Below are positions 1 through 29,134 of a DNA stretch of 29,134 nt, one piece after another; position 1 is the stretch's first letter, and each line of letters opens with the position of its first letter. Both the position numbers and the translations under genes were made by a program. Below the pieces are notes generated by a model that worked only from the letters and a program-made list of their open reading frames with translations, had not been told where the DNA came from and did not search any database. Origin of the DNA: a virus; the IMG/VR virus record IMGVR_UViG_3300031758_000419, positions 1 through 29,134 of that record; one strand, given 5' to 3'.

Positions 1-838
1 CAACAACACTACCAGCACCAGCATAGTAACCAGCAGCAATAGTTGCTTTCAATAAGCGACCCATTTGCGTTTGAGATACTAAAGCATAAGAAGGAACAAA
101 GTTCGCAGTCTTTTGGTTAGCGATGTAATCTACTAATTGTAACAAATCGTTAGTTTCAGCAGTTGTAGTTGAACCTGTTGCAGCACCAGATACAGTAGAG
201 AAAAACGCAGCGTTCTCAGCCTTAAAGAAATCTCTTTGTAACATTCTTGGTAAAGTTTGAGTCAAGAAAGGTAAAGACTTTAACATTTGCTTAGAGAAAG
301 TAGAGAAACCAGCAAGGTAGTCATTTACAACTTTAACTTCAGTTAAAGAGTAGTTGTTTTCGCCTTTATCAGAACCTTCAGTTTGAGCAGAAATGTTGTT
401 AGTTAAACCAGCGTTCTCACGATAGTAAACATACAATCCAGTCTCACTTCTAACAGTAGGGATTAAATCTCTAAAATTTAAAGATTGTGCTGGTTGGATA
501 GCTGGGTTCGGAGCATAAGATGCTTGAGAATCACCAGTTAAGTTACCACTTAAAGTCATTGTCTTAACATCAGATAAATCCAAACGGAATTTACCATTAG
601 TCTTCAAAGACTTCTCCATTGCATCGAAATTACCATCTAATTTCTCCATAATTACTTCATCCATAAACTTAACTTCTTTCTTAGCTGCTTTCTTTTGTGT
701 AGCTAATTGAGAGTCGATTTGCTTTTGTAACTCGTCTTTTACAACAGTTACTTGTGCAGACACTTCTTTGATTTGTGCTTCTGCGTTAGCTTGAAAACCT
801 TTAAGGTTCTCAGCCATTTCGTTGATTAAATTTTCCAT
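1..838 (-). CDS. Major capsid protein, HK97 fold, cut by the window's left end
   Basis: The gene starts with ATG at 838 and is open to base 1, giving 279 codons with no stop. Residues 1-75 are charged and helical (rich in K, E and Q) and look like the scaffold-like delta domain that HK97-type prohead proteases remove. From about residue 118 the chain has capsid features: SLNFRDLIPTVRSETG, then FSKQMLKSLPFL, then RDFFKAENAAFF, and LVSQTQMGRLLK near the cut. HK97 capsid proteins usually continue another 80-110 residues beyond this point through the axial and peripheral domains, so the C-terminus is missing from this end. It begins two bases after the protease stop, the standard neighbour. The identity is by family pattern and position; I could not run a search. 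The stop codon lies outside, perhaps next to the right end of the window. Confidence 0.86.
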   Translation of the reverse strand, partial: MENLINEMAENLKGFQANAEAQIKEVSAQVTVVKDELQKQIDSQLATQKKAAKKEVKFMDEVIMEKLDGNFDAMEKSLKTNGKFRLDLSDVKTMTLSGNLTGDSQASYAPNPAIQPAQSLNFRDLIPTVRSETGLYVYYRENAGLTNNISAQTEGSDKGENNYSLTEVKVVNDYLAGFSTFSKQMLKSLPFLTQTLPRMLQRDFFKAENAAFFSTVSGAATGSTTTAETNDLLQLVDYIANQKTANFVPSYALVSQTQMGRLLKATIAAGYYAGAGSVV

Positions 839-840
839 TT

Positions 841-1584
841 TTACTTTTTAAATAGATTGTTAAATTGCTTAATTGCCTTTAATACTTCCTCATCGTTTTT
901 TTCTTCTACAACTGGTGTCGGCTCAACTGCTTCAGCGGGTTGAGTGATTGTTTCAGTAATTTCCAAAGTCAATAACTCGGCTTGTATTTGTTTTATTTGA
1001 ATCTCCATTAAAGCAAAGGTGTCATCTGTGAAACTTCCACCTCTAAATGCCTTAATTAAGTTTTCTAATCTTATTGATAAATTTTCTTTAGTTTCTTTGA
1101 ACTCACCCTTGAAACCCAATGTTGGAGTTTCAGGATTAGCACCCCAAAGAACTGCTGAACCTTCATATAGTTTTAATTCTGTGATTGTACGAACTCCAGT
1201 CTTTTGGTTTACATCTGACTTTAACGTACTAAATCCGATTGAGTGTTGATTAATTAAACCAGCTTCATATAACTTAATAGCATCTTCGCCACATTCAGTT
1301 TCTATTAAGTCAGTAACCGCAACAAGCATATCGCCTTCTATGTACAATTCTTTAGGCTTACCTAAAGTATGTGCCATATCAGCTTTGTGGTCTACTAAAG
1401 ACCAAATCATATTCTTGCCTTTTGGTCCACGTTCTTTGATAGTCTTGGTAAACGCTTCAGCAACGATAATATCGTTATCTAAATCCACGTTTCCAATCCT
1501 TGACCAACACGCTTTAACTGTTCTTGATTCTGGCTCTATATCCAAAATCATATCATTGTAGCTTTTGTTTTCAATCTTACTCAT
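841..1584 (-). CDS. Prohead maturation serine protease, HK97/U35-S78 type
   Basis: 247 residues. The protein cuts scaffold segments and capsid delta domains inside the assembled prohead. Visible family features are an early strand pattern with VDLDNDIIVAEAF (33-45), the catalytic histidine in LVDHKAD (H66), the catalytic serine in QHSIGFST (S115) and an acidic third member in LYEGSAV (E141), followed by the ANPETP turn at 149-154. This order H, S, E is that of the herpesvirus-like prohead proteases. The C-terminal third (about 160-247) is helical and acidic, as expected for a scaffold-like tail. It sits between the minor head protein gene (22 bases upstream) and the capsid gene (2 bases downstream). 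A TTTG-N22-TAACTTTG promoter-like sequence ends four bases before its ATG, so it may be made from a leaderless transcript. Confidence 0.93.
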   Translation of the reverse strand: MSKIENKSYNDMILDIEPESRTVKACWSRIGNVDLDNDIIVAEAFTKTIKERGPKGKNMIWSLVDHKADMAHTLGKPKELYIEGDMLVAVTDLIETECGEDAIKLYEAGLINQHSIGFSTLKSDVNQKTGVRTITELKLYEGSAVLWGANPETPTLGFKGEFKETKENLSIRLENLIKAFRGGSFTDDTFALMEIQIKQIQAELLTLEITETITQPAEAVEPTPVVEEKNDEEVLKAIKQFNNLFKK

Positions 1585-1588
1585 ATAA

Positions 1589-1622
1589 CAAAGTTATTAA
1601 TTTTTTTTAATCTGCTAACAAA
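1589..1622 (-). promoter_or_regulatory. Candidate Bacteroidota promoter before the protease and capsid genes
   Basis: On the minus strand TTTG (1622-1619) is followed after 22 bases by TAACTTTG (1596-1589), fitting the Bacteroidota -33/-7 pattern. The spacing is the same as in the early promoter at 12065-12098. The -7 box ends four bases before ATG at 1584, which would place the transcript start at or beside the start codon. The region is AT-rich, so a chance match is possible. Confidence 0.42.
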
Positions 1623-2488
1623 TCTCTTATTAAATTAGAAATTTGCATTAAAGCCACGTTATTTATTAGATTCCATACTAACCCCATATCTCCCATTGGT
1701 GGGTTATCTTGTAACCTTTTTGGCTTTCCATCTTCGCCTCTTACGGCTTCATAGCCTAACGTACAACGGCAATTGATAACATCCCCAGCACTTCCACTTG
1801 GGTCGCAAGGATGTAACATTTGCTCAAAACCTCCATTCTTAGTCTTAACATTAAATTTTTCATCGTATGCTACTTTTACTCCATCCATATGAAAATGGTC
1901 AAACATATCTCGTGGAACTCTCCTTGTTCGGTTATCCCTTGCAGCAATCCATTCCTTAATAGTTACAAGTCCAGTTGCAGCCGTTCCTACCATTGAGCCA
2001 ATATTCGCTGCTCTGCCTGTTTCCGTTCTTGCTATCATCTCTGCTCGGTAATCCGTTATCCCAGCGGTTCTTAATAGTTTGATTGTTTCTTGCATAGTTA
2101 AACCTTCATCAACTGACTTTATTAAGTATTGTTGAATCTGATTCTTTGTTGTTTGTGTTATCTCTGCTGCAATACTATCTAATCCTTTTAATTCAAGGTA
2201 GGTGAGCATTACATAAGTAAACAAATCAGTCTGCTTACTTTTAAACTCCTCTGGTCCAAAGTAACCTTTAACCGACTTCGACACATTCTTTTCGGCAATT
2301 TGTGCCATCTTAACGCCCATTGCAATATGAACGTTTTGGATGGTCTTTTTTATCTTCTTATCGCTAATAGCGTTTAAATCTTGGGTATCGCAATAAGTAT
2401 CTACTTGCCTTTGTAGTTCTTTCTTAAACTTTGGCGAATAGGTTTTTATTGCGTTTAAATATAGTTTCCTATAATCTTGCCAAATCAT
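1607..2488 (-). CDS. Minor head protein, phage Mu gpF-like (SPP1 gp7 family)
   Basis: 293 residues. Members of this family bind portal and capsid and are carried in the head, some with a role in DNA ejection. The family block is plain: IARTETGRAANIGS at 152-165, KEWIAARDNRTRR at 178-190, DHFHMDG at 197-203, HPCDPS at 226-231 and the cysteine pair in INCRC at 238-242, which usually closes the domain. The N-terminal 150 residues are helical and charged. The length is typical for the short versions that lack toxin or ADP-ribosyltransferase extensions. Its ATG overlaps the portal stop by one base (TAATG at 2490-2486), so translation is probably coupled to the portal gene. Position between portal and protease agrees with the assignment. 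Confidence 0.9.
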   Translation of the reverse strand: MIWQDYRKLYLNAIKTYSPKFKKELQRQVDTYCDTQDLNAISDKKIKKTIQNVHIAMGVKMAQIAEKNVSKSVKGYFGPEEFKSKQTDLFTYVMLTYLELKGLDSIAAEITQTTKNQIQQYLIKSVDEGLTMQETIKLLRTAGITDYRAEMIARTETGRAANIGSMVGTAATGLVTIKEWIAARDNRTRRVPRDMFDHFHMDGVKVAYDEKFNVKTKNGGFEQMLHPCDPSGSAGDVINCRCTLGYEAVRGEDGKPKRLQDNPPMGDMGLVWNLINNVALMQISNLIRDLLAD

Positions 2489-3864
2489 TATTCAGGTATT
2501 GTTAATGGTTGAAACTCATCTGGACTTTGTAAACTTGATGGAATGTATAATTTTTCCATTTCAGCTTGGTCAACGTAATCAGGTATTTCTAATCCCATTA
2601 TATCCATCTTTTGCTTAGGTGCAATCCACCACGCTTTATCCAACCATTCTACTTGCTCCGCTTTGTTTGCTTCTAATTCTCCATAAACAGTTGGGTCAAA
2701 GTCAACATAAACATCTGTATTTCTATAACCCCAATCAGAATGTAGTTTTCTGTTTAAGTTATCTCTAATACCAACTAACAAAGGAATAGCACAACGAACT
2801 GTTAATGCTTTCTCTCCTTCTCTTTGGTTGTTGTAAGTCTTATTGTCGGCATCGTTTAATAGTTGAGAAGGTACTCCGTAAATGTTACAAAGTGCTTTCA
2901 TATCCCACTTCTCACTCTCAATGATGTCTAATTCAACAGGACTTAATCCGATTTGTTTCCAATCTACTTTATAACCACTAACCGCAATTGAATTAAAGTT
3001 AGCAGAGCCACCTTTTTCACTCACGGCTCTTTTAAGTGCTTGTGCTTGTTGTGTTCCACTAATAGGGTCAAAGCGTTCATCATTCATAAAAAGAACTCCA
3101 GCTGGACCACCATTCTGGAACGATGCAACCGCAGCAGTCTTCGCTTCGTTTGAACGAGTCAAGTTTCTCGCAGCAGCCATCAAAGGAGATTGACCATATA
3201 GTTGATTCCCAGTTGTATTCCATTGTAAGTTTATGTATTTATCTTGTAATACTTCTTGTTTAGTAAAGTTCCAAAGTGGACCATAGTTTAATTGGTAACC
3301 GCTAATAGTTGGAGGGAAGTTTTGAATGTCTGCTAAAACGTACATATATTGCGAAGGCAATACATACATTTCATACGGCTTACCATCGTTATTGCCACCA
3401 TCAATCATCTTTGCGTAAACAAAAGAGTTACCTGTAACTAATTTAAAAGTACACCAAGCCTCTACGAAATCGCCAAAGGTATCTTCTTCATTAGGATATT
3501 TTAACAACTCGTTTAATCTTGCATCGCCTGTATATAATTCAAACGCTTTCTTATGTAGCTTCTCAACATCCTTCCAGTTCTCAATCTTATCTGGTTGGCT
3601 CATTAACGCTTTATATTTCTTTGCAGAACTTTCATCAACCACTTTATAAACGTGGAATGGAGCAAGTTTTGCTTTGTCCGCAATTAATTTAACGATTGAA
3701 TAAACTATATCGTTTGCTGAATAACCATCATTAACAAAGCTAATGTTATCTCCACCTTGCCAAGTTATTATCCCTTGTTGTATTGCAACTTGTCCGTTAA
3801 AAGGAATTTGTGGTAGTACAGTAGATAGTTTTTGTCTTTTACCAAAAAAGTCAAGTAATCCCAT
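2488..3864 (-). CDS. Portal protein, HK97/SPP1-type
   Basis: 458 residues. The protein forms the dodecameric ring at the packaging vertex through which DNA enters and leaves. Family features seen are the early NDIVYSIVKLIADKAK (51-66), the GNSFVYAKM turn (145-153), YGQSPLMAAARNLTRS (223-238), FQNGGPAGVL (249-258) and NIYGVPSQLLND (327-338) followed by TYNNQREGEKAL (343-354), which corresponds to the crown entry region of HK97-like portals. The C-terminus is short and acidic. Length is normal for the family. It lies 36 bases after the terminase gene and shares its stop with the next start. A lone TAACTTTG box at 3889-3882 lies 17 bases before its ATG, without a convincing -33 partner. Confidence 0.95.
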   Translation of the reverse strand: MGLLDFFGKRQKLSTVLPQIPFNGQVAIQQGIITWQGGDNISFVNDGYSANDIVYSIVKLIADKAKLAPFHVYKVVDESSAKKYKALMSQPDKIENWKDVEKLHKKAFELYTGDARLNELLKYPNEEDTFGDFVEAWCTFKLVTGNSFVYAKMIDGGNNDGKPYEMYVLPSQYMYVLADIQNFPPTISGYQLNYGPLWNFTKQEVLQDKYINLQWNTTGNQLYGQSPLMAAARNLTRSNEAKTAAVASFQNGGPAGVLFMNDERFDPISGTQQAQALKRAVSEKGGSANFNSIAVSGYKVDWKQIGLSPVELDIIESEKWDMKALCNIYGVPSQLLNDADNKTYNNQREGEKALTVRCAIPLLVGIRDNLNRKLHSDWGYRNTDVYVDFDPTVYGELEANKAEQVEWLDKAWWIAPKQKMDIMGLEIPDYVDQAEMEKLYIPSSLQSPDEFQPLTIPE

Positions 3865-3900
3865 TATATATGAATTTAAAACAAAGTTAGTTATTTTATA

Positions 3901-5076
3901 CTAAAAAACAGATACTTCAAATTTTAGCTTGGTTAAATGCGTAAATACGGCATACCTACAAGCATCCATTAAGTCATCGTTTGCCTTCACAGGTTCTTCT
4001 ATTACATTATCGTTTTTATCCTTTTTCCATTTGTAAGACATAAACTCCCTTCTAAGGTTTTTGCTATTGTAGTGCAAGTTTATTGGGTAAGACTTCATCT
4101 TTACTATTCCTGCCCATACATCCTTTTGTGCTGGTTTAATGTTAAAGCCTTGTCGGTAAAGTTCCTCAATAGATTTAGGCTCGGCAGCATCCGCATAGAT
4201 TGTGGCACGTTCTGGTAGCTTCTCTTTAATCAATCTTGATAGGTCGCTAAGAGTTAATCCGCTTTGGTAAACTATTTCCTCAAAGTAGTTTTGTCCTTCG
4301 TAGTGTGTAACTTTTATAAGTGCTGCTGGATGCACATAACCAAAGTCCAATCCGTAAAACACATCGCCTTCAGGTGCTTCATCGTATTGTTTCCATTGTG
4401 TGTATATAATTTCTTTTGCAGAGCCTCGTTCTCCTAAACCATAAACCTTCCACATAAAGTCATCAGGCAAATCTTTGTATTGCTCAATGTTTCTTATTTG
4501 GCTTTCGCTTAGATTAGTTATGTTGTTTAGATATGTAGAATGGATGCGTTTGTTCATTGGGTTATCAGCTACATCATAAACCCAAGAAATAAAGTCAGCT
4601 GGATTCCAGTCTAAGAATACTTGTCCAGTTGTACGAATCAAAAGCTGGTCAAACAAAGCCTTGCTAATTAGGTTTGCCTCGTTTACAAATAGTATATCCC
4701 TTGCTGGACCTTTTGCCTTGTCTGGGTCTTCCAATCCAAACAACTCTATGTAAGAACCATTCTTAAACGTATAAATGAAATCAGTATATCGAAACTCCTT
4801 CTCATCCCATATATTCCATTGTTCTAATATATTTTTAAAGTCTCTATAAACTCCTCGTTTAATATGTGGAAGGGAATGTGATACCATTGAAATCCTTGTA
4901 TTAGGATTGCTTATTGCTATGTGTATTAGCAACTGAACAACTGAATAGCTTTTGCTTGACCTTGAACCACCTTCGTTACAGATTACAGGAAACCCATCTT
5001 CGTATGCCTTTTTATTAGCATAAAAGACAGGTGTTGCCTTAATCTTTAATTGGTTGACAATCTGCATCTGGCTCAA
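3901..5076 (-). CDS. Terminase large subunit, PBSX type
   Basis: 391 residues. This is the packaging motor: an ATPase that pumps DNA and a nuclease that cuts the concatemer. The ATPase half has a variant Walker A, GGSRSSKS (36-43), and Walker B ILFVNEA (128-134) with the catalytic E133. The nuclease half has the RNase H-like acidic residues in YGLDFGY (D244), YADAAEP (D296) and DDLMDA (367-372). The length of about 390-430 residues and the GGSRSSKS and NEA motifs are typical of PBSX-like terminases in this phylum. The start overlaps the end of the preceding small-subunit gene by 38 bases; a second ATG three codons on is possible. Downstream portal, minor head and protease genes support the role. 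Confidence 0.97.
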   Translation of the reverse strand: MSQMQIVNQLKIKATPVFYANKKAYEDGFPVICNEGGSRSSKSYSVVQLLIHIAISNPNTRISMVSHSLPHIKRGVYRDFKNILEQWNIWDEKEFRYTDFIYTFKNGSYIELFGLEDPDKAKGPARDILFVNEANLISKALFDQLLIRTTGQVFLDWNPADFISWVYDVADNPMNKRIHSTYLNNITNLSESQIRNIEQYKDLPDDFMWKVYGLGERGSAKEIIYTQWKQYDEAPEGDVFYGLDFGYVHPAALIKVTHYEGQNYFEEIVYQSGLTLSDLSRLIKEKLPERATIYADAAEPKSIEELYRQGFNIKPAQKDVWAGIVKMKSYPINLHYNSKNLRREFMSYKWKKDKNDNVIEEPVKANDDLMDACRYAVFTHLTKLKFEVSVF

Positions 5077-5386
5077 TAGTTATTTGAACACTACCCTTAA
5101 TGTCAGCAGTAATGTCTGTTGTTTGTTTAGGTCTGCCCTCTAATCTATCTAAAAGAATCTCGTATGCTTTTAAGTCTCCCTTTCTCGCCTTTGCTATGAT
5201 TTGCATATCTAATTGTTCAGCTATGCTAAACTCCTCATCTTCGCCTGTTACTGGGTTGCGTACCTTAGTAACCAACTCCAATAAACGTAAAAGTCTTGTC
5301 TTGCTATTAGGAACACCTTTAGGTCTTCCGTTTGGGTTTCCGCTTACCCCTTTTTCAAATTGTGTATCTATATTTGGAAATGCCAT
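5039..5386 (-). CDS. Probable terminase small subunit (DUF5681-like)
   Basis: 115 residues. The N-terminus has the pattern F-KGVSGNPNGRPKGVPNSKT (residues about 10-29) that defines DUF5681, a basic glycine- and asparagine-rich arm found in phage packaging genes. The middle (about 55-90) is helical with IAEQLDMQIIAKARKGDLKAYEILLDRL cut by conserved turns, resembling DNA-binding helices of small terminases, and the C-terminus is acidic. It directly precedes and overlaps the large terminase gene, which is the usual place for the DNA-recognition subunit. I infer site recognition from the neighbourhood and family pattern; no cos or pac site can be proved from sequence alone. A promoter-like TTG-N19-TAATTTTG lies upstream. 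Confidence 0.72.
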   Translation of the reverse strand: MAFPNIDTQFEKGVSGNPNGRPKGVPNSKTRLLRLLELVTKVRNPVTGEDEEFSIAEQLDMQIIAKARKGDLKAYEILLDRLEGRPKQTTDITADIKGSVQITIEPDADCQPIKD

Positions 5387-5409
5387 AAGTTACCTGTTTT
5401 TTACCTGTA

Positions 5410-6630
5410 TTACAAAATTACCCCATTCTTCTTGATAATCAATGAAGGGTCAAGTTTTTGCATCCTATCAATAATTACTTGGCAGTATTTAGGGTCAAGT
5501 TCTGTTCCGTAACATTTGCGACCTAATTGATGCGCTGCTACCATTGTTGTTCCGCTTCCTAAGAATCCATCTGCTACCAAGTCACCTGTTTTAGAACTAT
5601 TTGTTATTTGATAAGCGATTAGTTCTACAGGCTTCATTGTAGGATGCTCTGCGTTTCTACTTGGTCTTTGGAATTCTAATATTGTTGTTTGTTTCCTGTC
5701 TGAATACCAACTATGCGATGCTCCTTCCTTCCATCCGTATAAACAAGGTTCGTGCCTCCATTGGTAGTCTTGCCTTCCCATTACCATAGAATTTTTAACC
5801 CATATCAAGCATTGCTTTACCATTATGCCAGAATCTGCCATTGCTCTTCTAAAGTTTGCTCCTTCGCTATCAGCGTGCCAAACATACCAAGAACCTCCAG
5901 CTTTTGTATATGAACCAAGAGCCGTGTAAAAATCGTATAAGAATTGGTAAAAGTCGCCATCTTTCATACTATCATTTTGAATAGTTAGGGCATCTTTAGT
6001 CTTTCCTGTATAAGCCACGTTGTATGGTGGGTCAGTAACTACCATATCTGCGTACTCCGAGCCGAATATTTTACCCCAATTGTCCGTTTCGGTAGATGAA
6101 CCGCATAAAAGTTTATGTTGCCCTATTTCAAAGATATCGCCTAAAACAATATCGGTTTCGCTACCACCCACAGGCACGTCAAAGTCATCTTCGGATGCAT
6201 CTGCGTTTGTTATGGCAAAGTCTGGAATATCAAGACCCCAATCAGTTAATTGTTCTACATCCCAATTATTAGCTAAGTCATCCCAATCCCACTCGCCATA
6301 TCCTACATTGTCCTTTACTATAAATTCTTTCTTTTGTTCTTCAGTTAGTTCTTTTGCTTGTTTTACAGGAACATCTGTAAGTCCAGCTTCAATACAAGCC
6401 TTTAGACGCATATTACCACCTAAAACAATATTGTTTTCGTCTATAACAATAGGTCTAAGTTCAAGCATCTGTGGGAAGTCTTGAATTGACTTAACTAGCT
6501 TCTTAAACTTGTCATCCTTAATGATTCTTGGGTTGCTTTGGTTAGGTTTGATTTCGTTGATGTTCATAGTATTTAGACTTTTTATTTCAGTTTGTATAGG
6601 GATTGAATTATAATCATTTCTTTCATCCAT
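5410..6630 (-). CDS. ParB-like nuclease domain fused to a DNA N6-adenine or N4-cytosine methyltransferase
   Basis: 406 residues. Residues about 22-105 are a ParB/Srx-type domain: NINEIKPNQSNPR (23-35), then IVLGGNMRLKACIEAG (68-83) containing the GG-NMR motif of this family. From about 160 comes an S-adenosylmethionine-dependent methyltransferase with the catalytic VVTDPPYN (DPPY at 200-203), the HPTMKP motif (329-334) and the cofactor motif FLGSGTT (356-362). DPPY before FxGxG is the beta arrangement. Such fusions are common in phages beside terminase genes, where the methyltransferase may protect phage DNA from host restriction. The recognition sequence cannot be read from the protein. The gene follows a zinc-ribbon gene by one base and precedes the small terminase gene by 23 bases. 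Whether the ParB part cuts DNA or only binds it is unknown. Confidence 0.93.
   Translation of the reverse strand: MDERNDYNSIPIQTEIKSLNTMNINEIKPNQSNPRIIKDDKFKKLVKSIQDFPQMLELRPIVIDENNIVLGGNMRLKACIEAGLTDVPVKQAKELTEEQKKEFIVKDNVGYGEWDWDDLANNWDVEQLTDWGLDIPDFAITNADASEDDFDVPVGGSETDIVLGDIFEIGQHKLLCGSSTETDNWGKIFGSEYADMVVTDPPYNVAYTGKTKDALTIQNDSMKDGDFYQFLYDFYTALGSYTKAGGSWYVWHADSEGANFRRAMADSGIMVKQCLIWVKNSMVMGRQDYQWRHEPCLYGWKEGASHSWYSDRKQTTILEFQRPSRNAEHPTMKPVELIAYQITNSSKTGDLVADGFLGSGTTMVAAHQLGRKCYGTELDPKYCQVIIDRMQKLDPSLIIKKNGVIL
5413..5442 (-). promoter_or_regulatory. Candidate promoter for the packaging and head genes
   Basis: On the minus strand TTG (5442-5440) is followed after 19 bases by TAATTTTG (5420-5413), close to the Flavobacterium-type consensus. 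It lies in the 3' end of the methyltransferase gene, and its -7 box is 26 bases before the small-terminase ATG. It could let the packaging and head genes be expressed apart from the early genes upstream. The box alone could arise by chance in this AT-rich DNA. Confidence 0.4.
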
Positions 6631-6631
6631 A

Positions 6632-6823
6632 TTATCGGTTTTTTGTTGGTGTTCGTATTGATATAATGCTATCTGGCTTTTTTTCTAAATTGGTATATCC
6701 AAGCCATTTGCCACATTTGGTACACTCAAATTGTGTTTCTTTAATCTTACCAAACCAAACGTATCCTTCAGTTATTGCACCACATTTACAGGTGTATAGC
6801 TTCTTTCCGTATGTGTCTTTCAT
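6632..6823 (-). CDS. Small zinc-ribbon protein
   Basis: 63 residues. The sequence holds CKCG at 13-16 and CTKCG at 34-38, two cysteine pairs about 20 residues apart, the layout of a treble-clef or rubredoxin-like zinc ribbon. The C-terminal 20 residues are basic (K, R, T). Zinc ribbons of this size often bind nucleic acid or a protein partner, but nothing here points to a specific partner. The stop is directly followed, after one base, by the ATG of the methyltransferase gene, so both are probably translated from one message. The start lies in the recurring AAACT-ATG context that other genes of the early block show. It is likely a real gene because of the cysteine spacing and the tight packing. 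Confidence 0.7.
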   Translation of the reverse strand: MKDTYGKKLYTCKCGAITEGYVWFGKIKETQFECTKCGKWLGYTNLEKKPDSIISIRTPTKNR

Positions 6824-6875
6824 AGTTTATTCTTTAACTTGGTTACGTTATTTCTAAGAGGCTTTACCAAGTATA

Positions 6876-6995
6876 TTATCTACCTTGCCTTGAATAAGGT
6901 TTAACTGGCTTATCCTTTGGACCAGATGTCTTCTTGTACTTGCCACACTTTCTTTTGCCAAAGCTAACCTTGTTGTTACTGCTTACTTTCGCCAT
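6876..6995 (-). CDS. Basic micro-protein of the KVSFGKRK type
   Basis: 39 residues, very rich in lysine, arginine, glycine and serine, with KVSFGKRKCGKYKK near residues 9-22 and ending in YSRQGR. Short basic proteins with the same KVSFGKRK...GQGR look recur in phages of Bacteroidota, which is why I accept this ORF in spite of its size. The function is not known; such composition suggests nucleic acid binding or a structural role. It starts in the AACT-ATG context, overlaps the end of the preceding 57-codon ORF by 20 bases, and is followed by about 50 bases without a gene before the zinc-ribbon gene. Confidence rests on recognition of the composition and motif and not on a search. Confidence 0.72.
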   Translation of the reverse strand: MAKVSSNNKVSFGKRKCGKYKKTSGPKDKPVKPYSRQGR

Positions 6996-7149
6996 AGTTG
7001 TTTATTAAATCTGCTAAATAATCAAATGCTTGTTCTTGTGTTTCTCCAAATACATAGTGAGTACATCCATCAATGACAAAAGAATAGCAAGAATATCCAG
7101 CTATAACTTCCTCTTTGCACGTTTCAAATATGTTACTTGTATCTATCAA
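6976..7149 (-). CDS. Possible 57-residue acidic protein with non-ATG start
   Basis: The frame is open from a stop inside the ninG tail to 6976 and holds no ATG; the first plausible start is TTG at 7149. The translation is acidic with four cysteines (two in the YSCYSF and DGCTHY segments) and ends in ALADL-like helix AFDYLADLINNYGE. It overlaps the ninG stop by 17 bases and the next gene by 20 bases. Codon and amino-acid use look like a protein, and without it about 140 bases would be empty in a region where genes are packed end to end. I do not recognise it. The absence of ATG is the main doubt. Confidence 0.42.
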   Translation of the reverse strand: MIDTSNIFETCKEEVIAGYSCYSFVIDGCTHYVFGETQEQAFDYLADLINNYGESKQ

Positions 7150-7492
7150 TTAGTTCTATTAATTCAGTTCTTTGCCATTTTTTAATCCTATTGTTAACCG
7201 CCTCAAACTCCAACTCTTTCACCGCTTTTTCACCTATCCTTTCTACTAAGCCAATCCTATACATTGCTTGATTTCCGTGCTTAAACATATTGCATCCAGC
7301 ACATTGTAAATGGATGTTCCATTCGTTAAACCTTAAAGCCGAATAACCTTTAACAGTAAAGTAATGCCCAGCTTGATTTCCATTATAGCTTCCGCAACTA
7401 ATACAAGGCAATCCTTCATCTCGTTTTCTAATATAAGCATTAACTACCTTTTGGGTTTTATCTAACAACTTGGGTAAAGGTATCAATGGCAT
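7133..7492 (-). CDS. ninG: NinG/Rap-like recombination protein
   Basis: 119 residues. Lambda NinG (Rap) is a structure-specific endonuclease that favours Red-mediated recombination and resolves branched DNA. The family signature is complete: LPCISCGS (C30, C33), AGHYFTVKGYSALRF (H43 and following), NIHLQCAGCN (C64, C67) and KHGNQAMYRIGLVERIG (71-87). The C-H-C-C set is a zinc-bound HNH-like core. The protein is shorter than lambda NinG (about 204 residues), as is usual for the minimal phage versions. Its place in a block with a Bet annealase and an SSB-like protein fits a recombination role. A TAATTTTG box ends four bases before its ATG, with TTG 20 bases further upstream, so a leaderless transcript is possible. 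Confidence 0.88.
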   Translation of the reverse strand: MPLIPLPKLLDKTQKVVNAYIRKRDEGLPCISCGSYNGNQAGHYFTVKGYSALRFNEWNIHLQCAGCNMFKHGNQAMYRIGLVERIGEKAVKELEFEAVNNRIKKWQRTELIELIDRYK

Positions 7493-7496
7493 AAAG

Positions 7497-7527
7497 CAAA
7501 ATTAGCGTTACTTTTTCAATCTAACAA
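7497..7527 (-). promoter_or_regulatory. Candidate promoter next to the ninG start
   Basis: On the minus strand TTG (7527-7525), 20 bases, then TAATTTTG (7504-7497), then four bases and ATG. The box is the same eight bases as those at 5420-5413 and 29080-29073. Evidence is the match to the Bacteroidota consensus only; the stretch overlaps the 3' end of the previous gene. Confidence 0.33.
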
Positions 7528-7705
7528 CACATAATCTATCGTTATGCTTATATCGTTTCTTGTTAATTGGGTTCATATAAGTCATTATGGTTTTGTAATC
7601 AGTACCCAAAAACCTTATTGCCTTTGCTATTGACCTAAACCAAATCTCCTCTTTAGTATCTAAATAAATTAATCTAACTTCAATGTTATTATCTATTCCT
7701 GTCAT
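7508..7705 (-). CDS. Small basic protein, possibly a NUMOD-like DNA-binding module
   Basis: 65 residues, strongly basic at the C-terminus (NKKRYKHNDRLCVVRLKK). The middle reads IWFRSIAKAIRFLGTDYKTIMTYMN, which resembles the F-Siakaakflg...tI helix-turn-helix pattern of NUMOD1-type modules attached to homing nucleases. Here the module stands alone with no nuclease domain. The ATG overlaps the previous stop (ATGA), so it is probably translated together with the upstream membrane micro-protein. I infer DNA binding from composition and helix pattern only; no specific function can be claimed. Confidence 0.62.
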   Translation of the reverse strand: MTGIDNNIEVRLIYLDTKEEIWFRSIAKAIRFLGTDYKTIMTYMNPINKKRYKHNDRLCVVRLKK

Positions 7706-7821
7706 TTAATCAATCTTTTTAATTCAAAGTATAAATGTGCAGTTAAATAAATAAAACAAGCTAAAGGAACGCTAATAAGAATAAACTTTAGCAATTCGTA
7801 AATAAATGTTAATAGTTTCAT
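7702..7821 (-). CDS. 39-residue single-span membrane micro-protein
   Basis: The ORF encodes a short leader, a hydrophobic stretch of about 22 residues (roughly 5-29, with LLKFILISVPLACFIYL) and a basic tail ending in ELKRLIK, so it probably spans the inner membrane once. Both ends show ATGA overlaps: its ATG lies on the stop of the upstream gene and its stop lies on the ATG of the downstream gene. This double coupling and the AAACT-ATG context make it a believable gene despite its size. Its role is unknown. In the early block a membrane micro-protein might act on the host envelope or on superinfection, but nothing in the sequence proves this. Confidence 0.68.
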   Translation of the reverse strand: MKLLTFIYELLKFILISVPLACFIYLTAHLYFELKRLIK

Positions 7822-8552
7822 AGTTTGTTTTGTAAAAATAGGTACAAAGTATATCTTTTGCACTCGTTTTTTATAAATATTTCATTGTTTAATTTCTCCA
7901 AGTCCTTTTGAGTTTTAGCAGTTACCTTGTAATGTGCTATAATCTTTTTCTTTATTTGGTCTGCTTTATCTGGACTTAGATTATCCTTGTTTAATTCCTT
8001 TCGTTTCCATAGTATGTCAAAAGCCATCGTATTTAGTAACTCCCAGCCTCTTTTAGCAGACTTATCCCAATTTTCGTACAATGCCTCAATAACTTCATCA
8101 TCTTGTATTTTAGGTATCTCTACTGCTTGTGGTTCTACATAAGTCTTTTGTCTTACTTGTAAAGCTATTGGCTTATATGCTGCCATTACATCACCAAAAA
8201 ATTTAGGTGTAAACATAATTGCCTTGTCAACTGATAATTTTCCTATTGCGTATAGTTCAAATGCTACTCCAAGTTCCTTTAGTTTGTAATTTCCGTAATT
8301 TTTTATAACAAATTCGCAAATGAACTGAAATACTTCTATTGTTGGTGTTTGGCATCCGCTTAGTGCAACACAGGTCTTTAAGTGTTCCTTAACCTCTATT
8401 GGTGAACATCGACCAACACTCATAGTATCTAAAGCAAATACAACCTTTAATTCATCTGGTTCAAGTTTGTTATAGATTTCTAAGTGCAATAGTTTCTCGT
8501 TCTGAGTAAGAGAGTTTATGGCTTGTGGTAATACTTCTGTTAATAATTTCAT
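7818..8552 (-). CDS. Phage protein of unknown function, probably replication-linked
   Basis: 244 residues, soluble and mostly helical. A recognisable stretch is YGNYKLKELGVAFELYAIGK (86-105) followed by FGDVMAAYKPIALQVR near 119-134, a pattern I associate with a protein encoded just after the replication gene in Bacteroidota phages. The C-terminal part (about 185-235) is very basic and helical. It begins 83 bases inside the 3' end of the upstream replication gene, in another frame, so translation may be coupled; no better in-frame start follows before residue 44. A helicase-loader or adaptor role would suit the place but is only inference. No catalytic motif is visible. Confidence 0.75.
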   Translation of the reverse strand: MKLLTEVLPQAINSLTQNEKLLHLEIYNKLEPDELKVVFALDTMSVGRCSPIEVKEHLKTCVALSGCQTPTIEVFQFICEFVIKNYGNYKLKELGVAFELYAIGKLSVDKAIMFTPKFFGDVMAAYKPIALQVRQKTYVEPQAVEIPKIQDDEVIEALYENWDKSAKRGWELLNTMAFDILWKRKELNKDNLSPDKADQIKKKIIAHYKVTAKTQKDLEKLNNEIFIKNECKRYTLYLFLQNKL

Positions 8553-9120
8553 CGTTCCAAGATTTGTTGTTTAAAAATGTTTCAGGGTTTTTACGGAATT
8601 GCTTGTCTGGTACTGATTGCTTGTAAAGGTCAAGATAATTCATTGCATTTTGCCTTTCATCATCAGTTAATTTATTCCACTTCTTTTTTAGTTTTTGCTT
8701 ATCACCTACCTTTTTATCATATTCATTCCAAAACCATTCGAAATCTATATTTATATCTTCATTTATAGTTATAGTTCTATTTTCAGTTTCAGTTTCCATA
8801 TGCTTAGCATATGCTTCGCTAGTGCTTTCTTTTTTAGGTGATTTAGCGTTATTTCTCCTACTTTCACTAAATTTTTGCCTTCTAATGGTTTCATTATACA
8901 TTCTATCGTTGTAGTATAAACCATCATCAAATTTAAATTTATCCCATATTTCACTATCATATGCTTTACAAATGCTTAGCATATCCTTTTCACTTAATTT
9001 GCCTTTTTGATGTTGTAAGCACAAAAGTCTAATGTATTTTCCGACCTGTTCATTATCCATTGTAAAAGTGCCACTAAGAAAATCGCTTGTGTAAAATAAC
9101 ACCGCTGGGTCTTTAGCCAT
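8470..9120 (-). CDS. Replication initiation-type protein (DUF1376-like N-terminus)
   Basis: 216 residues from ATG at 9120. The N-terminus, with KDPAVLFYTSDFLSGT (3-18), NEQVGKYIRLLCLQHQKG (23-40) and SEKDML (43-48), is the winged-helix-like domain typical of phage replication organisers of this phylum. A low-complexity linker (about 92-125) leads to a second domain with FEWFWNEYDKK (127-137), WNKLTDDER (148-156) and NPETFLNNKSWNDE (178-191), also seen in phage replication proteins. An earlier in-frame ATG at 9147 exists, but it lies inside the hairpin leader, and the family normally starts with MAKDP. The protein probably recognises the origin and recruits the host helicase; no helicase or polymerase of its own is seen. 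A structured leader ends right at its start codon. Confidence 0.87.
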   Translation of the reverse strand: MAKDPAVLFYTSDFLSGTFTMDNEQVGKYIRLLCLQHQKGKLSEKDMLSICKAYDSEIWDKFKFDDGLYYNDRMYNETIRRQKFSESRRNNAKSPKKESTSEAYAKHMETETENRTITINEDINIDFEWFWNEYDKKVGDKQKLKKKWNKLTDDERQNAMNYLDLYKQSVPDKQFRKNPETFLNNKSWNDEIINRSITTSHKLSYSERETIALRNL

Positions 9121-9204
9121 AAAATAAAAAAGGCTCTCGGCATCCACCCCAGTAGGATTAGGGTTTCAGCTTTGAGCCAATAAGTTTTAGTTAGGATATC
9201 CTAC
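9121..9204 (-). terminator. Terminator-like or attenuator-like leader before the replication gene
   Basis: Minus-strand RNA from this stretch can form GGCTC (9178-9174) with GAGCC (9136-9132), followed at once by a U-rich run (9131-9121) that touches the ATG at 9120. Upstream a competing pair GTAGGAT (9204-9198) with ATCCTAC (9159-9153) would enclose the first arm. A 12-base palindrome TAGGATATCCTA occupies 9192-9203. The arrangement resembles an attenuator, but the five-pair stem with a long loop is weak, so it could also be a translational or origin structure. Confidence 0.45.
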
Positions 9205-9224
9205 ATCCTTTGTACGAAGATAAA

Positions 9225-9419
9225 CTAATTAACCGAATATTGTGCCACTTGTTTTTTGTTTTTTAGCTTAACAATGGTAGTTTTTATGTTCATTCCATCG
9301 TTTCTAAGGTCAGCTATTCGTGCTGCTAATCTAAAGCAACCGAACTTGTTAAGTGCATCAATAGGGGTTAACTTTCTACCTTTATTTAGGTAGTTTGCGA
9401 TTTGTGTTGTTTGACTCAT
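9225..9419 (-). CDS. Small helix-turn-helix protein (HTH_55-like)
   Basis: 64 residues. The sequence LTPIDALNKFGCFRLAARI (about 17-35), followed by DLRNDGMNIKT (37-47), is the pattern of the small helix-turn-helix domain often found in phages, where an A-L-FG-RLAARI helix pair precedes a short wing. The C-terminus is basic and ends in QYSVN. It probably binds DNA as a small regulator or replication accessory; its target is unknown. It lies between the SSB-like gene and the replication gene, and its stop is about 100 bases before the next start, with the hairpin leader in between. The ATG has the ACT-ATG context shared with other early genes. Confidence 0.84.
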   Translation of the reverse strand: MSQTTQIANYLNKGRKLTPIDALNKFGCFRLAARIADLRNDGMNIKTTIVKLKNKKQVAQYSVN

Positions 9420-9471
9420 AGTTGTAGTTTTTAAATTTGCGCTTAACGTTTTCGCCCAACGAGGGGTTGTT

Positions 9472-9744
9472 TTAGAATGGTAAATCGTCTTCGCTTTCTT
9501 GTTGGTTTACTGCAAATTCCTTTTTAGCAGTTGGTGCATTATATGAAACTTGCTTACCTCTACCACAATAGTTTTTCTTTGCTTTTTCGGCTCTTTCCTC
9601 TTGTGATTGGTTGTTCCATACTGTGTGTGTGTTTCCTTTCTCGTCTGGTTCTTTTAGGAAATCGGTAGCTACGTTTGCGTAATGCTTACCATTTTTGGCT
9701 TCTTTCCAATTAATTTCTTGTTTGCAAATGTTTAATACAATCAT
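9472..9744 (-). CDS. SSB-like protein with acidic C-terminal tip
   Basis: 90 residues. The last residues, SEDDLPF, match the acidic tip of bacterial single-stranded DNA-binding proteins (consensus DDDIPF), which recruits recombination and replication partners. The N-terminal two thirds (IVLNICKQEINWKEAKNGKH and the following KTHTVW-like and CGRGKQ segments) is short for a classical OB fold of about 110 residues but has alternating strands and basic and aromatic residues suited to binding DNA. It is close to a Bet annealase gene, and annealases are known to work with the cognate SSB tip. I infer an SSB role from tip plus context; the core is not one I can place with certainty. Confidence 0.72.
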   Translation of the reverse strand: MIVLNICKQEINWKEAKNGKHYANVATDFLKEPDEKGNTHTVWNNQSQEERAEKAKKNYCGRGKQVSYNAPTAKKEFAVNQQESEDDLPF

Positions 9745-9749
9745 TGTTT

Positions 9750-9926
9750 TTAGTTTTCGTGTTTATTAATTTGATTTTGTTCTAATGCTATTTCATTTTG
9801 TCTATCTTGTTCTTTTTCCTCCTCGTCTTCTTCTTCATCTTCCCAATCGCAATGCTCTAAACAATCAGGACAAATATCAATTTCAGTAAAGTCGGTTTCT
9901 GCTCCGCAGCAAGTTGAATAAGGCAT
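9750..9926 (-). CDS. 58-residue zinc-finger-like acidic protein
   Basis: The N-terminus holds CC at 6-7, then CPDC at 19-22 and HC at 25-26, a possible metal site of one zinc. Residues 28-41 are almost all aspartate and glutamate (WEDEEEDEEEKEQD), and the C-terminus is rich in glutamine and asparagine. It lies with 2 bases of separation from the gene upstream and 5 bases from the gene downstream, so it is part of the early operon. Acidic proteins of this kind sometimes mimic DNA and block DNA-binding enzymes, but here that is only a thought. I do not recognise the family. Confidence 0.7.
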   Translation of the reverse strand: MPYSTCCGAETDFTEIDICPDCLEHCDWEDEEEDEEEKEQDRQNEIALEQNQINKHEN

Positions 9927-9928
9927 AA

Positions 9929-10174
9929 TTAATCGTTTAAATAGTTTTCAAATACTTCAAATTTATCTGCCAACATTTTGTAAGGAATGTAGTTCCTTTT
10001 AGGTTGGTCTAATAATTCTGGAAAATATCTAAGTTTATGTTTTTTAAGTTCATCCTTTGCTGCGTTTAATCTATCCATCATTTCTTTTGCGTTTTGTGGG
10101 TAGCTTGTATCTACTTTGTAATTCCAGAACTTAACATTTTCCCTTAAGTCCCATAATTTGTTTATTGGTGTCAT
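9929..10174 (-). CDS. Small helical protein of unknown function
   Basis: 81 residues, with a long charged helix at about 28-46 (EMMDRLNAAKDELKKHKL) and a second helix at the end. No membrane segment, cysteine motif or known domain is seen. The start overlaps the stop of the Bet gene as ATGA (10174-10171), so its translation is most likely coupled to that of the annealase and it may be a recombination accessory. That role is inferred from coupling only. Confidence 0.7.
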   Translation of the reverse strand: MTPINKLWDLRENVKFWNYKVDTSYPQNAKEMMDRLNAAKDELKKHKLRYFPELLDQPKRNYIPYKMLADKFEVFENYLND

Positions 10175-10890
10175 AAAGTTTGTTTTTTCTTGGTAAATAA
10201 TTTAGTTACATCCTTAGTTGCAAGTTCGCTATTAAGTGCGTAAAGTTGGCTTAATTCGGTAGTATTTATGCACAAATCAATAGCTAATTCCAAGTCCTCT
10301 AAATTTTCGTGGGTCTTAATGTAAGCTGGGTTTTCTTCTGTTGATTGTGCCATTTCATCTCCTGTATAAAGTCCGCTTAAATCTTGTGGGTAAGCCTTTC
10401 TTAAAGCTAATGCTTCTGCAACTTTACTTAGCATTGTATGTGGCATCTTCGCCCATAAACCCATTGCTTTGCCATCGTTTGTTCTTTGGCAATATTCATC
10501 CCAGTATGCAACTCCAACGGCTGCCTCATACCTTGTATCGCCATTAAACCTAAATACTGAAACCTTACAGGAAACTAACTTACCATCTTGTTCTACAAAG
10601 ATTGGTTCGCTTTGACCACCATAGTTTCCACTTCTTTCAGCGATAACTCGGAAGCCATCAATACTTGTTTGAATTGTCATTTTTTTACCCCATCCAGTTG
10701 GTGTTTTTACGTTCCTGTGGATGCAATAAATTTGCCTTGATAAAGCATCAAGTCCTGTTCTTTGCGCTTGATAAAGAAAGAGTTTTAGTTCGTCAACTGT
10801 TGCCTCTGGAGCAATCTGTGATTTAACTAACTCTACTTGGTCTTTCGTGTACGAAAGTTGTGGCTTTTTAGCCAGTTGTTGTTCGTTCAT
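10171..10890 (-). CDS. bet: Bet/RecT-family single-strand annealing protein
   Basis: 239 residues. The protein anneals complementary single strands during phage recombination and concatemer formation. Family landmarks are LSYTKDQVELVKSQIAP (12-28), DELKLFLYQAQRTGLDALSR (33-52 region), QIYCIHR (53-59), the TIQTSIDGFRVIAERSG block (72-88), LWAKMPHTMLSKVAEALALR (145-164) and AYPQDLSGLYTGDEM (166-180). These follow the Redbeta order, and the length is close to lambda Bet (261 residues). No partner exonuclease (RecE, YqaJ or lambda Exo type) is seen in the window, whereas an SSB-like gene and ninG lie close by. The leader CCAACCAAT before ATG resembles that of the first gene of this block. Confidence 0.95.
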   Translation of the reverse strand: MNEQQLAKKPQLSYTKDQVELVKSQIAPEATVDELKLFLYQAQRTGLDALSRQIYCIHRNVKTPTGWGKKMTIQTSIDGFRVIAERSGNYGGQSEPIFVEQDGKLVSCKVSVFRFNGDTRYEAAVGVAYWDEYCQRTNDGKAMGLWAKMPHTMLSKVAEALALRKAYPQDLSGLYTGDEMAQSTEENPAYIKTHENLEDLELAIDLCINTTELSQLYALNSELATKDVTKLFTKKKQTL

Positions 10891-10941
10891 ATTGGTTGGT
10901 TTTAGAGTTTAAAATTAGGTACTTTAGTGTTAATAACCAAA

Positions 10942-11379
10942 TTAAACAAGCACATTTAAGTTGAAAACATCCTTTTTTATGGTATCATCAAACTTATTTG
11001 ACAATTGACCTCTAATCTTTGAGATTGAATGTAGAACTGTTGTCCTGTCCCTATTGAAGATTTGTGCTATTTCCTCGCCATTTAACTCGGTTTTTTCCTT
11101 AGTTAAATACATAGTCATTTGCCTTGCTAATGTAACTTCCTCGCCTCTATATTTGGACATTAATTGTCCATATTTTATTTGATAGTAATTACACACTTTT
11201 TCGGCTATTTGCACTGCATACTCTTTCTGTTCTTCTTTGCTCATTCTTGTTGTTTTTATGTTTAAATGTTGGTCTAATAGGTCTTTTAGCCTGTTAATTT
11301 CTTTCTTTAATTCTTTGTTTTTATCTCGCAAAACCTCTATTTCAAGTTCTGCCATATATGTTTTATGTACTTCTCTCAT
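10942..11379 (-). CDS. Protein with DnaA domain IV-like helix-turn-helix
   Basis: 145 residues. The first 40 residues are a charged helix (LEIEVLRDKNKELKKEINRL cut by Leu repeats), probably a coiled coil. Residues about 50-135 match the DnaA DNA-binding domain: VTLARQMTMYLTKE (82-95), LNGEEIAQIFN (99-109) and the signature DRTTVLHSISKIRG (111-124), close to the D-HTTV-HA motif that contacts DnaA boxes. The AAA+ ATPase domain of cellular DnaA is absent. It could bind DnaA-box-like sequences in the phage origin, guide host DnaA, or compete with it. Its ATG shares a base with the upstream stop (TAATG at 11381-11377). No DnaA box could be identified with confidence. Confidence 0.87.
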   Translation of the reverse strand: MREVHKTYMAELEIEVLRDKNKELKKEINRLKDLLDQHLNIKTTRMSKEEQKEYAVQIAEKVCNYYQIKYGQLMSKYRGEEVTLARQMTMYLTKEKTELNGEEIAQIFNRDRTTVLHSISKIRGQLSNKFDDTIKKDVFNLNVLV

Positions 11380-11675
11380 TAGAAATGTAAAAGGTTAATT
11401 GGGAGCATAAACTCCTCAGTTAATGTATAAAGGTCAAGGATTAGAAAATGATAGCTTTTAAGGATTCTGCGTTGTATGTCATTCATTCGTGCAATCTTAA
11501 TTAGTAAATCTTCCTCGCTAATCATTGTTCTTGTAGTATCCAATCCTCGCCTCCATTCCGATAAATCAGCCTCAAATAGATTTTGCCTTCCTTGTGCTTC
11601 CTTTAGCAGCTGGAGTAGTATTGTTGCTCTTTGGTGCAACTTTAGTTGTTTGGCTTGATAGATTAGTTTGCTCAT
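11379..11675 (-). CDS. Helical protein of unknown function
   Basis: 98 residues, largely helical; the second half contains IARMNDIQRRILKSYHFLILD (cut by a turn) and ends in a hydrophobic stretch. Its first 104 bases overlap the 3' end of the ribbon-helix-helix gene in another frame, an unusually long overlap. An in-frame ATG at 11522 would avoid this, giving 47 residues, so the start is uncertain. The stop is coupled (TAATG) to the DnaA-like gene, which argues that the frame itself is translated. No known motif is recognised. Confidence 0.6.
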   Translation of the reverse strand: MSKLIYQAKQLKLHQRATILLQLLKEAQGRQNLFEADLSEWRRGLDTTRTMISEEDLLIKIARMNDIQRRILKSYHFLILDLYTLTEEFMLPINLLHF

Positions 11676-11790
11676 ATTGTTTTAGGATTTTATAAACCAA
11701 CTTACTTAAGGTTATGCCTTTGGAGTCGGCTTCGGTTTGTAGGTTAGTTTTAATTTGGTTCGTTACTAATGTCGTTATTAGGGTTTTCAT
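11572..11790 (-). CDS. Putative ribbon-helix-helix DNA-binding protein
   Basis: 72 residues. The N-terminal half has a short strand (LITTLVTN, 4-11), a helix, a turn at SKGIT and a second helix LSKLVYKILKQYE (28-40), which fits the strand-helix-helix plan of Arc/CopG regulators. The C-terminal half is low-complexity and basic, rich in T, S, P and K (for example KSNNTTPAAKGSTRK), and lies over the start of the next gene. Proteins of this class act as small repressors; the palindromes in the control region at 12313-12424 are possible targets, which is an inference. The start overlaps the end of the preceding 53-codon gene by 41 bases. Confidence 0.66.
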   Translation of the reverse strand: MKTLITTLVTNQIKTNLQTEADSKGITLSKLVYKILKQYEQTNLSSQTTKVAPKSNNTTPAAKGSTRKAKSI

Positions 11791-11911
11791 AGATTGATTT
11801 GATGCCTCTTGCTAAATTTAAACAGGCTTGAACTGTTTCTCTTACATAGCCTTCTGGCATATTAACTAATTGGGTTTCTAATGTTTTGATGTAAATGTCA
11901 ATTGGTGTCAT
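11750..11911 (-). CDS. 53-residue early protein of unknown function
   Basis: The ORF starts ATG at 11911 and reads MTPIDIYIKTLETQL at its N-terminus, followed by a helix around GYVRETVQACLNLARGI and an asparagine-rich tail. It overlaps the ribbon-helix-helix start by 41 bases and lies one base after the stop of the upstream membrane micro-protein, as expected for a packed operon. Composition is protein-like and no cysteine, membrane or nucleotide motif is visible. I do not recognise it. Confidence 0.6.
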   Translation of the reverse strand: MTPIDIYIKTLETQLVNMPEGYVRETVQACLNLARGIKSIYENPNNDISNEPN

Positions 11912-11912
11912 A

Positions 11913-12041
11913 CTAAATGTTTTGAAGGATTGCGGTAATTAAAAATGCAATGCATACAATGATAAATGCATACATAGGTTTGATGCTTTCGGCTTGGTAG
12001 CGTTCATTAGCCTTTTCCTGTGGTGTTTTTAGTTTGTTCAT
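11913..12041 (-). CDS. 42-residue single-span membrane protein, first gene of the early block
   Basis: The N-terminal 20 residues are polar and charged (KLKTPQEKANERYQAE), followed by a single hydrophobic segment PMYAFIIVCIAFLITAIL (about 23-40) at the very end. This is the plan of a small membrane protein with a cytoplasmic head and a C-terminal anchor. It is the first gene after the best promoter in the window, so it should be made early and in quantity. Early tail-anchored micro-proteins in phages often act against superinfecting phages or on host envelope proteins, but no motif here supports a particular activity. The leader AACAACCAAT-ATG resembles that of the Bet gene. Confidence 0.68.
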   Translation of the reverse strand: MNKLKTPQEKANERYQAESIKPMYAFIIVCIAFLITAILQNI

Positions 12042-12064
12042 ATTGGTTGTTTTGGTTTAGAAAT

Positions 12065-12098
12065 CAAAGATAGGGTAAAACCTTATATCTTTACCAAA
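12065..12098 (-). promoter_or_regulatory. Early promoter, Bacteroidota -33/-7 type
   Basis: On the minus strand TTTG (12098-12095), a 22-base spacer, then TATCTTTG (12072-12065), a full match to TAnnTTTG. The transcript would begin around 12058-12061, leaving about 20 bases before ATG at 12041. It is the only clear promoter at the head of the early block and lies downstream of two terminators, which makes it the best supported promoter here. Confidence 0.7.
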
Positions 12099-12312
12099 CA
12101 ATGCAAGTATTTTCTATAAATGTGATGAACGGCAAATAATAGGGATAAATGGTTCAATATGACTTATAAGGGACAAATATGTACCAAAAAGTGCGTTTTA
12201 TGACACATTATCGTACGAATAAATGTTACTTTAATACATAAAAGTATAACAAGTGTACGGCTATTATACTATTCGTGAACACTATCAAAACTTGAACAGT
12301 TTACATTTTTTG

Positions 12313-12340
12313 ATAATAGAGTAGTATTACTACTAATTAT
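12313..12340. repeat. Dyad centred on AGTAGTATTACTACT
   Basis: The perfect 15-base palindrome AGTAGTA-T-TACTACT (12320-12334) is flanked by a second pair, ATAAT (12313-12317) and ATTAT (12336-12340). It lies about 220 bases upstream of the early promoter. The symmetry suits a dimeric repressor or an origin-binding protein; the small DNA-binding proteins of the early block are candidates. Confidence 0.6.
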
Positions 12341-12395
12341 GTCAAGTTATAGCTTTACTTTATCAATCAATAAAAGTTATCTAATAAGGCAACTT

Positions 12396-12433
12396 TGAGC
12401 CGTATTTGATTGACAATCGGCTCATATTTGATT
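12396..12433. repeat. Inverted repeat TGAGCCG/CGGCTCA with direct repeats TATTTGATT
   Basis: TGAGCCG (12396-12402) pairs with CGGCTCA (12418-12424), seven perfect pairs with a 15-base loop. The nonamer TATTTGATT follows each arm, at 12403-12411 and 12425-12433, so inverted and direct repeats are interlaced. There is no U-run after the stem in either direction, which speaks against a terminator and for a protein-binding or origin element. Confidence 0.6.
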
Positions 12434-12436
12434 TAT

Positions 12437-12468
12437 AAAAAACCCCCACTATGGAAATAGCGAGGGTT
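12437..12468 (-). terminator. Intrinsic terminator, 12-pair stem
   Basis: Minus-strand RNA forms AACCCTCGCTAT (12468-12457), loop TTCC, ATAGTGGGGGTT (12452-12441), all 12 positions paired with two G-U wobbles, followed by TTTTTT. It closes the lysis transcription unit as the second of two tandem terminators. The descending arm and U-run resemble those of the other two terminators. Confidence 0.88.
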
Positions 12469-12505
12469 AAACCTAAGTTCTCCAATATGAAAGCCAAAGA
12501 TATAT

Positions 12506-12533
12506 AAAAAACCCCACCTTTTTAGGGATGGGG
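12506..12533 (-). terminator. Intrinsic terminator directly after the lysis block
   Basis: Minus-strand RNA pairs CCCCA (12533-12529) and CC with GG and TGGGG (12515-12511 region), with a bulged T and an A-rich loop, then TTTTTT and TATATA. It begins about 16 bases after the stop of the zincin-like gene and is backed up by a stronger hairpin 40 bases on. Confidence 0.8.
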
Positions 12534-12549
12534 AACTATGAACGAACAA

Positions 12550-12819
12550 CTATTTAGAACCATCTTGTAATGGTGTATCATTAGAATTATCTACTCTCCT
12601 GTAACCTTGTTTCCAGAGTATGTTACATAAAGTTACGCTTTTCTCAATTATTGATTCTTCTTCATCCATAGGATTCAATAAATGTAAACACTCGTGAATC
12701 ATTATTTCAAGATGCTTTTTTCCTTTTAGCCGTGAGTCAATATAAACCACACCATCACTTTCAGCAATGCCGTGAGCCTGTTCCCTTCCTAATTTCCTAT
12801 GTATAATTTTAATCTTCAT
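12550..12819 (-). CDS. Small zincin-like putative metallopeptidase
   Basis: 89 residues. IMIHECLHLL (39-48) contains HECLH, a match to the HExxH zinc motif (H42, E43, H46), and the following acidic helix DEEESIIEK (52-60) could give the third ligand as in gluzincins. Before it, VVYIDSRLKGKKHLE (24-38) resembles the strand-helix that precedes the motif in small phage zincins. At under 90 residues it has no prodomain or binding region. It is the last gene of the lysis block, overlaps the upstream gene by 11 bases and is followed by tandem terminators. It might process a host or phage protein, or the metal site may be structural. I recognise the fold pattern but not a named family. Confidence 0.75.
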   Translation of the reverse strand: MKIKIIHRKLGREQAHGIAESDGVVYIDSRLKGKKHLEIMIHECLHLLNPMDEEESIIEKSVTLCNILWKQGYRRVDNSNDTPLQDGSK

Positions 12820-13000
12820 CTTTCAATAAAGCTAAATCTGGTCTATCAATCTCTTTGAATATAAGTTTCTCGCCACCTCTAATCTTACCTAAGGTGTTTT
12901 TAATCTCTTGTTCTAAGTTGTGCAATTCAATTAGTTTAGCAACCAACCATTGCTCTTGTTGTAGTGATGTCAATTTTGCGAAGTTTTTAGGGTATCTCAT
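12809..13000 (-). CDS. Small helical protein of unknown function
   Basis: 63 residues with a leucine-rich amphipathic helix (LQQEQWLVAKLIELHNLEQE, about 13-32) and a basic-acidic tail. No motif is recognised. It lies one base after the metallophosphoesterase stop and overlaps the zincin-like start by 11 bases, so the three genes form one translational chain. Confidence 0.65.
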   Translation of the reverse strand: MRYPKNFAKLTSLQQEQWLVAKLIELHNLEQEIKNTLGKIRGGEKLIFKEIDRPDLALLKDED

Positions 13001-13001
13001 A

Positions 13002-14039
13002 TTAGAAGACTTTACTTTTAATTATTCTATGATTGTGAACTCTATAATCGCCATTGTTTTCTTTCTCTATGATGGCAAAACCTTGATTGTATGAATCAAC
13101 GTGCTTACAATATTCTACGTTTGGATGCATTAAATGTCCAGTTGTATATGTTGTAAATATCTCCTCATCAAACTGATTCTTAGTAGTAAACTCGCTGGTC
13201 CTATGAACGTGCGATGCAATTGCGCTTTGCTTAACTCTATCGTATAAAGTCTTAGCTGGACTTACACCACTACCCCTTCTAAATGTAGTGTCGCCGTGAA
13301 TAATAGGTAACTTGCCAAACTTAACGTGGTCTATATTTTTAATCGGAATAATGTTAAAAGTATTTAGCATTAATATTTCCTCAATCTCAAATTTGCCGTT
13401 TAAACCTAATAATTCAGGTGCTTTGGTTCGCATATACCTTTCATACCTAAATTCGTGGTTGGCATCTAAGTTGTAATAAATAGGAATTTGAGGAAATGAT
13501 GCTCTTATAAATCCAAGCATCTCAATAATAGCCTCATATTCTTCATCAAACTTTCTAACTCTTGGGTCTTTCTGGAAATCGCTTAATTGATAAAAATCAA
13601 CCAAATCTCCATTGATAAATAATGAATCAATCTTCTGGTCATTTAAGTATTTAAAGCAAACATCAATTGCCTTTGGGTCGTGAAATGGAACTTGCAAATC
13701 TGCAATAAATCCCATTTTCTTAATTCCCATTGGTAAACAGTAAACAATCTTTTCTTCTACCCAAGTTGGTGGCTGCACAAAGTTTGATGCAGTACGCTTA
13801 AAATCTTCTATAAATTGTGTATTTTTTCCTTTAACTGCTTTTCCTTCGCCAGTCTTACCTCTGTAATAACGTACTAAATAACGTACATTTTCGTGATTGT
13901 CAAAGTGTGAACTTTGTTCCTTCATAATCAAAGTAGCTAAAGTGTTAGAAGGCATCCATTGAGGATATTTGGCTAAATAGTCTAAGACTATCTGACCACT
14001 CATTGTGGTTTTTTTGCCGCCTTTTTTTGTTGTTGTCAT
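13002..14039 (-). CDS. Metallophosphoesterase with N-terminal helix-turn-helix region
   Basis: 345 residues. The calcineurin-like motifs run in order: FIADLQVPFHD (111-121, D114), INGDLVDF (142-149, D145), DANHE (192-196, N194, H195), IIHGDT (246-251, H248) and SHVHR (276-280, H277, H279). They form the two-metal centre of this fold. The usual histidine of the first D-x-H motif is glutamine (Q116), a change at a metal position. The first 95 residues look like a DNA-binding segment (YLAKYPQWMPSNTLATLIM). Relatives in phages cut phosphodiesters in nucleic acids or nucleotides; the real substrate is not visible. It is placed, oddly for a nucleic-acid enzyme, between the lysozyme-like gene and the end of the lysis block. 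Confidence 0.88.
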   Translation of the reverse strand: MTTTKKGGKKTTMSGQIVLDYLAKYPQWMPSNTLATLIMKEQSSHFDNHENVRYLVRYYRGKTGEGKAVKGKNTQFIEDFKRTASNFVQPPTWVEEKIVYCLPMGIKKMGFIADLQVPFHDPKAIDVCFKYLNDQKIDSLFINGDLVDFYQLSDFQKDPRVRKFDEEYEAIIEMLGFIRASFPQIPIYYNLDANHEFRYERYMRTKAPELLGLNGKFEIEEILMLNTFNIIPIKNIDHVKFGKLPIIHGDTTFRRGSGVSPAKTLYDRVKQSAIASHVHRTSEFTTKNQFDEEIFTTYTTGHLMHPNVEYCKHVDSYNQGFAIIEKENNGDYRVHNHRIIKSKVF

Positions 14040-14048
14040 AGGTTTATT

Positions 14049-14651
14049 TTAGGTTAGTGAGTTTAGTATCAAATCTGCTTCTTCTTCTCTACGTTTGACC
14101 AATCCATCTAAGCCTACATTTTCCCATAATCTTTTGCTTCTTTCTATTTGGTCAGCTATTCCTTCGTAATCTGCTTTCGCTACAAGGTCAACTATTGACC
14201 TCATTTCCTTTCTTGTTTCTCCTTCTAATTTGTTTCCCCTATTGTAAATCATTGAAACCAAAGCACCTCTTGTGTCCTCGTTTAAACTATCTATCTCTGG
14301 GTAAATAGCCTTTGCTAATTTATAGTATTTAGGTAATGACTTATTAACGAAAACATCGTATGCAAAATTGTATGGTATTCTAACTTGTAGAATTTCCCCT
14401 CTTAGCATTGATTTAACCGCCTCGCCTTTTATCCCTACTACTTTCCTTAATGCGTGAATAAAGTTTAAATTTAAGCCATCCCAATCGCTAAAGAACTGCT
14501 TTTCGGTTACATAACCGCAATCATACCCAAGTCCAATAGTTACACCGCTATCGCCACCTGCCCAAATAGGCTTTTGGTATCGTTTCTCATAAACGGATCT
14601 ACCACCTACCTCGTGTTTGATTATTAGTTCAATAGCTTTTTTGCTTATCAT
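14049..14651 (-). CDS. Lysozyme-like endolysin
   Basis: 200 residues from ATG at 14651, which lies one base after the upstream stop; an earlier ATG at 14681 would overlap that gene by 29 bases. The sequence has a catalytic-type glutamate in KHEVGG (E14), then AGGDSGVTIGLGYD (31-44), giving the E...D/S...T set of GH24-like muramidases, and ALVSMIYNRGN (130-140), a helix typical of this fold, followed by SKRLW (172-176) and KRREEEA near 187-193. It should cut the glycan strands of host peptidoglycan. No signal peptide is present, so a holin is needed, which fits the holin candidates upstream. Together with the M15 peptidase it gives the phage two different wall-cutting activities. Confidence 0.85.
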   Translation of the reverse strand: MISKKAIELIIKHEVGGRSVYEKRYQKPIWAGGDSGVTIGLGYDCGYVTEKQFFSDWDGLNLNFIHALRKVVGIKGEAVKSMLRGEILQVRIPYNFAYDVFVNKSLPKYYKLAKAIYPEIDSLNEDTRGALVSMIYNRGNKLEGETRKEMRSIVDLVAKADYEGIADQIERSKRLWENVGLDGLVKRREEEADLILNSLT

Positions 14652-14652
14652 C

Positions 14653-15117
14653 TTAATAGTTTTGGTATGTTGTTTTACCATTAACTCGCACCGCCTTTAA
14701 TACTTGCTTTCTTTGTTTGCCTGTTGATTCATAAGAAACGTGAACCCAATCAGGATTTGAAGATGTACCAAACTCCCAAATCATCTGGTCAAACGATAAA
14801 TTATCCTTGATGTAATCAAAGACCATCTTGTTAGTTACTCCGTTTGGTGTGCCATCCATATCAATGTCAATCGCTTCGCCAGAGCAATGTTGGCTCGTTA
14901 ATGAACCGCCAATACATTTATTTAACTCTGCGCTTCTATATCCGCTTGATATATGAATAGGGCAATTAAAGTGCAATCTAACAGGCTCGAATACCTTTTC
15001 TGCTAATAGCTTAAAGTTTTCAATGTGTTGTGGGATAGGCATATTGCTAATCCCGTTTCTTTTTGCTGATTCACTACGAATAACTTCGCTTAAATCTAAA
15101 TGTGCCGATAGTTTCAT
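14653..15117 (-). CDS. M15-type peptidase (L-Ala-D-Glu or D-Ala-D-Ala hydrolase family)
   Basis: 154 residues. The zinc-binding plan of the M15 family is seen: SSGYRSAELNKCIGG (57-71), SQHCSGEAIDID (75-86, with H77 and D84) and DWVHVSY (123-129, H126). PIPQHIENFKLLAEKVFEP (27-45) is the helix that normally precedes the core. The enzyme should cut peptide stems of peptidoglycan. Its ATG overlaps the stop of the tiny membrane gene upstream (ATGA at 15117-15114), and the lysozyme-like gene follows after one base, so both wall-cutting enzymes are translated together. It may be an endolysin or a late-stage helper; no signal peptide is visible. Confidence 0.9.
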   Translation of the reverse strand: MKLSAHLDLSEVIRSESAKRNGISNMPIPQHIENFKLLAEKVFEPVRLHFNCPIHISSGYRSAELNKCIGGSLTSQHCSGEAIDIDMDGTPNGVTNKMVFDYIKDNLSFDQMIWEFGTSSNPDWVHVSYESTGKQRKQVLKAVRVNGKTTYQNY

Positions 15118-15200
15118 AATAAATTATATATAAAGTAAATTAAACCAATTACCCATAAGGTAAAGCCAATTGCCAATGCTCGTTTTTCGTTATTCGGCAT
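15114..15200 (-). CDS. 28-residue single-span membrane micro-protein
   Basis: The ORF encodes a charged N-terminus (PNNEKR) and one hydrophobic segment of about 20 residues (ALAIGFTLWVIGLIYFIYNLL). Its start lies in the last codons of the holin-like gene and its stop overlaps the M15 peptidase ATG as ATGA, so it is squeezed between two lysis genes by two overlaps. Size and plan are those of antiholin-like or accessory lysis peptides; the role is inferred from place only. Confidence 0.62.
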   Translation of the reverse strand: MPNNEKRALAIGFTLWVIGLIYFIYNLL

Positions 15201-15420
15201 CTTTCTTTGTTGAGAATTTATCAATTGTGCTTGTACCCATTGCAGCTATGCATATAGCCATAACTGCATCAACAAGTTTGTCGCTTGGTGCAATCTCTAA
15301 ATGGCTAAACGAGTTAGCTAATAATGTAATACATAAAAACAACGCACTCAATAAAGCTATAACTCTTTTGGTGCTTATTGACCCTCTTTCATCGCTTAAT
15401 AAATTTGCAATCCATTTCAT
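15190..15420 (-). CDS. Holin-like protein with two membrane segments
   Basis: 76 residues. A charged start with DERGSISTKR is followed by a first hydrophobic segment (about 19-37, VIALLSALFLCITLLANSF), a short loop, a second segment (about 49-65, LVDAVMAICIAAMGTSTI) and a charged tail. This is the plan of small class II-like holins of Bacteroidota phages. Holins open the inner membrane so that endolysins without signal peptides can reach the wall; both wall-cutting genes follow directly. It starts one base after the preceding gene. A second candidate holin lies at 16865-17038. Confidence 0.78.
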   Translation of the reverse strand: MKWIANLLSDERGSISTKRVIALLSALFLCITLLANSFSHLEIAPSDKLVDAVMAICIAAMGTSTIDKFSTKKDAE

Positions 15421-15421
15421 T

Positions 15422-15805
15422 TTATTGTGTTTTAATTAGTACTAATGCCATAAACAACATCAATGTCCAAAGTCTATTTATGCCTTTTTCTTTCTCGAAG
15501 GTTTCTTTGAACTCTTGGTCAATTCCTGTGGCTGGTTTAATATTTTCGATATGATATCGGTAAAGGTTGATTGTATCTTGCTTTTTACTAATTTGATTAA
15601 TTGCTGAATCATAATACTTTGTTTTAATTTTTAATGAATCTATTGTCTTGTTATAACCTAAATACAAAGCGTTTATTTCTTTGCCTTGCTCAATGGTCAT
15701 TATAACAACAGAATCTTCTTTTATTTTTTTAATTATCGGATATTGCGAGTAACTTGAAACTGACACCAGTATCAGCACTAACACTATCCAAAGTTGCTTT
15801 AACAT
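15422..15805 (-). CDS. Exported or membrane-anchored helical protein
   Basis: 127 residues. Residues 1-21 form a signal peptide-like segment (LKQLWIVLVLILVSVSSYSQ), with a Bacteroidota-style SYSQ end, and residues about 107-124 form a C-terminal hydrophobic anchor (RLWTLMLFMALVLI). The part between is helical and charged, probably a coiled coil in the periplasm. It overlaps the upstream lipoprotein gene by 77 bases in another frame. It could be a third partner of a spanin-like complex or an envelope protein of another kind. No known domain is recognised. Confidence 0.68.
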   Translation of the reverse strand: MLKQLWIVLVLILVSVSSYSQYPIIKKIKEDSVVIMTIEQGKEINALYLGYNKTIDSLKIKTKYYDSAINQISKKQDTINLYRYHIENIKPATGIDQEFKETFEKEKGINRLWTLMLFMALVLIKTQ

Positions 15806-16046
15806 CTTTTAGTTCGGTTTTTAATATTGTAACTTCCGTTTTTAATTCTTTTATAGTTTCAACTGCCTTTTGTACCAATTCCGCCTCTTTTTTACTTGCT
15901 TTTGCTTGTACCTGTACCGACAAATCATTCGTTTGAGTTACCTTATTCATTAACTTTTGGAACTCTATGTCATCCTTTAATTCATCACTTTGCTTTTGAG
16001 CTGATGCCGTACACCCCATTAAAAATATAAATAACAAGTACCTCAT
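15729..16046 (-). CDS. Small lipoprotein with coiled coil, possible outer-membrane spanin
   Basis: 105 residues. The start reads MRYLLFIFLMGC, with a lipobox LMGC and lipidated C12, followed by TASAQ. Residues 45-90 are a heptad-rich helix (AVETIKELKTEVTILKTEL). In phages of Gram-negative hosts, an outer-membrane lipoprotein spanin works with an inner-membrane coiled-coil spanin to fuse the membranes at lysis. The gene upstream encodes such an inner-membrane candidate, and the two share a TAATG overlap at 16048-16044. The pair is a plausible i-spanin/o-spanin set, but the lipoprotein is longer than lambda Rz1 (60 residues), so the role stays an inference. Confidence 0.7.
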   Translation of the reverse strand: MRYLLFIFLMGCTASAQKQSDELKDDIEFQKLMNKVTQTNDLSVQVQAKASKKEAELVQKAVETIKELKTEVTILKTELKDVKATLDSVSADTGVSFKLLAISDN

Positions 16047-16315
16047 TATTTTATAGATTGAATTTTACCTAAACTTTCTAATGTGCTTAACTTAGCCGTA
16101 GCCGATGCCAAAGACGAATCACATCTTCTTAAAGCCAGTTGCATAATGTCTACCTTTTCATCCAGCTTTTGCACCTTAACCGCTTGACTTGTAATCTGGT
16201 CTTTAAACGTAGAACGCACATCAATATATAATGCAGATATGCCACAAAGAACGATAAATAAAGTAGCTACAACAGGATTCTTTGCGAAGTCCTTGAACGA
16301 TACAGGTAATGCCAT
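16046..16315 (-). CDS. Membrane-anchored coiled-coil protein, possible inner-membrane spanin
   Basis: 89 residues. A short cytoplasmic start leads to a transmembrane segment (about 14-31, PVVATLFIVLCGISALYI) and a long charged helix (33-85) with regular hydrophobic spacing (KVQKLDEKVDIMQLALRRC). Type II membrane topology with a periplasmic coiled coil is that of i-spanins such as lambda Rz. The next gene, coupled through TAATG, encodes a small lipoprotein. The order inner-membrane then lipoprotein partner and the closeness to endolysin genes support a spanin function, which is not proved. Confidence 0.7.
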   Translation of the reverse strand: MALPVSFKDFAKNPVVATLFIVLCGISALYIDVRSTFKDQITSQAVKVQKLDEKVDIMQLALRRCDSSLASATAKLSTLESLGKIQSIK

Positions 16316-16316
16316 T

Positions 16317-16865
16317 TTAGAACAATTTTATATAATAACCCAATGAATAATGATTTGTAGTTGCGTTTATAGTAAATAAGCCGTTTTTAGCCGTTTTGTA
16401 ACCTAAACCAAGTCCTAATCCAACTTTATTGTCAAATGCCCTTAAATCGCCTAAAACACCCAAATAAACCTCTTTTTTAGGCTTTGGTGTAATTACTTTG
16501 GTAATTGTTATCGTAGGAAGGTTAAAATTGGCACTAAAACCTCTGCCTTGTATCTTGTTTTGACTGATTGTATCTTGTATGTATGCGTATCCTAAAGAAT
16601 CAATGCGTATTGTGTCCGAGTAAACCTTAGCTTGGTTGTATTCTTTAACTATGGTAATTGTATCGTGAACCTCATCAATATTGTAGATTGTGTCTAAAAC
16701 CACAAAAGGGATTGATTTCCCTTTGGTAAACTTAGTGAAAGTTTTCTGTTGGTAAACTGTGTCAGTTGTTACTATAACCGATGGCTTACCTATGTATGAA
16801 GATTTATCCTTTAAGAAAAGAAATACAATAATAACCAATATCGCTATTACTATATTCTTGTACAT
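16317..16865 (-). CDS. Membrane-anchored beta-rich envelope protein (DUF6808-like)
   Basis: 182 residues. An N-terminal membrane anchor (about 3-18, KNIVIAILVIIVFLFL) is followed by an extracytoplasmic part with many short strands, including D-T-V/I repeats such as TTDTVYQ, VLDTIYN, HDTITIV and SDTIRID. The C-terminal third (LGVLGDLRAFDN, then VGLGLGLGYK and HYSLGYYIKLF) has glycine-rich alternating strands like a porin edge or autotransporter piece. I associate this plan with a protein often present in lysis regions of Bacteroidota phages; its function is unknown. It starts with a TAATG overlap to the small membrane gene upstream and ends one base before the spanin-like gene. Confidence 0.7.
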   Translation of the reverse strand: MYKNIVIAILVIIVFLFLKDKSSYIGKPSVIVTTDTVYQQKTFTKFTKGKSIPFVVLDTIYNIDEVHDTITIVKEYNQAKVYSDTIRIDSLGYAYIQDTISQNKIQGRGFSANFNLPTITITKVITPKPKKEVYLGVLGDLRAFDNKVGLGLGLGYKTAKNGLFTINATTNHYSLGYYIKLF

Positions 16866-17038
16866 TACTTAAATCTTTTAGCAGCCTTGATGTAATAACG
16901 AATGGCAAAAAGACCAGAAACAATAGCAATCAAACTCGCTATAAGACTAACTACTGGTTGCACATTTACAACACTAATAAATGCGGTTGTTCCGCTAAGA
17001 ATAGTTAATAAGTCCGATTGATTGCTATTATGTACCAT
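16865..17038 (-). CDS. 57-residue membrane protein, second holin candidate
   Basis: The ORF has a polar start (VHNSNQSD), a moderately hydrophobic segment (about 10-26) and a strong membrane segment (about 28-48, PVVSLIASLIAIVSGLFAIRY), then a basic tail (KAAKRFK). Small proteins with one or two spans and a basic end fit holins and antiholins. It is joined to both neighbours by TAATG overlaps at 17040-17036 and 16867-16863, so it is translated in chain with them. It opens the run of seven envelope proteins of this block. Confidence 0.68.
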   Translation of the reverse strand: MVHNSNQSDLLTILSGTTAFISVVNVQPVVSLIASLIAIVSGLFAIRYYIKAAKRFK

Positions 17039-17181
17039 TAGTCTTCTTTTACTTCTTGTGGTGGATTTTGTTCTGCATTTAACTTACCCAAGAACTGCAA
17101 TAATGGTAAACCATACGCAGTAGGGATAGTGTTAATAAAGGCTTCTAATTCCTTGATTTGTTCTTGATTAATTGTTATCAT
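17038..17181 (-). CDS. 47-residue soluble protein opening the lysis block
   Basis: The ORF encodes a helix (QEQIKELEAFINTIPT) and an acidic tail (NPPQEVKED), with no cysteine and no membrane segment. It has the AAAACT-ATG start context and its stop is joined by TAATG to the holin-like gene. It lies 38 bases after the stop of the proline-rich gene, with a TATATTTG box in that gap, so it may be the first gene of a lysis transcript. No family is recognised. Confidence 0.65.
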   Translation of the reverse strand: MITINQEQIKELEAFINTIPTAYGLPLLQFLGKLNAEQNPPQEVKED

Positions 17182-17198
17182 AGTTTTTATTTTATATA

Positions 17199-17206
17199 CA
17201 AATATA
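17199..17206 (-). promoter_or_regulatory. Possible -7 box before the lysis block
   Basis: TATATTTG on the minus strand matches TAnnTTTG and lies 17 bases before the ATG at 17181, in a short gap between genes. No TTTG or TTG at a proper distance (17-23 bases) is present upstream, so this is a weak candidate. Confidence 0.25.
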
Positions 17207-17219
17207 GTTAAATATTCAA

Positions 17220-17552
17220 TTAAATCACTTCTTCAATAATTGGTTCTGGAATAGGCTCTGGTTCTGGAGGTACTGGTGGTATAAAATCACCTGTAATTGT
17301 TAAGTTAAGTTGAGCAGCTACCCAATCCCAAGCATAAGAATCTACCTCCCATTGAGTGTATGCTTCTCCATCCATTATTAAATTGCCTTGTGCAACTTGA
17401 ACTCCAATATTGCCATTTTCTTGCTCTGCAAACAAAGCATAGTAGAAAGTAGCACTTGTTCCTAAATTTACATTTATTGCATAGGTGTTTAATATCTTAG
17501 CTTCTAAATTTTGTCCATTGTCCCAAATTATTACGGGTTGAATTGTTTTCAT
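17220..17552 (-). CDS. Tail-fibre-associated small protein with proline-rich tail
   Basis: 110 residues. The first 85 residues alternate strand-forming segments (VIIWDNGQN, INVNLGTSATFYYALF, NLIMDGEAYTQW) and end in a Trp-rich turn (YAWDWVAAQLNLTI). The last 25 residues are a proline and glutamate repeat (IPPVPPEPEPIPEPI). It follows the fibre gene by about 20 bases and precedes the lysis block. Proteins of this plan often follow fibre genes in these phages and may help fibre assembly or attach to the tail; that is inference from place. Confidence 0.7.
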   Translation of the reverse strand: MKTIQPVIIWDNGQNLEAKILNTYAINVNLGTSATFYYALFAEQENGNIGVQVAQGNLIMDGEAYTQWEVDSYAWDWVAAQLNLTITGDFIPPVPPEPEPIPEPIIEEVI

Positions 17553-17573
17553 ATTTTATTATTTTTACTATTA

Positions 17574-20500
17574 TTAGAATATTCCTATTGCACTACATTG
17601 ATAAGTTACACCTGATGTTGGAGTAGCAGTTGTTGTCATACTTATTTTAGCAGCACCACCTCCACCATCACTAATTAAATTAATACTAGATACAGGATTA
17701 CTTCCTCTGCCTTGTGAAGCTAAAGTTGTTAAAGTAGCATTTGTTTGTCCGTTTGATGTGGTTTGAACTGCAAATGTCGCACTATAAGCATTAGCACCTG
17801 TATTGTTATCACTTACCCATATATGGAATATAGCTGAATAACATCCATTATTAATAGCACCTGTTGGACTTAAAAATCTAAAAACATCTCCTGTACTATT
17901 ACCAGCTTGAGTTCCAGATGAACTTCTAATATTATTTAAATCAGATTGAATTTGACCTGTAAACTTAGCCGTACCAGATACTTGTAATTTGTTTCCATTA
18001 TCACTTGTAGTTCCTATTAATACATTATTACCACTTGGATTAATAGATATTGGTCTACCACTCCAAGATTGCATCCAAACATAAGATGTGCTATTTACAC
18101 CTATATTAAATTTATCATTTACATTAGTAATAGCAGAATTTCCATTAAAATCTAAAACTCCATTAGATGTAAGTCTCATTTTTTCATTACCATCATTAGT
18201 ATGAAATTGTATTTGATTTGTAGTACTATTTAAATATATAGCATTATTTCTATTTCCAGAAGCAGATAAACCTAACCCTGTTGAACCACCTTGTATATAA
18301 AAAATACCATTAGGGGAATAACTAAATATCGTATTATTATCAGAAGGGATTGTTGATGTTGTTCCTAATTGTAATATACCATTAGAAGTAATATTTAATG
18401 CATCACTTGTGTTAGATGTATTAAAACGCAAACCACCCATATTATTTGACATAGTAAATGTCGCAGTAGCATTTGTGTAAAACAATGATGCCATAGTATC
18501 TGCACTCTGCCTAAACCTTAGGAAAATATTACCAGTAGTGTTTGATTGTATTGCTAATATTGGAGCAACATTTATGATTGTAGTATCACCAGCCGTTAAA
18601 GTACTTGAAAAAGATGCACTTGTACCTCCTAAAGCACCTGTTAAAGTTCCTCCAGTTAAAGCTAAATATGTACTTGCAGCAGCACTTGTTGTTAAGTAAG
18701 TACTATTGTCATAAGTTATTGTAGTTCCAGAAGCCTTTACAAATCCTGTTCCATTTAATTGGTTTTGTTTAGCATTCCAAGTTGATGCACTTGATATGTA
18801 AGAATCCGTAATTGCACTACCATTCCAAGTACCAATAGTAACAACACCTGTTGCTAATATTTTAAATTTTTCTAAGAAAGTTCCTGTTTGTGTATTACCA
18901 AAAACAAAGTAATCATTAGTTAAATCATTATCACTTACGCTAAATCTCATTATACCACCATCGACAGGATTTTCTTCGTGTTGAATATAACCAACATCAT
19001 TTCCACCACTTGCAACAGGAAAATTAATAGTAGCTAATCCACTTGATTTTGTTATTACTAAATTACTATTAACAGAAGCAGAACCATTTACAGTTAACAT
19101 ATTAGTTACTGTTGTAGGATTGCCTATGCCTACAAATCCATTTGCACTATTAACTCTTATATTTTCTGCTCCTAAAGTAATAACACTAAAATCTCCTTCA
19201 GCCGTTAAACTTAATCCACCATCAAAGTTTCTTAAGTTAGCCGATAAGTTATTAAACAAAGCTAATCTTACACCATCCGTTCCTGTTATACCACTTGCAG
19301 CATTATGTAACCATAATTGACTTTGTGTACTATTGTAAATGTCTATTCCGTTATTAGGGTTCAATAAACCAACACCTAAGTTACCAGCTTCAGTCAAAGA
19401 AATAAATCCGCTTTGGTTAAGTAGAGTTAAGTTTCTTGCACTTGCAGTACCTAATTTCTCCGTTGAAATCAAGTTGCCATAAGTAGAATCTATTGCAATT
19501 CCTATTCCGTTGTAGTTAGATGCACCTGTTTTAATTAATAAACCATAACCGCTATCTAAAGCAGAATCAGCACCTATTGTTGCATTAGGTACGCTTGTGT
19601 TTACACCTAATCTATTTGTTGATGCATCGTAAATAAATCCAGCTTCAGAAGTGATACTATTTGTACCATTCCAATATGCAATTCTACCATCTGCACCACT
19701 ACCACTAATATCAGAAGTTATTGTCCAACTTCTATTTGCACTTAAATCATAAGTAGTACCATTTATTGTTAATTCTCTTGAAGTAGGTACATAGCCACTC
19801 AAAGCAGAAGGAATAACGTAATCAGTTCCAGCAACGGCAGCTATTAACTTACCATCTCCGTTTGTTTTTAGCAAAGAAGATAAAACACCACTTTGTTGAA
19901 TTGAACCATTTACAGTTAACATTTCTGGAACTGTTGCTGGTCCGCCTATACCTACTTTACCATCCACGCTATTAACTCGTATGTTTTCAGCACCTAAAGT
20001 AATCACAGAGAAATCGCCTTCAGCAGAAATACTCATAGCACCATCAAAGTTCCTTAAGTTAGCCGCTTTAGAGTTAAATAGAGCCAATCTAACACCATCT
20101 GTACTTGATACACCTGTTGCGTTATTATGAAGCCATAATTGACTTTGTGTAGCGTGATAAATATCTATACCATTATTAGGGGTCAATAAACCTATTCCTA
20201 AGTTACCAGCCTCCGTTATAGAAATAAATCCAGCATAGTTATATAAAGTTAAATTCCTTGATGGAGCAGCACCTAATCTATCGGCAGTAATCATATTGCC
20301 GTATGTAGAATCTGTTGCGAATCCTATGGAGTTGTAGTTTGCATTATCGTTTTTAAGCAATAAAGAGTAACCACTATCAGTAGCAGCGTTTGCTCCAATC
20401 GTTGCATTAGGAACTGAAGTATTAACTCCAAGTCTATTAGTTGAAGCATCGTAATTAAACGAGTTTTCAGCAGTTATACTTGTTGTACCATCAAAGTAAG

Positions 20501-21377
20501 CTACATTCCCACTTGCTCCTGTTCCTGTAATTGGGTTAGTTAAAGCGTTTTGCTTGTTATTAAACGTACTCCAATCCGTTGAACTTAACTTACCAGTATT
20601 TGTAGCCGAAGCCACAGGAAGGTTGAAAGTATGAGTAGCTACACTTGAAGATATCCCAAAGTCAGTTCCACTTGTTCCTGTTGCAAAGAATTGGTTTTGT
20701 CTTGTTAAGTTATTTAAAGAAATCAAACCCTTTGAGAAAGTAGTAACTACTTGACACAAATGATTGTTCTCGGTATGTAAAGTAACTGTTCTACCATCTA
20801 CGTTTACATAGATTCTTATTGATATTCTATCAGTAACACTTAAAGCAGCAACCGCTACTGGTACTGCAAAATAGTAAGGGTTAATCGTTGTTCCCTCTGT
20901 AATATATTCAGGAACTCCAACGCTTGTACCTAATAAGGTAAACGTTGTGCCATCGTATTTGTAAACCTCTGCATAAACGAAAGGATTACCTGTATTATTA
21001 TTTACACTAAAATAGAACTCACAATTAAAGTTACCAGCTGGTACTTCCAATAAAGAAGGGTCATTAGCATCGGTAATGTAACTCGCAACATATCCATTAG
21101 AAGATATAGCAATATCAGTTCCAGCACCACTAATAGGTGTTTTGCCTAATTGTCTATAAGCAACCCCACCGATTGTGCCTTGACTAACGCTTGAGTTAAG
21201 ATAGTAACTAACAGAACTACCACCACCTGTTGATGTTGGAAAGTCAGCTAATGTACCATCCCCTCTTACATATTGAGAAGCATCTCCATCTAAAGCGGTT
21301 ACTACACCACTATTAGCCACTACTGGACCTTGTATATCCCTAATCTTTGCTTCGCCTGTAACTTGTAATTGACTCAT
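17574..21377 (-). CDS. Long tail fibre protein with internal duplication
   Basis: 1267 residues, the longest gene here. It should form a trimeric fibre that binds the host surface. The N-terminus carries YVRGDGTLADFP (37-48) and, further on, THTFNLPVASATNTG and STDWSTFNNKQ, modules common in fibres of Bacteroidota phages. Then a segment of about 207 residues occurs twice, each copy beginning with AYF/AYW-GT-SIT and YDASTNRLGVNTSVPN and ending with AENIRVNS...MLTVNGS, at a period of 274 residues. The distal third has VGIG/VLIGT-type collar repeats and a beta-rich end (SGVTYQCSAIGIF). I see no S74-type intramolecular chaperone at the C-terminus. It follows the second tube-like gene by six bases. 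Confidence 0.9.
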   Translation of the reverse strand: MSQLQVTGEAKIRDIQGPVVANSGVVTALDGDASQYVRGDGTLADFPTSTGGGSSVSYYLNSSVSQGTIGGVAYRQLGKTPISGAGTDIAISSNGYVASYITDANDPSLLEVPAGNFNCEFYFSVNNNTGNPFVYAEVYKYDGTTFTLLGTSVGVPEYITEGTTINPYYFAVPVAVAALSVTDRISIRIYVNVDGRTVTLHTENNHLCQVVTTFSKGLISLNNLTRQNQFFATGTSGTDFGISSSVATHTFNLPVASATNTGKLSSTDWSTFNNKQNALTNPITGTGASGNVAYFDGTTSITAENSFNYDASTNRLGVNTSVPNATIGANAATDSGYSLLLKNDNANYNSIGFATDSTYGNMITADRLGAAPSRNLTLYNYAGFISITEAGNLGIGLLTPNNGIDIYHATQSQLWLHNNATGVSSTDGVRLALFNSKAANLRNFDGAMSISAEGDFSVITLGAENIRVNSVDGKVGIGGPATVPEMLTVNGSIQQSGVLSSLLKTNGDGKLIAAVAGTDYVIPSALSGYVPTSRELTINGTTYDLSANRSWTITSDISGSGADGRIAYWNGTNSITSEAGFIYDASTNRLGVNTSVPNATIGADSALDSGYGLLIKTGASNYNGIGIAIDSTYGNLISTEKLGTASARNLTLLNQSGFISLTEAGNLGVGLLNPNNGIDIYNSTQSQLWLHNAASGITGTDGVRLALFNNLSANLRNFDGGLSLTAEGDFSVITLGAENIRVNSANGFVGIGNPTTVTNMLTVNGSASVNSNLVITKSSGLATINFPVASGGNDVGYIQHEENPVDGGIMRFSVSDNDLTNDYFVFGNTQTGTFLEKFKILATGVVTIGTWNGSAITDSYISSASTWNAKQNQLNGTGFVKASGTTITYDNSTYLTTSAAASTYLALTGGTLTGALGGTSASFSSTLTAGDTTIINVAPILAIQSNTTGNIFLRFRQSADTMASLFYTNATATFTMSNNMGGLRFNTSNTSDALNITSNGILQLGTTSTIPSDNNTIFSYSPNGIFYIQGGSTGLGLSASGNRNNAIYLNSTTNQIQFHTNDGNEKMRLTSNGVLDFNGNSAITNVNDKFNIGVNSTSYVWMQSWSGRPISINPSGNNVLIGTTSDNGNKLQVSGTAKFTGQIQSDLNNIRSSSGTQAGNSTGDVFRFLSPTGAINNGCYSAIFHIWVSDNNTGANAYSATFAVQTTSNGQTNATLTTLASQGRGSNPVSSINLISDGGGGAAKISMTTTATPTSGVTYQCSAIGIF
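19083..19703 (-). repeat. Second copy of the fibre's internal repeat
   Basis: This copy begins with AYWNGTNSITSEAGF and YDASTNRLGVNTSVPNATIG and ends at NMLTVNGS. It lies 822 bases (274 codons) downstream of the first copy in the reading direction. Identity at protein level is high in blocks (YDASTNRLGVNTSVPNATIG, FSVITLGAENIRVNS) and lower between them. Confidence 0.85.
19905..20525 (-). repeat. First copy of the fibre's internal repeat
   Basis: This copy begins with ASGNVAYFDGTTSITAE and ends at EMLTVNGS. The base-level shift between copies, measured on the shared GTTGCATTAG at 20401 and 19579, is 822 bases. The boundaries are approximate because the copies fade at the ends. Confidence 0.85.
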
Positions 21378-21383
21378 AATATT

Positions 21384-22076
21384 TTATTGAAATAATCCTC
21401 TAATATATTCCCCAGATGCTAATGGTCTACCAAAAGTAAGCACCCCAGTTGAACTTATAAACTTAACATCATCGCCTGTTGGAGTTCCTGTTGTTAAAAT
21501 GTTTTGTGCATCTACACCACCTCTTGACACATAAAGACAAGCATAACCAATTGTATCCGCAAATGTAATTGAAGTTTCTCCACCACTTGCCGTGTAACCT
21601 TTTGTCTTAACTGGGTTAGCACCTACGATAATAACTCCGCTTGGGTCTACTTGTGTTCCTGTTATGTTGTATGCTCCGCTACCTTGTAAACTCACATTAT
21701 ATGTAGCCACATCCCTCATAGGTGCGTTAATTGCTAAACTTGTTATATTACAAATTCCGTTAATAATAACCAACCCATCAACTCCATTATCAACAACAAA
21801 CTTAACTTCTATTGGCTCTCTTGTTAATTGCTTGTCTAACATAAATAAATAAGAAAAACCAGTCAAAGTAATTAACCCATCACAGGTTACACTCCAAGAT
21901 GCTACATCGTTCTTAAATTCTCTAAACCAAGCACTTGATTGGCTTGTTACCTCTTTTTGGTCTACGCTTACATTAAAAGCACAATTTGTACTACAAGCAA
22001 ATGCAACATCCACCTCTGGGTCTACATCTGTTCTATGCCAATAAAGCATTACGTTTTTACCATTTACTGCTGCCAT
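21384..22076 (-). CDS. Tail-tube-like protein with extra C-terminal domain, beside the fibre
   Basis: 230 residues. The first 135 residues follow the tail tube plan: GKNVMLYWH (6-14), VAFACSTNCAFNVS (24-37), EVTSQSSAWFREF (42-54), WSVTCDGL (61-68), IEVKFVV (89-95) and ATYNVSLQGSG (124-134). Residues 140-230 form a separate beta-rich domain (GYTASGGETSITF, then LTFGRPLASGEYIRGLF) of unknown role. A canonical tube protein is already encoded at 26772-27227, so this one is probably a paralogue used at the tail tip, between the tail-tip protein and the fibre. Receptor contact or fibre attachment would fit the place. A TAAATTTG box ends four bases before its ATG. Confidence 0.75.
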   Translation of the reverse strand: MAAVNGKNVMLYWHRTDVDPEVDVAFACSTNCAFNVSVDQKEVTSQSSAWFREFKNDVASWSVTCDGLITLTGFSYLFMLDKQLTREPIEVKFVVDNGVDGLVIINGICNITSLAINAPMRDVATYNVSLQGSGAYNITGTQVDPSGVIIVGANPVKTKGYTASGGETSITFADTIGYACLYVSRGGVDAQNILTTGTPTGDDVKFISSTGVLTFGRPLASGEYIRGLFQ

Positions 22077-22080
22077 ATTA

Positions 22081-22088
22081 CAAATTTA
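22081..22088 (-). promoter_or_regulatory. Possible -7 box at the second tube-like gene
   Basis: TAAATTTG on the minus strand matches TAnnTTTG and stands four bases before ATG at 22076, the same distance as at 1584 and 7492. No -33 partner is seen, so support is weak alone; the repeated distance is the point of interest. Confidence 0.28.
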
Positions 22089-22093
22089 ATCAA

Positions 22094-24301
22094 TTATCCG
22101 AATGTTTCTAATATTTCCCCAGCACCACTTATTCTGTATGCTTGGAAGTAAGTATCCGTTACTAAAACCTTCCACCAAATACCAGCACCATTAAATCCAA
22201 CAATTAATAATTCAGATTGATAGAAGAAATCTCCAACCGAAGGAACACCAATGTTTTCTAAGTAAACTAAATTACTTGTTAAAGGAGCAGCAAGAGCAGC
22301 TTCCTTAGTCAAATAACCATTAGACCTAACGTGAGAATATCCTGTAACCTCTGTTGGTAAGCTATTACTATCATAAACAGTAGTCATTGTTGTTTCTATA
22401 TTATCAGGATTAATATCCAATAAAGTAGCCGTAATAACATCATTTGGTAAATCAATAGTTGAATTACCTATTATGTAATTTTTATTTTCAACACTTATTT
22501 GTGCTGGGTCAGTATCACTTGCCGTTATTCTCATTGCACCACTAAATCTACCATCCGTTGTTTCCATACCCATAAAAGAAGCATCCAAGTTAATAATGTT
22601 CTTATTTAAACAATTTGAATATTGCTTGACTACTAACTCGCTTAGGCTTCTATAAATATCAGTAGGATATTCTTGTCTGTACCAATTCTTTAAGTTTAAA
22701 CCATCTACATCGCTTAAAAACCCTCTATATGAAAAGAATCCATCGTTTATATCATTAAAACCTAAAGGAAGGTCAATTTCTAAAACATATTCATTTGAAT
22801 CAGTTATAAAACTTTCTGTTGTTACTTGCTTAAAATATGTTTCAATAGTTAATTGAAAATTACTTGCTTCAATAGAACCAACAGTTGATTTCCAATAAGG
22901 AGCAGAGTTATCACATAAAATTAACTCAATAGTCAAATCACCTCCAATTGGTAATAATGGCATTACTAAATCTAAGTTAATCTTTGGGTCAGTTGAACTA
23001 AATGGAACAAAATAATAATGGTCATTAAAAGTTGTATTTATCCATTGCTTATTATTGTCTAAAAATACTGAACTAACTCCATCATCAACTAATATTTTAA
23101 GAATAAACAAAGCATCTGGTCCACTTGCTGGTACTCCTAATCCAGCTACATCCATCTTTAATGTTAAAACATCACTTGTATTTACTTTAGGCAAGTTAAT
23201 AGGTCTTACTAATGCAGTATAAGGATTTGAAATAGAATATTGCATTATAAAAGAATTAGAACTTTTTTCAGGGTATGACTTTACATAAATAATACCATCA
23301 ACAAATCTTTCTTCTTCCCAAGAAAAAGCATTTCCTACTGTTGGACTTACTACTGTATAATTCTTTAAATCCCAGTTAGTAATGTAATTATTAGGATATT
23401 CAATTACTTTATCAAATCTAATCTTGTTAAATCCTTTTCTGATTAGCTTAAATTGGCTATTATCTACAAAGTATAAACCGCTTGTATTAGCAGCAAAACC
23501 TTCAATGTTTCCTGTTGATTCATAAATAGCATCATCAAATACACTTCCATCACTATTGTAAATAGTAACATAGTAAGAGTCTTGTGCAAATTGAGTCAAA
23601 GGAACTATGTAAAAGTTTCCTTTTGCTTGAAATAATCTTGAACCAACCGACCTAACAATCTTAGTTAAAACATCAAGACAATTTGTTGCATTTTGATTAT
23701 CATCAATAAAAGTTGCATAATTTATGTAAGATTGACCTAATGTATCAGCACTTGGGTCATCGGTTCTATTATCCATTCCATCCGAATAAAAACTTACTCC
23801 ACTTATAATATCATATTCTAAAGGATATTCTAAATTTAATAAAGCAGTCTTTATGTAAAATATAGCAGTAAAAATATCAACTAATGTTGTATCATCTGTA
23901 ATAAAAAAAGGTATTCTTTCTAAAATACCTAATCCATCAATAGCATTAAAAGCTAATTGTTTTCTACCTGTTGAAAAAACGTATTGAACATTATCACTTA
24001 GTATCCATCCTTGCCAATCTATATTAGCACCACTCATTAATCTTACAAAGTATTTTCTATCGTTCAAAGTTGTAAAATCAGGCATATTAGCCACATCATC
24101 GGTAACATCAATAGCAACTGCTAATTGGCTAACATATATTGGCTCAAAAGCATCATCGCTTCTTGGTATGTATTGTATTTGTAAACTAACACAAGGATAT
24201 TCTATTATTGCACCAGCGTAACCATCTTCATAAATGTTAAGTATGCTTGTTACATCCGATTTAGTTGCTGCCGTAATTCTATATTTTATTTCGTATGCCA
24301 T
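22094..24301 (-). CDS. Large tail-tip protein (distal tail or tail-associated type)
   Basis: 735 residues. It follows the tape measure by a TAATG overlap (24303-24299), where siphophages encode distal tail and tail-associated proteins. The N-terminus (YEIKYRITAATKSDV, IIEYPCVSLQIQY, FVRLMSGANIDWQGWI) has the strand-rich form of a Dit-like ring domain. The middle part carries beta sandwich-like stretches, and the end (SNLVYLENIGVPSVGD, GIWWKVLVTDTYF) looks like an accessory binding module. A single large protein in this place is usual for phages of Bacteroidota. It probably closes the tail tube and bears the fibres; catalytic motifs are not seen. The exact sub-family is not certain. Confidence 0.66.
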   Translation of the reverse strand: MAYEIKYRITAATKSDVTSILNIYEDGYAGAIIEYPCVSLQIQYIPRSDDAFEPIYVSQLAVAIDVTDDVANMPDFTTLNDRKYFVRLMSGANIDWQGWILSDNVQYVFSTGRKQLAFNAIDGLGILERIPFFITDDTTLVDIFTAIFYIKTALLNLEYPLEYDIISGVSFYSDGMDNRTDDPSADTLGQSYINYATFIDDNQNATNCLDVLTKIVRSVGSRLFQAKGNFYIVPLTQFAQDSYYVTIYNSDGSVFDDAIYESTGNIEGFAANTSGLYFVDNSQFKLIRKGFNKIRFDKVIEYPNNYITNWDLKNYTVVSPTVGNAFSWEEERFVDGIIYVKSYPEKSSNSFIMQYSISNPYTALVRPINLPKVNTSDVLTLKMDVAGLGVPASGPDALFILKILVDDGVSSVFLDNNKQWINTTFNDHYYFVPFSSTDPKINLDLVMPLLPIGGDLTIELILCDNSAPYWKSTVGSIEASNFQLTIETYFKQVTTESFITDSNEYVLEIDLPLGFNDINDGFFSYRGFLSDVDGLNLKNWYRQEYPTDIYRSLSELVVKQYSNCLNKNIINLDASFMGMETTDGRFSGAMRITASDTDPAQISVENKNYIIGNSTIDLPNDVITATLLDINPDNIETTMTTVYDSNSLPTEVTGYSHVRSNGYLTKEAALAAPLTSNLVYLENIGVPSVGDFFYQSELLIVGFNGAGIWWKVLVTDTYFQAYRISGAGEILETFG

Positions 24302-26082
24302 TAACCCCTAATTATATTTAATGAAGAATTAGACCTTTGCATTGCTAAAACTAAGTCTTGACCTCTTAATACAAATTGACCATTAGAATTAACACTATTT
24401 GTCATATTCCCTGTATTAAATGAAGTTGGCTTTGATTGACCTAAATTAGTTGGTGCTAAATTCCTTGCAGCACCAAATGCTGAACTCAATGCACCTGTGG
24501 CAGCAAAAACTCCCTTCAATGCTGGAAACGCTTCTAATATAGCTTGAAATATTAATGCTTGAATAACAGCAGCAGCTATTTGTTTACCTATATTAGCAAA
24601 CATATCTCCAATAGCATCTAATGGTTTTTGACCACTTTGCATTGCATCATACATACCCATTAAAGAGTTTGTTACACTACCAGAAATTGTATCAGCAAAA
24701 TTTATATATGACTTTTTCAAATCATCAATTCTCTTTTTTTCTGCTTCATCAGAATCAATAGCACTCTTGTCCTTTTTAAATATGCCTTGCATATATGCAC
24801 CAAAACCACCATTTTTTTGAGTTGATTCTAATAAATCTTTAGCTTGTTTCTCAAAATATGCTTTTCTTTTATCTTCTTTTGCTCCTCTTTCAGATGGTAA
24901 TTCAAATAATTTAAATGATTCATTTTTTAATACAAACTCAGCTTCTTTTACTTTATCTTTTAGCTTTTTTACATAGTCATTAAGTTCTGCTAAAGTCTGT
25001 TTTGCATAATTTACAATTGGAGCTTTCTTTGTTTTAGTTTTTGTTTCTGACTCAGAATTATCAAATAAAGTAGTTACATCTAATGTTCTTGATAATGATG
25101 CTTTAGCGTTTGCAATATCTACTTGAGCCTCTTTTAATGGCACTACATATTCGGCATCAATAGCAGAACGAAGCATTTTTGTTGTTGTACCAGATTCTAA
25201 TTGCTTAGTAGTTGCATAAGTCTCTTTCTTTTTATTATCTCTTTCTTCAACTAATTTTTTATATTTTGAGTTTGCAGCACTTAAAGCATCAATATAATTT
25301 TGTTCTTTGCTTACCTCTAATTGTTGTACTGCTGCCTTATTATTTAAAGATTGTAAATATTGAGCATTAAAAGTTTTTAAGTCTTTTATCTCTAAATCCT
25401 TTATCGCTTTATTTTGACTATATAATTCTTGAAACTTTCTAAGAGCATTTTCACGTTGAGTTATATCTAATTTTTCATTAGTAATACGACCAACTAATTG
25501 TGTACCCAATGTTTGACTTGCTTGTGCAGAGCCAGCCATTTTATAAATTTCATCATTAAGTTTCTTTAATTCTTCTCTTAAATCTTTCAACTTACCAGCT
25601 GGACCTTCAAATGCTTCAGTAATTTGTTTTTGGAATACTACTGCTAAAGAAGAAACTAAACCCAATGCAACACCAATACCAGCTGGACCAGAAAGTCCAC
25701 TTAGCATAGCATCTAATGCCTTTTTTGTTCCACCTTCAGTTTTAGCTAATTGTTGAAATGACTCCAACATTGGATTCAAGTTGTTTGCAATACCCATAAT
25801 TCCGTATGGAGCATCTTGAGCAATTCTTGAAAAGTTTATAAGAGATTGAGTAGCATCATTAGTTGGTTTTGAAACACCAACCATTCTTGTATTTAATTGT
25901 GTTATTGCACCATTTACACTACTTATTTTTGCAGTTAGTTGATTTATTTCTCCAACATCAACCGACTTTTTTAAGGCTGATTGTAATTTCTTGAGTAAAT
26001 TTTCGGCTTTTACTAATTCAGCACCTAAATCTTCTGTATTAGCACCAATATTAATTTGAATATCTAAAAGGTCTGTTGCCAT
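24301..26082 (-). CDS. Tail tape measure protein
   Basis: 593 residues. The protein sets tail length and is ejected with DNA. The N-terminal 90 residues are helical (LVKAENLLKKLQSALKK). A glycine- and alanine-rich hydrophobic stretch (SGPAGIGVALGLVSSLAVVF, about 130-150) and a second hydrophobic part (IAAAVIQALIFQAILEAF near 510-528) are the membrane-active segments usual in tape measures. Between them are long charged coiled-coil regions with few prolines. The length is short for the family and would suit a rather short tail. It follows the tail chaperone pair and precedes the tail-tip gene, the invariant order in siphophages. Confidence 0.93.
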   Translation of the reverse strand: MATDLLDIQINIGANTEDLGAELVKAENLLKKLQSALKKSVDVGEINQLTAKISSVNGAITQLNTRMVGVSKPTNDATQSLINFSRIAQDAPYGIMGIANNLNPMLESFQQLAKTEGGTKKALDAMLSGLSGPAGIGVALGLVSSLAVVFQKQITEAFEGPAGKLKDLREELKKLNDEIYKMAGSAQASQTLGTQLVGRITNEKLDITQRENALRKFQELYSQNKAIKDLEIKDLKTFNAQYLQSLNNKAAVQQLEVSKEQNYIDALSAANSKYKKLVEERDNKKKETYATTKQLESGTTTKMLRSAIDAEYVVPLKEAQVDIANAKASLSRTLDVTTLFDNSESETKTKTKKAPIVNYAKQTLAELNDYVKKLKDKVKEAEFVLKNESFKLFELPSERGAKEDKRKAYFEKQAKDLLESTQKNGGFGAYMQGIFKKDKSAIDSDEAEKKRIDDLKKSYINFADTISGSVTNSLMGMYDAMQSGQKPLDAIGDMFANIGKQIAAAVIQALIFQAILEAFPALKGVFAATGALSSAFGAARNLAPTNLGQSKPTSFNTGNMTNSVNSNGQFVLRGQDLVLAMQRSNSSLNIIRG

Positions 26083-26087
26083 CTTTA

Positions 26088-26435
26088 TTAATTTACTCCG
26101 TACAATTTAAGTGTTCTTGCCAGTTGTTCTTCAGTTATCATTACTCTTTCCTCATCAACATCTACATCATCTAATTCTGGAATACTCCAAAAAGCCTTCA
26201 TACTTTTAGGATTTTTCTCGGTTGTGGAACTTAAGTATACAATATAGGCAAGGTTTCTTGTCCTTGCCCATTCGTTTAACTCGTTTCTTTCCTTACCTAA
26301 AACGATAATGGAAAAGTCCTTCCAAGTCATATCCCAAAATTCATTTGGTCTTATTCCGCATTCCGCTGCTTTAACTAAGATATCATCCCAGTTTAGCTTT
26401 GTTAGGCTTTTTTTTTTCTTCCTCTTTATCTGCAC
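26088..26435 (-). CDS. Tail assembly chaperone, T-like part made by frameshift
   Basis: Read alone this frame begins at a GTG (26435), but a frameshift product with the preceding gene is far more likely. The region after the A10 run encodes about 106 residues with LNWDDILVKAAECGIRPNEFWD (14-35, cut by turns) and MTWKDFSIIVLG (36-47), the pattern of gpT-like extensions in siphophages that bind tape measure and tube protein. The acidic C-terminus ends six bases before the tape measure ATG. No independent ribosome start is apparent. The fused product should be about 220 residues long. Confidence 0.78.
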   Translation of the reverse strand: MQIKRKKKKSLTKLNWDDILVKAAECGIRPNEFWDMTWKDFSIIVLGKERNELNEWARTRNLAYIVYLSSTTEKNPKSMKAFWSIPELDDVDVDEERVMITEEQLARTLKLYGVN

Positions 26436-26757
26436 CTTTTATGGTATGGACTGTACTTTCAACAACATATTTTAAATAGTCAATTATTTGACCTTGTTCG
26501 CTAAAAATAGAACCCACTTCATCAATCCATTCACAAGCATCATCTATTGTGTACTCAACTGCTTCTTTTTTACTTACACAAGCAGATTTGTAACCAATGT
26601 AAACAAGTTGAACTATAATGTCCAAACTTGTTTGAGCCGTTGAAAGAACTTTAAAGTACTCATCAATACCGATATTGTTTTCTTTTGTAAACTCACGCAT
26701 TGACCAAGTACCCCACTTTAGGTGGATTGTGTTGTTGTTAGTCTTTAATTCAAACAT
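26383..26757 (-). CDS. Tail assembly chaperone, G-like
   Basis: 124 residues. In siphophages this protein coats the tape measure during tail assembly and is not part of the virion. The sequence is helical and acidic (REFTKENNIGIDEYFKVL at 21-38, IDDACEWIDEVGSIFSEQG at 71-89) and ends in a charged segment KEEEKKKPNKAKLG. The codons for the last part contain an A10 run at 26408-26417 where the ribosome or RNA polymerase could slip to the downstream frame. The gene lies between the tube and the tape measure genes, as expected. The AAAACT-ATG start context is present. Confidence 0.83.
   Translation of the reverse strand: MFELKTNNNTIHLKWGTWSMREFTKENNIGIDEYFKVLSTAQTSLDIIVQLVYIGYKSACVSKKEAVEYTIDDACEWIDEVGSIFSEQGQIIDYLKYVVESTVHTIKGADKEEEKKKPNKAKLG
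26408..26417 (-). promoter_or_regulatory. A10 slippage site linking the two chaperone frames
   Basis: On the minus strand the message reads GAAG followed by ten A and GCC. The downstream frame lies +1 (equivalently -2) to the upstream one, not -1 as in most tail chaperone pairs. A single-base miscount of the run would change this: with eleven A the relation would be the ordinary -1. Confidence 0.65.
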
Positions 26758-26771
26758 AGTTTTTTATTTTA

Positions 26772-27227
26772 TTATACTGGTGTTTCAGTTTGTGTAATAG
26801 GAGGTACACTTACAACGAAAGTTGCAGTAAACTTCACATCATCTTTATCAGCAGCGTTAACATTAAAGTTGCTAATGAAAACTAAACTTGTAGGAGTTCC
26901 ACCATAAGTAATATCACCAGCTACTGGTACGGCTCTACCCATTTTAATTGCAAACAATGTTTGAGCAGAGTGAGCAACATACAATTGTTGATAGCTTTCT
27001 TTAGAAGGAGTTCCTGTTTCATCAATTGCAAATCCTTCACACTCGAAAGATTGGTTAAAAGATTGATTCGGAGTGTATTGGTCTCCACACTTAGAAGTTG
27101 CATCAATTGTTCCTAAAGTTGATGTCAAAGAGTTAGTAGTCAAACAAGCAACAGGCTTGTATGTTCCATCATTGTTAATGTCAGCTAAGAGTATATAATC
27201 TCTACCGCTTACTTTTGTTTCTGCCAT
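26772..27227 (-). CDS. Major tail tube protein
   Basis: 151 residues. It should polymerise into the tail tube. The visible tube-like pattern is SGRDYILLADINNDG (7-21), VACLTTNSLTS (26-36), IDATSKCGDQ (41-50), FNQSFECEGFAI (57-68) and a C-terminal strand pair (VFISNFNVNAADKDDVKFTATFVV). Length and position, after the tail terminator and before the chaperones, are standard. The C-terminus is a short proline-threonine tail. A second protein with the same A-C-x-T...CxG order is encoded at 21384-22076. No signal of truncation is seen. Confidence 0.85.
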   Translation of the reverse strand: MAETKVSGRDYILLADINNDGTYKPVACLTTNSLTSTLGTIDATSKCGDQYTPNQSFNQSFECEGFAIDETGTPSKESYQQLYVAHSAQTLFAIKMGRAVPVAGDITYGGTPTSLVFISNFNVNAADKDDVKFTATFVVSVPPITQTETPV

Positions 27228-27238
27228 TTTATTTAATT

Positions 27239-27652
27239 TTAATTTTGAGTTATGGTTATGTTATATGTTATTAATACTCTAAAAACGTTATCTAAAGGGT
27301 TTAAGCCATCTAAGTTTCTAATGCTTTCTACACTTAAACTTGAAGCAGTAAACCCATTTGATAAGGTTATAACTGAATCAGAGTTTATATCATCCAACAC
27401 TAAATCGCTTATAGTTTCAGCACGTTTATAACCAAAGTTAGCATTTTTTGTAATAATATCAACTGTAATGAAAATACTATTTGTGTAACCTGTTTTGCCT
27501 TGCTCTTGGCTTGATGTTCTACCAGTCATAACAATATACTCATCACCAGCACCCTCTGGAGCAAAACCATCGTAAACAACCAATCCACTTGCACTTGTCA
27601 AGTTGGTATAAAACCATTTCTTTATCTCTATATTAGGATTTAACATTTTCAA
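27239..27652 (-). CDS. Tail terminator-type protein (DUF3168-like)
   Basis: 137 residues. The plan with an N-terminal helix (NIEIKKWFYTNLTSA), a YDGFAPEGAGDEYIVM strand (27-42), TVDIITK (63-69) and a C-terminal strand FRVLITYNITI fits the small hexameric protein that caps the tail tube and joins it to the head. It overlaps the previous gene by 20 bases and lies 11 bases before the tube gene. Assignment rests on pattern and place, since this family is poorly conserved in sequence. Confidence 0.72.
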   Translation of the reverse strand: MKMLNPNIEIKKWFYTNLTSASGLVVYDGFAPEGAGDEYIVMTGRTSSQEQGKTGYTNSIFITVDIITKNANFGYKRAETISDLVLDDINSDSVITLSNGFTASSLSVESIRNLDGLNPLDNVFRVLITYNITITQN

Positions 27653-28175
27653 TTGCTTTTTTTATGTTATTTATCATCTTTGGTTTTTCCGTTTCAAAAG
27701 ATGGTATTAAAAATGGTTGTGGTCGCATCCCCTTTTTTAGTATGCTTATAGCTATTGCATAAGCTATTGACTTATCATTACCTCCACCAATTCCTTTTCT
27801 TCTTACCCATAAAGTCAAAGCCTGAACCATATCTTTAAAAGTACCAGCCTTTTTGCCTTTAAAGCCACTTGCTAATTGCTCAAACCCAGCTGGTATACTT
27901 ACTTTACCACCAGTTCCAAATTCTACATAAGGTGCATAAGAAGCATTTGAACCAACAGTAAAAACAAATCCTTTATCAACCTTTTGTTCTTTTAAGTAAA
28001 TGCTATTTCTTAATTGACCTAAATTAACAGGTGCTAAACGCTTTGCTCCACTTTGTATGTTTAAAGCTGATGCGTTTACCTCATCCTTTACATCTTGTTG
28101 TACTTTTTTATCAAAAGATTGTAGTTTACCTAAAACTTCAGATATGTTTGTTATATCAAATGTAAATCCACCCAT
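27633..28175 (-). CDS. HK97 gp10-like head-tail protein
   Basis: 180 residues. The family core is SGAKRLAPVNLGQLRNSI (42-59), VFTVGSNASYAPYVEFGTG (71-89) and a late RPQPFLIPSFE motif (about 157-168 region), the three typical blocks of gp10/HK97-type neck or tail-completion proteins. The N-terminus is helical with regular lysines. Its ATG shares a base with the upstream stop (TAATG at 28177-28173). It belongs to the neck connecting head and tail. Confidence 0.9.
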   Translation of the reverse strand: MGGFTFDITNISEVLGKLQSFDKKVQQDVKDEVNASALNIQSGAKRLAPVNLGQLRNSIYLKEQKVDKGFVFTVGSNASYAPYVEFGTGGKVSIPAGFEQLASGFKGKKAGTFKDMVQALTLWVRRKGIGGGNDKSIAYAIAISILKKGMRPQPFLIPSFETEKPKMINNIKKAIENVKS

Positions 28176-28516
28176 TATCTGTAAATTATTAACTCCAAGA
28201 ACCTATTTTGGTTCTCAACGTTCTTAATTGAATGTATTGTATATCTTGAACCTTCAACATCAACCTCGTAGGAATCGTTTATGTTAACTCCAAAACGAAT
28301 ATAAAGCCTGTTTCTTTGGTCGAATTGTAATTCTGACTCTCCTATCTCACGAGATTGATTATCTGGTCTTAAATCACCCCAAACTGTGGTTTGTAGGGCA
28401 AATGTAGTAGTAAACCCACCTTGACCATCGCTTGTCCTTGTTGGAGCATAGATTAAGACCTCACGAGTCATCGTGTTGGCATCAACGTAATTTGCTTTCG
28501 CTTTTCCTAACTTCAT
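28175..28516 (-). CDS. Head closure (head-tail joining) protein
   Basis: 113 residues from ATG at 28516, one base after the previous stop; a longer reading from 28591 would overlap that gene by 74 bases, which is unlikely. Typical elements are REVLIYAPTRTSDGQGGFTT (18-37 region), VWGDLRP, RLYIRFG and the ending YTIHSIKNVENQNRFLELII, the small beta barrel of SPP1 gp16/HK97 gp7-like stoppers. The protein closes the portal after packaging and joins the tail. The neighbours, connector before and gp10-like after, agree. Confidence 0.85.
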   Translation of the reverse strand: MKLGKAKANYVDANTMTREVLIYAPTRTSDGQGGFTTTFALQTTVWGDLRPDNQSREIGESELQFDQRNRLYIRFGVNINDSYEVDVEGSRYTIHSIKNVENQNRFLELIIYR

Positions 28517-28517
28517 A

Positions 28518-29060
28518 TTATAAAATTGGGGATATTCTTGTCCATCTTTGACACGCTTTCCAAGACTTCTCACAAATACCAGAATCACCATCCAATCCTC
28601 TATTCTCGTAATCGTAGCTAATTTGGTCTAATATGGCTAATTTAAGGTCTTTAGGTATAGTTGTGTAACCAGCTTCATAAGTAGCCTTTAAATTGGCATA
28701 TCTTGGAGATGATAGTTTAGGGAACTCATTACCTATCAATTGTAGGTTAGGTGTTGTAATCTCTAAAGCATCTTGCTCCATATCAAACAACTCAAACGTA
28801 TCAATGTCAACTGGTCCAAATGGAATGTCAAAATTACCACTTACGTTGTTAAAGTAAGTAGTTATGTCTTTTGGTATCAAACTCAATCCTGTTGCAACTT
28901 CGATAGCTTCTCTTGCTTGTGTAATCATTAACGTAATCAAAGTATCTTCAGCACTTGTTGTAACACGGCAATATAATTTTGCTTCCGCTAATGTAACTGG
29001 CTCTACTATTGGTGCGATAGGAACGGCACTAAAGTCATTAATATAATTAGAATAAGACAT
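28518..29060 (-). CDS. Head-tail connector (gp6-like / phiE125 gp8 type)
   Basis: 180 residues. The family start is clear: EPVTLAEAKLYCRV (20-33), AEDTLITLMITQAREAIEVATG (37-58 cut by turns), and LKATYEAGYTTIPKDLKLAIL near 125-145, an ending typical of adaptor proteins that form a ring under the portal. It is normally encoded right after the major capsid gene. Here it opens the right end of the window behind a terminator, whereas the capsid gene lies at the left end, which is why I think the window is a permuted phage genome. A TAATTTTG box lies 12 bases upstream. Confidence 0.9.
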   Translation of the reverse strand: MSYSNYINDFSAVPIAPIVEPVTLAEAKLYCRVTTSAEDTLITLMITQAREAIEVATGLSLIPKDITTYFNNVSGNFDIPFGPVDIDTFELFDMEQDALEITTPNLQLIGNEFPKLSSPRYANLKATYEAGYTTIPKDLKLAILDQISYDYENRGLDGDSGICEKSWKACQRWTRISPIL

Positions 29061-29072
29061 ATCCTTTTTTTA

Positions 29073-29080
29073 CAAAATTA
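29073..29080 (-). promoter_or_regulatory. Possible -7 box before the connector and tail genes
   Basis: TAATTTTG on the minus strand, identical to the boxes at 5420-5413 and 7504-7497, stands 12 bases before ATG at 29060 and just after a terminator, where a new promoter would be needed. No clear -33 element is found, because the terminator hairpin occupies that place. Confidence 0.35.
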
Positions 29081-29096
29081 CTTAATTTATTCCAAT

Positions 29097-29124
29097 AAAA
29101 AACCCCCACCGAATTGGTAGGGGT
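29097..29124 (-). terminator. Intrinsic terminator after the (off-window) capsid gene
   Basis: Minus-strand RNA forms ACCCCTACC (29124-29116), loop AATTC, GGTGGGGGT (29110-29102), nine perfect or wobble pairs, followed by TTTTTT and ATT. Stop codons in two frames (TAA at 29134-29132 and TGA at 29126-29124) precede it, as expected if the capsid gene ends just right of the window. It separates the head genes from the tail genes. Confidence 0.88.
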
Positions 29125-29134
29125 CATTTATTTA

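Follow-up and report, generated by a model that had tools for sequence, protein, structure and literature searches.

In ColE1, RNAI and RNAII meet through 7-nt kissing loops that pair fully, an intermolecular contact between sense and antisense RNA. The leader pseudoknots of the IncI/IncB RepZ type are a plasmid system that works with an antisense RNA and a leader peptide. In phage P4, as summarised in PMC4825925, the CI RNA pairs with two complementary leader sequences and causes termination before the replication genes. In the HMP-PP (thiS) riboswitch, terminator and pseudoknot are described as mutually exclusive and ligand-switched (PMC6478431), and the put RNA of phage HK022 is described as binding RNA polymerase and suppressing downstream terminators (PMC9378689). 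The phage leader RNA reported here probably represents a control element of viral DNA replication that has yet to be described, since its shape is kept before several unrelated replication genes in related phages. A literature search that covered few subscription papers found no description of such an element.

The stretch of DNA analysed (the window) is the virus record IMGVR_UViG_3300031758_000419, positions 1-29,134, with a length of 29,134 bases; its minus strand carries the substantial ORFs. The nearest named-phage relatives of its terminase are Bacteroides phages (about 39% identity), and Flavobacterium phage records make up 75 of the 1,140 named-phage matches to this protein. A replication/recombination block occupies 7133-11379 (minus strand) and comprises DnaA C-terminal-like, RecT-like and HTH_39 genes, the leader, the replication gene and a NinG-like gene. 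The 64-aa HTH_39 gene stops shortly before the promoter box, and the leader fills the gap to the 216-aa replication gene, whose start ATG (9120-9118, minus strand) adjoins it directly. The leader RNA is 93 nt long (minus strand, 9210-9118) and consists of a 5'-terminal hairpin, P1, and a longer hairpin, P2/P3. Its features and the flanking genes are as follows:

9225-9419, minus strand: winged-helix gene HTH_39, 64 aa (PF14090, E 8.9e-15)
9215-9222, minus strand: promoter -7 box TATCTTCG, with 5 of the 6 fixed bases of the Bacteroidota TAnnTTTG; predicted +1 at 9210
9193-9209, minus strand: hairpin P1 (AGGAT 9209-9205, 7-nt loop, ATCCT 9197-9193), supported by covariation
9198-9204, minus strand: loop 1, GTAGGAT, 5' strand of the kissing helix, supported by Watson-Crick counts in the kissing cells
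9179-9192, minus strand: single-stranded linker AACTAAAACTTATT, its 3' part AA.CTTATT conserved though unpaired (column counts)
9132-9178, minus strand: composite hairpin of P2 (GGCTC/GAGCC), P2b (GC/GC) and P3 (ACCCTA/TGGGGT), supported by covariation
9152-9158, minus strand: loop 2, ATCCTAC, 3' strand of the kissing helix, supported by pairing counts and covariation
9121-9131, minus strand: U-rich run TTTTTTATTTT, a terminator-like tail directly after P2
8470-9120, minus strand: replication-initiation/primosomal-type gene, 216 aa (phrog_270, E 6e-11; phrog_9327, E 1e-10)

The first-pass annotation had placed a leader at 9118-9204 and pointed to a stem, a U-run, the ATG, a GTAGGAT/ATCCTAC pair and a palindrome, all of which are found on the minus strand. 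The leader is real; the end at 9204 falls short, omitting the 5' strand of P1 (9209-9205) and the promoter box (9222-9215). P1 sits at the predicted 5' end of the RNA, and the palindrome, TAGGATATCCTA, lies at 9203-9192 (minus strand). The arms of P2 are GGCTC at 9178-9174 and GAGCC at 9136-9132 (minus strand), and the composite hairpin has two purine-rich internal loops. GTAGGAT and ATCCTAC form a 7-bp loop-loop (kissing) helix between both hairpin loops, which is compatible with the stem. In the window, P1 has a computed energy of -3.7 kcal/mol if its loop is open and -5.9 if a three-base loop is closed; P2/P3 reaches -17.6 kcal/mol and the kissing duplex by itself -7.8. For the whole leader the minimum free energy is -24.7 kcal/mol (z -0.46), and 59 of 200 shuffles fold equally well; the folding energy is thus unremarkable, so that the decision is left to comparison alone.

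Relatives of the downstream protein were drawn from viral contigs (the best 80 of 159 and the best 80 of 543) and from genome contigs (71 loci). Placed side by side, their leaders show two hairpins with complementary 7-nt loops that change together, and a script asking for two kissing hairpins, an outer stem and a T-rich tail found these leaders and few other places. A MAFFT alignment (A3) of 15 leaders, picked from 25 for good register and made with no structure fitting, has 98.1% of its cells paired and double-sided changes in 20 of 25 pairs. Shuffles average 83.3% paired and 6.6 double-sided pairs, 0 of 500 reaching either real value, and sliding the partners leaves only 35-49% paired. A covariance model, R1, derived from A3 and including the U run and ATG, was run on 84 sources (window included): 59 of them give 60 rows at E <= 1, of which 58 are full-length at E < 2e-7; L084 is cut by the contig end and a second place in L095 is doubtful. 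The other 25 sources have no R1 match; at least 14 of these have more than 700 nt upstream of the gene, and many of the rest end near the gene start. Two more protein types behind the leader brought in extra loci, and among the 100 of 160 fetched that were run through the model, 98 matches were obtained at E < 2e-5.

The larger alignment, A5, holds 91 distinct leaders and was made to fit the nested structure, with the kissing helix left out of the fit. Within it, 98.4% of structure cells pair, and the kissing helix is Watson-Crick in 637 of 637 cells, with double-sided changes in 5 of its 7 pairs. The nested helices contain 72 G-U cells vs 9 A-C cells, which points to the sense strand as the one that folds. 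RNAalifold recovers the nested helices from this alignment, which itself leans towards them. Internal loops differ in sequence between types, while the linker motif AA.CTTATT is conserved across the 91 leaders; the linker is 12-15 nt long in 81 of 85 measured leaders. A simple tether-length argument finds no support: linker length and stacked-helix length correlate at -0.66, with no growth. The compensatory changes that the first-pass annotation had proposed as a check are present in both the 15- and the 91-leader alignments. Its idea of two mutually exclusive folds did not hold, since the loops pair while both stems stay and all helices covary in the same leaders; no further helix of 4-6 bp turned up in a scan that required its presence in at least 85% of the 91 leaders. 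Nor is the palindrome a conserved feature: it is limited to the loop type GTAGGAT and is broken, for example, in L043 and L036. No riboswitch class had been named for the leader, in agreement with Rfam, which gives no match for the window at the gathering score and none for the leader region at E up to 5. Sequence comparison thus strongly supports the leader as a structured RNA family that is without an Rfam match.

The loops themselves fall into 13 types, 12 of seven nt and one of six nt (CCGTAC). Besides the window pair GTAGGAT/ATCCTAC they include GTCGGAT/ATCCGAC in L043, GTTGCAG/CTGCAAC in L036, ATGCGAC/GTCGCAT in L057 and ATGGTAC/GTACCAT in L061. In loop 1 of the 91 rows, position 2 is always U and position 6 always A; a type encountered later, GTCGTTT, breaks the position-6 rule. 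Mapped onto a tree of 39 KDPA-type proteins, the loop type has switched nine times or more, and some of these changes may be swaps of the whole leader. GTAGGAT and GTCGGAT are each found ahead of four initiator types; since loop types cut across gene families, the RNA appears to act as a portable cis module.

A survey meant to avoid selection by gene, in which three leader-internal patterns were scanned over viral contigs, yielded 206 stretches whose loci overlap partly with the protein-found ones. The patterns end before the P3 loop, and the script required an ATG 45-80 nt further on, preceded by at least 6 T in 10 nt; a U-rich run and ATG at the expected distance are present in 206 of 206. 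The script found the kissing helix in 202 of them, and the other four, read by eye, are of the six-nt type. All 156 of 156 ATG ends obtained with R1 are, for comparison, partly built in because R1 contains the U run and ATG. Across 201 distinct contexts, what follows is a gene of replication-initiator type (at least six sequence types) or an inserted endonuclease or methylase gene. The initiator types are KDPA[FV]LFY, MAIFRKVHV (phrog_6251, replisome organizer), Lin1244_N (PF14297) with look-alikes, and, judged by place and sequence only, MAKRFTDTEKW, MAQFYTTIIHP and NTGRIEKQEV. Initiator genes are swapped behind an RNA that persists, which gives this RNA the look of a portable device for controlling viral replication. 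That the downstream protein generally regulates its own expression is rejected, because unrelated proteins share loop types in their leaders; single phages may still use such autoregulation.

The inserted genes encode HNH, GIY-YIG-like and NUMOD4-like endonucleases (the last two assigned by eye) and DNA methylases. At several loci, among them L044, L050, L054, L059, L067, L098, L506 and L574, the leader ATG serves as the start of an HNH, GIY-YIG-like or methylase gene placed exactly between RNA and replication gene, and the leader start seems to be a repeated insertion site. One RNA copy is present in 38 of 39 matching records and two in one record, where the second copy stands ahead of a NUMOD4-like ORF and carries a separate loop pair, GTGAGAT/ATCTCAC. 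Second copies with a loop pair different from the first were observed at L345:2854-2946, L346:3285-3377 and L349:3285-3377 (all plus strand); the locus end truncates the NUMOD4-like protein of L345 and those of two other cases.

Some loci depart from the full arrangement. At L085:937-1023 (plus strand) a natural deletion has removed the promoter and the 5' part of P1, while P2/P3, the U run and an intact gene remain; together with the at least 14 model-negative relatives, this deletion indicates that the element is dispensable for the gene family. Weak model matches at L095:3677-3771 and L205:2734-2827 (plus strand; E 0.055 and 0.15) combine a terminator-like hairpin with a AACTTATT-like linker and a U run that reaches directly to the start ATG of a small gene (MSNKLY...). 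No kissing partner was seen upstream of these hairpins, which are perhaps a reduced relative of the element. In a metagenome bin, at L178:2378-2489 (plus strand; E 0.3), another kind of hairpin, with TTTTTATTTTATG, immediately precedes a related replication gene; the arrangement may exist there in an independent version.

A PF00589 tyrosine integrase was found in 0 of 40 RNA-bearing records (39 plus the window), which may be fragments; of six relatives that lack the RNA, three have one, in one case with a score below the family cut-off. None of the 71 loci from genome contigs has a credible model match (best E 0.3). Whole genomes related to that of Flavobacterium caseinilyticum gave none either (0 of 296 at E <= 0.001), weak evidence given that no positive genome is known. 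A weak whole-genome match in L359 (E 0.0126) was discarded because its surroundings, read by eye, resemble ordinary metabolic coding sequence. A host-derived origin of the element was likewise rejected, as the cellular genomes searched contain no credible match. Among named phages, blastn with the window leader type gives matches only at E ~1 or worse, and tblastn with three downstream proteins finds none at >=60% identity. With no PF00589 integrase and no credible match in the cellular genomes searched or, for the window leader, in named phages, the carriers resemble virulent phages that infect uncultured Bacteroidota.

The place of the leader is well defined at both ends. Upstream, the exact TAnnTTTG box occurs in 100 of 108 distinct 60-mers (2.5 of 108 after shuffling); 37 of the 108 have a TTTG spaced 19-22 nt from the box, the window being without a good one. 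As outlined in PMC9723704, the Bacteroidota box occupies positions -12 to -5. The predicted +1 is at most 1 nt from the first paired base of P1 in 70 of 94 distinct leaders and at most 2 nt in 75, and it is located 5-20 nt upstream of P1 in 19. Judged from the promoter box, transcription would start at or next to the first base of P1.

Downstream, the distance from P2 to the ATG is 8-12 nt, and the first 8 nt after P2 contain 5-7 T, in 85 of 85 measured leaders (out of 88 distinct ones; L080, L217 and L085 were dropped from the tail and linker measurements). The 12 nt before the ATG contain on average 9.1 T in leaders vs 3.2 before 795 other ORF starts, where A averages 5.9; these controls are mechanical ORFs in the same loci, ORFs with TTTTATTT close upstream being excluded. 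The base at -3 is T in 77 of 88 leaders vs A in 498 of 795 other starts, and in F. johnsoniae A at -3, -6, -12 and -13 is reported to promote initiation (PMC6847099). The T-rich -3 context, set against the A-rich context of usual starts, indicates that the U-rich run is kept against the start-site preference. A stem thus lies directly before a U-rich run, between promoter and gene, the arrangement expected of an attenuator leader; this supports the earlier description of an attenuator-like leader on the replication gene.

The preferred reading, to which an even chance is given, is that the leader is a cis-acting attenuator of replication-initiator expression that would terminate transcription before the start codon. 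Transcription would start at or beside the first base of P1; in the nascent RNA, P1 would fold, then P3, and both loops would kiss. As the P2 3' strand emerges, the composite hairpin would close directly before the U-rich run, and some of the passing RNA polymerases would then stop immediately ahead of the start codon. Transcripts that read through would set a rod-like RNA against an unfavourable, U-rich start site, and the net effect would be restrained, tunable initiator expression and insulation from upstream early-gene transcripts. The kissing helix would be able to form during P2 transcription and could speed or hinder P2 closure. Comparison shows the sense-strand structure, the kissing helix, the constant place between promoter box and ATG and the link with many replication genes; termination and its efficiency are inferred, as are any regulator and the sense in which the kissing helix works. 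Against attenuation, P2 is short (4-6 bp in most leaders) and interrupted by internal loops; the longest T run is at most 4 in 14 of 85 measured leaders and some leaders have A or C right after P2, so that these would be weak terminators. Without a conserved antiterminator helix there is no visible switch; a classic terminator/antiterminator switch is unsupported, and the leader is filed as attenuator-like.

Several of these observations could also be read as translational control, in which a rod-like RNA 5' of the AUG would hinder or position the ribosome in hosts without Shine-Dalgarno sequences and the U-rich spacer would be the ribosome contact. The fixed contact with the ATG (8-12 nt from P2 in all 85 measured leaders) and the poor U-runs of some tails are in keeping with this, as is the tuning of F. 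johnsoniae initiation by secondary structure near the start, in the account of PMC6847099. Translational control alone leaves the T-richness after a GC-rich stem and the avoidance of A at -3 unexplained, and we regard it as rather unlikely.

It is distinctly unlikely that the leader is a 5' stability or elongation element, in which the 5'-end hairpin and the rod would protect the mRNA or contact RNA polymerase in the manner of HK022 put. The U-rich run at a fixed site beside the ATG would go unexplained, and in 19 of 94 leaders P1 lies more than 2 nt from the predicted +1. What speaks for it is that P1 begins at most 1 nt from the predicted +1 in 70 of these 94 leaders, and that put RNAs, as described in PMC9378689, are about 70 nt long with two stem-loops, putL lying just downstream of its promoter.

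The two complementary loops in each leader, the 13 loop types with their at least nine changes on the KDPA-type tree, the position ahead of replication genes and the precedent of P4 CI RNA, as far as PMC4825925 describes it, could suggest a trans-acting RNA: a short terminated leader that would pair through its loops with other leaders and control copy number or co-infection. This is very unlikely, for the covariation is fully explained by intramolecular kissing. The lack of PF00589 integrase in all 40 RNA-bearing records makes lysogenic immunity improbable, and the two copies in L345 have different loops and would therefore not talk to each other. A sense-only, self-complementary copy-number sensor is a highly improbable variant: the terminated leader would accumulate with genome copies and kiss nascent leaders in trans, loop 1 of one molecule pairing with loop 2 of another, and so change initiator readthrough. 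If it were true, each of the 13 loop types would mark a specificity group, and these groups would determine which phages hold one another back during co-infection.

A ligand-binding riboswitch whose aptamer is embedded in the terminator is very improbable: the compact pseudoknotted fold merged with a terminator-like stem recalls the HMP-PP riboswitch in the description of PMC6478431, but Rfam offers no match, internal-loop sequences vary between types, the genes downstream serve replication and not metabolism, and no conserved alternative fold was found.

Read as a cis-acting attenuator, the leader would make testable how phages set the dose of an initiator in hosts without Shine-Dalgarno sequences. 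The family occurs in many metagenomic phage contigs, its promoter boxes point to Bacteroidota hosts, and it occupies a single defined site, after the promoter and ahead of the first replication-module gene. As a compact natural kissing-loop leader, it would also be useful for structural work.

Comparison with the known systems shows that the phage leader shares some of the defining features of P4 CI, HMP-PP, RepZ and ColE1; in function, P4 CI and HMP-PP come nearest. Like P4 with its CI RNA, seqA and seqC, it has complementary leader segments upstream of phage replication genes. In P4, leader RNA-RNA pairing is linked to premature termination, whereas termination in the leader here is presumed; P4 CI is a processed, trans-acting antisense-type RNA that serves lysogeny, whereas the complementary loops here lie about 39 nt apart in one leader; and P4 is temperate, whereas a PF00589 tyrosine integrase, which would mark a temperate carrier, occurs in none of the 40 RNA-bearing records (P4 as summarised in PMC4825925). 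With the HMP-PP riboswitch it has in common a pseudoknotted fold and an intrinsic-terminator-like stem plus U run before the gene; unlike the exclusive, ligand-switched terminator and pseudoknot described there, the helices here are compatible, the internal loops vary and viral replication genes lie downstream (PMC6478431). HK022 put is, in the description available, likewise a phage RNA with two stem-loops beside a promoter; put suppresses terminators through RNA polymerase, while the leader here includes a terminator-like tail (PMC9378689).

Among the plasmid systems the likeness lies in the loops. As in IncI/IncB RepZ, loop pairing takes place in the leader of a replication-initiator gene; unlike there, no conserved antisense RNA or leader peptide was identified for the phage leader. 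The ColE1 RNAs share with it fully paired 7-nt loop-loop helices and a setting in replication control, but in the phage element both loops lie within one sense transcript.
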